This document shows, piece by piece, positions 1-64,000 of a stretch of DNA of 64,000 bases (within the stretch, counting starts at the first letter, position 1; the number at the start of each line of letters is the position of its first letter). The stretch lies in NCBI GenBank assembly GCA_030041335.1, contig JASHOB010000042.1:1-64000 (forward strand), read 5' to 3'. The notes beneath the pieces are model-generated. The model had not been told where the DNA came from and ran no database searches. It saw nothing but the letters and a program-made list of their open reading frames with translations. The position numbers were made by a program, and so were the translations under genes. The DNA is from Alphaproteobacteria bacterium (GTDB lineage Bacteria; Pseudomonadota; Alphaproteobacteria; ATCC43930; CGMCC-115725).

Positions 1-2
1 GG

Positions 3-176
3 GGCTTCGTGCTGTTCGGCTCCGCGGTCGCGATCCAGGCCCTGTCGGACGTGACCAAAATCGTCTCGGAAGTCACCCAGCAGCGTGCCTCGGCCATCGT
101 CGAGTCAAGCCGGTTGGCCCAGCAGGCCGCGCGTGCCTTCACCGTTGCAATTACCGCCGCGGAATCGGGATATTGA
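3..176 (+). CDS. C-terminal end of an unrecognised protein (5' truncated by window edge)
   Basis: An open frame enters from the window edge and stops with TGA at 174-176. The 57 visible residues begin with a short hydrophobic stretch (GFVLFGSAVAIQAL) and continue as an alanine-rich, Gln/Ser-containing helix (SEVTQQRASAIVESSRLAQQ). Coiled or phasin-like C-termini look similar, but the family cannot be named from this fragment. A next possible start (TTG at 173) overlaps its stop. Confidence 0.5.
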   Translation, partial: GFVLFGSAVAIQALSDVTKIVSEVTQQRASAIVESSRLAQQAARAFTVAITAAESGY

Positions 177-391
177 CCATCGTTGATACCTTCACGCGGT
201 TGTCACCCATCGGCAATAAAGTGCCCATCATGCTTCATCGGTCGGCGGGTGATCCGACCAGCCGCGCCGCACGACGACGCAAAGATTTCCAGCGCCTGGT
301 GTCCAAGGTTGAGGGCAAGGTCAACGGCAAAGCGATGGCGAGCATTTATGCCCGCGATCTCACAAATCAGGCGCTCGCCGAGCGCTTTTAA
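173..391 (+). CDS. small hypothetical basic protein
   Basis: A 72-codon frame opens with TTG overlapping the stop of the preceding frame; an in-frame ATG at 230 would give 53 residues. The product is basic (RAARRRKDFQRL) and has no motif I recognise. The 3' flank turns AT-rich at 395-440, unlike its surroundings, which would suit an intergenic region after a gene. Coding status rests only on frame continuity and position, so this is a weak call. Confidence 0.25.
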   Translation: MTIVDTFTRLSPIGNKVPIMLHRSAGDPTSRAARRRKDFQRLVSKVEGKVNGKAMASIYARDLTNQALAERF

Positions 392-671
392 GAATATTTC
401 TTTTAAATTCATTAACTTATATAAATATCTTGAGGTCGTCGCTACGCGTCCGGTCGGGGCGCGCGAGTGCAAGATGCGACGCGCAAGAAATGGTTTCGCG
501 AGAAGGCCATTTCCGCGCGCCTCACCGACGAAAGACACGTCGCGGCATTGAACGAGAGCGCCTTGGCGCCCGTTTTGGTACCCGATTAGAGCCGAAAAGC
601 GGCGACTTCGGGCGACGGCTTGTACCCCGGAGGTTGCACCAAGCCGGGTCGGGTGCACCGAGCAATCAGAT

Positions 672-1979
672 TCACCTGGCCATCGCGGGCTCGCGCCCCG
701 ACGAGGGAAAGAAATCCGGCACCAGATCCTGCCACCGTGCCTGCACCGGAATATCGACGTCGCAGGGTGCGTGGACCTTGGAGAGGTCGGCATGGACGCC
801 GATCGGGTCGCGTCCTTGCTCAACGCGGCGCGCGGAATCGAGCAGCAGTCGGCGAATCTTGACGACGGCCTGATCGGCCGCAACAAGATGTTCGATCGTC
901 CGGTCGTTGATCGCCGCTTGGGACATGCCCATGGCGACATCCTCGATCTCGATCCCGGTAAAGCCGGTCCAGCTCTCACGCATGTTGTCGCGATCCTGGC
1001 CAAAACGGTCGTCCCAGGTGGCGCGGAACTGGCAATCCTTTTCGGACCAATAGCGCGGGTCGTCGAGACCGAGGATCTTGAGGATTGCGCGGCGATCGAT
1101 CGGCTTCTGCCCGTGCAGGACAATGAAGGTCGAGGTGTGCTCGTCGTCCGCGGGAACTTCGAACACGGTGAAATCCAGCGTCGGCGCGGGAATGACCCGC
1201 GTATAAGGCATGATCATCGGATAGACACGGACATTCTTGGTGTCCTCGCCGTTCGGACCGAGTTTGGCGCCTTTGCGCGAGGCGCAATAATAGAAGCCGA
1301 ACTCCGTATCTTGCGCCTCGAGCGCGGGTGCGTTGTCCTCGACCGGAAACGCCGCCGGATTGAGCGGGTCATTCTGGTCGGCGGCGAATGTCTTCTTCAT
1401 CCAGCCCGGGCGCGCCGCATTGCTGTGCAGGATGCCGACGTGCGAGCTGTCGGCGCCGCCTTCCCACATCTGGACATAGTTGGCGTGGACATTGATCCGC
1501 ACCACGGTTCGGTTTTCCGTGGGTGCGGCCATGAACGGGAAGCGGCGCAACGTCGGCTCTTGATCTTTCGGACCAAGATAGGCCCAGACGATGCCGGCTT
1601 CCTCGACCACCGGGTAGGCATTGGCCTTGAGCGCCTTACACAGACGCGGATCGGCGTGGTTGGGGGTGTCGACCAGGCTGCCGTCGGCGGTGAATTTCCA
1701 GCCGTGATAGAGGCAACGGATGCCACCTTCCTCGACCCGGCCGAGCGCCAGCGACACGCCGCGGTGCAGACAGTATTCGTCGAGCAATCCGACCCGGCCG
1801 GTGCTGTCGCGAAACGCAACCAGCTTTTCGCCCAAGAGGCGCGCGCGCAGCGGCGCGCAGTCTGGATTGGGCAGTTCCGCGGACTGACAGAGTGGATGCC
1901 AGTAGCGCCGCAGCGTCTTGCCCATCAACGTGTCGCGACCGACCCGACACATCAACTCGTTGTCTTGACGAGACATCAT
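672..1979 (-). CDS. Rieske [2Fe-2S] aromatic-ring oxygenase, phthalate 4,5-dioxygenase-like (A)
   Basis: This is a ring-hydroxylating oxygenase terminal subunit of 435 residues. The N-terminal Rieske centre is complete (C70-x-H72 and C89-x-x-H92 in RCLYHGWKF). The catalytic domain has the non-haem iron signature D177-x-x-H180-x4-H185 (ADSSHVGILH). The start is the ATG at 1979, preceded by GAGGAG about 10 nt upstream; a longer in-frame extension lacks Rieske homology. It is divergent from a close paralogue starting at 2161, and two operator-like palindromes sit between them. No ferredoxin or reductase is encoded in the window, so electrons must come from elsewhere. The substrate (a phthalate- or vanillate-like acid) is inferred only from family. 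Confidence 0.88.
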   Translation of the reverse strand: MMSRQDNELMCRVGRDTLMGKTLRRYWHPLCQSAELPNPDCAPLRARLLGEKLVAFRDSTGRVGLLDEYCLHRGVSLALGRVEEGGIRCLYHGWKFTADGSLVDTPNHADPRLCKALKANAYPVVEEAGIVWAYLGPKDQEPTLRRFPFMAAPTENRTVVRINVHANYVQMWEGGADSSHVGILHSNAARPGWMKKTFAADQNDPLNPAAFPVEDNAPALEAQDTEFGFYYCASRKGAKLGPNGEDTKNVRVYPMIMPYTRVIPAPTLDFTVFEVPADDEHTSTFIVLHGQKPIDRRAILKILGLDDPRYWSEKDCQFRATWDDRFGQDRDNMRESWTGFTGIEIEDVAMGMSQAAINDRTIEHLVAADQAVVKIRRLLLDSARRVEQGRDPIGVHADLSKVHAPCDVDIPVQARWQDLVPDFFPSSGREPAMAR

Positions 1980-2057
1980 GATCGGCGATCTCCTCAAACG
2001 CGGGTGGCCGTTCTTCCACGCAAGATCGTATCGCCACGACCGCCGATTCGCAATGAC

Positions 2058-2069
2058 CTTCCATGGAAG
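2058..2069. promoter_or_regulatory. operator-like palindrome CTTCCATGGAAG (site 1)
   Basis: A perfect 12-bp palindrome 79 bp upstream of the minus-strand Rieske gene start. The same sequence recurs at 2107 and 5109, with near-copies at 4332, 7295 and 7815, always in front of genes of this catabolic block. It is probably a binding site for a local regulator; the MarR protein encoded at 4365-4985 is the nearest candidate. Confidence 0.6.
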
Positions 2070-2106
2070 AGCTGAACGGTGGCCGGAATTGTTGACTTGT
2101 TGTGAT

Positions 2107-2118
2107 CTTCCATGGAAG
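2107..2118. promoter_or_regulatory. operator-like palindrome CTTCCATGGAAG (site 2)
   Basis: A second exact copy, 49 bp centre to centre from site 1 and 43 bp upstream of the plus-strand Rieske start at 2161. The pair in one divergent promoter region suggests each site serves one direction. Confidence 0.6.
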
Positions 2119-2160
2119 GTTAAGCTATTGATGGGAAAGGATGTCAAGGGAGGGCCGGCG

Positions 2161-3480
2161 ATGCTGTCGAAAGAGGACAACGAATTGATGTGCCGGGTCG
2201 GTCCCGCTACCGCCATGGGCGCTGCCATGCGCCGCTTCTGGCTGCCGGCGCTCCTTTCGGAGGAGCTGCCGCATCCCGATTGCGATCCGCGACGGGTTCA
2301 GCTTCTTGGCGAGAATTTCGTCGCCTTCCGTGACAGCGACGGCAAGGTCGGAATCCTCGACGAATTTTGTTGCCACCGCAGCGCGTCGCTCACGCTTGCC
2401 CGGGTCGAGGAAGGCGGCATCCGCTGCCTCTATCATGGCTGGAAATTCGCCGTCGACGGCACGGTGATGGACACGCCCAACGTCGCCGACCCGCGCTTCA
2501 AGGAACGTTTCAAGGCCAGGGCCTATCCCGTGCACGAGGCCGGCGGGCTGGTGTGGGTCTATTTCGGTCCCGCTGCGCAGATGCCGGCGTTCCCGAAATG
2601 GCGCTGTTTCGACGTTCCGGCGTCGAATCGTCTCGCCGTCTATGCGGTGGTGAGTTGCAGTTTCGTTCAGGTCATGGAGGGGTTGGTCGATTCTTCACAT
2701 CTGAGCGTGCTGCACACGTCACCGCTTAGGACTACAGGCGGTTCCGAACTCGATTTCGCCAGGAAGACGACGCACATGCAGTTCAACGCGGCGCCCCGCA
2801 TCGAGGCGGAAGAGACCGATTTCGGCTTTCACTATGTCGCGATGCGGCCGGTGTCGGAGGCGCCGGAGGACGGGGTCATCGCGCGTGTCGCCGCTTTCGT
2901 GCCGCCCTGCTTCGTCCTCAACCCGAATGGTGACCTGTTTTTCGCCATCGTCCCGGTCAATGATCACCGCTGTCTGTTTTTCCATGTCTGGTGGGATCGA
3001 GATCAGAAATTCGGCGAAGAGCCACTCAGAACTCGGCAGCTCGAATTTGTCGGTCTCGATCCGACGGCGCTCGATGCGTTCGGGCTCAGTCTGAAGACCT
3101 GCGACACGCCGGCCGCCGCCAGTCGCGCGAACAATTTCCTGCAAGACCGCGACGCGCAGCGGCGCGGGCATTTCACCGGCCTGCCGAGTTTCACCCAGGA
3201 GGATGCCGCCGTCAGCATGTCAGCCGGCACGATCCGCGACCGCTCCAAAGAAATTTTGTCGGTCGCCGATGTCGCGCTACCGAAGCTCTATCGCGCACTC
3301 CTGACCTGCGCCCGCCAAGGTAGCGCCGGCCAGGACCCGCTTGGGCTCAACGCCGACACCGCGCATATCATCGGCGCATCCGGCAAGCTGGCGCCGGGCG
3401 TTCACTGGCGGTCCCTGGTGCCGCAGCACCACGTGGTCGCCGGCACACGCGCCGCGGACGACGGTGTCGCCGCGGCGTAA
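2161..3480 (+). CDS. Rieske [2Fe-2S] aromatic-ring oxygenase, phthalate 4,5-dioxygenase-like (B)
   Basis: A 439-residue paralogue of the divergent oxygenase. The Rieske ligands (C70, H72, C89, H92) and the mononuclear-iron motif (D177, H180, H185 in VDSSHLSVLH) fall at the same residue numbers as in the sister protein. The start at 2161 is chosen because GGGAGG lies just upstream and because MLSKEDNELMCRVG is the usual family N-terminus; an ATG at 2130 would add 10 residues. The two may be alternative terminal oxygenases for related substrates or successive steps. The 3' end is 5 bp from a convergent SDR gene. Confidence 0.88.
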   Translation: MLSKEDNELMCRVGPATAMGAAMRRFWLPALLSEELPHPDCDPRRVQLLGENFVAFRDSDGKVGILDEFCCHRSASLTLARVEEGGIRCLYHGWKFAVDGTVMDTPNVADPRFKERFKARAYPVHEAGGLVWVYFGPAAQMPAFPKWRCFDVPASNRLAVYAVVSCSFVQVMEGLVDSSHLSVLHTSPLRTTGGSELDFARKTTHMQFNAAPRIEAEETDFGFHYVAMRPVSEAPEDGVIARVAAFVPPCFVLNPNGDLFFAIVPVNDHRCLFFHVWWDRDQKFGEEPLRTRQLEFVGLDPTALDAFGLSLKTCDTPAAASRANNFLQDRDAQRRGHFTGLPSFTQEDAAVSMSAGTIRDRSKEILSVADVALPKLYRALLTCARQGSAGQDPLGLNADTAHIIGASGKLAPGVHWRSLVPQHHVVAGTRAADDGVAAA

Positions 3481-3485
3481 GTCGC

Positions 3486-4313
3486 TTAGCCCGTCCGGGC
3501 GCCGGCGGGAGCTCCAAACCGCAACGGCGGCAGTGCTGCCTCGTTGCCGAGGCCTCCGTCGACCGACAGAACCTGACCGGTGACGTGCGAGCTGAAATCG
3601 GACGCCAGGAACAGCAGCGGCGCCGCGATCTCGTAGGGTTGGGCGGCACGCCCCATCGGAATCGCCTGATCGACCAGCCGCCATTGATCGGGAGCGAGGA
3701 TAACCTCAAGCCTTGGCGTGCGGATGAAGCCCGGCGCCACGGCGTTGACGCGGATCTGATCCTTCGCCAGTTCCGCCGCCATGCAGCGCACCAAATGGTG
3801 CAACGAGGCTTTGGCCGTGCCGTAGACGGCTTGATCGCGCACACTGCGCAACCCCGCCATCGAGCCGACGAAGGTGATGGTCCCGCCGCCGGCCTCCCTT
3901 AGCGCAGCGGCGCCGATTTGCAACGTGAGAAACGCGTGCCGCAAGACCACGTCGAACTGCTCGTCCCAGGCCGCGTCGTCGAACGCCCGGAGCGGCTTGA
4001 GGCGCGCGATGCCGACGATGTCAACGATCCCCGAGACGCTCCCCAACCGTCCGCGCGCCTCGCGAAAGATCCGCTCGACATCGCTGCGTTTCGTCACATT
4101 CGCAACCAGGGCGGAGCCGCCGACCTCGGCCGCGACGGTGTTGCCGCGCCCCGCGTCGGCGTCGACGCACAGCAGCTTGGCGCCCGATTGCGCTAAAGCA
4201 TGGGCGGCTTGTCGACCGATGCCTTGACCGGCGCCAAGCACCACGAAGCCGCGGTCCTTGAGGTCGAGGAGCGAGCGATATTGGGGAACCGGGCTGGAAT
4301 CGGAAGCGCTCAT
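3486..4313 (-). CDS. short-chain dehydrogenase/reductase with atypical NNAG region
   Basis: A classical-length SDR (275 residues). The NAD(P)-binding glycine motif GAGQGIG is at residues 27-33, and the catalytic Ser and YxxxK are present (GSMAGL; YGTAK), as is the PG motif (VAPGFIRTPR). The canonical NNAG is replaced by DIVG. In this context it probably oxidises a dihydrodiol or alcohol made by the oxygenases. The gene lies downstream of marR on the same strand, but an operator copy at 4332-4343 sits only 19 bp before its ATG, so it likely has its own regulated promoter. Confidence 0.8.
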   Translation of the reverse strand: MSASDSSPVPQYRSLLDLKDRGFVVLGAGQGIGRQAAHALAQSGAKLLCVDADAGRGNTVAAEVGGSALVANVTKRSDVERIFREARGRLGSVSGIVDIVGIARLKPLRAFDDAAWDEQFDVVLRHAFLTLQIGAAALREAGGGTITFVGSMAGLRSVRDQAVYGTAKASLHHLVRCMAAELAKDQIRVNAVAPGFIRTPRLEVILAPDQWRLVDQAIPMGRAAQPYEIAAPLLFLASDFSSHVTGQVLSVDGGLGNEAALPPLRFGAPAGARTG

Positions 4314-4331
4314 GGCGACCTGCTATATCAC

Positions 4332-4343
4332 CTTCCACAGAAG
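4332..4343. promoter_or_regulatory. operator-like site CTTCCACAGAAG (site 3)
   Basis: CTTC-N4-GAAG half-sites identical to sites 1 and 2, with CACA in the centre. It lies between the marR stop and the SDR start and may overlap the SDR promoter. Confidence 0.5.
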
Positions 4344-4364
4344 ATCATGCGTAGACGCAAGCCG

Positions 4365-4985
4365 TCAAGCACGCCCTCGCCTATTGGGCGCGCCCTTGCT
4401 TCGTCTCTTCCTAGCGACCGGACGGCCGGAGCGTCGTGACCCGGGCTTGCCGCCAGACTCAGAATCGGCGGCTTCCAGGGTCGCGATCAGACGCAAGCAG
4501 AATCGCTCCGCAGCGTCCCGCTCTCTCGGCTTCATCGCCGCCATCGCCGGTCCGATGAAGGATTCGGTTGCGACCATCGTGGAGGCGTCGTCGATGACCG
4601 CTAATCCTTTTTCAGTCAGCTGCACCAGGAAGCCGCCGCCATAGTCTGGGTCGGGCAACCGGCGCACCAATCTCTTGTCCGCCAGACGGTCGACTTGTTT
4701 CGTGATCGCGCCCGATGTCACGAGAGTCGCCCTGAACAGATCCGTGGGCCGTTTCGCGAAGGGAGCACCGCTCCGCCGCAATGCGAACAACAACCGCATA
4801 TCCTGTGCCCTGATGCCGAAGCGCCGCAGACACATCTTGCCAAACCGGCTCTCGATGATACGGCCAATGCGCTGCAGATAGATTTGCATCAGGAAATTCC
4901 GCAGGTCGAGGTCGGGCCGCTCGGTGTGCCATTGGCGCGTTATCTCGTAAATTAAGCCGTTGGTGGGAAGCCGCTTTGCCGTCAC
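4365..4985 (-). CDS. MarR-family transcriptional regulator
   Basis: A 206-residue protein with the MarR winged-helix layout: an N-terminal dimerisation helix, then RPTDLFRATLVTSGAITKQV as the recognition region, the typical RLADKRLVRRLPDPDYGG wing with conserved Asp and Arg, and a C-terminal helical dimerisation part. The start is GTG at 4985 with AGAGG just upstream. The length and the acidic-to-basic tail (GRPVARKRRSKGAPNRRG) exceed the usual 140-160 residues. MarR proteins of aromatic-degradation clusters usually bind short palindromes and respond to an aromatic acid or CoA ester; it is the best local candidate for the CTTCCAYRGAAG sites. Confidence 0.85.
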   Translation of the reverse strand: MTAKRLPTNGLIYEITRQWHTERPDLDLRNFLMQIYLQRIGRIIESRFGKMCLRRFGIRAQDMRLLFALRRSGAPFAKRPTDLFRATLVTSGAITKQVDRLADKRLVRRLPDPDYGGGFLVQLTEKGLAVIDDASTMVATESFIGPAMAAMKPRERDAAERFCLRLIATLEAADSESGGKPGSRRSGRPVARKRRSKGAPNRRGRA

Positions 4986-5108
4986 TGCCGCCTCTTTCGC
5001 TTCAATCGTCGCTACCGTTGTGGGTCGCTAGATGAACGTAAAGCCATGCCGGGCGCAACAGCGGGCCCAACGCGAACCGTGCTTGCCGCCATGCCTGCCT
5101 TCTCATAC

Positions 5109-5120
5109 CTTCCATGGAAG
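5109..5120. promoter_or_regulatory. operator-like palindrome CTTCCATGGAAG (site 4)
   Basis: An exact copy of the 12-bp palindrome, 35 bp upstream of the ATG of the TIM-barrel gene and inside the marR/TIM-barrel divergent region. It could control both directions. Confidence 0.6.
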
Positions 5121-5154
5121 AGCGGATGGCGGAAAGTTTGTCGAGCGCAAGAAG

Positions 5155-6030
5155 ATGGCGTGGACGTTGCGATACGCGTCACACCTAGGCTACCGCGAGC
5201 CGGACAAGCCTTTGTATCGGCACATCGTCGGGTCGCTCGACCCCGTCGCGCATGTCGAATTCGCGGCCTCGATAGGGTTCAGTGGCGTGCAGTACGCGAT
5301 GGCGAAGGCACGGCCGGTGACGGAGCAGGAGGCGGTTGCGCGAGCGTTGGCGGAATACGGCCTCGAAGCCGGCTGCGTGATTTACACGGCGCGCGAAAAA
5401 TTGTCAGCACCGCTGTGGAGCCGGAGCGACGCGGACGCGCGGGCCGTGCTCGCAGCCGAGCTGGCCGGCGCATTCGAGACTGCCAAACGGGTCAATTCAC
5501 GCTACGTGGCGGTATTAAGCGGGGCCGATCCGCGGCTGCCCCTCGCGTATCAGCGCGCGGCGATGACTGAGAATTTGCGCTGGGCCGCCGATCTGGCCGA
5601 GCGCGCCGGCGTCGTCCTCTGTGTCGAATCGATCAATCGGCGCAGCCTGCCGAACATGCTGATCAATCATATCGGCGATGCTTATCAGATCGTCAGCAAT
5701 GTCGATCACTCCTGTGTGCGGTTGATCTTCGACACCGCGCATATTCAGGCGATGGACGGCGATTTGCTAAGTCATCTCGATGCCTGCTGGGACACTATCG
5801 CCCTGGTTCAGATTGCCGATAACCCCGGGCGGCTCGAGCCCGGCTCGGGCGAATTGAATTTTGCAAATATCCTGCGGTTTCTGTATCGCCGGCGGTATCG
5901 CGGCCTCGTCGAGCTGGAACATGATTGGTCGGTGCCGGGTCGCGACACCGAACAGCGTGGGATCGAGTCCTTGCGTCAACTCGACGCGGGCATCGCAGAG
6001 CAAGAGGAAAGCCATGGGACTGATGGGTAA
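5155..6030 (+). CDS. sugar-phosphate isomerase/epimerase-like TIM-barrel protein (AP endonuclease 2 superfamily)
   Basis: A 291-residue protein of the xylose-isomerase-like TIM-barrel superfamily. Metal-site features are visible as LCVESINRR (Glu), LIFDTAHIQ (Asp and His), LVQIADNPGR and a terminal GLVELEHDW, the usual layout of hydroxypyruvate-isomerase and inosose-type enzymes. The ATG at 5155 is preferred because upstream residues would overlap the operator at 5109; the family starts close to this point. It overlaps the next SDR gene by 17 bp, so the two form an operon. Its reaction in an aromatic pathway is unknown; a lactonase or isomerase step is an inference. Confidence 0.75.
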   Translation: MAWTLRYASHLGYREPDKPLYRHIVGSLDPVAHVEFAASIGFSGVQYAMAKARPVTEQEAVARALAEYGLEAGCVIYTAREKLSAPLWSRSDADARAVLAAELAGAFETAKRVNSRYVAVLSGADPRLPLAYQRAAMTENLRWAADLAERAGVVLCVESINRRSLPNMLINHIGDAYQIVSNVDHSCVRLIFDTAHIQAMDGDLLSHLDACWDTIALVQIADNPGRLEPGSGELNFANILRFLYRRRYRGLVELEHDWSVPGRDTEQRGIESLRQLDAGIAEQEESHGTDG

Positions 6031-6769
6031 AACGGCGCTCGTAACGGGAGCGGCCACAGGGTTGGGACTGGCCTTTGCAAAGAGGCTGGCGGCCGACGGC
6101 GCCAATGTGGCCCTGGCCGATCTCAAAGGAGCCGACGAGCCCGCGGCGGCCCTGGCGAAACATGGCCATCGCGTTCTCGGCCTGCGCGCCGACGTGTCGT
6201 CGGACGAGAGCGTGACCGCCATGGTCGCGGCGACGGTCGATCGCTTCGGAGCCGTCGATATTCTCGTCAACAACGCCGCTGTATCGTCGACGTTGAAGCT
6301 GACGCCGTTCGAGGAGTTGACCGTCGGCGAGTGGCAGCATGTCTTGGGCGTCAATACGATCGGCGTTTTCTTGTGCTGCCGCGCGGTGGCGTTGCCGATG
6401 CGCAAGAAGAAATCCGGGCGCATCATCAACATCGCGTCAGGCACCGCCTTCAAAGGAGCGCCGTTTCTCCTGCACTACATAGCCAGCAAGGGAGCGGTCA
6501 TGTCGATGACGCGCTCCTTGGCGCGGGAGCTCGGCGGCGACAACATCACGGTCAACGCCGTGTCGCCCGGTTATACCCTCAGCGAAGGCAACCTCGCAAA
6601 CGCGCAGTTCCTGGCCGCGCAACGCGACGCGGCGGTTTCATCGCGGGCGTTGCCGCGCGACGCCTACCCTGACGATCTGGTCGGCGCGGTGTCGTTCCTG
6701 GCGAGCGACGATGCCGCTTTCATTACCGGGCAAATCCTCGCCGTCGACGGCGGTTCGGTCTATCACTAG
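6014..6769 (+). CDS. short-chain dehydrogenase/reductase
   Basis: A 251-residue classical SDR: TGAATGLG cofactor motif near residue 12, intact NNAA at about residue 91, catalytic Ser (IASGTAF) and YxxxK (YIASK), VSPG motif, and the C-terminal ITGQILAVDGG signature. The start at 6014 has AGAGGAAA upstream and overlaps the end of the TIM-barrel gene, which indicates translational coupling. Its stop overlaps by 4 bp the stop of the convergent AsnC gene. It probably acts on the product of the preceding enzyme, with NAD(P) as cofactor. Confidence 0.87.
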   Translation: MGLMGKTALVTGAATGLGLAFAKRLAADGANVALADLKGADEPAAALAKHGHRVLGLRADVSSDESVTAMVAATVDRFGAVDILVNNAAVSSTLKLTPFEELTVGEWQHVLGVNTIGVFLCCRAVALPMRKKKSGRIINIASGTAFKGAPFLLHYIASKGAVMSMTRSLARELGGDNITVNAVSPGYTLSEGNLANAQFLAAQRDAAVSSRALPRDAYPDDLVGAVSFLASDDAAFITGQILAVDGGSVYH

Positions 6770-7245
6770 GACGATCGGTCGCGCCTGATGTAGGGCGGCT
6801 GTACTGAATAAGTCTGCTTTAGCCGGCGGAGTGTGAAGCTGGTTCGCGAATGGCGGATTCCGGGAATCTTATACAGTTTCTCGCGGAGGAATCTCTCGTA
6901 GCCTTCCGTGCCTGCGACCGCAACTTTAATGAAGAAATCGTACTCCCCGGTCATGAGGTAAGCCTCAACCACTTCAGGCATACGCTCTAACGCGGCTTCG
7001 AACTTTTTCAGGATATCGTCGTCGTGCCGATCAAGGTTGACCTCGATAATCACGGTGTCCGGCAAACCCAATGCAGCCTGATTGAAGATAGCAATGTACT
7101 TCTCGATCACGCCTTGCTGTTCCAGCGTCCGGACGCGGTTCCAGCACGGACTGGCGGAAAGGCCGATGCGGCTGGCCAACTCGGCGTTGCTGAGACGCGC
7201 GTTGAATTGCAACTCGCGCAAGATTCGATTGTCGATTTCGTCCAT
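6766..7245 (-). CDS. Lrp/AsnC-family transcriptional regulator
   Basis: A 159-residue feast/famine regulator. The N-terminal HTH begins MDEIDNRILRELQ and contains LSNAELASRIGLSASPCWNR; the RAM effector domain follows with the conserved G-E-Y-D-F (LMTGEYDFFIKV). The length is normal. These proteins form octamers and sense amino acids or other small ligands. The gene faces a small ACT-domain gene at 7409, and an operator copy (7295) lies 50 bp upstream of its ATG, so it appears to belong to the regulon rather than to be its master regulator. Confidence 0.9.
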   Translation of the reverse strand: MDEIDNRILRELQFNARLSNAELASRIGLSASPCWNRVRTLEQQGVIEKYIAIFNQAALGLPDTVIIEVNLDRHDDDILKKFEAALERMPEVVEAYLMTGEYDFFIKVAVAGTEGYERFLREKLYKIPGIRHSRTSFTLRRLKQTYSVQPPYIRRDRSS

Positions 7246-7294
7246 TGGCTCTTCCAGTGGATAACACGCCTAAGAGGAACGCATCCCTGGGCAT

Positions 7295-7306
7295 CTTCCA
7301 CAGAAG
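7295..7306. promoter_or_regulatory. operator-like site CTTCCACAGAAG (site 5)
   Basis: Same sequence as site 3. It lies in the divergent region between the AsnC gene (minus, start 7245) and the ACT-domain gene (plus, start 7409). Confidence 0.5.
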
Positions 7307-7408
7307 GATATCCTACATTTCGGTGTTTTCGAGGCGCAAATCGAAAGCACCTTCTTCGACCCCGGGCTTAGCGTGCGCGTTCGAGAAACCGAACGCCGGA
7401 GGCGCGCC

Positions 7409-7690
7409 ATGGCATTGCTCACTTTGCATCTTGAACTCGCGGAACCCTATCAGGGCTCGAGCCGAGCATTGGATGTGGCACGAAAGATGGGGTTCCAGCT
7501 CGTGCGGATGCGGCTCGATCGCGTCGGCGCGAACAAGCATCACATGGACCTCGGGTTACGGGCGCCGCGAAACGAGCAGCAGCGGTGGGTTTGTCTCTTT
7601 CACCGGCTCGAAGGCACTCCGGGCATCGGCATAGTCTCCTGGCACGGGGCTATGTCTCGCTGCACAGGGCGCAACACGGAAACGCAGTGA
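7409..7690 (+). CDS. small ACT-domain protein, IlvM-like
   Basis: A 93-residue protein starting at the ATG behind GGAGGCGCC. Its pattern fits one ACT fold: a beta strand (LLTLHLEL), a helix (SSRALDVARKMGF), strand (LVRMRL), strand (HHMDLGLRAP), a second helix (WVCLFHRLEGTPG) and a last strand (IGIVSW). The arrangement resembles the small regulatory subunit of acetolactate synthase (IlvM). No acetolactate synthase is nearby, so it may be a free-standing ligand sensor linked to the AsnC neighbour. The assignment rests on pattern only; the C-terminal 15 residues look unstructured. Confidence 0.45.
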   Translation: MALLTLHLELAEPYQGSSRALDVARKMGFQLVRMRLDRVGANKHHMDLGLRAPRNEQQRWVCLFHRLEGTPGIGIVSWHGAMSRCTGRNTETQ

Positions 7691-7814
7691 TATACCGTTA
7701 TGCCTGACGAAAAATAACATACACCCGCCGGCTCGATTCTGATCAGTGGCGTTCCAGCACGAAGCCGACGAGACTCCAATTATGTTACCCGCAAGATGGC
7801 CGAGAGGTGCGCCG

Positions 7815-7826
7815 CTTCCATAGAAG
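7815..7826. promoter_or_regulatory. operator-like site CTTCCATAGAAG (site 6)
   Basis: A copy with CATA in the centre, 113 bp upstream of the intradiol dioxygenase ATG. A weaker look-alike, CTTCCGTGGGAG, follows at 7867-7878. Confidence 0.5.
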
Positions 7827-7938
7827 ACATTAAGAATTAGCGACCGGATTGTTGACGTCGATCCGGCTTCCGTGGGAGGCTTGCTCACGCGAACCTTGAC
7901 GGGTAAGCCGAGGCAAGTCGGGCTCGAAAGTGCGACCT

Positions 7939-8874
7939 ATGATCATCGAAAGACAAGAACAAGTGACCGAGGCAGTCCTGAACGAGCTGGACCGCGCCAA
8001 ATCCACGGACCCGCGTTTTGTCGAGATCATGTCGGCAGCGGTGCGCCACTTGCATGCTTTCGTGCGTGAAGTCGGGCTGTCCGAGGACGAGTTTCACCAG
8101 GTCGCCAATCAAATCGCGCGCCTGGGTCAGCACACGAATGCTACCCACAATGAGGTCGTTCTCGCGTGCGGATCGCTGGGCGTATCGACGTTGGTATGTC
8201 TGCTGAACAACGGCAACAAAGGACAAACCGAAACCACCGCCAATCTGCTCGGCCCATTCTGGCGCGCGAATGCGCCGCGCGAGCAGAACGGTGCGTCGAT
8301 CGTTCGTTCACCGACGCCCGGTCCTGGACTGGTCGTCAAGGCACAGGTGAAAGATGCCAGCGGGACGCCTGTCGCAGGCGCCCTCGTGGACGTTTGGCAG
8401 TCGTCGCCACAGGGATTCTACGAAAACCAGGATCCTACACAGGACGACATGAATCTTCGGGGTGTGTTCACGACGGATAAAGACGGCCGATTTTCCTTCC
8501 GAAGCGTCAAGCCGGCCGGCTATCCCATTCCGGTCAACGGTCCGGTGGGCGATCTGCTGCGAATCCAAGGCCGCGCCAATATGAGGCCGGCGCACCTGCA
8601 TTTCCTGATCCATAAGGAAGGGCTGAAGACTCACATTTCACAGGTCTACGTGAACGACGACGCGAACCTCGAAACCGATTGTCAGTTCGGCGTCACGCGC
8701 ACGCTGGTTGGGAATTTCGTCAAGCACGAAGATGACCGCGAGGACATGGCGGCGCCGTGGTACTCCCTCGACTATACGTTCATCGTCGAGCCAGGCCGCT
8801 CGAAGCTACCGCGCCCCCCGATCACGGGAAAGAGCAGCCACTTGGAAGTGCTCGAGGTCCTCAAACGCACATAG
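7939..8874 (+). CDS. intradiol ring-cleavage dioxygenase (hydroxyquinol/catechol 1,2-dioxygenase type)
   Basis: A 311-residue enzyme that opens a catechol or hydroxyquinol ring between the hydroxyls using Fe(III). An N-terminal helical dimerisation domain (to about residue 100) is followed by the beta-sandwich with the four iron ligands Y161 (QGFYENQDP), Y195 (AGYPIPVNGP), H219 and H221 (RPAHLHFLI). The conserved LLGPFWR leads into the catalytic domain. The start is taken at ATG 7939; an in-frame GTG at 7930 is possible. The length and LGPFWR motif favour the hydroxyquinol 1,2-dioxygenase subgroup. With operator site 6 upstream, it is probably the ring-opening step of the block. Confidence 0.9.
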   Translation: MIIERQEQVTEAVLNELDRAKSTDPRFVEIMSAAVRHLHAFVREVGLSEDEFHQVANQIARLGQHTNATHNEVVLACGSLGVSTLVCLLNNGNKGQTETTANLLGPFWRANAPREQNGASIVRSPTPGPGLVVKAQVKDASGTPVAGALVDVWQSSPQGFYENQDPTQDDMNLRGVFTTDKDGRFSFRSVKPAGYPIPVNGPVGDLLRIQGRANMRPAHLHFLIHKEGLKTHISQVYVNDDANLETDCQFGVTRTLVGNFVKHEDDREDMAAPWYSLDYTFIVEPGRSKLPRPPITGKSSHLEVLEVLKRT

Positions 8875-9133
8875 AATAGTACACGCAATAGCATCGAAGC
8901 GGCCGATCAGTTCGTTTCCTCCATAGGGGCATGCGATCCCGATCACCCGCTGCCCGGAGACGATCCATTCGACACGTCCGAGCCCGATCCGGTCGGGTTC
9001 CAGGGCGTCTGTGGAACGATGCCCGAAAAGTCGTCGCGGGCGCCGATGCGGCACGTCCGCCGCACCTGATGGCGAGTCTCTGATCGCAGACTGGGGAACA
9101 CGCCGGTGGCTGAGCTTGAATGGAGGAGACGAG

Positions 9134-10450
9134 ATGAACCTCAATGAGACCCACGACCCGAATCGCCGCAGCTTTCTTGCTGCCGCCAATGAGACGGGCT
9201 GCGATTTTCCGATCCAGAACCTGCCGCTCTGCATCTTTCGCCGCGCCGCTGAGCCGCCGCGCGGCGGTATCGCGATCGGTGATCAGGTCCTTGATCTTAC
9301 TGCGGCGCTGGCGGCCGGGCTTTTCGTCGGGCAGGCCGAAGAGGCAGCGCGCGCCGCGGCCGGCCCTACGCTCAATCCGCTGATGGCGCTAGGCAACCGC
9401 CACGCCTCGGCCCTCCGTGCGCGTGCGGCGGAACTGCTGAGCGCCGGTAATGTGGACGAGGCTCGCGTGCGCCGGGCGCTGGTACCGGTTGCGGCAGCGC
9501 GCTTCGAGGTTCCTGCCCGGGTCGGGACGTTCACCGACTTCCTGTGCTCGATCGATCATACGCTGCGGATGTCCCGGACGGGCGAACTTCCGCCTGCCTT
9601 CCGACATCTACCGATCGCGTATCATAGCCGCGCAAGCACGGTTACCAATGCGGCAACAATTCACCGTCCAAACGTCCAATTCAGGGACAAGGACGGCGTC
9701 GTCCGCTTCGCGCCCGAGCCTTCGCTCGATTTCGAACTGGAAATGGCAGCCTGGGTCGGCATCGGCAACGTGATGGGTGAGCCGGTCCCGCTCGCCGCGG
9801 CGCCAGACCGCATTTTCGGCTATTGCCTCCTTAACGACTGGTCAGCTCGCGGCATCCAAGGCTGGGAATCGGCGCCACTCGGTCCCTTCCTCGGCAAGAG
9901 TTTCGCCACTTCGATCTCCCCTTTCGTCGTCACGGCCGAGGCGCTTCTGCCCTTCCGCACCAAGCGGCGCGAGCGAACCGCCGACGAGCCCAAGCCTTTT
10001 GCTTACCTCACGACGCCGGAGGATGCCGAAGCGGGCGGGCTCGACCTCGCACTTACGGCCTACCTTGTCACGCCGCGCATGCGCCTTGAGGGCTCGGCTC
10101 CGGCGGTCGTGACTCGGACCAATTTCCGCTACATGTACTGGAGCTTCGCGCAGATGCTGACGCATCACGCGAGCAATGGCTGCAGCCTCCAGCCGGGAGA
10201 TCTACTCGGCAGCGGCACTACCTCTGGGCCAACCGATGAATCACGGGCGTGCCTTGCCGAGATTTCGCGGCGCGGTGCGACGCCCCTCAATCTACCGAAT
10301 GGCGAGACCCGTGCATTCCTCGACGATGGTGACGAAGTAATCTTCCGCGGCCGCGCCGAGCGCAACGGCTTTATCGGTATCGGTTTCGGCGAGTGCCGAG
10401 CGCGGATCAGCCCCGCTGTCGAATGGCCGCCGCACGGCGCCGGACGATGA
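9134..10450 (+). CDS. fumarylacetoacetase
   Basis: A 438-residue hydrolase matching full-length fumarylacetoacetase: an N-terminal SH3-like domain (residues about 20-110), then the FAH fold with IDHTLRMSR, the PIAYHSRAST active-site segment, metal-site acids in LDFELEMAAWVG, NDWSARGIQGWE, and GDLLGSGTTSGP near the C-terminus. GGAGGAG precedes the ATG at 9134. The enzyme cleaves fumarylacetoacetate to fumarate and acetoacetate, the last step of homogentisate catabolism. Homogentisate dioxygenase is not in the window, so the natural substrate here may be a related acylpyruvate. A decayed DUF3237 gene begins 4 bp before its end. Confidence 0.88.
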   Translation: MNLNETHDPNRRSFLAAANETGCDFPIQNLPLCIFRRAAEPPRGGIAIGDQVLDLTAALAAGLFVGQAEEAARAAAGPTLNPLMALGNRHASALRARAAELLSAGNVDEARVRRALVPVAAARFEVPARVGTFTDFLCSIDHTLRMSRTGELPPAFRHLPIAYHSRASTVTNAATIHRPNVQFRDKDGVVRFAPEPSLDFELEMAAWVGIGNVMGEPVPLAAAPDRIFGYCLLNDWSARGIQGWESAPLGPFLGKSFATSISPFVVTAEALLPFRTKRRERTADEPKPFAYLTTPEDAEAGGLDLALTAYLVTPRMRLEGSAPAVVTRTNFRYMYWSFAQMLTHHASNGCSLQPGDLLGSGTTSGPTDESRACLAEISRRGATPLNLPNGETRAFLDDGDEVIFRGRAERNGFIGIGFGECRARISPAVEWPPHGAGR

Positions 10451-10929
10451 AGGATGCCACCGCGCACAATCCGATCTTGCGGCTTGCCATGACGATCGAG
10501 TGAGCGCACACGCCCTTCGAGCCGATTGGCGATGTGGGCAAGGGCGTCCTCTGCATCATGGGCCTCACCGGAGGTTCCTTCGAGATCCTCGCGCAGACGG
10601 CGGGAACCTTCTCTACCCCGACTGTGCGCGGCGTCGCGTTTGGCGGCTATGACCGGCAGATCCTGCACGGCGACCGACTGGCCGAGCTTGACGCCCGTTA
10701 CAGCCTCCGCACCGAGAGCGGCCACCTCATTTACGTCCGCGCATCGGGCCGGCGCCACGCAGCCCCGAGCTTGTTCATAAGCTGCTCCGCGGCGAGCCTG
10801 ACGCCAATGATCGAGACCGGCGCGCCAGAGTTGCGCCGGATGAATTGCCACGCCTTCATTGGCAACTCCCGCAGCGAACCCAATGCACAGCACACTCGGA
10901 TTTTCGCCGTGGATTATTCCGCCTCCTAG
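10447..10929 (+). pseudogene. decayed DUF3237-family gene
   Basis: A frame begins with ATG overlapping the fumarylacetoacetase stop, meets an in-frame TGA at 10501-10503 (after LRLAMTIE), and continues in the same frame as recognisable DUF3237 sequence (ITGGSFE-like MGLTGGSFE, RLAELDARYSLRT, HLIYVRASGRRH). A second lesion lies near 10760: the expected ELVHKLLRGEPDAND appears in another frame, then the first frame resumes as IETGAPELRRMN with about a dozen residues missing. The gene is therefore broken at least twice. DUF3237 proteins are small beta-barrel proteins of unknown function often found with aromatic-catabolic genes. Confidence 0.72.
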
Positions 10930-10994
10930 ACGCCGTAGCCGTCGGGAAAGAGGGTAAACGACGGCTTATCTAGTTGTCCGCGGCGCTTGACATC

Positions 10995-11975
10995 TCAGCC
11001 GTCCCGCGTCTCACCGACGAGCGAGCGACGAGCGACCCGGGCGCCATTCGACCAGCGTTTGTAACCCGGTGAATCCCGTGCCGGTTCAAACCGGTCGCTG
11101 CTCTTCAGGGCGCGCCAAAAAGCTTGCGCAACGATCCCGTAGGAAGTGGCACGCCGGCGTAGCGCCTTGATCCGGACGGGGTTGGCAACCGCGATTCCTT
11201 CAACGCGCATGCGGATGAGACGGCCGTCAGTGAGCTCGGCCTGCGCGTGGTGTAGCGGCATGCGGCCCCAGGCGAGACCGGCGAGGATGATTTGCTTCTT
11301 CGTCGCGAAATCGTTGACGAGCCAGCGATGGCCCTTGCCCTCGAGCAGCGGGAAAGGGACGCCGCCCTCGGCGCCGCCAACCTCGCGCACCACGACCTGA
11401 GGCAGGCGCAGTGCAGTGCTGCGCGGAACGACATCAGGCTCGCACACCTCCGGAAGGAAATTCGGCGCCCGCACCAGCATCATTGTGACCTTGAACAGCG
11501 GCGTGAACTCGAGCTCGGGATCGGAATTGACTTCATGGCTGACCGCGAGATCTGCCTCGCCAGTCTTCAGCCGATGGAGGGCGCCGCGGCCCGCCTCGAT
11601 CGAAAGGTCGAACCGCGTGCTCGGAAAGCGCGTGCTGACCTTGCCAAGTGGCGCAAGGATGCGCTCAATCGGGCAAAGATGGTGAACTGCCAGGGCAAAA
11701 AACGGCTCGCGGCCATCGACGAGCTCGCGCCCATAGTCCTTGAGGCGGTCGAAATCTGCGATGAGGGCGCGGGCCCGGTCGAGGAAGGCGCCGCCGCGCG
11801 GCGTCAGCGCCGGCCGGTAGCGCTCGCGCGAGAAGATTCGAAAGCCGAGCTGCGCTTCGAGCGCCATCACTGCTTTACTCACGGCCGATTGCGAGCGACC
11901 GAGCTGCGCCGCTGCCGCTCGAAAACTACCGGCGCGGACCACAGCATCGACGCTCCGCAACTGCTCCTCGGTCAT
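10995..11975 (-). CDS. LysR-family transcriptional regulator
   Basis: A 326-residue LTTR. The winged HTH is at residues 1-60 (FRAAAAQLGRSQSAVSKAVM as the HTH, LGFRIFSRERYRPALTPRG as the wing), followed by a linker helix and a periplasmic-binding-like effector domain. The C-terminus is about 25 residues longer than usual and basic. It is divergent from the extradiol dioxygenase at 12095, the classic arrangement for a regulator of a ring-cleavage operon. The gap between them carries inverted TTTCGC/GCGAAA elements at 12000-12030. Confidence 0.9.
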   Translation of the reverse strand: MTEEQLRSVDAVVRAGSFRAAAAQLGRSQSAVSKAVMALEAQLGFRIFSRERYRPALTPRGGAFLDRARALIADFDRLKDYGRELVDGREPFFALAVHHLCPIERILAPLGKVSTRFPSTRFDLSIEAGRGALHRLKTGEADLAVSHEVNSDPELEFTPLFKVTMMLVRAPNFLPEVCEPDVVPRSTALRLPQVVVREVGGAEGGVPFPLLEGKGHRWLVNDFATKKQIILAGLAWGRMPLHHAQAELTDGRLIRMRVEGIAVANPVRIKALRRRATSYGIVAQAFWRALKSSDRFEPARDSPGYKRWSNGARVARRSLVGETRDG

Positions 11976-11999
11976 GACCCGCTCCTGGTATGATCACGC

Positions 12000-12030
12000 T
12001 TTCGCATCATCCTAGCGAAAAGATTTCGCT
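12000..12030. promoter_or_regulatory. LysR-type operator: overlapping TTTCGC/GCGAAA inverted repeats
   Basis: TTTCGC (12000-12005), then nine bases, then GCGAAA (12015-12020), which itself pairs with TTTCGC at 12024-12029 to form AGCGAAA-AGA-TTTCGCT. The first pair has the T-N11-A spacing of LysR recognition sites, and the third half-site could be the activation site. It lies 25-55 bp upstream of lysR and 65-95 bp upstream of the dioxygenase gene. Confidence 0.6.
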
Positions 12031-12094
12031 ATTTTCGAATTTTCATGCTCGCTATCGTTCGCAACTTGCCGGAAAAAGCGGAGGACGTTCTCCA

Positions 12095-12991
12095 ATGAAT
12101 GTGCTCGGCATCGACCTCATCACGTTGGGCGTTCTCGACATGGAGGCGGGACAGCGTTTCTGCCGGGACTACGGCCTCACCGAGGTTGAGACCGCCGCGA
12201 CGGGCGCGACCTTTCACGCCAAGGATGGCACCGGGTTTGTGCTGCGCCGCGCCGACGACGAATCCCTGCCGATGGCCGTGGCGCCCGCACCTAATTTCCG
12301 CGAGACGATTTGGGGTGTCGCGGACAAGTCGACGCTTGAAGCGATCGGCGCCGCTCTCAGTGTCGATCGCCAAGTGTCGCAAGATGCCGCGGGTGTGATG
12401 CGCACCGTCGACGATGATGGCTACCCGATCGGTTTCCGGTTGACTGAACGCCACGCCTTCGAGGCGCGGCCGAGCCTTGTCAACGTCCCTGGTCTGCCAC
12501 CGATGCGAAAGGCCAATATCGTCGCCGACTATGATTCGCCGGTGCAGCCGAGCGTCATGAGCCATCTCGTCTTCCTGACGCCAGACCTCGATCGCGCCGC
12601 ACGGTTCTACACAGAGCGCCTCGGCTTCAAGATCACGGATCGTTATACCGGGGCGGGCGTGTTCCTGCGCTCAGGCGGCTCACAAGACCACCACAATCTC
12701 TTTCTCATCAAGGGCGAGGCTCTCGGCCTTCAGCACATCGCCTTTCACGTGCGCGATTACCTTGAGCTGATGCTCGGCGGCAAGCGCCTCACCGTGAAGG
12801 GGTGGAAAACCAGATGGGGGCCGGGCCGGCACATCTTCGGCTCGAACTATTTCTGGTATTTCAAGAGCCCCTTCGGGGGAGCCATCGAATACGACGCCGA
12901 CATGGACGTCGTTGACGACAATTGGGTTCCGCGCGAGGCGCAGATGGGACCCGACACCGCGGCCGTCTGGAACCTCAGCTTCCTTGGCTGA
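12095..12991 (+). CDS. type I extradiol ring-cleavage dioxygenase (VOC superfamily)
   Basis: A 298-residue protein with two VOC modules (residues 1-120 and 153-290). The second carries the Fe(II)/Mn ligands H157 (SHLVFLTPD), H214 (LQHIAFHV) and E265 (AIEYDADMD), the 2-His-1-carboxylate set of 2,3-dihydroxybiphenyl/catechol 2,3-dioxygenases. GCGGAGG lies upstream of the ATG at 12095. It is followed after 46 bp by an FAH-family hydrolase gene that probably processes the cleavage product. The substrate (catechol, protocatechuate-like or homoprotocatechuate-like) cannot be read from sequence. Confidence 0.85.
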   Translation: MNVLGIDLITLGVLDMEAGQRFCRDYGLTEVETAATGATFHAKDGTGFVLRRADDESLPMAVAPAPNFRETIWGVADKSTLEAIGAALSVDRQVSQDAAGVMRTVDDDGYPIGFRLTERHAFEARPSLVNVPGLPPMRKANIVADYDSPVQPSVMSHLVFLTPDLDRAARFYTERLGFKITDRYTGAGVFLRSGGSQDHHNLFLIKGEALGLQHIAFHVRDYLELMLGGKRLTVKGWKTRWGPGRHIFGSNYFWYFKSPFGGAIEYDADMDVVDDNWVPREAQMGPDTAAVWNLSFLG

Positions 12992-13037
12992 GTGTCGCGG
13001 ACCGCTCTTTCACGCACCATCTCCGAGGTCATCGACA

Positions 13038-13985
13038 GTGAAGCTCGTCCTCTTTCAGCAGAGCGAAACCAGCCCGGTCCTGCCCGGGCTCATGAACGAG
13101 CGCGGCATCGTCAACATTTCCGCGGCGGTGCGGCCGAACCACACGCCCCAATTGGTCATGGAAGGGATCATCGACGATTTTGAGGTGCTGCGCCCGACTC
13201 TCGCCGAGCTCGATCGTTCCGCGTCGTCGCTGCCCATCGCCTCAGTCCGCCTTAGGGCGCCTTTGCCCCGCCCGCACAAGATCCTCTGCGCCCTTGCCAA
13301 CTACTGGGAGCATGCACAGCGCGAGGCGCGACCGCTCAACATGTTCATGAAGAATCCCGACGCGGTCATCGGCCCCGGCGACACGATCGAGCTACCGGCC
13401 TATACCGACCCCTGGATGTTCATGCACGAGGCGGAACTCGCTCTGGTCATCAAAGGCCCGGCGAAAATGGTCAAGCACGAGAGCTGGCGCCAGGCCGTCT
13501 TCGGCTACACCTGTTTTATCGACGTGACCGCGCGCGGCGAAGGCCGCCGCACTTGGCCGGCCAGCCAGCCGATGAGCTGGCTCGGCAAATCCTTCGACAC
13601 CTTTGCGCCCCTCGGCCCCTGCATCGTCACCGCCGACGAGATCGCCGAGCCCAACGACCTCGTAGTGCGCTTCTGGAACGACGGTCAACTCCGTCACAAC
13701 TACAACACCGACGATATGGAGCACCGCGTGCCAGAGCTGGTCGAATTTGCGACGACGGTCATGACGATGTTCTCTGGCGACATCATCGCCTGCGGCACCA
13801 ACCACGAAGGCCTCGGCGCCCTTCAGGACGGCGAGAAGGTCGAGATCGAGATCGAAGGTATTGGCCGAATGGCGCTCAAGGTTCATGATCCGCTCAAGCG
13901 AAGCTGGGAGCGCGGCATCTACATGGGTGTCGATTCGACGCATCCCGACGCCGTCCGACGCCATCGCCCGCCCGACGCGGTCTAG
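13038..13985 (+). CDS. FAH-family hydrolase/isomerase (2-keto-pentenoate or OPET type)
   Basis: A 315-residue protein starting at GTG 13038. The C-terminal FAH domain shows the metal acids in MHEAELALVIKG, then FGYTCFIDVTARG, WLGKSFDTFAPLGP and the GDIIACGTNHEG signature. Family members hydrate 2-oxopent-4-enoate-type products or hydrolyse acylpyruvates after extradiol cleavage. It is co-oriented with the extradiol dioxygenase and very likely co-transcribed, so it probably acts on that ring-opened product. Confidence 0.82.
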   Translation: MKLVLFQQSETSPVLPGLMNERGIVNISAAVRPNHTPQLVMEGIIDDFEVLRPTLAELDRSASSLPIASVRLRAPLPRPHKILCALANYWEHAQREARPLNMFMKNPDAVIGPGDTIELPAYTDPWMFMHEAELALVIKGPAKMVKHESWRQAVFGYTCFIDVTARGEGRRTWPASQPMSWLGKSFDTFAPLGPCIVTADEIAEPNDLVVRFWNDGQLRHNYNTDDMEHRVPELVEFATTVMTMFSGDIIACGTNHEGLGALQDGEKVEIEIEGIGRMALKVHDPLKRSWERGIYMGVDSTHPDAVRRHRPPDAV

Positions 13986-13990
13986 CGCAT

Positions 13991-14495
13991 GGCGGCATGT
14001 AGGCGGCGATCTCTCTGGCGCGGCAAGGCATCGCCGTCTTTTTGGTTGAAGTCCGGCACGACTGGAACATGCCGGCTGCCGGCCTCACCCTCAACGGTGC
14101 GAGCCTCGCCGTATTCCGCCGGGTCCGCATGCTCGACCGCATCGCGGCCGAAGACGCCTTGCGCAAACCGCATCTGGGCAGCGTCAGCATCGGTCCCCAG
14201 TCGGGTGGCATCCTGCGGTCGGTGCCGCACCGCATCCTCGCCGAGGCAATAGAAGCAGGAGGTGTCGTGATCCGGACAGGCGTCACCTTCGCCACTCGCG
14301 GTCGAAAATGCCGTCGTGCTCGACGCGCTTGTCGGGCCCGCGGAGCCCTTGCCTGATCTGCTGGAACCAGTCCATGGCGTGCCGTTTCGAGCGCTGCCGC
14401 GTGGTTGTTGAATGCTCCTCGCGATCGGCGCCTTTCAGCTCGATCCCGGACCACCGGAACGGCTCAAGGAGATCATCGAGAGGCGAACGCCATAA
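13991..14495 (+). pseudogene. remnant of an FAD-dependent monooxygenase plus debris
   Basis: A frame reading GGM-stop-AAISLARQGIAVFLVEV has the N-terminal Rossmann pattern of class A flavin monooxygenases, interrupted by TAG at 14000-14002. It continues as AGLTLNGASLAVFRRVRMLD and ILAEAIEAGGVVIRTGVTFA, then changes frame near 14295 (VENAVVLDALVGPAEPLP) and ends at TGA 14409-14411. A further 27-codon frame (14412-14495) has no identity I can assign. Both ends of the expected 380-residue enzyme are missing. Confidence 0.55.
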
Positions 14496-14543
14496 TCAGC
14501 CGCCGGGTTTGAGATCGCGCCCGCACAGCAAGGGAGAAAAAGG

Positions 14544-15092
14544 ATGCCAAGGGAATTGCCACCAATCCGTCGTATTGTCACCTGGACCGGGCCCGATGGG
14601 CGCTCGCGTATTTGCGAGGACGGACCGCCGCCTGTGATCTCGGCCATTGCTGAGCGGCCCGGGTTACGCAACGCCAATATCTGGGCGACGAGTGGTACCC
14701 CCGTTCCTGTCAACGAGCCGGATCGCATCGCCCAACACAAGCAGCTCTACCCACCGAGGAATGGCACGGTCATCCGTATCATGGATATCCCCCCAGAGCC
14801 GCAGAACGCGCAGGAATTGGAGACGTGGTACCGGGCGACCGGTGCGAACATGTTCCCGGACCGCGAGCGCCGCGCCGCCGACAAGTCGCGGCATCCCGGC
14901 ATGCACATTACCGACACGGTCGACTACGCCATCATTCTGTTCGGCGAGATGTACGCCGTCATGGAAGAGGGCGAAACGCTGATGAAAGCTGGGGACGTGC
15001 TCGTTCAGCGCGGTACCAATCACGCTTGGAGCAATCGCTCCGGCGACATCTGCAGGGTTGCCTTCATTCTCGTCGATGGACGACGCGATTGA
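14544..15092 (+). CDS. cupin-domain protein
   Basis: A 182-residue protein with one cupin core in its C-terminal half: HITDTVDYAIILFGEMYAVM is cupin motif 1 with only some metal ligands, and GDVLVQRGTNHAWSN is motif 2 with the conserved His. The N-terminal part (RRIVTWTGPDGRS, then VIRIMDIPPEP) matches a recurring family found next to aromatic-catabolic genes. AGGGAGAAAAAGG precedes the ATG. It may be a small non-haem dioxygenase or an isomerase; no function is assigned. Confidence 0.75.
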   Translation: MPRELPPIRRIVTWTGPDGRSRICEDGPPPVISAIAERPGLRNANIWATSGTPVPVNEPDRIAQHKQLYPPRNGTVIRIMDIPPEPQNAQELETWYRATGANMFPDRERRAADKSRHPGMHITDTVDYAIILFGEMYAVMEEGETLMKAGDVLVQRGTNHAWSNRSGDICRVAFILVDGRRD

Positions 15093-15612
15093 GGCTTCAA
15101 GCCAGGCTGCTCGGCCTGTGTTGCTGACGGATGCCGCCTGGTGAGTGGTCGAACCCGGCTTCCACCTGCTGCGTCGATCTCGACTGCAAGCGTTTTGTCA
15201 TTCCGCGCGACATCGGCAAAGTGGTCGAAATGGCGGCTCATCAGCCCCGGCAGCGCGCAAAGATCGCTCGATTGGCGGGTCGCTCGCGGTCGACCCGAAC
15301 GGATACAGAATGTTCCGCGCCACTCCGAAACCGCGCCTGCCGCGGCAGCACCGCACTCTATCTCGGCGTTGCCGGATGGACTGAGCGAAGGCAACAAGGC
15401 GCCACAGGGCCGTGGCGATCGCGGTCGCCACCGATTTTTCGGCACCGCGGACAAATGCGAAAACGGGCGCAACCCCGAGGCAGTGCGCGAATTGCTCTAC
15501 TCCCATGCGGCGGCAACGAGCTGATTGGCTCACTCGGGCCATGAGCCGCCGTCTTGCTTGCGTTGGGTCCGCGCACCAAAAAGAACGTTAGCGCCGATGA
15601 AGAAGGGGAGGA
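15093..15612. other. 520-bp gap with no intact gene
   Basis: No frame here has a recognisable start, ribosome site and family pattern together. One relic is visible: 15509-15529 encodes GGNELIG on the plus strand, and the minus strand at 8902-8922 encodes the same peptide with all four base differences at third codon positions. Both look like traces of a lost homologous gene. Confidence 0.4.
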
Positions 15613-16977
15613 ATGATGCAACAACCTGCTGTCACCGCACAAAACATTGTCGCGCGTCTGGAACGCCTGCCGCCTTCGCCTTGGCATGTCCGCATGCGCG
15701 CTATCGTCGGCAGCGCTACCTTCTTCGACGCCTTCGATGCGTTGACGATCGCGTTCGTCGCGCCAGCACTCATCGGCGAATGGCGCTTGAAGCCGACAGA
15801 AGTCGGGCTTCTCATCTCCGCCGGGTTTATAGGGCAGGCTGTGGGCGGCGTGGTTTTCGGTTGGGCGGCGGAGCGTTACGGGCGGGTGCGCGTGCTCATC
15901 TGGACGGTCGTGCTCATCTCCTTGACGAGCCTCGGCTGCGCAGCCGCGTGGAGTTTCGGTTCGCTCCTTGTCTTGCGAGTGCTAGCCGGCCTCGGTCTTG
16001 GCGGCGAGTTGCCGATCGGCATCGCCTACATCAACGAATTCGCCAACGCGGAGCGTCGCGGCTGGTTCGTACTGATTTACCAAAGCATCTATGCCCTCGG
16101 CATCGTCGTGGTCTCGTCGGTAGCAGTGTGGATCGTTCCTCATCTCGGATGGCAGTGGATGTTCATCATCGGCGCAATACCAGCACTGATCGTGATCCCG
16201 TTACGCCGTTCGCTGCCGGAATCGCCGCGCTGGCTTGCCAGCCGAGGCCGCATCGATAAGGCAAATGCGATTGTCAGTCGCATCGAGAAAGAGATTTCAA
16301 AAGACGGCCAGGTGCCAATGCCGCAGCCGCGGACGGTACCGGCGGTCTCGACCGTGCGAGGCAGCTGGCGCGACCTCTTCGGCGGTCCGTATCTCCGCCG
16401 GTCGCTCATGGTTTGGAGCGTCAGCTTCCTTGCGAACTTCGTCGGCTTCGGCGTGACTTTGTGGCTGCCCAGCATCTACAAGACGGTCTTCAAGCTGCCG
16501 AACCAGGAGGCACTACTGCTCAGCGTCTTGAGCAACATCATGATCCTGCTCGCCGTGTTCTCGTGCTCATTGGTCATCGATCGCGCCGGGCGCCGGCCAT
16601 GGTTCTCGTTCACTTTCGCAATGACCGCGTTGCCGCTCTTCGCCATCTATGCGCTGGGAGAGCATGTCACGGTGGTGGAAATGCTGCTCCTCTCGACGGT
16701 GGCCTCGTATTTTTTCCCGCAACTGCAGCTCGGTATGACGCTCTATCCTGCCGAACTCTATCCCACCCGTATCCGGGCGCTAGGTGCTGGTATCACGGGC
16801 ATCTGGACGCGGCTCGGCACCATCATTGGCCCGATTATCATCGGCTACGTGTTGCAGAATGCCGGCCTCGGCGCCGATTTCCTCATGCTTGCGGCTCTGG
16901 CGCTGCTTGGGGCGCTGATCATGGTCTTGTTCGGGGTGGAGACGCGCAAACGGCTCCTCGAAGAGGTTTCGCCGTAG
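15613..16977 (+). CDS. MFS transporter, aromatic acid/sugar-type
   Basis: A 454-residue, 12-helix major facilitator. The N-terminal half has DAFDALTIAFVAPAL and the loop 2-3 motif GWAAERYGRVRVL; RVLAGLGLGGELPIG is the helix 4-5 signature; a central cytoplasmic loop (residues about 200-260) is followed by VIDRAGRRPW as the mirrored loop motif, then LYPTRIRALGAG. This pattern fits aromatic-acid:H+ symporter and sugar-porter members that import benzoates or related acids. GGGGAGGA precedes the start. It probably brings the substrate of the neighbouring pathway across the inner membrane. Confidence 0.87.
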   Translation: MMQQPAVTAQNIVARLERLPPSPWHVRMRAIVGSATFFDAFDALTIAFVAPALIGEWRLKPTEVGLLISAGFIGQAVGGVVFGWAAERYGRVRVLIWTVVLISLTSLGCAAAWSFGSLLVLRVLAGLGLGGELPIGIAYINEFANAERRGWFVLIYQSIYALGIVVVSSVAVWIVPHLGWQWMFIIGAIPALIVIPLRRSLPESPRWLASRGRIDKANAIVSRIEKEISKDGQVPMPQPRTVPAVSTVRGSWRDLFGGPYLRRSLMVWSVSFLANFVGFGVTLWLPSIYKTVFKLPNQEALLLSVLSNIMILLAVFSCSLVIDRAGRRPWFSFTFAMTALPLFAIYALGEHVTVVEMLLLSTVASYFFPQLQLGMTLYPAELYPTRIRALGAGITGIWTRLGTIIGPIIIGYVLQNAGLGADFLMLAALALLGALIMVLFGVETRKRLLEEVSP

Positions 16978-17183
16978 ACTTTGCTCGCGGACATCTGGGG
17001 CCTTGCACCGGCGACGCGTCGCACTCGCAAGCTAAAATCGGCGCAATGCACGATCTGGCGCTCTGCGAACGCTGCAATGGCGCGGCCGGTTAGTTGGGTT
17101 CTGCCAGGCCGTCATGCGTTGACAATCATTGCGGACCACCTACCATCAGCGTCACGTCGTTCTCACAATTTCGGGAGGCGTCA

Positions 17184-17660
17184 ATGATTTTTCATGCATC
17201 GATTCCGGCCGACGATCCCGAGCACGTCGCACGTGTGCTGGGCGAACTCCTTGGTGGTGGATACAGCCCCTTCCACGTCGGCCGACGCAGCTTCATGGCG
17301 CGTGGCGGTGCGGATGACGAGCACCGCACCGCGATCGAGGTCTATCCCCGCGATGAAGTGATGATGCCAGGTACAGGCGACGAAGACATGGTCCGCCAGG
17401 ACCATCTCGACAATCCACCGCGTTATGGCTGTTTCCACCTTGCGGTTGGGACTAAGCTGTCGAAGGGTGAGATCGTCGCGATCGGCAAACGCGAAAGCTG
17501 GCGTGCTATCCATTGCAGTCGCGGCGGATTTGAGGTCGTCGAGTTTTGGCTCGAGAACAGCCTGATGATTGAATTCCTCACCCCCGAAATGCAGGCCCAA
17601 TATAAGGCCCTGGTGACGGGTGCCCGGAACCGTCCGATAGCCGCAGCTCCGGCCGCGTGA
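17184..17660 (+). CDS. VOC-like conserved hypothetical protein
   Basis: A 158-residue protein with GGGAGGCG upstream of the ATG at 17184. It opens with MIFHASIPADDPEHVARVL, continues through AIEVYPRDEVMMPG, and later shows FHLAVGTKLSKGEI and VEFWLENSLMIEFLTPEM. The strand order and the His and Glu positions resemble a single glyoxalase/dioxygenase-fold module. I know this as a recurring uncharacterised family; no reaction is assigned. It is co-oriented with the MFS gene, separated by about 205 bp. Confidence 0.7.
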   Translation: MIFHASIPADDPEHVARVLGELLGGGYSPFHVGRRSFMARGGADDEHRTAIEVYPRDEVMMPGTGDEDMVRQDHLDNPPRYGCFHLAVGTKLSKGEIVAIGKRESWRAIHCSRGGFEVVEFWLENSLMIEFLTPEMQAQYKALVTGARNRPIAAAPAA

Positions 17661-17786
17661 ACGCCGGCTGGGCCACTACTCGGTGCGGGCCGCGAGCCGG
17701 ATCTCGAACTGTTGGACCGTCGGCCTTTGTTCGGGAACCTCGTGAGGGATTTCCGTTGGCAGGCGGTATGGAACCCACGCAAGCCG

Positions 17787-19253
17787 TCAGGTCATAGCCG
17801 CGGATTTGCCCGCACGACGGCCAAATACCGCGGCGCTGGAGAGACCCGCACCGCCAGCATAATTGAAATAGAACAAGCCCCCCATCATTTCGCCCGCGGC
17901 ATAAAGGCCCGGAATGTGCCGGCGCGCGGCATCAAGCACCCGTCCCGCAGCATCGGTGCGAACGCCGCCGAAGGTGAAGGTCACGCCACAAGTGACGCCG
18001 TAGGCCTCGAACGGCGGTGTGTCGATCGTCTGGGCCCAATTGGTCTTGTCGATCGCGAGCCCAACGGTACGGCGCCCATCTTTCCGTCCCGGATCGAAGG
18101 GAATGTCGTTGCGAACCGCACGGTTGAACTCGGCTACCGTTGCCAGAAAGCCTTCGCGGTTGACACCCTCCATCTTCGCGGCCAGCGTTTCCAACGAAGG
18201 TGCTACGATTCGGCAGGAGCGGCGAGTGCGATATTCGGCGTGGATCAAAGCGGCAACCTTGGCGTCGTAGACTTGCCAAGCGAACTGGCGCGGCTGCGCC
18301 AGGATTTCCCGTCCCATTTTTGCATAGATGTGACTGCGGACATCTTCACCCTCGTCGACGAAGCGCTCGCCACGCGCGTTGACCATGATGCCGTAGAGGA
18401 AATCGTCGCGCTTCCAAACCGTGCCGAATTCGAGTTCGTTCACGTCAGGCGCGTTCAAGTCCCAACTCGCCGAATGGCAACCGGACCAGTTGCCGTACGA
18501 TTGCGCACCGACCGAGAGCGCCATTCGCAGCCCGTCACCATTATCGAACCGGCTGCCCCTTACCTTAGCAAGATCCCAGCCTGGCCCGAGGTAACGAACG
18601 CGCCATTCGGGATTGGCCTGAAAGCCGCCGGCTGCGAGCACGACCCGGTCGGCGCCAAACTCAATGTGCCTCCGGCCTTGCCGGGCCAACACCCCGCGAA
18701 TTCCTGCCTCGGTATCGACCAGCGCCTCGGCACGGGTATCGTAATGAACGGTGACGCCCCGCCTCTCGGCTTGGGCGAAAAGCGCATCGGAAATACCGGC
18801 ACCGGCACCCCACGCCTCTAACCCACCACCACCGCCGAAATCGACCCGGCCGTCTGGCAATTTCAACGCCCATTCCCACATCGGCAAGAAGCGCACACCC
18901 TGTTCCTTCAACCACAGCAAGGTCTGATAGCTGTCGTCGACTAAAGCGTCGACGAGATCGGGATCGCAACGATGTTGGGTCAGTCGGGCTATGTCCTCGA
19001 AATATTGTGCGCGGCTGTAGCTGCTGAAAAGGCCGCGAGCGCGCTCCGCCGCTGTGAGATCGGGTACCAGGCGATAGACATCCTCGGCGCCGGTGCTGAC
19101 AAATCGCATGGCGGAGTTCGAAAAGCGCGTATTGCCCCCACGTTCCTCCGGCGGTGCGCATTCGAGGACGGTAACGTCAGCGCCTTCCTGGCGTGCCGTC
19201 AGGGCCGCTGACAATCCGGCCATGCCGGCCCCGACCACCAACACCTTGATCAT
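17787..19253 (-). CDS. FAD-dependent dehydrogenase, tricarballylate dehydrogenase (TcuA)-like
   Basis: A 488-residue flavoprotein of the fumarate reductase/succinate dehydrogenase family. It has VVGAGMAGLSAAL at residues 5-17, a GGNTRFSNSAMRF segment that binds FAD, a capping domain, DRVVLAAGGFQANPEW in the middle, and a C-terminal YAAGEMMGGLFYFNYAGG motif. Relatives oxidise tricarballylate to aconitate or introduce double bonds next to carboxylates or ketones. It stands alone on its strand; a divergent frame (truncated solute-binding protein) starts 193 bp away across a perfect inverted repeat. Confidence 0.83.
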   Translation of the reverse strand: MIKVLVVGAGMAGLSAALTARQEGADVTVLECAPPEERGGNTRFSNSAMRFVSTGAEDVYRLVPDLTAAERARGLFSSYSRAQYFEDIARLTQHRCDPDLVDALVDDSYQTLLWLKEQGVRFLPMWEWALKLPDGRVDFGGGGGLEAWGAGAGISDALFAQAERRGVTVHYDTRAEALVDTEAGIRGVLARQGRRHIEFGADRVVLAAGGFQANPEWRVRYLGPGWDLAKVRGSRFDNGDGLRMALSVGAQSYGNWSGCHSASWDLNAPDVNELEFGTVWKRDDFLYGIMVNARGERFVDEGEDVRSHIYAKMGREILAQPRQFAWQVYDAKVAALIHAEYRTRRSCRIVAPSLETLAAKMEGVNREGFLATVAEFNRAVRNDIPFDPGRKDGRRTVGLAIDKTNWAQTIDTPPFEAYGVTCGVTFTFGGVRTDAAGRVLDAARRHIPGLYAAGEMMGGLFYFNYAGGAGLSSAAVFGRRAGKSAAMT

Positions 19254-19370
19254 TGGCGCGCTCCCATGCCCGGCGGAAACCTCAGACTACAAGAAGATGG
19301 CGGCAAGCCCAGCAGGCAAATGCAGCAGTGCGGTCATGTTTACAGCGCGGACTCCCGCGGTTAGCTTTTT

Positions 19371-19405
19371 TGCGAAGCGGCAAAAAGTAACGGTAACGCT
19401 TCGCA
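19371..19405. promoter_or_regulatory. 9-bp inverted repeat TGCGAAGCG...CGCTTCGCA
   Basis: Perfect 9-bp arms separated by 17 bases, in the divergent region between the TcuA-like gene and the truncated binding-protein gene. A second, shorter repeat (CTTTTTTGC...GCAAAAAG) interleaves with it. It may be an operator of a GntR- or TetR-type regulator not encoded nearby. Confidence 0.4.
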
Positions 19406-19445
19406 CGGATGGTGACGGGGTCCGCATCCAAGGAACGGAAATACG

Positions 19446-19625
19446 ATGACCGAAATATCGCGACGTGAGGGGCTCGCAGCCTTGATGACAGCCGTCGCTT
19501 CCCTGGCCTCGCCGCGTGCGGTCCGGGCCGCCGAGCCCGAGATCGTCATCGGCAACCCGAATGCGTTGACTGGGTTTCTCGGCGAGGGTTTGCGGCGTTC
19601 GAAACCAAGATTTTCTGACTGTTAG
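19446..19625 (+). pseudogene. truncated solute-binding protein (signal peptide and first strand only)
   Basis: The frame starts with MTEISRREGLAALM, a twin-arginine-like signal, followed by SLASPRAVRAAEPEIVIGNP and NALTGFLGEG, the typical start of Liv-type periplasmic binding proteins. Homology stops right after GEG and the frame ends at TAG 19623-19625. About 330 residues are missing, so the gene was cut by deletion or by insertion of the DNA that follows. Confidence 0.6.
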
Positions 19626-19960
19626 CGGCCACACGCGCATCGCATGGGGATTTCACCAACCGCACCAACTCCCCGCGTCCAACCGGGGCGTCCATGCGGT
19701 CGATCATCGATATTCTGCGCCAGCTCTCTCCATTAGCGCCTTCGCCGGACTGTTTATGCACCGAAATCGCGCGGACGCCTGCCGGTATGGTGCAAGCGGC
19801 AATAGTACATCAGCGCTTGGAGCGCAGCGTCCGGGGCGGCCGAGGTAGTCTTCGTCCCATTGCCGGAAAAGTGACCACAGCCGAAAATAGCCAGACGGAA
19901 ACCTCGCGTAGTGCCACTCTCCCGCATCTAGTGACGACTCATTCGTCTCGGAAGGCAGCG
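19626..19960. other. 335-bp gap after the truncated gene
   Basis: No recognisable gene. A minus-strand frame (about 19546-19761) reads GRGELVRLVKSPCDARVAAN, but I cannot match it to a family. The junction with the truncated binding protein suggests that this segment holds the edge of a deletion or of a decayed mobile element. Confidence 0.3.
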
Positions 19961-20365
19961 ATGGCATCCATCTATCGGGAAATCGAGATTGAGGCCGAAC
20001 CCGCGCGCGTGTGGGATGCGATCTGCGACGTCGGCGCGGTTCATAGGCGTCTGGCGCCCGGCTTCGTCGTTGACGTGCGTATGGAAGGCGATGTCCGCAT
20101 TGTGACATTCGCCGACGGCCGCGTCGTGCCGGAGCGCATCGTCGGCATCGACAGCACCATGCGGCGCATGGCTTACGCGGCGGTCGGCGTGCCAGAGCGG
20201 AAGCATCACAACGCGTCGTTCCAAGTGTTCGCAAGCGGCCGGAGCGCGAGCCGTCTGGTCTGGATCACCGACGTGCTGCCGGACACGCTCGCCCAAACCT
20301 TCGCCGACAATATGGAAAAAGGGCTGGCGGTGGTGAAACGCGAGCTTGAGCAGGAAGGGGCGTGA
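19961..20365 (+). CDS. SRPBCC-family protein (polyketide cyclase/START-like fold)
   Basis: A 134-residue protein beginning YREIEIEAEPARVWDAICDV, the standard opening of SRPBCC domains, with the ligand-cavity strands VRIVTFADGRVVPERIVG and SRLVWITDVLPD, and a long C-terminal helix (MEKGLAVVKRELE). The start at 19961 is the first ATG consistent with the fold. Such proteins bind small hydrophobic ligands or act as cyclases or dehydratases. It converges on the CoA-transferase gene. Confidence 0.75.
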   Translation: MASIYREIEIEAEPARVWDAICDVGAVHRRLAPGFVVDVRMEGDVRIVTFADGRVVPERIVGIDSTMRRMAYAAVGVPERKHHNASFQVFASGRSASRLVWITDVLPDTLAQTFADNMEKGLAVVKRELEQEGA

Positions 20366-20470
20366 TGCGCCAGGCTCTCATCTCCGCGGTCAAGATTTTG
20401 GCCGGAGGGCGATGGTTCCGGCGGCGGGATCGCCGTTGATCTCGCGCGGCCTCGAGATTGGGCGTTTGCC

Positions 20471-21667
20471 CTAGATCGTTCCTGCCGCGCGAAACGCCGC
20501 GACGTCGTCACTGCTGAAGCCGACTTCGCGGAGCACCGAATCGGTGTGCTCGCCGATCGTCGCAACAGCTCCATTGCGCTTCGGTCCATCATGCTGGAAG
20601 CGAAACCCCGCTCCGACGATCGGTACCGTTTGCCTCAGCCCCGGCACCGACGACGTCACGAACAAGTCGCGTTCCCGGATATGGGGGTGGTCTACCGTCT
20701 CCGCCAATGTTCTGACCTTGCCCGCGGGGACTTTGGCTTCGGCAAGTTTGGGTTCCAACTCCTCCGCAGACCGGGTCGCGAATAGATCGGCAAGGAGATC
20801 GCGTAGCGCTTCGTTGTGTTTCATGCGCGCAGCGTGATCCGCAAACCGCGGATCGACGAGAAGGTCGGGGCGGCCGATGATCCGGAACAAAGCCTCAATC
20901 TGCGGCTGGTGGTTGGCGCCGATACCAAGATAGCCATCGCGCGTCTTGTACACGCTTGACGTCGCGACCAGTCGAAAACCGAGATTGCCGGTGCGCCGCG
21001 GCGGTTCGCCTGATAGTCGATAGGTCACGATGCCCGCGTTCATCATGATCATCAGCGCGTCCAGCATACCGACATCGATGTATTGACCGTCGCCGCCCGA
21101 GCGCTCGCGCTGCAACAGGGCGGAAACGATCGCAAAGGCCGCAACATAGCCGGAAAACACATCTGCGAGCGGCAGTCCCACTTTCAGTGGCGGTTCGCCG
21201 TCACTGCCGTTCATCATCATGACGCCGGAGATCGACTGAATGATGTGATCGTAAGCGGGCCAATCCCGCATCACGCCGGTCTGTCCGAATCCCGAAATCG
21301 AGCAATAGATGATTCTCGGATTCCACTGTTTGGCACTGTCGTAATCGAGCCCGAGCCGCTTCGCGACGCCGGGACGGAAATTCTCGACCATGACATCGGC
21401 GCGCGGCATAAGGCGCGCGAGGATCTCGCGTGCCGCCGGCTTGGTCAGATCGAGGGTGATCGAACGCTTGCCGGTATTATAAGCGATGAACGGCGCGCTA
21501 AGCGTCTTCAGCCCCGCATGTTCGGTGTAGTGACGGAGGTCGTCGCCGAGCACCGGGCGCTCGACCTTGATGATGTCGGCGCCCATCAAGCCAAGATGAT
21601 AAGTGCAATGGGGTCCTGCGACCGCGTGGCTCAGATCGAGGACCGTGATGTTGTCGAGAGGCCTCAT
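20471..21667 (-). CDS. CaiB/BaiF-family (class III) CoA-transferase
   Basis: A 398-residue class III CoA-transferase: MRPLDNITVLDLSHAVAGPH at the N-terminus, ADIIKVERP, YNTGKRSITLDL, then PLADVFSGYVAAFA containing the active-site Asp expected to carry the acyl group, and the C-terminal KVPAGKVRTLAETVDHPH. AAGGGA precedes the ATG at 21667. It is the third gene after the IclR gene, 14 bp downstream of a dehydratase-like subunit. The enzyme would activate a carboxylic acid by CoA transfer from a donor thioester, matching a pathway through a hydroxyacyl-CoA. Confidence 0.88.
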   Translation of the reverse strand: MRPLDNITVLDLSHAVAGPHCTYHLGLMGADIIKVERPVLGDDLRHYTEHAGLKTLSAPFIAYNTGKRSITLDLTKPAAREILARLMPRADVMVENFRPGVAKRLGLDYDSAKQWNPRIIYCSISGFGQTGVMRDWPAYDHIIQSISGVMMMNGSDGEPPLKVGLPLADVFSGYVAAFAIVSALLQRERSGGDGQYIDVGMLDALMIMMNAGIVTYRLSGEPPRRTGNLGFRLVATSSVYKTRDGYLGIGANHQPQIEALFRIIGRPDLLVDPRFADHAARMKHNEALRDLLADLFATRSAEELEPKLAEAKVPAGKVRTLAETVDHPHIRERDLFVTSSVPGLRQTVPIVGAGFRFQHDGPKRNGAVATIGEHTDSVLREVGFSSDDVAAFRAAGTI

Positions 21668-21680
21668 GCGAAGTCCCTTG

Positions 21681-22988
21681 CTATCGACGCCAGATGCGCT
21701 GCTCGATGAAATCTGCAACCCTCTCCGTCATTTCCGCGTCATCCCACAGGCGGGCGTCAACCATGCTCGCGGTCAACTCCAGTACCGGAATGCCGGCCCT
21801 TTCGAGGGCCCGCGACGCCAACCGGACGCCGAAGGCGGACATGCGATCGCCAACGGGGTTCAGCATCACCGCGCCGTGCGCCCCGAAATCCCGCGCCTGC
21901 TCGATGATCCAATCTGCCATCCAGGGAGGCAAATGGAGCTGCTCGTTCATATTGATATGACGCGCCGCGAGCGCGCGCATCGGATCGTGATCAAAATACT
22001 TGCGATAGCCGTCGGAGAAGAAGTTCGTGTACATGGTCCATACGAACACGGCACCATGCGACCTTTCGAAAGCGCGATAGAATTTCGTGTTGAACCAAAG
22101 TCCGTTGTTGAGCCACAACAGCCGAACCCGCTCGTCGGGACAGGCGGCAACACCGCGATCGACGAGTCCCTTGAGCTCGTCGTTGTAGAATTGCAGGTGG
22201 TCGATCGCCCACTGACTGCCGCGGCTCCACGTCGCGGCCATCACATTGTTGAGTTGCTCGGTCAGCGGCACCGGCGCCGGCACCGTACGCGCGATCAGGT
22301 CGCGCGCCTGCGCGGCGAGCTCGCCGGCGCGGTTGACCCGGTGCATCTGCCGCGTGAATTCGACCATGTCGAACGTGCGTCGGCTCAGCGTTTCCGCCGT
22401 TCGCACCAGCGCCTCGAGTTGTTTCACCTGAAAATCAAGCCTGTCCGCCCCGTAAAGCGCCTCCCAGTCATGCTGGGCGCGCTTGAACCAATCGCGCTGC
22501 AACATGACGGGCGAAGTGCAATCGAGCACGAAACTTCCAGTGCCGAAGGCGCGCGCCCATTGTTCCGCGATCCGCTGGACGTAGTCGCCGCGAAGGCGGT
22601 CCAGGATCAGCATCGGCTTTGGTAAACCGCCATAGGGCGCGCGTTCAGGATTGTTGTCGAGCGTGGTCATGAACGGGAGGCTGCCGTATCGCGGCAGTCC
22701 GTCGTGATAACCCAACCGATCCATCAGATCGAAATAGTACGGCGACAGCTGTTTTGCCGCGATAACTGCCGAATACCACGCGATCGACAACACCGGGATG
22801 TCCATGGTGTGAAAGATCTCGTGAGGCGATACCGCGTCCGCAATCACATAAGGCGCGCTTTGTTCCATGACGGCGCGCCTGAAATCCTGGAACCACTCGC
22901 GCTGATGCTCGTTGGCACGCTGCGTGCTGGCCAGGCGTTCGGACGGATCGCGCGGGGGGCGGCGACGGGCTTCTGCATCGGTGCTCAT
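21681..22988 (-). CDS. 2-hydroxyacyl-CoA dehydratase-family subunit lacking cluster cysteines (subunit 1)
   Basis: A 435-residue protein with the fold pattern of HgdB/BcrB-type subunits: PYVIADAVSPHEIFHTMDIPV near residue 46, a PKPMLILDR segment at about 124-131, RLLWLNNGLWFN in the second domain, and GAVMLNPVGDRMSAFG near the end. In characterised members three cysteines hold a [4Fe-4S] cluster. Here the positions expected to carry them read LGYHDGLPRY and LILDRLRGD, and the only cysteines are C157 and C283. It overlaps the preceding gene by 4 bp and is surely co-translated with it. No HgdC-type activator ATPase is nearby. Function unknown. Confidence 0.72.
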   Translation of the reverse strand: MSTDAEARRRPPRDPSERLASTQRANEHQREWFQDFRRAVMEQSAPYVIADAVSPHEIFHTMDIPVLSIAWYSAVIAAKQLSPYYFDLMDRLGYHDGLPRYGSLPFMTTLDNNPERAPYGGLPKPMLILDRLRGDYVQRIAEQWARAFGTGSFVLDCTSPVMLQRDWFKRAQHDWEALYGADRLDFQVKQLEALVRTAETLSRRTFDMVEFTRQMHRVNRAGELAAQARDLIARTVPAPVPLTEQLNNVMAATWSRGSQWAIDHLQFYNDELKGLVDRGVAACPDERVRLLWLNNGLWFNTKFYRAFERSHGAVFVWTMYTNFFSDGYRKYFDHDPMRALAARHINMNEQLHLPPWMADWIIEQARDFGAHGAVMLNPVGDRMSAFGVRLASRALERAGIPVLELTASMVDARLWDDAEMTERVADFIEQRIWRR

Positions 22989-24151
22989 CGGGCAGCGACC
23001 GTCTGTGCGGTGAGCGCCTCGAGAAATTCGCGGAGCGCACGACGCTGCGCCACGTGATCGGGACGGCGATAGGATTGCCGCTTTAGGAACAGCGATGGAA
23101 TCCCTCGCGCGTCGAGGAGCCTTTTCTGGTCGGGATAATCCCAGCCGAGCGTGTCGTCATATTCATCGTGGTAGAACACGACGCCCTCGACCGCCGCGCT
23201 GCCGACCAAGGCCATGAACCGCTCGTCCTGCCTGGCTTGCGGATAGGAACGGATGCTCGGCGAGTGTAATTGATAGTATCCGGTCAGAGCGTCGATCGGA
23301 TCGCCGTCCTCATCGACTAGCGCGGCGAACGTTGGATCGCCAAAAACATGATCGCCGGCGACGATCGCGGCGCCGCTTTTCTCCACTAAACGATAGAAAT
23401 CGGCGTTGTCCTGCGGGCTCCCTTTGATCATCACTCGCGGCCCCGAACGCGGCTGAAGCGCCGCGCCGCCTTCGATAATGGATTCAAGCAGTGTCGCGTG
23501 TTCGGCACGATCCATGAACCAGCCGGACCCGATGATTGCAAGCGCGTCAACGCCACTAAGCCGCGACGGCGCGCCTTGCCACAGCGCCGCCGCAGTTTGC
23601 AGCAGGCGCCGGTCCTTGTTCACCGTGGCGATGGCTTCCCGGAGGGCACCTTCCGTGATCGGATCGCCGGCAAGATGCTCGAGACGAGACCGCAGCAGAG
23701 CCAATCGACTGCGGTCCCATTGATTCGTCAGATAAAACGGCGTCTGCAAGAAATCAAACAGATAAAGGTCTGGGACACGCCGCTCGGGTTCCCAGCGCCG
23801 CACCTCTGTGACGAAATAATAGAGCTGCAGGAATGCTTCCGAGGTTCGCGGTACGACCACGAGGTCGACAAAATCGAAATGCCCGGTAAAAAGCCGATTG
23901 AAAATCGACTTGATGCCGCCGTCGAACACCTCGTCGAGGTAGATATCCGCGATCTCGGTTTTGTCGCGCGGATCGCCCGTGAGCCGAACCGGAAACATTC
24001 CGGCAGCGAGGATCAATTCCTCAGGCACGTTGTTGGAAAGATAGCCGACGACTTTCTGGCCGGTTTCGCGGCGGCGTCGTGCTTCGCCTTCGCGATCGCT
24101 ATAATGGCGATGCAGCGTCGCCAGCGCGGTCTCACCGGGCCGTGACGGCAT
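22985..24151 (-). CDS. 2-hydroxyacyl-CoA dehydratase-family subunit with no cysteine (subunit 2)
   Basis: A 388-residue partner subunit. The family outline is clear: VVGYLSNNVPEELILAAGMF near the N-terminus, FDFVDLVVVPRTSEAFLQLY, GSGWFMDRAEHATLLES, and EGVVFYHDEYDDTLGWDYP before KRLLDARGIPSLFL. The family's three cluster cysteines are replaced (the late FCDP-like motif reads YDDT), and the whole protein contains no Cys. The start at 24151 overlaps the upstream IclR gene by 20 bp. Either the pair lost radical dehydratase activity, or it uses a different cofactor or acts as a CoA-ester-binding protein. Confidence 0.72.
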   Translation of the reverse strand: MPSRPGETALATLHRHYSDREGEARRRRETGQKVVGYLSNNVPEELILAAGMFPVRLTGDPRDKTEIADIYLDEVFDGGIKSIFNRLFTGHFDFVDLVVVPRTSEAFLQLYYFVTEVRRWEPERRVPDLYLFDFLQTPFYLTNQWDRSRLALLRSRLEHLAGDPITEGALREAIATVNKDRRLLQTAAALWQGAPSRLSGVDALAIIGSGWFMDRAEHATLLESIIEGGAALQPRSGPRVMIKGSPQDNADFYRLVEKSGAAIVAGDHVFGDPTFAALVDEDGDPIDALTGYYQLHSPSIRSYPQARQDERFMALVGSAAVEGVVFYHDEYDDTLGWDYPDQKRLLDARGIPSLFLKRQSYRRPDHVAQRRALREFLEALTAQTVAAR

Positions 24152-24992
24152 GCTTGTTCTCCGATCTGTTTGCGCTACGCTGCGCCAGCGACGCGGCAGC
24201 AGCGCACACCGTTTCGATGAGGCCTCGTCGTAAATGTCGGCCGTAGCGCTGACCTGGCAGAAATACCGACAACGACGCGACCATCTCATCACCCTCGAAT
24301 ACCTGCGCCGCGACCGCCGCGCCGCGGCTAGGCCCTTCGCTCAACGATTCGGCGTAGCCGCGAGATCGGATCCGAGCGACTTCGGAACGGAGCGCGTCCG
24401 GATCAACGATGGTCTGCTCGCCACGCGAAACCAGTGGGGTCCGGGTCAGATAATCTTCGATCTCGTTGTCCGTCATCGCCGACAACAACAACTTGCTCGC
24501 CGCGCCGACATAAAGAAGCTTGCGGCCGCCCAGCGTCACCACAAGACGGTTCTCCTGAAGACCGACCAGTTGTTCGAGATCGACGCGCCAGTCGCCGTCT
24601 CGCACGCTCAGCAAGATCGTCTCGTTCAGAGAATCGCGCAGTCGTCGCATTGTCGGGAGGCAACGTTCGACCAAACCGGTGCGCGCCTTGGCGACCTCCG
24701 CCAAGGCGAGCAGGCCGTAGCCGAGACTGTACCGCCCCGTCTCGCTATCGCGCGTCACCAAGCCTCGGTGACACAAGATCGTTAGTAGGCGCAGCGCCGT
24801 TGTCGGGTGAAGATTGGTGGTCGCCGCAACATCTGCAAGGCGCAGGGCGAATCCCACACGCTCGAATGCTTCGAGCACGTCGATGGCGCGCTCGAGCACG
24901 TTCACGCGATAGGCGGGAGTGCCGCGGCTGCGGCGTGAGGCGGTTGCCGTGCGCTTCGGCGCGATCGCGGCGTGGCTTGCGTTGATTTTCAA
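24132..24992 (-). CDS. IclR-family transcriptional regulator
   Basis: An IclR regulator of about 286 residues. The winged HTH (VNVLERAIDVLEAFERVG, LADVAATTNLHPTTALRLL) is followed by the effector domain with GYGLLALAEVAKARTGLVER and RSRGYAESLSEGPSRGAAVA near the C-terminus. No ATG fits: a TTG at 24992 is proposed, and TTG at 25052 would add 20 residues. It is the first gene of the minus-strand operon with the dehydratase-like pair and CoA-transferase, and is divergent from the monooxygenase. IclR proteins usually respond to an aromatic acid and may control both directions. Confidence 0.82.
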   Translation of the reverse strand: MKINASHAAIAPKRTATASRRSRGTPAYRVNVLERAIDVLEAFERVGFALRLADVAATTNLHPTTALRLLTILCHRGLVTRDSETGRYSLGYGLLALAEVAKARTGLVERCLPTMRRLRDSLNETILLSVRDGDWRVDLEQLVGLQENRLVVTLGGRKLLYVGAASKLLLSAMTDNEIEDYLTRTPLVSRGEQTIVDPDALRSEVARIRSRGYAESLSEGPSRGAAVAAQVFEGDEMVASLSVFLPGQRYGRHLRRGLIETVCAAAASLAQRSANRSENKHAVTAR

Positions 24993-25022
24993 GATGTGAA
25001 ATTCTGTTGCATTGTGTGAAAT
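24987..25022. promoter_or_regulatory. candidate IclR operator (TTTCA-N5-TGAAA plus TGTGAAAT repeat)
   Basis: TTTCAAGATGTGAAA (24987-25001) is an inverted repeat with 5-bp arms, and a second GTGTGAAAT follows at 25014-25022. They lie between the iclR start and the monooxygenase start, where an autoregulatory IclR site is expected. Confidence 0.35.
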
Positions 25023-25082
25023 CAGGATAAAGTCGCGGCGACCGGTCGTCAACGCGCTTCTGGGAGCGATCAGTAAAGACCC

Positions 25083-26774
25083 GTGTCCGAACTACACGTG
25101 AAAACGGCGGTTCTAATCGTCGGCGGTGGTCCCGTCGGCCTGACGCTCGCGCTCGACCTTGCGTGGCGCGGCATCGAGGTCACTGTCGCGGAAATCCGGC
25201 CGCCGGGCGAGCCGCCATCGCCGAAATGCAACCACGTCGCCCCACGTTCCATGGAGACGTTTCGCCGATTGGGGTTCGTACGGCGCGTTCGCGACGCGGG
25301 CTTGCCGGCGGAATGGCCCAACGATGTGTGCTTCCGCACCTCGTTCACTGGCATCGAATTTGCGCGCATTCCCATTCCCTGTCGGGCCGAGCGCTACACC
25401 GCGAAATGGGCGCTGGATTCCGATTGGCCTACGCCCGAGCCGCCGCATCGCATCAATCAGACCTACCTCGAACCGATTCTATTCGAGGAAGTGGCGAGCA
25501 GGCGGCGAATCCGTCTGCTGAATCGCGTACGTGTCGACGGCCTACGCCAGGACGAATACGGTGTGGTCGCGACGGCGGTCAATCTCGATGACAATAGCCG
25601 CATCGAGATAACCAGCGCCTACCTCGTCGGATGCGACGGCGGACGGTCGACCGTCCGCAAGTGCATCGGCGCAACCTTGTCGGGCAACCCCGACAGCGGG
25701 CCCGGCCGCACGTCGGCCCTTTTGCGTGCCCCGGAGCTCCGCACGCTTTGCGGCAAGCCCGCCTGGAGCAGCCACACCGTCAGTCGAACGCAATCGGGCA
25801 GTGTCACCGCGATCGATGGCCGTGACCTGTGGCTCGTGCGTTGGCCGATAACGGACGGGGCGGCTGATATCGGGCGTGCGGAACGGGATCGTCGCATTCT
25901 CGATATTCTCGGCGTGTCCGACTGCTTTCCGTATCGGATTTTGCACGAGGAGTTCTGGAAGGACTCACGGTTGGTGTGCGATCGCATCAGCGACAGGCGC
26001 GTATTCCTCGCGGGCGACGCTGCTCATCTTTGGCCGGCGACCGGAGGTTTCGGCATGAACGCTGGCATCTGCGACGCGGTCGATCTCGCCTGGATGATGG
26101 CGGCGGTATTGAAAGGTTGGGCGCCGCCGACGCTGCTCGCCGCCTACGAGGCGGAACGATTGCCCGTGACCAACCAGGTGTCGCGCTTCGTGAAGGGCCA
26201 TTCAAACGAAAGCCGGGACCGCCGAGCCACGATTCCCGCGGCTATTGCGGATGCGGGGCCTGCTGGAGAAGAGGCGAGGCGCGACTATGGGCGGCTCCTC
26301 GTCGAACTGAATAACCGCCAATATTTTGTGGGCGGGCTGAACTTCGGGTACTTTTACGATCGCTCGCCGGTTATCGCCTATGACGGGGCGGAGCAGCCAC
26401 CTTACACGATGGATCGCTTTACGCCCTCGACGGTGCCCGGCTGCCGTGTGCCGCATTCTTTCCTAAAAGACGGCCAGTCCGTGCTTGACGCGTTGGGTCC
26501 CGATTTTTCGCTTCTCCAATGCGACCGGAACGCCGAAGTCGACGGCTTTACGCGCGCAACGGCAAAAATCGGCCTGCCACTGAAGATCGTACCGCTGGAC
26601 CACACCGAGCAGTATGATCGTCGGCTGATCCTGGTGAGACCTGACGGCCACATCGCTTGGCGCGGCGACGCGGAGCCGGAGGATGTCGAGGCGCTGCTCG
26701 ATTTGGTGCGGGGCAAGTCAGCTGCGTATCGCGTGGGAAGGCCGCATGTCGGAGAAGGAAAAGAATGGCACTAG
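25083..26774 (+). CDS. FAD-dependent aromatic monooxygenase (phenol 2-monooxygenase/MhpA type)
   Basis: A 563-residue class A flavoprotein hydroxylase. It has VGGGPVGLTLALDLAWRG at residues 13-30 (FAD ADP site), the DG motif VGCDGGRSTVRKCIG at about 182, the GD motif VFLAGDAAHLWPATGGFGMN at about 312, and a C-terminal thioredoxin-like region ending LVRPDGHIAWRGD as in 3-(3-hydroxyphenyl)propionate and 2,4-dichlorophenol hydroxylases. The start is GTG 25083. It hydroxylates an aromatic ring with NAD(P)H and oxygen; the substrate is unknown. It heads a plus-strand operon whose next gene overlaps it by 10 bp. Confidence 0.87.
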   Translation: MSELHVKTAVLIVGGGPVGLTLALDLAWRGIEVTVAEIRPPGEPPSPKCNHVAPRSMETFRRLGFVRRVRDAGLPAEWPNDVCFRTSFTGIEFARIPIPCRAERYTAKWALDSDWPTPEPPHRINQTYLEPILFEEVASRRRIRLLNRVRVDGLRQDEYGVVATAVNLDDNSRIEITSAYLVGCDGGRSTVRKCIGATLSGNPDSGPGRTSALLRAPELRTLCGKPAWSSHTVSRTQSGSVTAIDGRDLWLVRWPITDGAADIGRAERDRRILDILGVSDCFPYRILHEEFWKDSRLVCDRISDRRVFLAGDAAHLWPATGGFGMNAGICDAVDLAWMMAAVLKGWAPPTLLAAYEAERLPVTNQVSRFVKGHSNESRDRRATIPAAIADAGPAGEEARRDYGRLLVELNNRQYFVGGLNFGYFYDRSPVIAYDGAEQPPYTMDRFTPSTVPGCRVPHSFLKDGQSVLDALGPDFSLLQCDRNAEVDGFTRATAKIGLPLKIVPLDHTEQYDRRLILVRPDGHIAWRGDAEPEDVEALLDLVRGKSAAYRVGRPHVGEGKEWH

Positions 26775-27781
26775 AAATTGAGGGCTCCGGCCGAGCGATG
26801 ACCCGACGTCAAATGTTGGTCGGCGCGAGCTTGGTCGGCATGGCCGCATTCGGAATGTCCGCCTTCGCGGCCGAAATCGACGAAGCGCTGATCGCCGCCG
26901 CAAAGAAGGAAGGCCACGGCACTCTTTATTCTGTCGTCGAGCCGACTGTGACCCGGAAGACCATCGCCGCCTTCACTGCCAAATACGGCGTCGAGATTGA
27001 AGTCGATCGCTTGATCGCGGGGCCGTTGCTCCAGCGGCTCAGCGCTGAGGAAGAATCCGGCAACATGGTCGCCGACGTTATCATCAGCACTGACAAGTCG
27101 ATGGTGCAGATGGCGATCGGCAGGAACTGGTTTGCCCCGGTGGCTGACATTCCCAATCGGGTGGCGATCCCGGCCCGCGACCAAGACAAATTCTGGATCA
27201 ATATTGGCCATATTCCCTATTCGCTGGTGTGGAACACGAACGAGTTCAAGGAAGCGCCGACCGGCTGGCGGAGTCTGCTGGATCCCAAATACAAAGGGCG
27301 GCTATTGCTGATCGAGCCGCGGATCGGCGCTGGGCCCGCGCAATGGTACATGCTGATGCAGCAAACGTATGGCGACGAGTTCCTCAGGGGGCTTGGTCTG
27401 TCGGCGCAGTTTGTCGCCAGCGTAGTTCCCGGACTCCAGCAGGTTGCTGCCGGCGCCAAAGGCGTTTACGCGCCGGCGGTGCATCTGGTGACCGACAGTC
27501 TCCTGGCGAAAGGCGCGCCGATCGCCGAGATTTTCCCGGAGCCGACGGTGGCCACGGAGAATTACATGTCGATCATCGCCAAGGCCCCACACCCAAACGT
27601 TGCGCGACTGCTTGCAGGCTATTTCCTTTCTGCGGAGGGCCAAGGATTGCTCAATCCCAACGGTTGGCCGACCCGGCCGAACGTGCCGGGCAGCCGACCG
27701 CTGCCGAAACTGGTCGAGATCGATTCGATCGCCGCCCTGGGCAAGGCGAAGGAATACGCGAAGCTTCTGGGCCTTGGCTGA
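26765..27781 (+). CDS. ABC transporter periplasmic solute-binding protein (ferric/AfuA-like family 1)
   Basis: A 338-residue binding protein with a twin-arginine-type leader (MTRRQMLVGASLVG, cleavage near FAAEIDE). The mature part begins ALIAAAKKEGHGTLYSVVEP and shows the family's GVEIEVDRLIAGPLLQRL, YSLVWNTNEFKEAP, WRSLLDPKYKGRL and LNPNGWPTRP. An ATG at 26798 is an alternative start. Members bind Fe(III), 2-aminoethylphosphonate, putrescine or small organic acids. With the monooxygenase upstream, uptake of an aromatic acid is possible but not shown. It is followed directly by its ATPase and permease genes. Confidence 0.85.
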   Translation: MALEIEGSGRAMTRRQMLVGASLVGMAAFGMSAFAAEIDEALIAAAKKEGHGTLYSVVEPTVTRKTIAAFTAKYGVEIEVDRLIAGPLLQRLSAEEESGNMVADVIISTDKSMVQMAIGRNWFAPVADIPNRVAIPARDQDKFWINIGHIPYSLVWNTNEFKEAPTGWRSLLDPKYKGRLLLIEPRIGAGPAQWYMLMQQTYGDEFLRGLGLSAQFVASVVPGLQQVAAGAKGVYAPAVHLVTDSLLAKGAPIAEIFPEPTVATENYMSIIAKAPHPNVARLLAGYFLSAEGQGLLNPNGWPTRPNVPGSRPLPKLVEIDSIAALGKAKEYAKLLGLG

Positions 27782-28937
27782 GACGATATCGACCGCAGCG
27801 ACAGCACCGCCGATCGCGAACCCGGGCGCCGCCGCGCCGAAAGTCACGGTGCGGCAGCTGCACAAGGTCTACGGCCCGCGAGCCGCCGCGCACGTGGCGC
27901 TCGCCGGCATCGATCTGACCGTACGACAGGGCGAGTTCCTGGTGCTGCTCGGTCCGTCGGGATGCGGCAAGACGACGTTGCTCCGTTGTATCGCGGGACT
28001 GGAGCAGCCCGATCTCGGCGAGATCGAGATCGACGGGGATCCAGTGTTCGCAGCCAAGCGCCGGCTCTACGTCCCGCCGGAGAAGCGCCATCTCTCAATG
28101 GTCTTTCAGTCATATGCGTTGTGGCCGCACATGAGGGTCGCGAACAACATCGCCTACCCGCTGCGCAATCGCGGCATCGCGGCGAGCCTTATTGCCGAAC
28201 GGGTGAACAATGTCCTGCGACTGGTCGGCCTCGAGGCACTGGCGAAGAATTATCCCGGCGAACTGAGCGGGGGCCAACAGCAGCGGGTTGCACTCGCGCG
28301 TGCCATCGTCGGCGAACCCGGCCTCATTCTGTTCGACGAACCGCTGTCAAATCTCGATGCCCGGGTGCGCGATCATCTGCGGGTTCAGTTGCTGGCATTG
28401 CAGAAGAGTCTCGCCTTTGCCGCGCTCTATGTCACGCACGATCAGGCCGAGGCGATGGCGTTGGCGGATCGCGTGGTCGTGATGAATCAAGGCAATATTG
28501 CTCAAATCGGTACGCCGACCGAACTCTATCACCGCCCCAATTCCCGATTTGTCGCCGCTTTTCTTGGCAATCCGAACGAAATCGAGGGCAGTGTGATCGG
28601 GATCGAAGGGCCATATCATCGCGTGCGGACACGAATCGGCGACGTCTTCGCGACCGGCGACCGTGCGACGCTACAGACAGGGACGGCGGTGACGATTCTG
28701 TTCCGGCCCGAACAATGCGGCCTTGTTGCGGAGGAGCGTGCCGGCCCCAACAGATTCGCGGCGAGGTTGGTGAGGTCGCAGTTCCTCGGTGGCTCTGTCG
28801 AGCAGGTGGTCGAGGCCGGCGGCTACTCGTTGATCGTGCGGACAACGTCCGGATGGGCTAACGAGCCCGGAGCGCGGCTTTGGCTCGTGATTCCGCCCGA
28901 TCATGTCTTTGCGTTCGCTGGCGGAGCGGCGACGTGA
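27774..28937 (+). CDS. ABC transporter ATP-binding protein (PotA/FbpC type)
   Basis: A 387-residue ATPase, with TTG 27774 overlapping the stop of the binding-protein gene as the likely start (a GTG inside VTVRQLHKVYG is an alternative). Walker A GPSGCGKTT is at about 60-68, the Q-loop in VFQSYALWPHM, signature LSGGQQQR, Walker B LILFDEPLSNLD, and the switch His in YVTHDQAEAM. The C-terminal TOBE domain (residues about 290-380) contains TILFRPEQCGL. It powers the importer formed with the genes on either side. The stop overlaps the permease GTG. Confidence 0.88.
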   Translation: MAETISTAATAPPIANPGAAAPKVTVRQLHKVYGPRAAAHVALAGIDLTVRQGEFLVLLGPSGCGKTTLLRCIAGLEQPDLGEIEIDGDPVFAAKRRLYVPPEKRHLSMVFQSYALWPHMRVANNIAYPLRNRGIAASLIAERVNNVLRLVGLEALAKNYPGELSGGQQQRVALARAIVGEPGLILFDEPLSNLDARVRDHLRVQLLALQKSLAFAALYVTHDQAEAMALADRVVVMNQGNIAQIGTPTELYHRPNSRFVAAFLGNPNEIEGSVIGIEGPYHRVRTRIGDVFATGDRATLQTGTAVTILFRPEQCGLVAEERAGPNRFAARLVRSQFLGGSVEQVVEAGGYSLIVRTTSGWANEPGARLWLVIPPDHVFAFAGGAAT

Positions 28938-30643
28938 TTCAATCGTTCGCGGCTCGTGGTACCGTGCGCGCTGGCCTGCACGCCGTGACGCCCGCAATTT
29001 GGGCAACCCTCATCCTGCTTGTATCGCTTCTCGCTTACCCGTTGGTCGTTGCCATCGTCGATCTCGCGCGCTCGAGCGCCGGCGCGGCAACCGACATCGA
29101 TGCCGCCTGGGCCGACGGATCGTTAGTTGCGGTGATGCTCAATACCGCGGGTGTGGTCGTGGCGGCGACCTTGTTTGCGCTGATCGTCGGTCTCGGCTTG
29201 GCTTGGGTGAACGAACGCACCGATGCGGGGCTTCCCATTCTCGGCGAACTATTGCCGCTGGCGCCGCTGCTGATGCCGCCGATCGCGGGTGTTATGGGTT
29301 GGTGCGTGTTGCTCGACCCCAGCGTTGGCTACATCAACCTGCTCGTTCGCAATGCTCTCATTATCGTCGGCGTCGAACTCTCGAGCGGACCACTGAACAT
29401 CTACAGCGCGACCGGCCTAGTATCTGTGACCGCGCTCTATCTCGTGCCGTACACGTATCTCGTTGTTTCCGCCGGCCTGCGGCGTCTCGACCCGGGTTTG
29501 GAGGAAGCGTCACGCATCGCTGGCGCCGGCCTCGCCCGTACGCTGTTCCGCATTACCTTGCCGTCGATCGCGCCAGCGATCACGGCGGCCGCGCTGCTGT
29601 CGGTGATCGGCGGTCTCGGATTGTTTTCGGTTCCGGTGGTTATCGGCACCGGCGCACGCATCGACGTTCTGTCAGTCTACATCTTTCGGCTGATCCAAAA
29701 TTTTCCACCCCAAACTGGTTTCGCGCTCGTGCTCGCAGCAGGTATGGTCACCGTCGTTCAGGCGGTTCTAATCTTGCAGCGTGTCCTGGTGCCCGGCAGC
29801 CGGCATGCCGCTATCGGCGGACGCGGGCAACGCCACTCGCGGATATCGCTCGGCCGCTGGCGCATCGCCGCCCGTCTCATCACGAGCGGCTATCTCGGCG
29901 CGACCGCGATTTTGCCGCTGATCGGATTGATCGTTGTCTCGAGCCAGAGCTTTTGGACGCCGCGCATCAACTGGCGCACACTCTCCCTGGAGCAATACCG
30001 GTTCGTGCTATTCGAGAACGGCCCCACATCCCAAGCACTGATCAACAGCCTCGTGCTGGCGGTCGTCGCGGCGACCGCGGTGATGTTGATCGCGGGCCTG
30101 GTCATGATTCGAACGCGGTTTGCTTCGGGCCTCGCGCGCTACATCGCGAACGTCGTCACCAGTCTCCCCGCGACCGTCCCGCATACGGTGATCGGCCTCG
30201 CCATGCTGCTGGCCTTCAGCTTGCCGCCGTTTCGATTATACGGCTCGACTGCAATCCTGCTGCTCGCTTACGTCGTGATCGCCCTGCCCTATGCCGGTCA
30301 GACGGCGAGCACCGGCGCCAACGCGATCGGTCGCGAACTGGGCGACGCCTCCCGGGTGTTCGGCGCCGGCAGTACGCGCACGTTCTGGCGCATTCTATTG
30401 CCGTTGGCGCTGCCGGCCTTGGTCGCGGGCTGGTCCATCGTGTTCATCCATACCGCGGGAGAGCTAACCGCATCGGCCCTTTTGTCAGGCACGGCCAACC
30501 CCGTCGTCGGCCGCATACTCATGGATTTGTGGAACTACGGAAGCTTTCCGCAGGTAGCGGCCCTCGCATTGGTGATGACCGCCATCAATGCCGTATTCAT
30601 CGGCATTATCCTTGGTGTCGGCCGGCGCATTGCGGCCGGTTGA
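28934..30643 (+). CDS. ABC transporter permease, fused two-domain (FbpB/ThiP type)
   Basis: A 569-residue permease carrying two six-helix units in one chain, as in FbpB and ThiP. Two EAA loops that contact the ATPase are visible: EEASRIAGAGLARTLFRITL in the first half and GDASRVFGAGSTRTFWRILL in the second. The start is GTG 28934 in a GTGA overlap with the ATPase stop. It is the last gene of the operon and completes a full importer. Confidence 0.88.
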   Translation: MIQSFAARGTVRAGLHAVTPAIWATLILLVSLLAYPLVVAIVDLARSSAGAATDIDAAWADGSLVAVMLNTAGVVVAATLFALIVGLGLAWVNERTDAGLPILGELLPLAPLLMPPIAGVMGWCVLLDPSVGYINLLVRNALIIVGVELSSGPLNIYSATGLVSVTALYLVPYTYLVVSAGLRRLDPGLEEASRIAGAGLARTLFRITLPSIAPAITAAALLSVIGGLGLFSVPVVIGTGARIDVLSVYIFRLIQNFPPQTGFALVLAAGMVTVVQAVLILQRVLVPGSRHAAIGGRGQRHSRISLGRWRIAARLITSGYLGATAILPLIGLIVVSSQSFWTPRINWRTLSLEQYRFVLFENGPTSQALINSLVLAVVAATAVMLIAGLVMIRTRFASGLARYIANVVTSLPATVPHTVIGLAMLLAFSLPPFRLYGSTAILLLAYVVIALPYAGQTASTGANAIGRELGDASRVFGAGSTRTFWRILLPLALPALVAGWSIVFIHTAGELTASALLSGTANPVVGRILMDLWNYGSFPQVAALALVMTAINAVFIGIILGVGRRIAAG

Positions 30644-31231
30644 TCAGTTAATCGGACCTTTTCTCGGCTTTGCGGTCGCAGACTCATTTGCCAAAGCGTC
30701 ACCACAGCGACCGTCTCACAAGCCAGGTCGACCAGAGACCGGAAAATATGGTGCGCGCAAGAGCTCATCGCGTCGAATCCTCCGACCAGCGTCGCGCCAT
30801 CATGTCGATGGCAGTCAACGAATCCGCTGCGCCGTCACCCGTCCCTTTTTTCAAAATCACCCTCGATTTGGCCCATCTGATTAGTGACGCACGAGAGGCA
30901 TTAAACGTGCCGCTTCAGCACGGCGGCAAAGGCGTAAAGCGCCGCCGCCATCTCGACCCCGAGGATGCCAGCGGCCCGCGCTGTCTCGACCGCAGAGGCG
31001 GTCTTGCGCATTGGTGCGGCCGTCCTCCATGGTGTGCCGGTTTGAGCCGGGCGGCCCGGGCAAAATGCTTTCCGGACCTCTGGCAATGTGGACCCATCTG
31101 ACCATCGGGGTCGCCTTCAGTCTCTTCGGCGGCACCAGCGATCTGAACGCTCGAATAAAATAAATGCAGCCCTCGCCGCGATCGACCGCGTTAATGCTCA
31201 ACCAAGACACTTCTTGGCGCGAGGCAGAGAT
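30644..31231. other. 588-bp gap with small uncertain frames
   Basis: This separates two convergent genes. Apart from the small frame listed at 30901-31011, a plus-strand frame at 31065-31163 (MLSGPLAMWTHLTIGVAFSL and 12 more residues) is hydrophobic and could be a membrane peptide, but it lacks a convincing ribosome site. I see no terminator with a T-tract. Confidence 0.3.
30901..31011 (-). CDS. possible 36-residue hydrophobic small protein
   Basis: ATG at 31011 is preceded by GGAGGA 11 nt upstream. The product begins MRKTASAVETARAAG and has a C-terminal apolar helix (MAAALYAFAAVLKRHV) that could span or skirt the membrane. It has no family match that I know. It is small enough to be chance; the ribosome site is its main support. 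Confidence 0.28.
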   Translation of the reverse strand: MRKTASAVETARAAGILGVEMAAALYAFAAVLKRHV

Positions 31232-32530
31232 TTAGGCAGCGGCGAAGGCCTGATCGAGATCATCGATGATATCATCGATGTGCTCTATGCCGACAGCGAG
31301 GCGGACATAACCATCAGTCACACCCGTCTTCAGCTGATCCTCCGGCGACAGTTGCGAATGCGTAGTCGAAGCAGGATGAATAGCAAGGCTGCGCGTATCG
31401 CCGATGTTGGCTACGTGATAATGCATCTTCAGCGCGTTGATGAATCGCTGTCCTGCGTCCCTGCCGCCTTGCAGCTCGAACCCCACTAGTGCGCCGTAAC
31501 CATTCCGAAGATAGGCATCGGCGCGACGCCGTGCCTCCCCGCTCATCACGCCTGGGAAGATGATTTTCGTTACCTTCGGTTGCTTATGGAGATACGCGGC
31601 GACCTTGGCTGCATTGGCGCAATGCTCGCGCATGCGTAGCGGCAGTGTCTCAAGGCCTTGGATGAACATGAAGGCGTTGAAGGGACTCATTGCGGCGCCG
31701 ATGTCACGCAGCAATGTGACACGCGCCTTGATGATGTAGGCGATCGGGCCCAGGGGCTTGACCGCTTGAGTCCAAATGGCACCGTGATAGCTTGGGTCGG
31801 GAGTGTTAAGCATCGGGAAACGGTCGGCGTGCTTCTCCCAATCGAAGTTGCCGCCATCCACCAGGATGCCGCCGATCGATGTACCATGACCGCCGATGTA
31901 TTTGGTGGTCGAGTGCATGACGATCGCCGCACCGTGGTCCAGCGGCCGGCATAATACCGGGACGGCGGTATTGTCCATGATGAGGGGCACGCCCAGGGAT
32001 CGTCCGATCTTCGCCACTTCGGCGATCGGAAACACCTCGAGCTTGGGATTGGGTAGAGTTTCGGCGTAATAGCAGCGAGTCCGTGCGTCGGTGGCGCGGC
32101 GGAAGTTTTCCGGGTCCGCCGGATCGACGAAACGCGCCTCGATCCCCATCGTTCCGATGGTGTTGGCGAACATGTTCCAGGTGCCGCCGTAAAGATCAGT
32201 CGAGGCGACAAAGTTGTCGCCCGCGTGCGCGATGTTCTGGATCGAAAACAGCGTGGCGGCCTGTCCCGAAGATAAGGCAAGCGCCGCGACCCCACCTTCC
32301 AGCGCGGCGACGCGCTCTTCGAGAACAGCCTGTGTCGGATTCATAATGCGGGTGTAGATGTTCCCCATTTCCTGCAGTGCGAAGAGCCTGCCCGCATGCC
32401 CGGTATCGTTGAACTGGTAGGAGGTGGTCTGGTAGATCGGGACCGCCACAGAATTGGTGGTCGGATCGCTGCGGTAGCCCGCATGCAGGACGACGGTCTC
32501 GGCGTGTTTGCTGATCGTTGGCATTGGCAT
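31232..32530 (-). CDS. metY: O-acetylhomoserine aminocarboxypropyltransferase (sulfhydrylase)
   Basis: A 432-residue PLP enzyme of the Cys/Met metabolism family. Recognisable segments are VPIYQTTSYQFND, YTRIMNPTQAVLEERVAALE, LSSGQAATLFSI, DNTAVPVLCRPLDHGA, and the lysine that binds PLP in HSTTKYIGGHGTSIGG. The C-terminal SLAIHPASTTHSQLSPEDQ is typical. It makes homocysteine from O-acetylhomoserine and sulfide, the direct sulfhydrylation route. The start may be 32530 or the second Met at 32524. The gene is divergent from the zinc-ribbon cyclase at 32756. Confidence 0.92.
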   Translation of the reverse strand: MPMPTISKHAETVVLHAGYRSDPTTNSVAVPIYQTTSYQFNDTGHAGRLFALQEMGNIYTRIMNPTQAVLEERVAALEGGVAALALSSGQAATLFSIQNIAHAGDNFVASTDLYGGTWNMFANTIGTMGIEARFVDPADPENFRRATDARTRCYYAETLPNPKLEVFPIAEVAKIGRSLGVPLIMDNTAVPVLCRPLDHGAAIVMHSTTKYIGGHGTSIGGILVDGGNFDWEKHADRFPMLNTPDPSYHGAIWTQAVKPLGPIAYIIKARVTLLRDIGAAMSPFNAFMFIQGLETLPLRMREHCANAAKVAAYLHKQPKVTKIIFPGVMSGEARRRADAYLRNGYGALVGFELQGGRDAGQRFINALKMHYHVANIGDTRSLAIHPASTTHSQLSPEDQLKTGVTDGYVRLAVGIEHIDDIIDDLDQAFAAA

Positions 32531-32611
32531 TGACCCCCCATGCTCCTACGATGGATCCCCTAGCGAAGGGTGCGTTCCGCCCCCACACCCATCCTCGATA
32601 AATACCTTAAC

Positions 32612-32637
32612 ATGGCGCCGCATCCAAACACCACCAT
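32612..32637 (-). promoter_or_regulatory. hairpin in the metY leader (possible riboswitch element)
   Basis: On the minus strand ATGGTG pairs with CGCCAT around a 14-nt loop containing GTTTGG, followed by GTTAAGG, about 80 nt before the metY start. The layout recalls the SAM-II class (a GGTG stem, a T-rich loop and TTAA after the stem), common upstream of methionine genes in alphaproteobacteria, but the 3' pseudoknot strand cannot be confirmed by eye. Confidence 0.2.
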
Positions 32638-32755
32638 AAAATAGGGAGCACTTGAAATGATATACAACCAAGAAGAGAAATAAATGCTTGGCGTGCCGCG
32701 CGGATGGTAATATCATTCGGGTGGCATGCGGTTGCGAGACCGGGGGGATCGTTGC

Positions 32756-35700
32756 ATGCATTGTCCCAGATGTGCCGCGGATAATCCGCTTGACCGCCGG
32801 TTCTGCGCCGAATGTGGTGCGCCGCTCGCATGGGTTTGCTCCAGTTGCAAGTTTGAGAATCAGCCTTCTGCCAAGTTCTGCGGCGGCTGTGGCGCGCGTC
32901 TTGACGCTGCTGTGCGGAGACCAACCGCGCCGGAGAGCTACACGCCGAGGCCGCTGGCCGAACGCATCCTGCAAAGCCGGGCTGCCCTTGAAGGCGAGCG
33001 TAAGCAAGTAACAGTGCTGTTCGCCGATCTCCATGGTTCGATGGAACTAATTCAGAGCGGCGACGCCGAGGACGCCCGTCAGGTGCTTGATCCGACCCTC
33101 GCCGCGATGATGAATGCGGTGCATCGTTACGAGGGTACCGTCAACAAGGTGCTCGGCGACGGCATCATGGCGCTATTCGGCGCGCCGCTCGCTCACGAAG
33201 ATCACGCGGTGCGAGCCTGCTACGCGGCGCTCGCTATGCAGAGGGCGATCCGTGATCTATCAGAACATACGCGGCGAGCCTTCGGCGTCGAAGTTCAAAT
33301 ACGCATTGGGATACATTCGGGAGAAGTCGTCGTCCGCACGATCGGCAACGATTTAACCATGGACTACGACGCGATCGGGCCGACTACCCATCTTGCTGCC
33401 CGCATGGAACAGCTTGCTCCGCCTGGCGCGATTCGCCTCACGGCTGATGCATTACGGCTGGCGGAAGGGCTCGTGCAAGTTCGCCCGCTCGGACCAATTC
33501 CGGTCAAAGGCCTGCCACAGCCGATAGAGATTCATGAGCTGACCGGCGCCGCACAGTTCCGCTCACGTCTGCAGGCGGCCGCCGCAGCTGGCTTCACACG
33601 ATTCGTCGGCCGCGAGCGCGAGATGGATATACTCAATCAGGCTTTGGCGCACGCCGGCGCCGGAACTGGTCAGGTGATCGCCGTTGTGGGCGAAGCCGGC
33701 GTGGGCAAATCGCGACTATACTACGAATTTGCCCATTCGCATCGCACGCGGGATTGGTTGGTGCTTGAGAGCGGCTCCGTGTCGCACGGCAAAGCGACGG
33801 CGTATCTGCCAATCGTCGATCTGCTGAAAAGCTATTTTCAGATTGAAGTTGCCGACGACGCACGGCGGATTCGCGAAAAAATAACAGGGAAGGTACTGAC
33901 ACTGGACGAAAGTTTGCGTCCGACGGTGCCGGCGTTTCTCGCGATGCTCGACGTACCCGCGGACGATCCGACCTGGGCCGAGAGCGACCCGGCACAGCGG
34001 CGCAAGCGAACACTCGATGCCTGTCGGGCGTTGCTGCTGCGCGAGGCAAGGGTTCAACCAACCATTCTCATCTTCGAAGACCTCCATTGGATGGACACCG
34101 AGAGCCTCGCCTTTCTCGACAGCCTGGTCGAGAGTCTGCCCCGCGCGGCGCTGCTCCTCCTGGTAAATTTTCGTCCCGAGTTTCGGGTTAGCTGGAGCGC
34201 TAAGAGCTACTACACCCACCTGCGCATTGATCCTCTGCCGCCGCAAGGTGCGGCGGAGCTGTTGCAGGATCGGCTTGGTGACGACCCATCGCTTCAAGGC
34301 CTGCGCCAGCTTCTGATCGAGCGCACTGAAGGCAATCCGTTCTTCCTCGAGGAAAGCGCGCGCACGCTGATTGAGAGCGGCGCGCTGGAGGGTAACCGCG
34401 GCGGCTACCGTCTCGTCAAGCCGCTGACCGATGTCCGGCTGCCTGTGACGGTTCAGGCGGTGCTGGCCGCCCGGATCGACCGGCTTGTGCCGGAGGACAA
34501 ACGACTCTTGCAATCGGCTGCAGTTGTAGGCAAGGACTTCTCGCTTGCGCTTCTCAACGAGGTGGCCGATGCGGATGCCGATTCGCTGCATCGGAGTCTT
34601 GCCAATCTTCAGGCCGCCGAGTTCATCTACGAAACCCGTCTCTTCCCCGAGCCGGAATACACGTTTAAGCACGCCCTGACTCATGATGTAGCTTACGCGG
34701 GCCTGCTTACTGAACGGCGGCAGACATTACACGCCGCCATTGTCGACGCCATCGAGCGACTCAACCCTGATCGCCTGGTCGAACACGTCGACCAGCTGGC
34801 ATATCACGCCGGCCGTGGCGCAGTCTGGGAGAAGGCTTATGCCTTCGGGTTGCAGGCCGGACGTCGTGCCTCAGAGCGCTCAGCGAACCGCGCAGCGCTT
34901 GAGGCGTTCGGGATCGCGATCGACGCGTTGGGCCGACTGCCTGAAACACAGGAGCGCGTTGCCGCCCATATCGATCTGCTGTTCGAGTTGCGCGATGCCC
35001 TCTTCGTTGTCAACGACATGTTTTCGATTCTGCCTCATCTCGAGCGTGCCGAGTCGATGGCGCGTCAAATCGGCGACCGCCGACGCCACGTCCTAGCTAC
35101 TCTCTATTTGTGTGCCTTTTTTTGGCAGCAAGGGCGCACCGAGGAGGCGCTCGAGCGCGGCACGATCGCCCTGGGGCTTGCCGACCAACTCGGCGATACT
35201 GACATTTCGGCGATGGCGCGTTATCGGCTTGGCACGATCTACGTCACGCTCGGCAATTTTAACGCGGCCGCGGCAGTGCTCGACGAAGCGCTGGTAAAGC
35301 TCGATAACGAACACGGCCGCGCCTTGTTCCGCTTCGGGGGCCTAGTGTTTGCATTTGCAAGCTCATTCTACGCCTGGGCTCTCGCCGAACTTGGAGAATT
35401 TACCAAGGCCGAAGAAGTGGCCAGGCGAGGCATGCTTGTCGCGGAACAGGCCCAACAAGCCTACAGCATTTCGGTAGTCAGCTTCGGGCTCGCCTATCCT
35501 TATCTCTATCGCGGGCAATGGGACCGCGCGATCCCGGTATTGGAACGCGGCATGGAGCTGGTCGACGTCCACGGAATCGGCGCCACTGTCGCCTGGATCG
35601 CGACCAAACTCGGCTATGCCTATGCGTCGCTCGGGCGGGCGGCAGAATCGAGAGCGGTGATGGAGCGTGCCGCCGACCTCGGCGGTGTTGGCCAGACTAA

Positions 35701-36058
35701 CGATGCGGGCCAACACGTATGGGTTGCTGCTGCACTGTTGACAATTGGCGACACCTTGGCCGCCAGCGAACGGCTGGAATTCGCACTCGCTGTCGCGCGC
35801 CGCAGCAGTGAGCGCAGTTCCGAAGGCTGGGGAATGAGGCTCAAGGGCGAAATCGAACTGGCGCAAGGTCGGCACGATGCTGCAATAGTCGCGTTTCGCG
35901 CCGCGCTCGACATCGCAGTGCCTCTTGGGATGCGTCCGCTCGCATTCCATTGCCATCGCGGCCTAGCGGCGGCGGCACGGATCATTGGTGACGTGGCAAT
36001 GACAGAGTCGGAAGCGATGGCGGCGTCGGCACTTGGCGCGGAACTGGATATATCCTGA
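32756..36058 (+). CDS. zinc-ribbon class III adenylate/guanylate cyclase with AAA-type ATPase and TPR-like region
   Basis: A giant 1100-residue signalling protein. Two zinc ribbons lie at residues 3-45 (Cys 3, 6, 17, 20, 28, 31, 42, 45). The cyclase domain spans about 80-262 with both metal aspartates, D91 (FADLHGS) and D135 (LGDGIMALFG). An ATPase domain begins TRFVGREREMD at about 281, with Walker A GEAGVGKS at 312-319 and Walker B ILIFEDLHWMD. A long helical-repeat C-terminus follows (about 700-1100). GGGGGGATC precedes the ATG. Family members are thought to couple NTPase signalling to cyclic nucleotide output. It is divergent from metY, with no obvious partner gene. Confidence 0.85.
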   Translation: MHCPRCAADNPLDRRFCAECGAPLAWVCSSCKFENQPSAKFCGGCGARLDAAVRRPTAPESYTPRPLAERILQSRAALEGERKQVTVLFADLHGSMELIQSGDAEDARQVLDPTLAAMMNAVHRYEGTVNKVLGDGIMALFGAPLAHEDHAVRACYAALAMQRAIRDLSEHTRRAFGVEVQIRIGIHSGEVVVRTIGNDLTMDYDAIGPTTHLAARMEQLAPPGAIRLTADALRLAEGLVQVRPLGPIPVKGLPQPIEIHELTGAAQFRSRLQAAAAAGFTRFVGREREMDILNQALAHAGAGTGQVIAVVGEAGVGKSRLYYEFAHSHRTRDWLVLESGSVSHGKATAYLPIVDLLKSYFQIEVADDARRIREKITGKVLTLDESLRPTVPAFLAMLDVPADDPTWAESDPAQRRKRTLDACRALLLREARVQPTILIFEDLHWMDTESLAFLDSLVESLPRAALLLLVNFRPEFRVSWSAKSYYTHLRIDPLPPQGAAELLQDRLGDDPSLQGLRQLLIERTEGNPFFLEESARTLIESGALEGNRGGYRLVKPLTDVRLPVTVQAVLAARIDRLVPEDKRLLQSAAVVGKDFSLALLNEVADADADSLHRSLANLQAAEFIYETRLFPEPEYTFKHALTHDVAYAGLLTERRQTLHAAIVDAIERLNPDRLVEHVDQLAYHAGRGAVWEKAYAFGLQAGRRASERSANRAALEAFGIAIDALGRLPETQERVAAHIDLLFELRDALFVVNDMFSILPHLERAESMARQIGDRRRHVLATLYLCAFFWQQGRTEEALERGTIALGLADQLGDTDISAMARYRLGTIYVTLGNFNAAAAVLDEALVKLDNEHGRALFRFGGLVFAFASSFYAWALAELGEFTKAEEVARRGMLVAEQAQQAYSISVVSFGLAYPYLYRGQWDRAIPVLERGMELVDVHGIGATVAWIATKLGYAYASLGRAAESRAVMERAADLGGVGQTNDAGQHVWVAAALLTIGDTLAASERLEFALAVARRSSERSSEGWGMRLKGEIELAQGRHDAAIVAFRAALDIAVPLGMRPLAFHCHRGLAAAARIIGDVAMTESEAMAASALGAELDIS

Positions 36059-36176
36059 GCCGTGTCTGACCCGATGTGGTGCTCGGTCGCCCGCCGTGAC
36101 TTGGGGCCCTGGGACCAACGGCGCTGGCAATCATCTGAAATGAAACCGCACACGCCGACGCATGTTGGGTTAAGCG

Positions 36177-36932
36177 TTATCTGATTGCCAAACTCGCCGT
36201 CTCGGTCGTAGCGGTTGCCAGATAGGCATTCTCGAGTCGAAGCGGCAGGTCAGCCTCGCTGGTCCGCGCTTCCAATACGATGGCACCACGCGCGAGTGCG
36301 TAAACGCGATCCGCCAGCGCCAGCGCTTTTTCGATCAACTGCTCGACCAGCAATACCGCGGTGCCGGTCTCGCGCAACTGCCGCACAACCTCGAGCACGC
36401 GATCGACCAGAACTGGCGACAGGCCGGCGGACGGCTCGTCCAGCATGAGGAGGCGCGGACGCCTGACCAAGCCCTGCGCCACCGCCAGGATCTGCTGTTG
36501 ACCGCCCGACAGCGCGGCCGCGCGTTCGTGGCGCTTGGCGGCGATTTCGGGGAAGAGTCCGAACATTTCGTCGACGCGCGACGCGCGTTCCCTACGGGGC
36601 AGATCGCGGGCCGCAAGCAGGAGATTGTCTTGCACGGCAAGCTGCGTGAATACCCGATGTCCCTCGATGACATGGACGAGGCCCGCTTGCACGGTTTCAC
36701 GCGCATTCGCGCCAAGGAGATCGCGACCGGCAAAACGCACGCTGCCCGACCGGGGCAACAAACCCGAGACCGCGCGCAACAGCGTGGTCTTACCGGCGCT
36801 GTTGGGGCCAAGCAGCGCGACCACTTCGCCCGCCGCAACTGTCAGGTCGACGCCGTGCAGGACTACGATCTTGCCGTAGCCGCTAGAGAGGTTCGCTACC
36901 TGCAGCAGCGGTTCATCCGCCGAGATAGGCAT
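36177..36932 (-). CDS. livF: branched-chain-type ABC transporter ATP-binding protein
   Basis: A 251-residue LivF-type ATPase: Walker A GPNSAGKTT (Ser where Gly is usual), Q-loop in VIEGHRVFTQL, signature LSGGQQQ, Walker B LLMLDEPSAGLSP and switch region LLVEQLIEKAL. The start at 36932 gives the family N-terminus (PLLQVANLSSGYGKIVVLHG) and overlaps the upstream fusion gene by 20 bp. It is the last gene of the operon binding protein - LivH - LivM/LivG - LivF, which imports a branched-chain amino acid, amide or aromatic acid. Confidence 0.9.
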   Translation of the reverse strand: MPISADEPLLQVANLSSGYGKIVVLHGVDLTVAAGEVVALLGPNSAGKTTLLRAVSGLLPRSGSVRFAGRDLLGANARETVQAGLVHVIEGHRVFTQLAVQDNLLLAARDLPRRERASRVDEMFGLFPEIAAKRHERAAALSGGQQQILAVAQGLVRRPRLLMLDEPSAGLSPVLVDRVLEVVRQLRETGTAVLLVEQLIEKALALADRVYALARGAIVLEARTSEADLPLRLENAYLATATTETASLAIR

Positions 36933-38718
36933 AAACCACCTCCCGATGCGTACGGATTTCGGCGGGAGTCCCGGCCGCAAGTTTCCTGCCAAGATTAAGC
37001 ACGGTAATGTGGTCGCAGATATCGAAGATCAGATCGGGGTGATGCTCCACGACAAGCACGCCGATGCCGGCGCGGGCGATCGCCAGCAACAATGCACCGA
37101 GCCGCTTTATTTCTTCCGCAGAGAGCCCGGCCGCCGGCTCGTCGAGCAACAGATAGGCTGGACGCAGCATCAAGGCACGGGCGATCTCAACGAACCGCAG
37201 CTCGCTGTGTTGAAGCCGGTCGATGCGGACCGAAGCGAGGCGCTCGAGGCCAACTGCTGACAGGGCCAGCATGGCAGTGTCGCGAAGTACGGCCTCGTCG
37301 CGGCGATGGCGTGGAAGGGAGAACAACGATTCGGCAAACGTGCCCTTGCCGTCGATGGTGCCGCCGATCATCACGTTCTGCAGCACCGACGCCGAGCCGA
37401 CGATGCGCGGGGTCTGGAACGTCCGCGCAATACGCATGTGCGCGCGTTTGTTGTGCGCACGTGCCGGCAATGCCGTGCCGTTGAGCCTGACGATGCCGCG
37501 TTGTTGGACGTAAAAGCCGGAAATGACGTTGAGCGTCGTGGTTTTGCCGCTGCCGTTGGGACCGATCAGTCCATGCACCTGACCCGGCCGGATTTCGAGA
37601 TCGAGACCGTCGATCGCCTGCACGCCGCCAAAACTCAGTGCCACTTGCTCCAGTGTTAGGGAGCCATCGGTCGGCGAACCGAACAGGCGAGGTAAAAGAT
37701 CGGGCCGCGGGATGATTGCGCGATGGCTATCCAGCGGGCGGCGGCTCTTGAAATCCAGAATCTCGGCAATTCCGCCGGGGATCGCGAGCACGATCACAAG
37801 CAGCAGCACCGCATAGAGAAAAGTAGACCACGCCACGAGCGGCGCTGCGAATTCTGGCAGCACCGTCAATAGAATCGTACCTAGTAGCGGCCCGATAATG
37901 GAGCTGCGGCCGCCGATCAGTATGGCGATGAAAAAGAGGACCGACAGGTCGAGCGTAAAGGCGTCCGGGGTGATGTAGGATTGCAATGCCGCGAACAGCC
38001 CGCCCGCCACCCCCGCCACGGCACCGCTGAACAGGAACACCATCGCCAGCAAGGCGGGTTTGGCGATACCGCTGGCTTCCGCTGCAACCTCTGCGTCGCG
38101 GATCGCGGTGAGCGCTCGGCCAAACCGGCTCGACGCGATGTTCGCCGTCGTCCACGTACAGATCGCGGCAAGACCCAGGCAGAAGTAATAAAAGCCCCAC
38201 TCCGACGAGAACGGTGGCGGAAAGATGGGGCCGGCGACGCCCACGCCGCCGCCGGTCACGCTCTGCCACGCGAGCGCCACTTGAGTGACAATGGTGGCGA
38301 AGCCAACCGTCGTGATGGCGAAATAGAAGGTGCGCAACCGCAGTGCCGGCAGGCCGATAACCAAGCCAAAAACAGCGCCAACCGCTGCCGCGACCACCAA
38401 CGCCAGGTAAGGCGGAAACGGCGGCGTGACATTGCCGGCAACGAGGACGCTCGCCGTATACGCGCCGAGCGTGAGCAGTGCGACCCAACCAATCGCGATC
38501 TGGCCGGCGAAGCCAACGACCAGATTGAGGCCAGAGACGAGCACCCAATAGACACAAGCACGCGTCGCAATCACGCCCCAGTAGCCGCCGCCGAAGAGTG
38601 GCAGTGCGACGCCGACCACGAACAGCACGAGAAAAGGCAACCCAGCGCTAAGGGCACTCAATGAGCCGAGCGCGATTGCGCGGCTCGGTTGCGATTGTGC
38701 GACCGGCGTTTCCATCAA
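36913..38718 (-). CDS. fused LivM permease-LivG ATPase
   Basis: A 601-residue fusion. Residues about 20-325 form a LivM permease with multiple apolar helices and the loop ALTAIRDAEVAAEASGIAKP that meets the ATPase. Residues about 352-601 are a LivG ATPase: Walker A GPNGSGKTT, the LivG-specific FQTPRIVGSASVLQN, ARALMLRPAYLLLDEPAAGL and VVEHHPDLIFDICDHITVL. The LivG signature region reads LQHSELRFVEIARALM instead of the classical LSGGQ-like form. It overlaps livH by 4 bp. Such fusions are common in rhizobial lineages. Confidence 0.9.
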   Translation of the reverse strand: MMETPVAQSQPSRAIALGSLSALSAGLPFLVLFVVGVALPLFGGGYWGVIATRACVYWVLVSGLNLVVGFAGQIAIGWVALLTLGAYTASVLVAGNVTPPFPPYLALVVAAAVGAVFGLVIGLPALRLRTFYFAITTVGFATIVTQVALAWQSVTGGGVGVAGPIFPPPFSSEWGFYYFCLGLAAICTWTTANIASSRFGRALTAIRDAEVAAEASGIAKPALLAMVFLFSGAVAGVAGGLFAALQSYITPDAFTLDLSVLFFIAILIGGRSSIIGPLLGTILLTVLPEFAAPLVAWSTFLYAVLLLVIVLAIPGGIAEILDFKSRRPLDSHRAIIPRPDLLPRLFGSPTDGSLTLEQVALSFGGVQAIDGLDLEIRPGQVHGLIGPNGSGKTTTLNVISGFYVQQRGIVRLNGTALPARAHNKRAHMRIARTFQTPRIVGSASVLQNVMIGGTIDGKGTFAESLFSLPRHRRDEAVLRDTAMLALSAVGLERLASVRIDRLQHSELRFVEIARALMLRPAYLLLDEPAAGLSAEEIKRLGALLLAIARAGIGVLVVEHHPDLIFDICDHITVLNLGRKLAAGTPAEIRTHREVVYAYLGG

Positions 38719-39572
38719 ACGCGGCGCTGCAGCGCAGCGCCAGCGAGGCCTTCAGGCCGCACCAGTAGAACGATGATGAAAACGGCGAATACCGCCACGG
38801 AGGCGAAGATTCCGCCGACCAGGAAATTCGCCGCTTGTTGAAACAGGCCAAGTAGGAGGCCGGCGACCACTGCACCGCGGTTGTTGCCCACCCCACCCAA
38901 CGCTACCGGAACGAATCCGTAAAAAGTCAGCAGTGGCGCGTTGCCGAAGAAGGCGAGAAGCATCTCGCCGCCAGCAAAGCCAGCGAGCGCACCGATTGCG
39001 CCAGCGAGCGCATAGCTCGTCATGCGTAAACGGCGCTCCGGCAGGCCGAGCGCGCGCGCGGCGTATGTGTCCTCGGCGATCGCCATGAAGGCGTGGCCGA
39101 TCAGCGTGTGCCGATAGAGCAATTCCAGGCCGACGATCACGACGGCGCAGGCGAGTATCGGCAGCCAGAACTGCTGATCGAACCCGCCACGGGCGAAATC
39201 GAGGAGTCGCGGAAAGGGACGGGCGTCCGTGCCCCACTCAATCGCCGTGAACTGCTGGACCATTAGTGCCAGGGCGAGCGTGGAAAGGACGTAGAGATGC
39301 TGATCCAGGCTTTTCAGCACCGGCCGCACGGCAACGATCTCGGTGACGATGCCTAGAACAACGCCGCCAAACAGCGCGAGGATGAATCCGGCGATGAGCG
39401 GCATGCCCACCTGTGCGATGAACAGCGAGCCGAGCACCCCGCCAAGCATCCCGAGCGCACCGGCCGTAAAGCTGAACACCCGCGAGGCCGAGAACATCAC
39501 ATTATAAGTGATGCCGATCAATGCATAGATGCACCCGATCGCCACTCCCGACAAGACGATCGATTCGAGCAT
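38715..39572 (-). CDS. livH: branched-chain-type ABC transporter permease
   Basis: A 285-residue LivH permease with about eight apolar segments. It starts MLESIVLSGVAIGCIYALIG and has the loop GHAFMAIAEDTYAARALGLP that contacts the ATPase, and a terminal LLVRPEGLAG. Spacing to the binding-protein gene is 4 bp and its stop overlaps the fusion gene, so the four genes are one operon. Confidence 0.92.
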   Translation of the reverse strand: MLESIVLSGVAIGCIYALIGITYNVMFSASRVFSFTAGALGMLGGVLGSLFIAQVGMPLIAGFILALFGGVVLGIVTEIVAVRPVLKSLDQHLYVLSTLALALMVQQFTAIEWGTDARPFPRLLDFARGGFDQQFWLPILACAVVIVGLELLYRHTLIGHAFMAIAEDTYAARALGLPERRLRMTSYALAGAIGALAGFAGGEMLLAFFGNAPLLTFYGFVPVALGGVGNNRGAVVAGLLLGLFQQAANFLVGGIFASVAVFAVFIIVLLVRPEGLAGAALQRRV

Positions 39573-39576
39573 TGGC

Positions 39577-40767
39577 TCAAGCGTTGTAACCGGGAGCGAG
39601 GTTGAATGCGCCGTCCCTGAGTGAATTGGCTTCCACCATCACCACTTCATCGTCCGGGTAGCCGTTGTGCTGCTCGGGCGTGAAACTGATGTCGCCGTAG
39701 ACGCCGGGGAAGCCCTTGAGCTTGTTGAGATAGCCGACGATCTGGGTCGGCTCGGTGCCGACGGCTTTCATCGCCTCGGTGAGCATCCGCGGACTGTCGT
39801 AGCCGAGCGCAATCCACCACAGCAGCGTATCACCCATGTCGATGTTGGCACGCTTTAAACGGTCGAGGAAGGCAACTGTGCGAGCCTGTAGCTTGCCGCC
39901 CGCGGCGTAGCAAACCGTGCGGAAATTGTTTGGATACACCTTCGCCCAGTATTCGGGTTTTTCCAACAAAGCCTTGGTCTGTCCGGAGCCGAGCGTGGTT
40001 TGGCCGACGATGGGCACGTCCCATCCCATGTCGCCTCGCGTGTTGATGATGCGAGACAGAAAGCCGGCATTCACGCTCCACGGCATAATCGCTTCCGCAG
40101 CCGCCGATTGCATGCGCAGGAGCTCGGGCTTGAGATCCGGATTTGCGGCGTCGACATTGCTTTGATAGACGACTTCGGCGCCTTTAGCCTTGAGCATCGG
40201 CACATAGGCGTTGACAGAGGCGGTGCCATATCCGGTCGTGTCGCTGATCACCGCAACCTTTTTGGCTTTCAGAACGTCGACGACATAGCGGTTGGCGGCG
40301 CCGCCGATCTGGCGATTCGTGGGCGCGTTGCGAAAGCACATGGGATATTTCTGCGGGTCGGTCAGGCTGTCCACCCAGCAAGGATGGATTTGAGGCGTGT
40401 TGGTGCGCGCGAGCATCGGCACGACTGCCAACGACTCGCCGGAATTGACTGGGCCAAATACGACGCTCACCTTCTCGCCATGCGCCAGTTCCGCGGCGCC
40501 GTTGACGGCTTTGGTCGGGTCGCTTTGGGTGTCGCGCGTGATCAGCTCGATTTGCCGGCCGTTGATACCGCCGGCCTCGTTGATCTCTTTCACCGCCAAC
40601 TGGATCCCACGATTGATCCCGATGCCCGTGGCTGACGAGGGGCCTGTGAGGGCGGGCAGATAGCCGACGCGGATCGATTCGTTTGCAGCGATCGCAGGTT
40701 TGGGTAGGCCGCTGGCGGCGATGACGGCACCGGCGGACGCCAGCGCTTGGCGACGTGTCAATGACAT
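39577..40767 (-). CDS. periplasmic substrate-binding protein of the Liv-type ABC importer
   Basis: A 396-residue Leu/Ile/Val-binding-like protein. The leader MSLTRRQALASAGAVIAASG has a twin-arginine motif, with cleavage near AIAANES. The mature part shows SIRVGYLPALTGPSSATGIG, INEAGGINGRQIEL, VVFGPVNSGESLAVV, KKVAVISDTTGYGTASV and a C-terminal YGDISFTPEQHNGYP. AGGGAGGAATTCGAA precedes the ATG. It decides the specificity of the importer; residues alone do not name the ligand. The SDR gene starting 350 bp upstream on the other strand may use the imported compound. Confidence 0.9.
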   Translation of the reverse strand: MSLTRRQALASAGAVIAASGLPKPAIAANESIRVGYLPALTGPSSATGIGINRGIQLAVKEINEAGGINGRQIELITRDTQSDPTKAVNGAAELAHGEKVSVVFGPVNSGESLAVVPMLARTNTPQIHPCWVDSLTDPQKYPMCFRNAPTNRQIGGAANRYVVDVLKAKKVAVISDTTGYGTASVNAYVPMLKAKGAEVVYQSNVDAANPDLKPELLRMQSAAAEAIMPWSVNAGFLSRIINTRGDMGWDVPIVGQTTLGSGQTKALLEKPEYWAKVYPNNFRTVCYAAGGKLQARTVAFLDRLKRANIDMGDTLLWWIALGYDSPRMLTEAMKAVGTEPTQIVGYLNKLKGFPGVYGDISFTPEQHNGYPDDEVVMVEANSLRDGAFNLAPGYNA

Positions 40768-41116
40768 TTCGAATTCCTCCCTGCGGGTCTTCGGTAACTC
40801 CCAATTGCTCGCAGAACTTCTTGGTTTTGCGCCCCAATATAGCGCCGGCGGCACGAGGCGAGAAGCGCATCCGCGCGATAGCTCGAACGCGATCGTTTTT
40901 TACGGCGATCTCGTGCCAGGGTCTGCATCCGCGTCGCGGGCGGCTGCGCGATCAGCCGCTAGATCGCAGCGCCATTCGGGGACGGTTGATGTAATAAGAC
41001 GGGATGTGAACTGCGATCCGTTCAAAAGACTGAGACCTTCGCGACATTTCCCACTGGCGCGGATCACCGGGGCCGGTGCAAAGATAAAACCTCATAGTCT
41101 GGGAGGAACCGAAGAT

Positions 41117-41926
41117 ATGGAACTCGGGCTTGCGGGGAAGACAGCGCTCGTGACGGGCGGGAGCAAGGGAATAGGCCTCGAGACGGCCCGCGTGCTCGCA
41201 CGCGAGGGTGTAAAAGTTCTGATCTGCGCGCGCCGCGAAGAGGCGCTTGCCGACGCGGCGCGCGACATCATGCAGACCACCCAGGCCAAGATCGAGACGC
41301 ACCCATTGGATGTAACCAAAGTTGAACAGATCGAAACGATGCCGCGCGTCGTCCGTGAGAAGCTTGGCCGCATCGATATCCTCGTCAACAATGCAGGCAC
41401 CGGTACCTACAAGCCGTTCCTCGAAGTCACCGACGATGAGCTTGTCGAGGGCATGGCGATCAATTTCTTCGCGCAATTCCGAATCTGCCAGCGAATTGTG
41501 CCTATGATGATCGCTCAAGGCAGCGGTCGTATCGTCAACGTGAGCGGCGAGACCGGGATCATGACCTTGAACCCGCCGTTCTTATCCTCCTGCACTGGAC
41601 CGGCGAAAGCCGCCGAGATCCGATTCACCAAGGTGCTCGCCAGCGAGCTTGCGCCGCACAACATCCGGGTCAACTGCGTGATCCCGGGCTTCATCAACAC
41701 ACCAGAGCGCTTTGCCAAATGGGAGCGGGAGCTGGCAAAACGCCAGCTCAGTGCCGACGATGCAGCCCGCGAGCGATCGCTATGGTCGACTAATCAAGGC
41801 GCGCGCGACTTGCGGTGGGGTACGCCGGAGGAGATCGCCAACCTGATCCTCTTTGCGGTCTCGGACGCGGCAAGCTACATCAACGGCGCCAAACTGGTCG
41901 CCGACAACGCCATGGATAAGTCGTAA
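41117..41926 (+). CDS. SDR-family protein with substituted catalytic tyrosine
   Basis: A 269-residue SDR: TGGSKGIG cofactor motif near residue 14, intact NNAG, and IVNVSGETG at the catalytic Ser position. The expected YxxxK reads T-G-P-A-K within FLSSCTGPAKAAEIRF, so Tyr is Thr while Lys is kept. NCVIPGFINTPERF and a C-terminal YINGAKLVADNAM follow. GGGAGGAA precedes the ATG. Without the tyrosine proton donor, the usual dehydrogenase chemistry is doubtful; it may do another reaction or be an inactive binding protein. It is divergent from the Liv-type operon. Confidence 0.82.
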   Translation: MELGLAGKTALVTGGSKGIGLETARVLAREGVKVLICARREEALADAARDIMQTTQAKIETHPLDVTKVEQIETMPRVVREKLGRIDILVNNAGTGTYKPFLEVTDDELVEGMAINFFAQFRICQRIVPMMIAQGSGRIVNVSGETGIMTLNPPFLSSCTGPAKAAEIRFTKVLASELAPHNIRVNCVIPGFINTPERFAKWERELAKRQLSADDAARERSLWSTNQGARDLRWGTPEEIANLILFAVSDAASYINGAKLVADNAMDKS

Positions 41927-41933
41927 CGGTGCC

Positions 41934-42076
41934 TTAGGCGGCCGTCGCGTCCTTAAGGATCATGGCGGCACCTTTCTCGCCCAACATGAAGTTGCGGATC
42001 GCATTCCCAGACGACTGCGGGCATGACCGAGGCATCGACCGCGCGACAGCGAATCGCGCTTACGCACTCGTTCATC
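41934..42076 (-). pseudogene. C-terminal fragment of a GMC-family oxidoreductase, frameshifted
   Basis: On the minus strand one frame reads CRAVDASVMPAVV, the well-known VDASVMP motif near the end of GMC alcohol/choline dehydrogenases, then a second frame supplies GNAIRNFMLGEKGAAMIL to a TAA at 41934-41936, where the family normally reads GNTNAPTIMIGEKAADMI. Only about 47 codons remain, with one frameshift between VV and GN. The rest of the roughly 530-residue gene is gone. Confidence 0.62.
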
Positions 42077-42310
42077 GGACGCTGCGTCTACCGAAAACGT
42101 AGTGTCCGCTTGTTGTCTTGGGTGGGTCTTGATTCAAGATCGGGATGATAACCGAAGCAAAAAAGAAGCTCGGCTGACGTCGAAGATGCGCAAGTTGCTT
42201 AATGCCGCTGCGGGGCGCACCCTCGTCGGATGAACAAGGCTCCGTGAGACCACGCGTTGCGGCGGCGCGATCGCGATGTAGACTGGTTTGCATCACGTCG
42301 CGGAGGGTTA
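42077..42310. other. gap between GMC fragment and serine hydrolase
   Basis: I find no recognisable gene. A palindromic CTTGATTCAAG lies at 42128-42138 and could be regulatory. The segment otherwise looks like debris continuing from the GMC relic. Confidence 0.25.
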
Positions 42311-43528
42311 ATGAAGCTCAGCAGCGGTTTCGTCCTACTTGCTGTCGCGATTGCCACCGCGTTCCTCGCGGCACCACGAACGCGGGCGGAGAACGTGACT
42401 GCACGGGTCCAAGCCGCCCTCGCGGCGTGGGTGGCGGAACGGGCGACGCCCGAGAAAATAACCGGCGTTGCCGCGTATATCAGCTTCGGCGATCCGGGCC
42501 CGGCGATCGAGGCATTTTCCGGGAAAGTCGGCGCCGATCAACACGATCCCCCGGTGCGCCAGAACACACTCTTCCAGATGGGGAGCACTTCCAAATCATT
42601 TACCGTTGCCGTGATCCTGAAGCTGGAGGCCGCCGGTGAACTGTCCCTGGACGACACGATCGGTAAGTGGTTGCCGCAATACCCAGCCTGGAAGGATGTG
42701 AGCATCCGGCGCCTCCTCAATATGACAAGCGGCATCCCGAACTACTCCGAGACCGAGACTCTTTCGCGCGAGTGGGTCAAGGAACCGACGCACGATCTGA
42801 CGGCAGCCGAATTGGTACGGATCGTCTATCCCACGGGTAGGAACGATCTGCCGGCGAGTCACGGCTATTACTACTCAAACACCAACTACGTCCTAGCCGG
42901 TATGATCGCCGCTAAGGCTGCTGGTCGGTCCTATCGCGACCTCGTCCATCAGATGGTCATCGATAGGTTCGGGCTGGAGAGCACGTTCTATGAGAGCGGA
43001 ACCTATCCTACCGCAGTGATGGATCGTCTGGCGCGCGGCTATTTCGATAATCCGGCCTGCGCCGATTATCAGCCGGGCTGCAAGGAGTCGTGGAACCGGC
43101 CGCTCATGGGCCGCGACGTCAGTGGCATGAGCACCTCTTGGGCACAGGCGGCAGGAGGCGCGATCGCCAATGCGCGGGATGTCAATCGCTGGATGCGGGC
43201 GGTGTTCGGGGGACACGTGGTACCGGCAAGGCAGCAGGCGGAATGGATGGCTCTGGTATCTATAAAGACCGGTGAGCCGATCGCGGACGTGTCGTCCGAC
43301 AATCCTCGCGGCTTTTCGCTCGGCTTAAGCAAGGCGATTCTCGGACCGCTCGGAGCGCAGTGGTTCTACCAGGGCGAGACTCTCGGTTATCGGACACTGT
43401 ACGTCTGGTTCGAAAAACAAAACCTGATGATCACCTTGCAAACAAATTCGCAGCCTGCCACCGATGCGGACAAGCTCAATGCGCTCGTTGGCACGCTCTA
43501 TCACATCGTGGAAGACGAAGCGAAGTAG
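42311..43528 (+). CDS. secreted serine hydrolase, beta-lactamase/penicillin-binding-protein fold (class C-like)
   Basis: A 405-residue exported hydrolase. A Sec signal covers residues 1-26 (FVLLAVAIATAFLAAPRTRA). Catalytic motifs are S92-x-x-K95 (GSTSKSFTV) and Y188-S-N190 (YYYSNTNYVLAG), and the third motif region is near FYQGETLGYRTLYVW. CGGAGGG lies 3 nt before the ATG. The family includes D-aminopeptidases, esterases and AmpC-like proteins; the overall length and the NMTSGIPNYSE segment fit the EstB/D-alanyl-carboxypeptidase group. It stands alone. Confidence 0.85.
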   Translation: MKLSSGFVLLAVAIATAFLAAPRTRAENVTARVQAALAAWVAERATPEKITGVAAYISFGDPGPAIEAFSGKVGADQHDPPVRQNTLFQMGSTSKSFTVAVILKLEAAGELSLDDTIGKWLPQYPAWKDVSIRRLLNMTSGIPNYSETETLSREWVKEPTHDLTAAELVRIVYPTGRNDLPASHGYYYSNTNYVLAGMIAAKAAGRSYRDLVHQMVIDRFGLESTFYESGTYPTAVMDRLARGYFDNPACADYQPGCKESWNRPLMGRDVSGMSTSWAQAAGGAIANARDVNRWMRAVFGGHVVPARQQAEWMALVSIKTGEPIADVSSDNPRGFSLGLSKAILGPLGAQWFYQGETLGYRTLYVWFEKQNLMITLQTNSQPATDADKLNALVGTLYHIVEDEAK

Positions 43529-43851
43529 CGACAAGCTGCAGCTCGTCATAACGAGCCTCGAACGCAAAGGAAGGCACACGTCTTTGGCGGTCGGGGCCAT
43601 TAAGGAGAGCGTTGGGCACCGCTGGCCACATCAGGTCGCCAAAGATTTATGTTTTATTTCCAATAAGTTATAGCTTGTCTTGCAGGTTCAATGGGGCGCG
43701 AATTGCGGGTTGTGGTAGCGATAGTAGGCGATCCAATTCATCCTCGGTCGTGGTGCCTCGGGCGGGAACGTTGGTATCGCCGCTGCTGGTGTTATCCAAT
43801 GAGCGAAGGTCGTCGCTCTGAACCTCGAGCGGTGGAATGGAGGAATTTCTC
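43529..43851. other. 323-bp gap before the nitroreductase gene
   Basis: I see no supported gene. The first 140 bp are mixed and a short AT-rich stretch (TTTATGTTTTATTTCCAATAAGTTATA) at 43647-43673 could hold a promoter for the nitroreductase gene. Confidence 0.3.
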
Positions 43852-44403
43852 GTGAAGATACTCGACGTTTTGCTAGAGCGCGTCAGTCCAACGTTGCTCG
43901 TCGAACCCGGACCCACTCGGGAACAGCTTCAAAAAATCCTGGTCGCAGGTGCTTCTGCACCCGATCATGGTCGAATGAAGCCGTGGCGCTTTGTACTCAT
44001 ACAGGGCAATGCCCGCTTACGCTTCGGCGATCTTATGGCGGAATCGCTAGCGCGCCGCGAACCTGGCACGACCGAGGTGAGACTCGAAGCAGAGCGGAAA
44101 AAAGCGTTTCGTGCACCCGCCATTATAGGGATCGCAGCCGCTCCGCGTGACAATCCAAAAGTACCAGAGGTTGAGCAGATTTTGGCCGTCGGCGCGGCTG
44201 CCCAGAACATTCTGATTGCCAGTCATGCCTTGGGCTTCGGCGGCTTTTGGAGAACGGGATCACTCGCTTACGACCCGGACGTGAAGAGAGCACTGGGGCT
44301 GTCAGAAACCGATAGCATCGTAGGCTTTATCTATATCGGGTCAGTCGGACAGCCCGGACGTCCACGTGAGGTTCAAATTGATGAGTTTGTACGTTATTTT
44401 TAG
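43852..44403 (+). CDS. nitroreductase-family protein (YdjA-like)
   Basis: A 183-residue flavin reductase. GTG 43852 is preferred over ATG 43837 because GGAGGA then sits 7-8 nt upstream and the product begins with the family opening (KILDVLLERVSPTLLVEPGP). Motifs: APDHGRMKPWRFVLI for FMN binding, RAPAIIGIAAAP, AVGAAAQNILIASHALGFGG, and a C-terminal IVGFIYIGSVGQPGRPRE. It reduces nitro groups, quinones or enones with NAD(P)H. Confidence 0.87.
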   Translation: MKILDVLLERVSPTLLVEPGPTREQLQKILVAGASAPDHGRMKPWRFVLIQGNARLRFGDLMAESLARREPGTTEVRLEAERKKAFRAPAIIGIAAAPRDNPKVPEVEQILAVGAAAQNILIASHALGFGGFWRTGSLAYDPDVKRALGLSETDSIVGFIYIGSVGQPGRPREVQIDEFVRYF

Positions 44404-44476
44404 ATGTTGCCGTGATCCCCCTTAGGTGTTGATTTCCCGCTGCTCGCATTCTTCCGCACGTCGGCCTCGGTCGCCG

Positions 44477-45727
44477 TCACGGCACCGGGCAGACGCCGAG
44501 CTTATTCTCGCCCTGGTGCTCGCCTGGAACGAGGCCGAGCTCGATCTTTGTGAACGCAGGATCGCGGTTCGTCGGGAACGGGGTCGTGCCAGCGGGATAG
44601 CAGTTCGACGCCAAGAGGAAGGCGAGGAGATCGGCGTAGGCAGTGGCTGACAGTGTGCCCGGCGCCTTGTAGGGCATATTGACGACGACAATGTCGCGCA
44701 GATTGGCGAGCGACCAGCCGTTCTTGTGCGCCGTGGAGATGAAGTCGGTGCCCGCGACCGAGGGCGCGGCAGTGCCCTGGAGATTGGCGCCGTGGCAGGA
44801 GACGCATTGAGCAGCGAAAATCTGCGAGCCGGCCTCGGCCTGCTGCTTGGTATAAAGGGCCGGCGCCGCGGGTGAGCTCCCGCCGGGCTTCACGGCATTG
44901 GTTGCGATCTCGGTTGGCGCGTCCGCAGTTGGCGCCGCGGCGTGCCGGCCGGCGCAGTTCTTCGCCACGAGGCTCGCGGCGGCCGTGGGCAGAACCGTCA
45001 TGCCTGGCCGCATGATCACGGCGCTGCCGCCGGGATTCTCGGCGAGCCGCCAGGTCCCTGCGCCCGCGGACAGCGTGACCCAGGCGATCCAGCCGCCGTC
45101 GACGCCGTAGGCGGGGGCTGTCGTCGGCTCGGCGCAACCGTCCACCATCGTCGCGCCCTGGGGTACGCCGAGCACGGTGTTGGCGAGCGCGCCCTCCAAG
45201 CCGCCAAGCGCGCCGAACTCAGTCGGGCGACCGCGTGCAACTTCGAGATAGGTGAGCGCCCGCGACGCCGCGAGGCTGAAGCTGTCGAGGTCATGGGCGT
45301 GGTTGGCATCGAGGAGATGCGCCACCGCGGCCTGCATATTGGCCTCGGCGCCCTGGAGCGCCACCGCCCAAACCGGCGTTTCGGCCCGGTCGAGCAGGGC
45401 ATCGGTATGGCCGACGGCGCCGGAGGCGTCGCCCGGATTGCCATCGGCGGCGACATATTCACGGCCGTGTGTGCCTTCGAGCGCGTTGATCGCCCGCTGA
45501 CTCGCCCGGTAATAGACATGGCGGTCGGTCGCGTAGCCGTTGCTGACCGTCACAATCTCGCCGATCGCCGCCTCAAGATCGGTGAGCGCGGCGCGCGCCG
45601 CGCCGTGATCGTCCATCGCGGCCGCAGGCCCCGGCATCACCCACGAGATGACGCACGCCAACGCGAAAAAGAAAGCCGGCCCGGAAATCCGGGCCGGCCA
45701 CCATCCATTCCTAACCGCCACACCCAT
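44477..45727 (-). CDS. periplasmic cytochrome c, probable electron acceptor of the PQQ dehydrogenase
   Basis: A 416-residue exported protein. A signal peptide (residues 1-37, core GPAFFFALACVISWVM, cleavage after PGPAAA) leads to a roughly 250-residue domain of unknown family, and a single class I cytochrome c domain at the C-terminus with C308-x-x-C311-H312 and M350 (VVVNMPY) as the sixth haem ligand. The gene starts 23 bp after the dehydrogenase stop. A perfect 11-bp stem with a T-tract overlaps its codons 10-22 (45664-45698), so expression may be attenuated or the start may lie further in. It would pass electrons from PQQH2 to the respiratory chain. Confidence 0.8.
   Translation of the reverse strand: MGVAVRNGWWPARISGPAFFFALACVISWVMPGPAAAMDDHGAARAALTDLEAAIGEIVTVSNGYATDRHVYYRASQRAINALEGTHGREYVAADGNPGDASGAVGHTDALLDRAETPVWAVALQGAEANMQAAVAHLLDANHAHDLDSFSLAASRALTYLEVARGRPTEFGALGGLEGALANTVLGVPQGATMVDGCAEPTTAPAYGVDGGWIAWVTLSAGAGTWRLAENPGGSAVIMRPGMTVLPTAAASLVAKNCAGRHAAAPTADAPTEIATNAVKPGGSSPAAPALYTKQQAEAGSQIFAAQCVSCHGANLQGTAAPSVAGTDFISTAHKNGWSLANLRDIVVVNMPYKAPGTLSATAYADLLAFLLASNCYPAGTTPFPTNRDPAFTKIELGLVPGEHQGENKLGVCPVP
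45664..45698 (-). terminator. rho-independent terminator-like hairpin overlapping the cytochrome signal-peptide codons
   Basis: GCCGGCCCGGA (45675-45685) and its exact complement (45688-45698) form an 11-bp GC stem with a 2-nt loop. On the minus strand it is followed by TTTCTTTTT. It comes 53 bp after the PQQ-dehydrogenase stop and lies inside the 5' coding region of the cytochrome gene, so it could terminate most dehydrogenase transcripts. Confidence 0.65.
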
Positions 45728-45750
45728 CGGGAGCTTCGTCCGTCCGCTGA

Positions 45751-47424
45751 TTACTGGCCGAGCGTGAAGGCCACGATCCGCGGCGCTGGGCCGGACGAGC
45801 TCGACGAGCTCGGCAGCTCGGGAATCGAGGCATTGCCGGCTGGACCGGCGCCGACAACGATGTACTCCTTGCCGTTCACCTCATAGGCCTCGGTCGGCGC
45901 TGTGATGAATGCGCCGGTGTCATAGCTCCACAGGATGTTACCGGTCCGGGTATCGAAGGCGTGCTCCTCACCACCGAGCGTCCCAGAGAAGGTCAGGCCC
46001 GAGGCCGTGGCGAGCGCGCCGCCGTAATCGGGCAAGTCGAAGTGATGACGCCAGTTGAAGATGCCGTCGGACACGTCGACGCTGTTCATCTGTCCGGTCT
46101 GCGGGCCGACCAGCTTCGGGAACGCGCCGCCCAGGTAGAACTGCCCCGCGACGTAGACGACATCCTTGGTCGCAGTCCAGAACCCGCATTCGTTCTGGCT
46201 CGGGATCAAGAGGGAATTGGTCGCCGGGTCATAGGAGCCACCCTCGAACTCGACACCGCCCAACGTGTTCGGGCAAGCGAAGTTGCCGGTGATGGTCGGC
46301 TCAGTGTCGGTTCCCTTCTGAAAGCTGACGACGGTGTGATCGACCAGCTTGCCGTTCGTGGCATCGAGAATCCACAAATTGCCGCCCTTGTCCCCGGCCG
46401 CGACCAGCTTGCGATCCTGGTTGTCGACCTTGCCGATGAACAGGATCGGCTGCATCGGCGGATCCCAGTCGTGCGTGTCGTGCGGGATGAACTGGTAATA
46501 CCATTTCAGCTTCGGCTGGGGACCGGAGATGTCGAGCGCGACCATCGAGTTCGAATAAAGGTTGTCGCCGCGACGCTGGCTGGTGTTGAAGTCGGGGCCG
46601 GGATTACCGAGATCGAGATACATGGTTTGGGTCGCGGTATCGATGGTGACACCAGTCCAGGCCGAGGCGCCGCCGCGCTTCCAGGAATCGCCGCTCCAGC
46701 TATCGTGTCCGGGCTGACCGGGGCCGGGAACCGTCTCCCAGCGCCAGATGACGTGACCGTCTTTCGGATCGAAGGCCGCGATGTTGCCGATACCGCCCCA
46801 GTCGCCGTTGGAGACGCCGACGAACAGCACGGGGTTACCCGTCCGGGGGTCGAAATACGGAACCGGCGCCATCGAGTAGAAGGAATTGGCGGTATCGTCG
46901 ACGGTGACCTTGTCCCAGACCTTCTTGCCGGTCGCGGCATCGAAGGCAATGAGATGGCCGTCGAGCGTGCCGAGATAGACATTGCCGTCGACCAGGCCGA
47001 TGCCCCGATTGGCGGCAAACGAAATGACGTGCGGATTATCCGTGAAGGACCATTTCACCTTTCCGGTGGCAGCATCGAGCGCATAAAGGTGATCGTGTGC
47101 CGTCGTCACGTACATGGTGCCGTCATAGACGATCGGCGACACCTCGATCGGCCCGGTATCGTCGGGACTGAATCTCCAGGCGACGTGCAGCGAGCCGACA
47201 TTGCCGGGGTTGATTTGCGTCGCGTCGGTATAGTGGTTGCCGGTATAGCTCTTCGCCGGCAGGATCCAGTTCGCTGTATCGGTCGCGGCGTTGGTGAAGT
47301 CTGTGGCGCTCGGCGTGTCTTGCGCCCAGGCGGCGCCAGTGCCGAAGAAGATCATTGCGGAGATGCCAAGAGTGGCTGGTGCCGGCCACACCGCGCCGGC
47401 TCTGAGTTGCTGGCAGAATGTCAT
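45751..47424 (-). CDS. PQQ-dependent alcohol dehydrogenase (methanol/ethanol family)
   Basis: A 557-residue periplasmic quinoprotein. A signal peptide ends near GAAWAQDTP, and an eight-blade propeller follows with several W-docking repeats (YALDAATGKVKW, IAFDAATGKKVW, ILDATNGKLV, FDTRTGNILW). The active-site segment is HDTHDWDPP: D319 aligns with the catalytic base and D321, two residues later, is the extra acid that marks lanthanide-dependent enzymes of this family. The vicinal Cys-Cys of Ca enzymes is not seen. The cytochrome gene follows, and binding-protein genes precede it. Confidence 0.87.
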   Translation of the reverse strand: MTFCQQLRAGAVWPAPATLGISAMIFFGTGAAWAQDTPSATDFTNAATDTANWILPAKSYTGNHYTDATQINPGNVGSLHVAWRFSPDDTGPIEVSPIVYDGTMYVTTAHDHLYALDAATGKVKWSFTDNPHVISFAANRGIGLVDGNVYLGTLDGHLIAFDAATGKKVWDKVTVDDTANSFYSMAPVPYFDPRTGNPVLFVGVSNGDWGGIGNIAAFDPKDGHVIWRWETVPGPGQPGHDSWSGDSWKRGGASAWTGVTIDTATQTMYLDLGNPGPDFNTSQRRGDNLYSNSMVALDISGPQPKLKWYYQFIPHDTHDWDPPMQPILFIGKVDNQDRKLVAAGDKGGNLWILDATNGKLVDHTVVSFQKGTDTEPTITGNFACPNTLGGVEFEGGSYDPATNSLLIPSQNECGFWTATKDVVYVAGQFYLGGAFPKLVGPQTGQMNSVDVSDGIFNWRHHFDLPDYGGALATASGLTFSGTLGGEEHAFDTRTGNILWSYDTGAFITAPTEAYEVNGKEYIVVGAGPAGNASIPELPSSSSSSGPAPRIVAFTLGQ

Positions 47425-47688
47425 CGTTTATCCTCCTCTGGTTTTGGGTTTTCTTCCCGCGGGAGTTCGGGGTTCGCTCCTTTCGTTGCTACTCGCGGGA
47501 TGGATTGCCCGAGTTTCTTACCATCATGGATCACTATGTCAGCATCGCCCGACCCTGCCTAGGCTGGCGTGGAAAAAGCAGCGATGGGCGGTAGCACGGG
47601 TCACGCGCGTTGCTACAATCGGTTCCTTCGAACGAGAGTCGAGGAGTCTATTGGCCTTGCAGTTGGAATCCGGACGCAACGACGTGGT

Positions 47689-48057
47689 TCATCTCGTTCG
47701 GCCCAATGCAGCCGCCAATGCACCAGGCGAATGGTGCTGGATCAGCAACGTGCCGCTGTCGATCAAATGAACCACAATCTCCCGGCCATCGGATAGCGCC
47801 TCAGCTTCCCAATAATCGCCGACGCGGCTCAAGCCATGGATGTCCCTCAGACCGTCTCGACGGAGCATGGCGCCCGCCCAGCTTGCACGCTCGAAACTCG
47901 GCGCCGCGCTTCCATTTAGCGCCGGTGGCAATTGAAGGAGTGTCTCAGCGTTGCCAATGGTATCGACGTTGCCGTTCGCCATCTCGGTGGCCATTGCCGG
48001 AGCAAGTGTCACGGTCGTCGCCGCCATCGGCATTGCGAGCCAGGTAAGCCGCTCCAT
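47689..48057 (-). CDS. small secreted protein of unknown function
   Basis: A 122-residue exported protein. The ATG at 48057 has AAGGAGG upstream, and residues 1-24 are a signal peptide (WLAMPMAATTVTLAPAMA). The mature part has GLRDIHGLSRVGDYWEAEAL and EIVVHLIDSGTLLIQ, a short beta-rich pattern that resembles PepSY-like secreted modules. It sits between the binding-protein genes and the PQQ dehydrogenase and so probably works in the same periplasmic system. I do not recognise the family. Confidence 0.68.
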   Translation of the reverse strand: MERLTWLAMPMAATTVTLAPAMATEMANGNVDTIGNAETLLQLPPALNGSAAPSFERASWAGAMLRRDGLRDIHGLSRVGDYWEAEALSDGREIVVHLIDSGTLLIQHHSPGALAAALGRTR

Positions 48058-48184
48058 GCTGGCCTCCTTGTCCTCCCTCTTACCCGACATGGGCAACGGC
48101 CCAGCGCGCCGAAGTGTGTCGCTGGATTAAATCTCGGTCATCATTGCCGCCGAAAATCCGTACACGGTGTAGGCACGCTTTATG

Positions 48185-49405
48185 CTATTTGCTCGCCGAC
48201 TTGATATCGGGGCATCCACCTTCGTCCATCGGCCGGAACGCCTTGTCGCCGGGAATGGTCGCGACGAGTTTGACCAGATCATCCGGGCCTTTCGACTCCT
48301 CTGGCGTTTTCACCTGCACCAGGAATACCGAGTGCACCATGCGGCCATCAGGACGAAGCTTGCCGTCCTTGGTGAAGGCGTCGTCGATCTTATGCGCGCG
48401 CATCCACGGGAAGATTTTGGACGGATCGTCCGACTTGGTCGCTTGCGCCGCCAAGAGATAGGTGTGAACTGCGGAATAGAGCCCGACCATAAGATAGGGA
48501 GCGAGCGTATGTTGGCGCTTCTGGAATTCGGTCGAGAACCATTGCGACTGCGGCGGATTGGCACCCGGATACCAGGGCAAGGTCATCATCGCGCCTTGCA
48601 GCGTTGCGAGGCCGCCCGAACTGTCGATAAATGGTACGTCGAGACTCAGGGGCACGATCTTCACCCCCGACGCGATCAGCCCGAAATCCTTCGCCGCTTT
48701 GATGGCGTTGGTGGTGTCGCCGCCGGCGTTGGCAAGCGCCAGTACGGTGGCGCCCGAGGACTGCGCCTGAAGGATGAACGACGACATGTCCGACGCGCCG
48801 AAGGGGTGAAAAACGATGCCCAGCACCTGTCCACCCGCTTGCTTCACCGCCGCTGCGGTGGAGTTGGCAAGGAGATGGCCGTAATTGTAATCGGCACCGA
48901 GAATGAACCATTTCTTGCCGAGATAGGGTACGGCCTCGCCGATCGCCTTGCCCATCTCGTAGGTGTCGTAGGTCCATTGCGCGCTGTACGGGGCGCAGTC
49001 TTTGCCGGTGAGGTCGGCGGAGCCGGCCTCGCTGTAGAGCACCGCTTTGTGGCGCTGCTTTGCGACGTTCTGCACGCCGAGGGCGACCGCGGAGTTGACG
49101 ACGTCGAGGATCACATCGACATTTTCGCGATCGTACCAGCGCTCGGCGATGGCGACGCCAATATCGGGCTTGTCCTGGTGGTCACCATGCACCACTACAA
49201 TTGGCACACCATCAATCTTGCCGTGGAATTGATCGACCGCGATCTGAGTCGCGATGATCGGCCCCTGGCAATTGCCGGTGCAATATTGCCCGGAAAAATC
49301 GTCAAGAATACCGAGCTTGATCATGTTGTCGGAAAATTGCGCCTGCGCACTCGCGGCGGCCGTCATCGCGACGGCAGCCGCCATCATTCCCAGGTGCAGC
49401 TTCAT
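48185..49405 (-). CDS. periplasmic branched-chain-type solute-binding protein (B)
   Basis: A 406-residue Liv-type binding protein. The signal peptide is MKLHLGMMAAAVAMTAAASA. The mature part has NMIKLGILDDFSGQYCTGNC, VDVILDVVNSAVALGVQNVA, KKWFILGADYNYGHLLANS and GLYSAVHTYLLAAQATKSDD. Several Cys, including QYCTGNC and a late GGCPDIK, suggest disulfides. AAGGAGT precedes the ATG. No permease or ATPase gene is adjacent; with the sister gene upstream it belongs to the PQQ-dehydrogenase cluster and could act as an alcohol-system accessory protein rather than an importer component. Confidence 0.85.
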   Translation of the reverse strand: MKLHLGMMAAAVAMTAAASAQAQFSDNMIKLGILDDFSGQYCTGNCQGPIIATQIAVDQFHGKIDGVPIVVVHGDHQDKPDIGVAIAERWYDRENVDVILDVVNSAVALGVQNVAKQRHKAVLYSEAGSADLTGKDCAPYSAQWTYDTYEMGKAIGEAVPYLGKKWFILGADYNYGHLLANSTAAAVKQAGGQVLGIVFHPFGASDMSSFILQAQSSGATVLALANAGGDTTNAIKAAKDFGLIASGVKIVPLSLDVPFIDSSGGLATLQGAMMTLPWYPGANPPQSQWFSTEFQKRQHTLAPYLMVGLYSAVHTYLLAAQATKSDDPSKIFPWMRAHKIDDAFTKDGKLRPDGRMVHSVFLVQVKTPEESKGPDDLVKLVATIPGDKAFRPMDEGGCPDIKSASK

Positions 49406-49509
49406 CGAAACGGACTCCTTCCAAAGCGGGTTCCTGGGCGGCACGCGCCCAACCCCAAAGGTCAACCTGCATTCCCGCAGCCCACGGCCGATCGAACGCC
49501 AAGTTTGGC

Positions 49510-50700
49510 TCAGCTCGCGGGATGCACCTCGTGCCACTGGTCGTGAACGTCGGGGATGGTGGCGAAGGTCTTGTTGTAGAGCACGCCGTTCTTGTCCTTC
49601 ACGACCGTCCGAACATAAATGTTCTGCACCGGGTCCCGGGTCTTCGGGTCGATCGACATCGGCCCGCGCGGCGTGTCGAACGACCAACCCTTGATCGACG
49701 CCATGGCCTTGTCGCCGTCACGCGCGCCGCCGGTCGCCTTCAGCATGTGATAAATCAACTGCATGCCGACATAGGCATCGGTGGTGACGAAATCGCGGCG
49801 GATGCTCGGATATATCTTCGCCAGCGCAGCGATAAACGTCTTGTTCTGCGGATTGTCGAGATAGGTGTCGTAGTTGCTCGATGAGATAATGCCAAGCGCG
49901 GCGTCTCCAGCGGCGTCGAGCTGATTCTCGGCGGTAATACCGCCCGCGTCATAGAGCGTAATGCCGGCCTTCTTGAAGCCTTGCTGCACATATTGCTTCG
50001 TAAACTGGAGCGACATCGGCCCGCCCGGCATGAACGGCAGAACGCAGGTCGGATGCGAATCCCGGATGCGCTGCATGTAGGCGGCAAAATCGGTGGTGCC
50101 GAGCGGCACCTTGATCACCGTGCCGATCTTGCCGCCGTGCTTGCCGAGACCGTAGCTGAAGGCTTTGACCGTGTCCGCGCCGGGCGCGTAATCGGCGATG
50201 ATCACGGTGGCGTTCTTGCAACCGTGCTCCGCCGCGTATTCGGCGATCGGCACGTCGGGCTGCCAGATGGTGAAGCCCGCAAGCACGTAATAGGGCGATT
50301 TGTCCACAATGAATGAGGTGGCGCCGTTGAAGATCACGTATGGAATCTTGGCTTCCGTGATCAGGTCGGCGACCGACAGCGCCTCGGGCGTGAACTCGCC
50401 GCCGCCCGCGACCGCGGCGTTGTCGCGGGTGATGAAGCCATCGACGATCTGCTTGGTGCGTGCGTAGTCGGTGCCCGGCGCATCCCGCAGGATCAGGTTG
50501 ATCTTCGGATTGCCGTCCTTGCCGTCATGCTGTTGCATATAAAGGTCGATTTCGCGCTTGTAGTCCTGGCCCCATTCGGCATAGGCGCCGGAAAAGGCGG
50601 CGACGATGCCGACGGTCGGCTCCTCGGCGAAAACCGATGGGGCGACGAAAACGCCGGCGAAGGCGACGGCGCAGGCGGTGGCGAATAAATTTCGTTTCAT
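49510..50700 (-). CDS. periplasmic branched-chain-type solute-binding protein (A)
   Basis: A 396-residue binding protein, first gene of the cluster. The signal peptide is MKRNLFATACAVAFAGVFVA with cleavage near SVFAEEP. The mature chain reads PTVGIVAAFSGAYAEWGQDY, INLILRDAPGTDYARTKQIV, NATVIIADYAPGADTVKAFS, and near the end TFATIPDVHDQWHEVHPAS. AAGGGAGGG precedes the ATG at 50700. It is only a distant relative of the sister protein at 48185, so the two probably bind different ligands or form a relay. No transporter core genes are near. Confidence 0.85.
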   Translation of the reverse strand: MKRNLFATACAVAFAGVFVAPSVFAEEPTVGIVAAFSGAYAEWGQDYKREIDLYMQQHDGKDGNPKINLILRDAPGTDYARTKQIVDGFITRDNAAVAGGGEFTPEALSVADLITEAKIPYVIFNGATSFIVDKSPYYVLAGFTIWQPDVPIAEYAAEHGCKNATVIIADYAPGADTVKAFSYGLGKHGGKIGTVIKVPLGTTDFAAYMQRIRDSHPTCVLPFMPGGPMSLQFTKQYVQQGFKKAGITLYDAGGITAENQLDAAGDAALGIISSSNYDTYLDNPQNKTFIAALAKIYPSIRRDFVTTDAYVGMQLIYHMLKATGGARDGDKAMASIKGWSFDTPRGPMSIDPKTRDPVQNIYVRTVVKDKNGVLYNKTFATIPDVHDQWHEVHPAS

Positions 50701-51284
50701 CGTACCCTCCCTTATCATTTTTTGGGGATGAACCGGTCGCTTCAAGGGCTGAGCCCTCGACAGTGGGGTATGGGCCCAAAAGGGCGTGCCCAACCCCGGC
50801 TTGCTAGCGAGTAACCACTAGTGAAACAGTATCGACCGGTGGGACGAACTCCAAATTAAAGAAATGTCATATATTTCGCGAACGATCATTGGACGAGTTA
50901 AAGTCAAAGTCACGGTGTTTCGCCTCATAATGCGGTGCTCCGACGCAGAGTATGAGCCGCCGACACGCGCCGGAAGATCGAAGGCTTGCTACCCGTCCCC
51001 CAATTGAAGCCGCCGGTGCGGAGAGAACTCTCGCAGTGCAGCAGCATTGACCAGTCAGGCAAAACCAAATCTGATTGGCTTCACTTGAAATGAGGTCACG
51101 CTTTTTTCAGCACGTTATCGTGGCGGACCGATCAGGGCCAAGAATAGTCGCCGCTGCAACTTCCGGCACTGGCAGTTCCTCCCGGATTCGCGGGCGTCGG
51201 CGTCCTTTTTTGTGCATCGCCCAAACAAGATCTTGTACATGTCGCCATCGGGCGGGCGACGACGCGAAAGGGGGCGAGAGCTGC
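50701..51284. other. 584-bp gap, promoter region of the binding-protein/PQQ cluster
   Basis: No gene is supported. The segment at 50850-50905 is AT-richer than its surroundings (AAATTAAAG, CATATATTTC) and probably carries the promoter of the minus-strand cluster. Position 51100-51280 shows only frame noise. Confidence 0.35.
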
Positions 51285-53306
51285 TTACGACGTTTTGACC
51301 TGCGTCGGGAACCCGCTAATCGTTTTGCTCACGAGCATGGCGGATTCTATCGCTGATTCGAAGCATCCTCCGCTGAAACGGGTTTGCGTCCAGTCGCCGA
51401 CGACGTACAGATTAGAAAACCCGGCCACTTCGGCCGACGAAAATCGGCTCGCAACATTTCCTCCCGCGGGCGTTTGAACGTAAAGATCGGAAAAATCATA
51501 GTTCGCCAGATCGTAGCGGTCGACGATCTGCGACGATTGATATTGCGGCCAAAGCGTTTGGAGTGACTGCGCCATCCATTGATTCGCACAATTGATCGCA
51601 AGCTGTAGCATCGCGTTCGGCGTGGGGGGTGTCGAACCAACATCCATGCAGCCGCAGAAGTAGCCGAGGGTTTGAGGAGCGTTAGGGCCGCTCCACGATT
51701 CCCGCGGCAAGAGTTGCGACATGTCCCCCCAGGAATCATAAGGCTCCGCGAAAGCGGTCATGACGGTCGGGCCGAGATACCAGCCGAGCCCGCTCAGTGT
51801 TGGCTCAAGCCAAAGCTGCAGCGACTGAGTCGCGACGGATCGGCTGCCGTTCAGCGCCGTCATCCACGCGGAGCTTCCTTGAACAAAGGAGGGCTGCATA
51901 TGCATGATTGCAGCCGGCGGAAGGGCGAGAATCACAATATCAAAATCCTTCCCCGCGGTCAGCGTCAGGGTTCCCACCGAAATTGTGCAAGAGCTTAATT
52001 CAAAGTTAGCCCCCTTGATCACGTTGCCGTCCTTGAGCTGGGACCAATCCGGCTGGTTCGGCCAACATGCGAGACCGTTAACTTCGACCAGGGGATCGTA
52101 CGGGCCGCCGTCAGCGGTCTGCGCCTGGATCGATAGCTCGATCGCCGCGATACCTCCGCTATTTCCCGCAAGGAGATTGGTCACGCGCGAAAAGAACTGG
52201 ATCGACATTGATTTCCGGGCCTGTAAAACCTGATAGAATGGTGTGAACACGGTGTCGCCCATGGCCGCTGCCATTTTCCAGACCGGTGCGTCCCGATAGC
52301 CGAATGCCGCCTCCATCGCAAAGCGCAGCGTCACGCCGGCTGCGATGGACCCATTGGCAATGCTTTCCGCATCGCCGCCGGGGAAGGCAAACGTGAGATC
52401 ATAGATCGCCCTGATTGGCGCTGATTCGAGAGCTTCATCAGATGCGTAGCAGCTGGAGAGCCATGCCCGGAAGTCCTGGTCGTTGAGAGCGTCGTAGCCG
52501 GCCTCCCCGCGGCCAAATACGTCGCGCAAGAAGCCGTACGCCATCGCCAGTCCCAGGTTTGCCAGGATCAGAAGGCGATCGGTCTTCTGTGCCATTGCGA
52601 GCGGCCGTGGAGCATAAGCGGGCAAGATCGCCTTTGTGCGACGACTTCCAAGAGCCAACTGCAATTGTAGATTGGCCGTCTTCACTCTCGCCAGCTGTTC
52701 AAAATGATCTTCGGTCGGACTGGCGACAGCCTCGCGGATCGCGTCAACCGCATCTCCGCCCTTCCTGACGAGTTTTCCGACACCGACGGTGTTTTCGACC
52801 CAATCGGCGAGTCTCAAGATCAAGCCCCGAGGTCCCACCATCGGCGCAGATGAGGCAGCGGCAAGATCAGCTACGGTTTGGTCCCCGGGCTCGCCGGGCC
52901 ATTGCGGCAAGTTGGCGAAATTCCAGGGTGCCCAACTGCCTCCCGGACCGTCCGTCTCCATGAGCGTGAACTGCCGTTGGGGGAGGAAAGCATCGCGCCA
53001 GGTCTGGATCGGACTGGTGGGCGGCGGCTGCCATTCGTCATAGCACGTGCGAATCGTCGCGAACGCGTTCTGGTAGCACCCGAGCAACATATGCAGGCCG
53101 TGCTCTTCGATCCGGTCGTGGTGCTCGGCGGCGCGGCCGCTCGCGCATTTGCCCCCCAGCCGCCAACCCTGCGCGTAGAGGGTCACTTGGTATCGGTCTT
53201 GCTGTTCAGGCGCAGTCAACCAGAACGCTGCGGCGACGCCTGCCGGACCGCCACCGAGAATGACGATTTTCGTCGGAGCGGGTTGGGTTCCCTGTCCGTT
53301 AGTCAT
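51285..53306 (-). CDS. large FAD-dependent oxidoreductase, carotenoid-desaturase/isomerase-like (B)
   Basis: A 673-residue flavoprotein. The ADP-binding motif IVILGGGPAGVAAAFWL is at residues 14-30, followed by the GWRLGGKCASGR segment that contacts FAD in phytoene-desaturase relatives, then EEHGLHMLLGCYQNAF. The middle is variable, and the C-terminus has NLYVVGDWTQTRFSGGCFES, the usual FAD-closing motif. It is about 40% longer than typical amine-oxidase-fold enzymes. A second homologue lies two genes upstream, with a decarboxylase-family gene between. The substrate is unknown; an isoprenoid or polyketide is possible. Confidence 0.75.
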   Translation of the reverse strand: MTNGQGTQPAPTKIVILGGGPAGVAAAFWLTAPEQQDRYQVTLYAQGWRLGGKCASGRAAEHHDRIEEHGLHMLLGCYQNAFATIRTCYDEWQPPPTSPIQTWRDAFLPQRQFTLMETDGPGGSWAPWNFANLPQWPGEPGDQTVADLAAASSAPMVGPRGLILRLADWVENTVGVGKLVRKGGDAVDAIREAVASPTEDHFEQLARVKTANLQLQLALGSRRTKAILPAYAPRPLAMAQKTDRLLILANLGLAMAYGFLRDVFGRGEAGYDALNDQDFRAWLSSCYASDEALESAPIRAIYDLTFAFPGGDAESIANGSIAAGVTLRFAMEAAFGYRDAPVWKMAAAMGDTVFTPFYQVLQARKSMSIQFFSRVTNLLAGNSGGIAAIELSIQAQTADGGPYDPLVEVNGLACWPNQPDWSQLKDGNVIKGANFELSSCTISVGTLTLTAGKDFDIVILALPPAAIMHMQPSFVQGSSAWMTALNGSRSVATQSLQLWLEPTLSGLGWYLGPTVMTAFAEPYDSWGDMSQLLPRESWSGPNAPQTLGYFCGCMDVGSTPPTPNAMLQLAINCANQWMAQSLQTLWPQYQSSQIVDRYDLANYDFSDLYVQTPAGGNVASRFSSAEVAGFSNLYVVGDWTQTRFSGGCFESAIESAMLVSKTISGFPTQVKTS

Positions 53307-53362
53307 TTTCGCCTCTCTATCCTGCGCTCAACCAGAGAGCTGAAACGTCGAAATAGGACCCG

Positions 53363-54304
53363 CTACGAAGTAACGACAATCTCGGAACCGGAAAGGGCTT
53401 CAAAATCGAAAGTCGCCCACGCGGCAAACGTGACCGGCAACGTGGTCGAGGCGCCCCCTGGAGCGACGCCGAGCAAATCATTCACGATCCCGTGACTTTC
53501 GCAGGTCGTGATTTTCACTACAAATCGGTCCCATATCGGTCCTCCGCCAGCGAAGCTTGTCACTTTGATCGGCGAGTTCACGATGGCTTGGTAGCATGCC
53601 TCATCCGGCACGTCGGACGCGCGAAACTGCTTCAAGACAATGCAGTCGATCGTCGGCTGCAGGCGAAGCGCCCGAAGGACCTCTGCACCCAGTCCGCCCA
53701 GCAGACCGGTGATCAACCCTTCCGCGGCTTGTGCCGCGCTTGGCCAGACCGACGTGGGTGGACCGGCCGACTGCGTTTGCGCCGCGCAATAGAGAACGTC
53801 GTGTTCGCCTTGGGTATTCGTCGACAACGTGCGAAAGAAGGTCGTTTTGCAGGAAAAATCGGTTACGCCGGGCGCATCGCCGGCGACGCGGATTTTGGCA
53901 CCGACTTTTGGCCAGCCCCAGACCTCTCGACCCGTGACCATGCCGATAGTGTAGTCAATGAAAACGTAGGGGGCCCAAAATACCAGTCGCGGCAGGAGCT
54001 CCCCCGAACGGTACTCCAGGAGAGGGGCCCAAATTGCGGCTTCGCGGCCCGGCAGCCAACCGACGACGTCGGCTCCGGATGTGCACCGCGCGATATCCAT
54101 GAAGCTGAACACGGCGACGGGCAGTGGCACTTGATAGCGAACCGACCCGGCCGCTGCCGGAGTGAGGAGCGTATCGACCAGATTCTGCAATGCCTGCGTG
54201 CTGGCTTCGACACAAAAGACATGTGCTTTCGCGTCGGTGAACACCCCCGGCGGTGCAAGAGAGGCGGCGCCGTGACGGAGCCACGAGATGAACGGCGCGC
54301 TCAC
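53363..54304 (-). CDS. acetoacetate decarboxylase-family protein
   Basis: A 313-residue protein with the family hallmark GREVWGWPK at residues 125-133, where the last Lys is in the position of the Schiff-base lysine, and FVFWAPYVFID-like sequence just before it. Relatives include acetoacetate decarboxylase and enzymes with aldolase-dehydratase activity in polyketide-like metabolism. It overlaps the upstream flavoprotein gene by 4 bp and is followed by the second flavoprotein gene after 57 bp. A role tailoring the product of one flavoprotein is an inference. Confidence 0.75.
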   Translation of the reverse strand: MSAPFISWLRHGAASLAPPGVFTDAKAHVFCVEASTQALQNLVDTLLTPAAAGSVRYQVPLPVAVFSFMDIARCTSGADVVGWLPGREAAIWAPLLEYRSGELLPRLVFWAPYVFIDYTIGMVTGREVWGWPKVGAKIRVAGDAPGVTDFSCKTTFFRTLSTNTQGEHDVLYCAAQTQSAGPPTSVWPSAAQAAEGLITGLLGGLGAEVLRALRLQPTIDCIVLKQFRASDVPDEACYQAIVNSPIKVTSFAGGGPIWDRFVVKITTCESHGIVNDLLGVAPGGASTTLPVTFAAWATFDFEALSGSEIVVTS

Positions 54305-56469
54305 GTTCCGGGCCCTTCCGAGGGCCGACGCCGAAGGAAATCATATCCCACGATCACGGCCGGCTCGCCGCAAATCGCGCGCGACGCCGCCGCGCCAGAC
54401 ATGACTGCTCCTTCGATGGTGGTTGTGTTGAAGCCGTGGCGAGTGCCCTCGCCAGCAAGAAACAGATTGTCGAAGCCCGTCTCATTCGGATACAGCCGGT
54501 ATTGGGTGGTTCGCGCTGCAGAGAGCGTGCAACACTCGGTCGGATCGATGTTTGCCCGCCAGAATTGCGCGTCAAATCGAGCTTCGCCTGTGACGGACGT
54601 CGGCGCGTGAAGCACGCTCCAATCGAAGACGTCGCCAGAACTCGCCCGCGGCCACATCGCGTATGACGATTTGTTCAACCATTCGATCGCCGCCTGGCGG
54701 ATCTCCTGGCTCGCGGTCGCCGGGACGCTCGTATCCGAAGATGGCTGGCGATACAGAGTCGTTTTGTAGGTGCCGGTCAGATAGTGCAGCGACAGCGGCG
54801 CCGGCGGTGGCCACGGCTCGAAAGCAAGGACTTGGGTCATATCCGCCCAGATGTCGAGGTATTCCGGGCCTGCGACAGTCGCCGCCTTTGCCGTGGTCCA
54901 TCCCAGCCCGGCGGCGCTCCGATCGCACCAGAGTTGGACTCCTTGCGAAGGAACGATGCCGACGTTGGTGACGTAATCACGAAAGGGCTCGCTTGCCTCG
55001 ATCAATTGGGCGCACATGCTTTGGTCCTCATCGTTCAGAGGCTTATATGCGCCGAGCGAAATCGCGAGTATCACCCGGTCGAAATCTAGTCCGCGTTCCA
55101 GCGTTTCGGTTCGGACCGCTGGCCATTGGCACCAGTGGCTCTCGAAATTCACTCGTGCGTCACGCATCTTGTCGCCGTCGCGGAGCTGATCCCAGAGCGG
55201 TTCGGCGGGCCAAACCGTTAAGCCGTCGAGCGGGCATGTGGGCATGTAGTCGCCGGCGATGGTATCGGCTTGCACATCGAGCCGGATCGTCTGCACACTT
55301 TTCTTGTCGGCCGATAACTCGATACTGGTTACTTTACGAAAGAACCTAAAGCTGACGCTGCCGAGGAGATGTTCGTAAATTGGCGCGATAACGGCCTCTC
55401 CCATACCCGCTTGAAGCTCCCACATCATCGAGCCTTTGTAGGTGCCTACTAGGCGCATGATCACGCCTAGCGCGGCACCCGCGGCGTACGATGGACTTGC
55501 GACGTCGCCATCCTCATATTGGAACAACGTGTCGTAAACCGTCCGCACGACGCTTGAGGTCGCGACGACCTTCGTATTGGCACCGTGGCTACAGAGCCAT
55601 TCACGAAAGTCACGGTCGTCGATCGACTCAAGTGGGCGATCGGGCAGCACGAGATCTTCGGTGATCCCCTTAACCACGGCCCAAAAGACCTCAAGGACGT
55701 CGTGCAGCATGGTCTGCCCGCCCGCAGCTAAGTTTGCATCGCGCGCTTCGCCCAAGAGATCAACGAGGTGCCGTAAGTCGCGCTCGTTTTGTCCGAAGAG
55801 ACTGGATCCGAGGGATCGCAAATGCTCGCGCGCGGCCGCGAGCGCCGACCCGACCTTCGACTTGTTTCGTCCAAAGAGACAGAAACCGACGGATCGCAAA
55901 TGCTCGCGCACGGCGCCGAGCACCGACCCGAGCTTTGGTGATCCTGCGACTTGTGGAGCTTCGGTTGGCGCTCCCTGCTCCGGTTCCGCGACGAACTCGA
56001 GGAGCCAGCCGATGACCGTCTCTATGATCTGACCCCATGTCGGCAGCAACGTCCCGTCTCCGGGGACACCGTCATTGGCGGGCCATGTGAGTGGCCAATA
56101 TCGCCACTTGCCATCGTTACCGAGGACACCGACCGGCGTGTAGCGCTGGGGCTTGACCGCGTCTTGCCACGTGGCCAGTTTCGAACCCGGCCCCGCGCCA
56201 CGCGCGTCGTAGACTTCTCGAAGCATTTGGAAAACGTTTTCGTAGCAGCCGAACCAGACATGGAGCCCATGCTCTAGATTGCGCGGGATACATTCTGAAT
56301 CGTGGCGGCGGACCTCTCGCCCGCTCGCCGCCTTGCCGCCAAGCCGCCAGCCCAGCTGGTAAACGACGACTTCATATTGGTCGCGCAACGTTTGGGTCTT
56401 ACTGAGTTGGTAGGCGGCGCTCAGGCCGGCCATGCCCCCACCCAGAATCGCGACTTTGATCTTCGCCAA
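54301..56469 (-). CDS. large FAD-dependent oxidoreductase, carotenoid-desaturase/isomerase-like (A)
   Basis: A 722-residue homologue of the protein at 51285. It has KVAILGGGMAGLSAAYQLSK at residues 4-23, YQLGWRLGGKAASGR, then LEHGLHVWFGCYENVFQMLR, and a C-terminal NLFLAGEGTRHGFNTTTIEG for FAD binding. An insert at residues about 185-245 holds an imperfect tandem repeat (LGAVREHLRSVGFCLFGRNK and LAAAREHLRSLGSSLFGQNE), absent from the sister protein. It starts 24 bp after the cyclase gene stop, so the four genes probably form one operon. Confidence 0.76.
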   Translation of the reverse strand: MAKIKVAILGGGMAGLSAAYQLSKTQTLRDQYEVVVYQLGWRLGGKAASGREVRRHDSECIPRNLEHGLHVWFGCYENVFQMLREVYDARGAGPGSKLATWQDAVKPQRYTPVGVLGNDGKWRYWPLTWPANDGVPGDGTLLPTWGQIIETVIGWLLEFVAEPEQGAPTEAPQVAGSPKLGSVLGAVREHLRSVGFCLFGRNKSKVGSALAAAREHLRSLGSSLFGQNERDLRHLVDLLGEARDANLAAGGQTMLHDVLEVFWAVVKGITEDLVLPDRPLESIDDRDFREWLCSHGANTKVVATSSVVRTVYDTLFQYEDGDVASPSYAAGAALGVIMRLVGTYKGSMMWELQAGMGEAVIAPIYEHLLGSVSFRFFRKVTSIELSADKKSVQTIRLDVQADTIAGDYMPTCPLDGLTVWPAEPLWDQLRDGDKMRDARVNFESHWCQWPAVRTETLERGLDFDRVILAISLGAYKPLNDEDQSMCAQLIEASEPFRDYVTNVGIVPSQGVQLWCDRSAAGLGWTTAKAATVAGPEYLDIWADMTQVLAFEPWPPPAPLSLHYLTGTYKTTLYRQPSSDTSVPATASQEIRQAAIEWLNKSSYAMWPRASSGDVFDWSVLHAPTSVTGEARFDAQFWRANIDPTECCTLSAARTTQYRLYPNETGFDNLFLAGEGTRHGFNTTTIEGAVMSGAAASRAICGEPAVIVGYDFLRRRPSEGPGT

Positions 56470-56493
56470 GCCTGCGTCCCCCCTCTCTCGGCC

Positions 56494-59400
56494 CTACCCG
56501 CCGCCGTTGAATATGGCCGGAACCCATGCGCCCGCCTCGTGGCCCCAGGGCCGCGCGCCCAAGTTCCTCATCAACCTCAACCCCCGCTCTTGTTGCGTCG
56601 CGCGGGCTTGCCCCTCTGCGAGCGTCGCAACGAGTCCGAGGTGGCAAAATGCCTCATCGAGCGGCATCGCGAGTCGTTCGGCCCATTCGAGCCCGCGGCG
56701 GCAAAAGCTGGCGGCGCGGCTTGTGCGCCCTTCGAGCAGCGCGCGCCGCGCCTCCAGCCAGTGCGCACGCGGCTGGCAGATCCGGGTTCCGGAGGCGTAG
56801 GCGCGCACAGCGCGACACGCCTCTTGGGTTCGCATGCCCAGGTCTTCTCTGCGTTCGCCGCGGGCAAGCGCCCGCTCCAGCAGCGCGAGATAGGTTTCCG
56901 CCACGGCGCCCACACTGATCCACGCGATGCCCATCGTGCAGGCGGCTTGCTGCATGTTCCGAAGCGCCACGTCGGCGCTGCGTTCGGCCCCTTCGAGATC
57001 GCCAGCCTGAAGGCTCGCCGCCGCGACCAAACCTTCGCATTGCAGCTGCTCCGCGCGATGCAAGTTTGGATCCCGCGCGATTTCAAGGCGACGAAGCGCA
57101 GGTTGAGGCGAACGCCCCTCAATCAGGTCGAGTGTACTGAGCCCGGCGAGGGTCCAGGCGCGTACGGAGGGATTGTCCACCGCCTCGGCGTCAGGGCCAA
57201 ACGAGTCGAAAGTCGACCGCGCGAGCGCGAAGTCGCCTGTCCCTATCGCAACATAGGCGCTCACGCAAAGGCAGGACTGAAGGCGAAACCGATCGCCCAG
57301 TCGGCCGAAGATCGTGGCGCCTTCGGCGAGATGCAATCGTGCCGCGGACCAGTCGCCGGCCGGTTGCGAGTAGACGCCGGCAAAAAGCTGAGCAAAAGCC
57401 TGGTCGCGTAACTCGCCGGCATTCTTCGCAGTTTCGATCGAGCGGCGACGATAGTATCTGGCGAGAAAGTGGAGCCGGGCAATTCCGAGACCGATCGCCA
57501 AGGCGCCGTAGCTTTCGATCGTCTCCCCCACAGAACCGATGCGTTCAGCCTGATTGAGCGCGGCGAGCACATCATATGCCAATTCGAGGGAATTACTCAT
57601 GAAATACGCGTGCTCGGCGAGACGAGTGTTGAGATGTGCCGACAATTTCTTTCGCGCGCGTACTTCCGCATCGTGTGGTCTCCGAACGAAGCCCAGCCGG
57701 TGCGAAGCTTGCTGCGCGACCTGCGCCATCACCGAAAGTCCCATCGCCATCGAGGACGCTGGCCGTCTGACGCCGTTGAGACGCAGACAGTCGTTGAATT
57801 GCCTGCCCGCTTCGGGAAACCGCGCAAGTTCGTGGAGCGCCTCGCCCCGAACGAGCGCCATTTCCGCGCGCTGCGCATTGGCCAACGCCAGATGTGCCTG
57901 TGCCGCCAGCCGCTCCGCGCGTTCGACGTGCATCAGCGCGTCGTCGTTCGCGTGGCGGCGAAGCGAAAGACGAGCCGCCAGCATTCGAAACGCGATCGCC
58001 CTCTCGGTTTCGCCGGCATGTTCGCAATGATGCGCGAGCTCCGCGTAATATGGCTCCGGTGCGTTCGCGTGGCGGCGCTCGATGAGGTCGACAAGCCGCC
58101 GGTGGAGCGGGCGGCGCTGCGCGTAGCTCAGCAGGTCGTAGGTCGCTTCTTGGATGATCAGGTGGCGAAACGCGTGGGTCCGGCCCCCTTCGCCAGAAAT
58201 CGGCGCCAGTATGCCGGCTCGCTCAAGACGGCTAATGCTTTCGTCGAGGGTTTCTGCCTCAATTGGAAAGGGGTAAGTAGCCAACAGTACTTCAAACTCG
58301 AACGTCCGGCCGATCACGCTCGCGACTTTTGCCACCAATTGATCCGTCTGACTCAACTTGTCGATGCGATCGACCACGACGTCGCTGAGCCTGGAAGGCA
58401 CCGCCGCGGCGGCAAGGTCCGGTGTGACGACACGACATCTGCCATCTACCGTCTCGATCAACTCGCGCTCCCTGAGGGCCAACGCGAGCTGCTCGACGTG
58501 GATCGGCAGGCCTTCCGACTGCCCGTGCACGAACTCGGTGAGACGCCGTGGAATCGACGGCGCGCCGAGGAGGTCGGACAGCATCTGCGCCGTGGCCCTG
58601 GCGTCGATCCGCCGCACTTCGATCTGTCGCACGGCACGGTCCATGACCTGGGCCGCATAGGGAGCGGTGGCGGCATCTCGCGGCCGCGACGTCGCGACGA
58701 TCAGCATCTGAGGCAGCCGGCGGGACAACGTGATGAGGAGCTCGGCCGAAAGCGCGTCGATCCAATGAAGATCGTCGATCAGAATGACGACAGGCCGCTC
58801 GCTCGCCCGCATCGCCGCGAGCGTTACCACGATGTCCTCGATACCCGTCTTTCGCGCGGCGCCCTTGATCTGCGCCGCGAGCTCGGAAATTTCTACACCG
58901 AGCGGAACGATATCTTCGATTAACGCCGCCTTCTGGGCAAGATCGGCCTCGCGCAGGGCATCGCCGAGCCGTTTCCTCATGGACGACGTGCTTGATGCGC
59001 TTCCTTCTCCCGGATCCTGGAGCAGCTGCCGAACCACTGACCGGAACGAATAATAGGCCGTTGCGCGCTCGATCACATGTGTGCTGGTCTCGATCATGCA
59101 GAAGCCGCTGGCGCGGGCGTCGCGACCAGTCTCCTGAAGCAGTCGCGATTTGCCGGCGCCTGGCTCGCCCTCGAGAACCACGAGGCCACCGTCGCCACGG
59201 CCAACGCGCTCGAGGCGATCGCGGAGTTCCGCAAGTTCCGCGTCCCTACCGAACAATCGGCCGCGCCGAGTTGCAGGGAAACTAGGCTGTGGTTGGCTGT
59301 CGATCAAACGATGAACCGTTAGCGGCTGTGCGCGTCCTCTGACGATCAGTTCTTCGGCCGCCGAAAACACAAACAGCGCCGCTGTCGCGCCCGCTGTTTC

Positions 59401-60663
59401 AGCGTCGCACAAGACCTCGCCATTCGCTGCCTGCATCAGCCTGGCGCCATAGTTGAGCACGGGTCCGTCGAGAAGGTATTCGCGCCGGATAGCGTTGCCG
59501 ACGACGCCGCAGAAAACCCGCCCGGTGGCGACGCCAATCGCGCACGGGATGTTCAGAGCCAATAATTTATCGCGAACGCGCTTGGCGATACCCGCGGCCC
59601 GGGACGCGTTGCTCTCCAGCCCAAAGGGCGGAAGTCCACAGACAACGACTGCAACGACGCCTTTTTCGCCGGCAATCACGCTGAATATCTCGACGTCGAG
59701 CGCTTGCGCAGCATTGGCGACCGCTTCGAAAGTCATCTGCAACTGACGAGCGCCGGCGAGGTCGGGCGTGTCAGGCTCGCCGAGACGAACGAAAACGAGG
59801 CTGACTATCCGAAACTCGGTCATCCATGATTCGAGCTTGCTGCGTAACATCACGATGCGCGGCACGAAGGAGTCTGGCGCCGCCACGGAAGGCACCGGAT
59901 GGTCTGGGCTAAGAGTCCGTGGTACCCGCGCTTCGCCTTCCAACCGGAGGAGACGCACCACCCCGTTTGCAGGGTCGTCCGGGTCGGGGATGGGCTCGAT
60001 CACTGCGGATGGAGCGATGAGCTGCGCCATTCGTGGGTCGAGGATGATGTCGCCAGGCTGCCCCTTGTGCGAGATCGCCCCGATGGTTTTCCACGGTTCG
60101 CCGGCAAGAACAAGAAAGCTTCGCTTGCTGTCGCTTGTAAGAAGGATCGTCGTAAACATCCCAGCGACAAGGGTGAGCCGGCGATGCATTGGCAGCGCAG
60201 GCTCGAGCGGCCACAGCTGTGCTTTCTCGCGCAGCGCAAGTGCGGCCCGCGCCGCTTGAAAATGCGGCGACGGCAACGACGGATCGCTGCGCCATAGGGC
60301 GATCACGCCGTCGCCCTCGATGCAGACGATGTCTCCGCCTTCGCCGTCGACGGCATCGATGACATCGCTGAAATACGCGTTTAGAGCGCCCCCGAGGCGC
60401 TCGGCGCCGTCTGGGCCTAGCGCGGCAACCCTGTCCGTCATTGACGTCGAATCGACAAGGTCGACGAACAGCACGATTCCGGGAAAGACTGTCCGCGGCC
60501 CGGCGTCGCGAAGGAGAGACGTCCCCAACTCATCGCGCAACAACCGAGGCGCGAAGCCTTCCGGTGCCGTTGGGCCCGACAATTCTCGCAAGGTTCCCCC
60601 TTGCCCGCCGTACCGGGTATTCTGCCGTTCGGGCGCGGCATTTGCAAGTGAACGACCCCGCAA
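56494..60663 (-). CDS. soluble-adenylyl-cyclase-like protein: two cyclase domains, AAA-type ATPase, helical repeats
   Basis: A 1389-residue signalling giant. The first class III cyclase domain (about 60-250) keeps both metal aspartates, D68 (LFVDLVDST) and D118 (IEGDGVIALW). The second (about 280-455) has lost them (LVFVRLGEP and GEKGVVAVV) but keeps the rest of the fold (GVATGRVFCGVVGN, LNYGARLM). An ATPase follows with Walker A GEPGAGKS at 499-506 and Walker B VILIDDLHWID, then a long helical-repeat tail. This C1-C2-ATPase-repeat order is that of animal soluble adenylyl cyclase, which senses bicarbonate. The true start may be internal; 60663 is the longest option. Confidence 0.83.
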   Translation of the reverse strand: MRGRSLANAAPERQNTRYGGQGGTLRELSGPTAPEGFAPRLLRDELGTSLLRDAGPRTVFPGIVLFVDLVDSTSMTDRVAALGPDGAERLGGALNAYFSDVIDAVDGEGGDIVCIEGDGVIALWRSDPSLPSPHFQAARAALALREKAQLWPLEPALPMHRRLTLVAGMFTTILLTSDSKRSFLVLAGEPWKTIGAISHKGQPGDIILDPRMAQLIAPSAVIEPIPDPDDPANGVVRLLRLEGEARVPRTLSPDHPVPSVAAPDSFVPRIVMLRSKLESWMTEFRIVSLVFVRLGEPDTPDLAGARQLQMTFEAVANAAQALDVEIFSVIAGEKGVVAVVVCGLPPFGLESNASRAAGIAKRVRDKLLALNIPCAIGVATGRVFCGVVGNAIRREYLLDGPVLNYGARLMQAANGEVLCDAETAGATAALFVFSAAEELIVRGRAQPLTVHRLIDSQPQPSFPATRRGRLFGRDAELAELRDRLERVGRGDGGLVVLEGEPGAGKSRLLQETGRDARASGFCMIETSTHVIERATAYYSFRSVVRQLLQDPGEGSASSTSSMRKRLGDALREADLAQKAALIEDIVPLGVEISELAAQIKGAARKTGIEDIVVTLAAMRASERPVVILIDDLHWIDALSAELLITLSRRLPQMLIVATSRPRDAATAPYAAQVMDRAVRQIEVRRIDARATAQMLSDLLGAPSIPRRLTEFVHGQSEGLPIHVEQLALALRERELIETVDGRCRVVTPDLAAAAVPSRLSDVVVDRIDKLSQTDQLVAKVASVIGRTFEFEVLLATYPFPIEAETLDESISRLERAGILAPISGEGGRTHAFRHLIIQEATYDLLSYAQRRPLHRRLVDLIERRHANAPEPYYAELAHHCEHAGETERAIAFRMLAARLSLRRHANDDALMHVERAERLAAQAHLALANAQRAEMALVRGEALHELARFPEAGRQFNDCLRLNGVRRPASSMAMGLSVMAQVAQQASHRLGFVRRPHDAEVRARKKLSAHLNTRLAEHAYFMSNSLELAYDVLAALNQAERIGSVGETIESYGALAIGLGIARLHFLARYYRRRSIETAKNAGELRDQAFAQLFAGVYSQPAGDWSAARLHLAEGATIFGRLGDRFRLQSCLCVSAYVAIGTGDFALARSTFDSFGPDAEAVDNPSVRAWTLAGLSTLDLIEGRSPQPALRRLEIARDPNLHRAEQLQCEGLVAAASLQAGDLEGAERSADVALRNMQQAACTMGIAWISVGAVAETYLALLERALARGERREDLGMRTQEACRAVRAYASGTRICQPRAHWLEARRALLEGRTSRAASFCRRGLEWAERLAMPLDEAFCHLGLVATLAEGQARATQQERGLRLMRNLGARPWGHEAGAWVPAIFNGGG

Positions 60664-61037
60664 GGTGGCCGCCGCCGTGGCTAGGTCCAGATCGGTCGCA
60701 GAACACTGTCCGGCCTTCCCCCAAGAGCTCGGTCGAGGGTTTTGCCATTCCCGCCATCGGCCCTATCTAAACAACATGTCCAGGGCTCCGATGGCATCGA
60801 CCATCGCAAACGCATCATGATCTTGAAGCCGCTATGGGACGCAACCGGCACCGAGTTCGCCGAGCGGCCCGAACTGTGGCGAGCGCAACTACGCCGGCAG
60901 CTGGAAGGATGCGCGTCTCCAATCCCGTGGAGCGCGACGCGAGTGTCGTGCTTGCGCGCGGGTCACGCCGGGGATCGCGACGACAGCAATAGCCGCATCG
61001 AACCAAAAAGGACCAACTCGGCGCACGTCGCCGACGT
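60664..61037. other. 374-bp gap between the cyclase and the SelW-like gene
   Basis: No supported gene in either direction. A plus-strand frame from 60742 runs through this gap and across the minus-strand SelW-like gene; it shows no family pattern and no ribosome site. Confidence 0.35.
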
Positions 61038-61256
61038 TCAGGTGAGACAGTTAGCTATCTCTTCGCTTGTTGGAAAGCGACCGGTCGCCTTCTTTGAGAA
61101 GGCGAGTCGGCCGTCAATTCGAATTTCGAAGACACCGCCACTTGACCGGCGAAGGCTTATTTCCACTGAGGGTCGAAGCTTAAGGATGAGTTCCCGCGCC
61201 TCACGGGCGCGCGGTTCATAGCCTCATTGACCGCAGTATTCGATCTCGATTTTCAT
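61038..61256 (-). CDS. SelW/Rdx-family selenoprotein with in-frame UGA (CxxU)
   Basis: A 72-residue protein read from ATG 61256 through an in-frame TGA at 61224-61226 to a TGA at 61038-61040. It reads MKIEIEYCGQ, then U11, then GYEPRAREARELILKL, SLRRSSGGVFEIRIDGRLAF and SKKATGRFPTSEEIA. This matches Rdx/SelW thioredoxin-like proteins from end to end, and U11 falls exactly where the family has the second residue of CxxC or CxxU. GAGG lies 9 nt before the ATG. A stable hairpin starts 9 nt after the UGA. The alternative is a Cys-to-stop mutation in an otherwise intact gene. Such proteins are small redox proteins. Confidence 0.8.
61194..61226 (-). promoter_or_regulatory. bacterial SECIS-like hairpin after the UGA
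   Basis: After UGA (61226-61224) and GGCTATGAA, CCGCGC (61214-61209) pairs perfectly with GCGCGG (61199-61194) around the loop GCCCGTGAG. The loop opens with G at the 16th nucleotide after UGA, within the spacing I remember for bacterial SECIS elements, where a G in the first loop positions is typical. SelB would bind here to insert selenocysteine. Confidence 0.6.
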
Positions 61257-61448
61257 AAAGTTGTCCTCACGACTTGAAGGCATCTGTACGCCGCTTCGGG
61301 AAGATCCTTCCGTCGGCGCGGTGTCATTCGATACCAGCTCTCTTGGACGGACAAACGCAATTTCGTGATCCGTCCGGATGTCGGCTTGATTGTCCTAAGT
61401 GGATCGCGCTCGCGTTGCAAGGAATTAAATGCTGATCGTCGTCGCCGC

Positions 61449-62876
61449 TCAATGGCGGCGTACGACGTCGTCGAAATGATCGGCCAGAACCTGCGCGATC
61501 ACCATAGTCACCCGCTTGCCGGTCGGGATATGGAGAAATTCGTTCGGTCCATGGGCGTTGGATTGCGGCCCGAGAACGCCCGTCACCACGAACTGCGATT
61601 CGGGGAATTTCTCGCCAAGCATGGCCATGAACGGAATTGTGCCGCCTTCGCCCATATAGGCGGCCGCTGCACCGAAGGCGCTGCGCGACGCTCGCTCGAG
61701 CGATTGTTCGAGCCACGGCGCCAAGGTTGGTGCGTTCCAGCCCCGGGCGACAGGATCGACGGCGAGCTCGACCGCGGCGCCATTGGGCGGCTGCGAGGCG
61801 AACAAGGCCTTCACGACAGCGCGCGCCCGGTCACCATCCAAGGTCGGCGGTAAGCGCAGGCTAAGCTTAAGCGAGGTCGATGGCAGCAAGACGTTGCCGG
61901 CGTCCTCCGGGTTCGGCAATCCATCAGCTCCGATGACCGCGAGTTGCGGCCGCCACGTCCGGTTCAGCACGAGTTCGGTCAAGTCGCCGGCCATCGGCGT
62001 CGTCCCCGGAACGAATGGAAACTTGGCATAGACCTGGTCGCCAAGGGCGCGAGCAGCGCGGGATGCTTGCTCACGCCGTTCCCGGGGAATTTGTACCTGC
62101 AGTTCCGCGATACGAACTTCGCCCGTCGCTTCGTCCTCGAGCCGAGAGAGAAGCTGGCGCGCGATGCGAAAGCTCGATGGCACCACGCCCGACGCATCGC
62201 CGGAATGAACGCCCTCGTTCAATACGCGCACAGTCAGCGTGGCATTGAGTAAGCCCCGCAGCGACGTTGTCAACCAGAGCTGATCGTAGTTGCCGCAGCC
62301 TGAATCGAGACAAACGACGAGCGACGGCTTTCCGATGCGCGCCGCGAGATGGTCGACGTAAAATGGCAGGTCGTAACTGCCCGATTCCTCGCAAGCCTCG
62401 ATCAGGATGACGCAGCGCGTGTGCTTCAGATGCTGGTCGCGCAGCGCCAGAATCGCTGTCATTGCGCCAAACATGGCGTAGCCGTCGTCGGCGCCGCCCC
62501 GTCCGAACAGTTTGTCGCCTTCGAGCACAGGGCTCCATGGCCCGAGACCCTCGTTCCACCCTATCATCTCGGGCTGCTTGTCGAGATGGCCATAAAGCAG
62601 GACGGTCTCCGTGCGATCCCCGGGGATGTCGATCAGGATCACCGGAGTACGACCCGGGAGATGCACCACCTCGAGGCCGGCGCCGGGCAACGCCGCCATC
62701 CTGGACCGCGCCCAATGCTCGAACAGCGCGACCGCCTCATCGATATGGCCATGAACCTGCCAATCGGGATCGAAATGCGGCGACTTATTGGGAATCCTAA
62801 TGTACTCGACCAGGGCGGGAACGACGGCATCGTCCCAGCTTTGATCAACGAAGCCCTTCAGTCGTGCAATGTCCAT
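61449..62876 (-). CDS. M20-family metallopeptidase (dipeptidase-like)
   Basis: A 475-residue zinc amidohydrolase. Metal and catalytic residues are visible: LLYGHLDKQPE (His and Asp), GRGGADDGYAM (bridging Asp), LIEACEESGS (general-base and metal Glu pair), VCLDSGCGNY and the late NAHGPNEFLHI (last metal His). The dimerisation domain occupies about 205-370. It hydrolyses a dipeptide, N-acyl or carbamoyl amino acid; the length fits the carnosinase-like M20 branch. The gene lies 192 bp upstream of the SelW-like gene on the same strand. Confidence 0.9.
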   Translation of the reverse strand: MDIARLKGFVDQSWDDAVVPALVEYIRIPNKSPHFDPDWQVHGHIDEAVALFEHWARSRMAALPGAGLEVVHLPGRTPVILIDIPGDRTETVLLYGHLDKQPEMIGWNEGLGPWSPVLEGDKLFGRGGADDGYAMFGAMTAILALRDQHLKHTRCVILIEACEESGSYDLPFYVDHLAARIGKPSLVVCLDSGCGNYDQLWLTTSLRGLLNATLTVRVLNEGVHSGDASGVVPSSFRIARQLLSRLEDEATGEVRIAELQVQIPRERREQASRAARALGDQVYAKFPFVPGTTPMAGDLTELVLNRTWRPQLAVIGADGLPNPEDAGNVLLPSTSLKLSLRLPPTLDGDRARAVVKALFASQPPNGAAVELAVDPVARGWNAPTLAPWLEQSLERASRSAFGAAAAYMGEGGTIPFMAMLGEKFPESQFVVTGVLGPQSNAHGPNEFLHIPTGKRVTMVIAQVLADHFDDVVRRH

Positions 62877-63066
62877 GGCGTGTCCATGTTCTCATGCGGA
62901 CCCGGGCAATCATAGTCAGCGCGATGCGGAACGGCCAGCCGTGGCCATAGCGCGCGGGCGTCATTCCTTGGTCGGCCGCGGTCGCGACAGATGTTTATCA
63001 CCAAACGAAAGCGTCTCTCCGCGTCGTAAACGTCTGAAAATCACGGAGGTCAAACTAGCTTCAGGG

Positions 63067-63083
63067 CATTGCCAAAGGCAATG
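63067..63083 (-). terminator. hairpin downstream of kdpA (CATTGCC-N3-GGCAATG)
   Basis: A perfect 7-bp stem with a 3-nt loop 16 bp after the kdpA stop. The following minus-strand bases (CCCTGAAGC) are not T-rich, so it is a weak terminator at best or an mRNA end-stabilising stem. Confidence 0.4.
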
Positions 63084-63098
63084 ATCGGTACCCATCCC

Positions 63099-64000
63099 TT
63101 AAAATGAAGTTCCCGCCGTCATCGCAAACTGTTCGGCGACGGGACCAAGCGCCAAGGCGGGAAAGAAGGTGAGGCCACCGACCACCACGATGGTTCCGAT
63201 CATCAGCGCCAGAAACAGCGGACCGTGGGTTGGCAAGGTCCCGGCCGAAGCTGGAACGCGCTTCTTCCGCGCCAATCCGCCAGCAATTGCCAAGACCGGC
63301 ACGATCACCAGGAAACGCCCAGCAAACATCGCGGCGGCAAGAGTCAGATTGTAGAACGGCGTGTTTGCATTGAGACCTGCGAACGCGCTGCCGTTCGTGG
63401 CGGCCGCGGAGGTGTATGCATAGAGGATTTCCGAGAACCCATGCGGGCCGCTATTGCCCGCGCCGGCAAGCCCCGCCGGCACCATCGCCGCCACCGCAGA
63501 AAGCCCCAGAATGAAGGCGGGCACGCATAAGAGTGCCAGCATCGCCATCTTGACTTCGTCGGCCTCTATCTTCTTGCCGAGATATTCGGGCGTGCGGCCG
63601 ATCATGAGTCCCGCGGCAAATACTGCCACAATGACGAAGAGCAGCATACCGAACAGGCCGGAGCCGGGACCGCCCACGATGACCTCGTCCAACATCATGT
63701 TGGTTAGCAACGCCAATCCGGACAGCGGCATGAAACTGTCGTGCATCGAATCAACCGCGCCGTCCGATGAAGCCGTGGAAACTGATGCAAACAGCGACGA
63801 TTGCGCTACGCCGAAGCGGACTTCCTTCCCTTCCATGTTGCCGCCAGCATGCTCCAGCCCCACCATTGCGGCTTCCGCCCGAGGTTGCGCCGATTCATTG
63901 ACGTAGATGAGGGTCGTGCCGGCCATAAACAAAATTGCCATAATTGCGAACAGCGCCCAGCCCTGGCGCTGATCTCCCACCATCCTGCCGAAAGTGTTGG
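63099..64000 (-). CDS. kdpA: potassium-transporting ATPase subunit A, C-terminal part (N-terminus beyond the window)
   Basis: The frame is open to the window edge: the first visible residues are [20 protein letters not shown], a KdpA-specific segment, so the gene continues past 64000. The 300 visible residues include [40 protein letters not shown], the selectivity-filter-like [19 protein letters not shown], and the end [16 protein letters not shown]. KdpA is the K+-conducting inner-membrane subunit of the KdpFABC pump. The expected next gene kdpB is absent: a 222-bp gap and an M20 peptidase gene follow. Confidence 0.93.

Follow-up and report, generated by a model that had tools for sequence, protein, structure and literature searches.

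The window, a 64,000-nucleotide stretch of an alphaproteobacterial contig, contains a gap of 785 bp between an M20 peptidase gene, which ends at 61449, and a long ORF starting at 60663. A selW-like gene lies alone in this gap on the minus strand. Its frame (61256-61038) runs for 72 codons from an ATG to a terminal TGA: the start codon and nine further sense codons lead up to CGQ, codon 11 is UGA, and 61 sense codons follow. The codon-11 TGA is the sole internal stop, stands in the context YCGQ-U-GYEPRA and occupies the second redox position of a CxxU motif. Our reading of the frame agrees with the initial annotation, which had described a 72-codon minus-strand frame with a lone internal UGA in this gap and had also placed a ribosome site ahead of the ATG, where we find a GAGGA. 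The product has 72 residues, MKIEIEYCGQ-U-GYEPRAREARELILKLRPSVEISLRRSSGGVFEIRIDGRLAFSKKATGRFPTSEEIANCLT. The features of the locus are as follows.

61038..61256, minus strand: selW-like gene (Rdx family), 72 residues with Sec at residue 11, plus the terminal stop; Pfam Rdx and TIGR02174 match, pN/pS 0.27-0.43 after the UGA
61264..61268, minus strand: Shine-Dalgarno-like GAGGA, 7 nt before the ATG; from the sequence
61224..61226, minus strand: UGA codon 11, putatively read as selenocysteine; UGA at the equivalent codon in relatives, Cys in Cys-type named homologues
61224..61235, minus strand: CxxU redox motif (Cys-Gly-Gln-Sec); frame reading and alignment
61195..61211, minus strand: SECIS hairpin, 6-bp stem CGCGCC/GGCGCG with loop CGUGA at 61201-61205; RNAfold, relatives and bacterial SECIS limits
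61038..61040, minus strand: terminal UGA, presumably the true stop; frame reading and stop codons of the nearest relatives

The long ORF that flanks the gap has a Pfam AAA domain and a weak cyclase match below the cut-off, and part of a kdpA gene lies beyond it. Two flavoproteins encoded nearby on the minus strand (51288-53327 and 54304-56493) have identical amine-oxidase and NAD_binding_8 Pfam matches. None of three window neighbors of the selW-like gene has a match among the flanks of the seven nearest loci, and these flanks revealed no conserved neighbor hinting at a SelW substrate. Two pairs of flanking frames from those loci do match each other: one, at L080 and L081 (73% over 478 residues), we take to be a sugar-phosphate guanylyltransferase, and the other consists of antisense frames overlapping SelW itself. 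No relatives of the gene were found in viral contigs, a plasmid search returned one record (Thermomicrobium roseum, 51.5%), and searches of PHROGs and of Rfam (60700-61500, up to E 1) gave no match.

The product belongs to the Rdx / SelW-like family. With C written for U, it matches Pfam Rdx (PF10262) over residues 2-69 (E 6.2e-20, 71.6 bits against a cut-off of 22.6) and TIGR02174 (65.7 against 34.2), both over the cut-off across the whole domain; the Campylobacter equivalog NF041051 scores 79.9, under its cut-off of 88. An AlphaFold model built with Cys in place of Sec has a pLDDT of 96.3, with a strand at residues 2-8 and a helix at 14-27, and shows a thioredoxin-like fold of the SelW kind in which the CxxU follows the first strand and precedes the first helix. 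Among solved structures it comes nearest to SelW-related proteins (2fa8, TM 0.92), with MIEN1 (0.81), mouse SelW (0.76) and, at lower similarity, thioredoxins next in line. The product is a thioredoxin-like protein with a CxxU and most likely acts as a small thiol/selenol oxidoreductase, a role suggested by the motif and the fold.

The genome carrying the gene (5.17 Mb in 262 contigs, 100% complete with 3.65% contamination) encodes the machinery for selenocysteine. Matches over the cut-off and without internal stops were obtained for selB (428 bits against 242), selA (567.5 bits) and selD (422 bits), and a tRNA-Sec scores 76.4 bits and is called SeC with anticodon tca by ARAGORN. The tRNA-Sec, selA and selD adjoin each other on a 197-kb contig, and selB lies on a contig of 92 kb. 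Two more sequences pass the gathering score for tRNA-Sec, but ARAGORN calls them serine tRNAs. In 14 well-known control genomes, selA was over the cut-off in 1, selB in 2, selD in 2 and tRNA-Sec in 5; the tRNA-Sec score alone is not specific, because five of these genomes also match. All four components, which together we take as the mark of a genome able to make bacterial selenoproteins, are present, among them selB and tRNA-Sec, the absence of either of which had been set beforehand as grounds for rejecting the selenocysteine reading.

The SelW-like protein may not be the only selenoprotein in this genome. There are four matches to the UGSC family (PF24696), a family without any match in the 14 control genomes, and two of them have one in-frame TGA, at the U of a UxxC motif.

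G000:C245:610-1086, minus strand: UGSC-family UGA gene (L128), GVGLUSTC
G000:C225:30742-31206, minus strand: UGSC-family UGA gene (L130), GVGLUSTC

A third copy (L129) has Cys at this place (GVGH-C-STC) and no stop, and the fourth match is under the cut-off and without the motif. L128 and L130 are further candidate selenoproteins; together with the SelW gene, at least three genes would therefore use selenocysteine. Formate dehydrogenase alpha, for which TIGR01553 was the sole model used, gave 12 matches, all below the cut-off and none with an internal stop.

The UGA is conserved. The family of the source organism comprises 39 genomes (our own included) with an Rdx match in 14, and 13 of the 14, again including our own, have exactly one TGA, always at the CxxU. 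In the remaining one (G036) the Sec position is occupied by Tyr, and the genome has no selA match. This gene, L035 (G036:C12:36445-36645), reads CKPY and perhaps represents a Sec-to-Tyr loss after loss of the machinery. Three same-genus genomes, the nearest relatives in the set (61-80% complete), have no Rdx match, and neither do the four genomes added by widening from family to order. Among 385 genomes of the class, Rdx is found in 46: one TGA is present in 28, no stop in 17 and one TAA in 1. The last of these, L061 (G377:C179:1227-1448), has an internal TAA in a genome with selA. For the class matches with a UGA other than our own, the position of the UGA was looked at in 11 of 27. Named genomes contributed 53 loci, found by search patterns derived from the selW-like protein, so that N-terminal identity among them is partly selected; UGA is at the position in 20 and Cys in 33. 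The UGA-bearing named loci come from Gemmatimonadota, Verrucomicrobiota, Myxococcota and Actinomycetota besides Pseudomonadota. The in-frame UGA thus stands where homologues have Cys or UGA, as expected of a bacterial selenoprotein, and the Tyr of G036 is the odd one in the family.

The UGA form tends to occur together with selA. In the class, selA is over the cut-off in 27 of 28 genomes with a UGA-type Rdx as against 29 of 357 others (Fisher P 8e-25), the latter made up of 2/18 other Rdx genomes and 27/339 genomes without Rdx. The same holds within the family (11/13 UGA-type genomes against 7/26 of the rest, P 0.0015). Across both comparisons, the UGA-bearing genomes without selA over the cut-off are G053, G003 and G004, which are 77-79% complete.

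The sequence downstream of the UGA evolves as protein. In gap-free comparison with seven relatives, pN/pS over the 61 codons after the UGA is 0.27-0.43, with dS saturated for two of the seven; for the closest relative, from a Xanthobacteraceae MAG (L075), pN/pS is 0.28, dN 0.12 and dS 0.57. These codons are under purifying selection, and a decayed frame would not show such values. The initial annotation had seen the family pattern continue after the UGA to the natural stop, and the scattered stops and frameshifts that would have betrayed decay in relatives are not seen, the UGA being at the same codon in 13 of 14 family matches. At or next to the place of the terminal UGA, the seven nearest relatives have TAA or TAG in three cases and TGA in four, which fits our view that the terminal UGA is presumably a true stop. 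Hairpins also follow it: on the minus strand at 60995-61037 there is one of 6 bp whose loop is only about 11 nt away, outside the 16-37 nt of the SECIS model discussed below, and further on a 7-base stem rich in G-U pairs lies inside that range. The hairpin rule alone cannot therefore separate the two UGAs.

The hairpin after codon 11 begins 12 nt downstream of the UGA, in the fold that is preferred by RNAfold and kept in relatives. Its energy is -10.2 kcal/mol alone and -13.5 kcal/mol when two more C-G pairs on the far side of a bulge (61213-61214 with 61193-61194) are added. The perfect 6-bp stem 9 nt after the UGA that was reported in the initial annotation does exist (CCGCGC/GCGCGG, -10.9 kcal/mol alone), but it is not the fold that RNAfold prefers or that relatives conserve. 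The bacterial SECIS limits stated in PMC13188914 (Fig. 2 legend) are a loop of 3-9 nt with G in one of its first two positions, a stem of 4-16 bp, a UGA-to-loop distance of 16-37 nt and an energy of at most -7.5 kcal/mol. The hairpin has a 5-nt loop CGUGA with G second, 6 bp, 18 nt from UGA to loop and -10.2 kcal/mol, a combination within these limits that is common by chance in GC-rich DNA. In the commoner loop pattern, N1 and N2 form a closing pair (PMC13188914); here these are C and A.

Taken by itself, the hairpin is within chance for GC-rich coding sequence (P = 0.086 at its place and P = 0.258 on energy against synonymous randomisations; z = -2.0, or 8/200, against dinucleotide shuffles), and it is significant only through its relatives. 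The randomisations take their codon background from three window genes and apply it to all rows, which is a simplification. Hairpin energy was dropped as evidence: just 1 of 44 UGA genes had a P value of at most 0.05 in comparison with synonymous randomisations, and the mean z was -0.16. Since energy is uninformative, place, loop and covariation were tested instead. The 44 rows comprise the 20 named UGA loci, our own gene, 12 from the family and 11 of the 27 other class matches, the other 16 being left out.

Stems of 5 bp or more enclosing a 5-nt loop were found at one or other of two registers in 36 of 44 rows, where synonymous randomisation gives an expectation of 6.1; with a CGTG loop required as well, the count is 32 against an expected 0.2. 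For these figures and for the covariation below, we anchored the rows ourselves and picked the registers and the loop motif with the sequences already in view. Eight rows fall short of 5 bp at both registers (L025, L026, L029, L030, L079, L080, L090 and L107); the stems of the first four have one internal mismatch each, and L107 has an 8-bp stem one base off the two registers. Of the 41 rows that have Arg in the loop, 39 encode it by CGT; among the 85 other Arg codons downstream of the UGA in these genes, 7 are CGT. In a loop-anchored alignment of the 41 distinct rows, changes are seen on both sides in 6/6 stem pairs. Pairing cells amount to 89.0% (66.6% when shuffled, at most 52.0% when slid), and the covariation score is 0.535 (0.129 shuffled, at most 0.185 slid); because of the relatedness of the rows, the shuffles do not count as independent trials, while the slid control preserves that relatedness.

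The two registers differ by exactly one codon. The window gene and seven relatives from Xanthobacteraceae, Hyphomicrobiales/Rhizobiales and Acetobacteraceae carry the loop at +19 relative to the UGA, and 31 rows, among them all 12 same-family relatives, carry it at +22, one codon further from the UGA; other loops or places account for 5 of the 44. Between these SelW types the loop is thus shifted by one codon and the stem re-paired. In a tree of 28 rows and 72 columns, in which 3 of 25 inner branches are firm, the window protein groups with the seven +19 relatives (support 99/99) and separately from the three proteins of its own family that were included. This grouping suggests transfer or differential loss.

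We conclude that the locus holds an intact selenoprotein gene in which the codon-11 UGA is decoded as selenocysteine via SelB and the hairpin and the terminal UGA stops translation, and we put the probability of this reading at about 94%. Family and fold, machinery, conserved UGA, selection after the UGA and hairpin covariation were computed here, and we infer selenium insertion, gene expression and the redox role. In the proposed mechanism, Ser-tRNA-Sec would be converted by SelA with selenophosphate from SelD, and SelB would bind the hairpin just after the UGA and deliver Sec-tRNA-Sec to the ribosome, so that the codon-11 UGA would specify selenocysteine and the UGA at the end termination. 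The 72-residue product would then most likely form a selenenylsulfide between Cys8 and Sec11 in thiol/selenol redox reactions.

Three other explanations were weighed. A single base change would be enough to break a Cys-type SelW gene by a nonsense mutation, or to turn a Cys codon into TGA through a sequencing error, and Cys-type homologues do exist. However, 12 same-family relatives and 20 named loci of several phyla likewise have UGA at this codon, and the genome has the Sec machinery that is associated with the UGA form. Conservation of the UGA with purifying selection on the codons after it already refutes this explanation, to which we give practically no credence; selenocysteine was likewise held to be likelier than a simple stop mutation when the gene was first noticed. 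An equally negligible probability attaches to the locus containing two separate short ORFs, or to the plus-strand ORF at 60742-61221 being the real gene. That ORF is longer (159 codons) and unbroken, but it has no Pfam match; the minus-strand product folds like SelW-related crystal structures, and the Rdx match of its frame runs across the UGA, by which this alternative too is already refuted.

Slightly more weight, though still very little, can be given to readthrough of the UGA by a near-cognate tRNA (Trp or Cys) or by release-factor leakiness, with little or no selenium involved. It would be compatible with an own hairpin that is unexceptional in isolation, and selenium insertion is the step that we infer. 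Against it stand the covariation of the hairpin, the presence of selA in 27 of 28 genomes with the UGA-type gene, and the residue at this position in the non-UGA named loci, which in our alignment to SelW homologues is Cys, not Trp, in 33/33.

Accepting selenocysteine at codon 11, we can offer a tentative account of why the machinery is kept in this lineage, to which we assign slightly less than even odds. It would be kept for small redox proteins (one SelW, two of the UGSC family and perhaps others) and not for formate dehydrogenase. The SelW, being of the Xanthobacteraceae/Hyphomicrobiales/Acetobacteraceae type, unlike the SelW of its own family, may have been gained along with its SECIS; from one type to the other the hairpin would have slid exactly one codon relative to the UGA, its stem re-paired and its CGUG loop kept. 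With their two registers, the 44 aligned SelW hairpins form a natural set on which to test how much a SECIS can shift with respect to the UGA. The gene also shows clearly how a caller treating UGA as stop would overlook a real gene or trim it to 10 codons.

SelW-like CxxU selenoproteins have been known in bacteria since the 2000s (PMC1088965, PMC2398784, PMC13188914). The last lists SelW-like (PF10262, CxxU) as a bacterial selenoprotein family 'predicted with high confidence', and the first two describe it as the most abundant selenoprotein family in data from the Sargasso Sea and from GOS. Among the matches listed in our literature searches, none was an experimental study of a SelW-like protein from bacteria, and the available parts of PMC9312934 and PMC5029168 do not mention 'SelW'. 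For Alphaproteobacteria, a 2006 survey gave formate dehydrogenase as the sole selenoprotein (PMC1794560), and in a 2025 paper one alphaproteobacterium is already credited with three selenoproteins (PMC12013277). The SelW and the UGSC-family candidates would be additions to what the 2006 survey reported for this group.

Compared with the Cys-type Rdx proteins found in the class (YCTQC-type, such as 2fa8 of Agrobacterium), the protein has the same fold (TM 0.92, rmsd 0.9, 38% identity), and in the Cys type Cys replaces Sec. The Cys type is the higher-scoring group (94-117 bits as against 43-66 for the UGA type), and selA is present in only 2 of the 18 class genomes whose Rdx lacks a TGA. Mammalian selenoprotein W carries a CxxU. 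It shares the fold (2npb, TM 0.76) at 27% identity. The eukaryotic SECIS, according to PMC13188914, lies in the 3' UTR, whereas here it is in the coding region. With the bacterial SelW-like/SELENOW-like proteins (PF10262) the gene shares the family, the CxxU, a UGA at the U and a SECIS-like hairpin inside the coding region. It differs from the 12 same-family relatives in its loop at +19 instead of +22, and from the usual case in a genome where the TIGR01553 search found no Sec formate dehydrogenase. There is no substantial difference from the bacterial SelW-like proteins, and the selW-like gene is a further member of this already known family and not a new kind.
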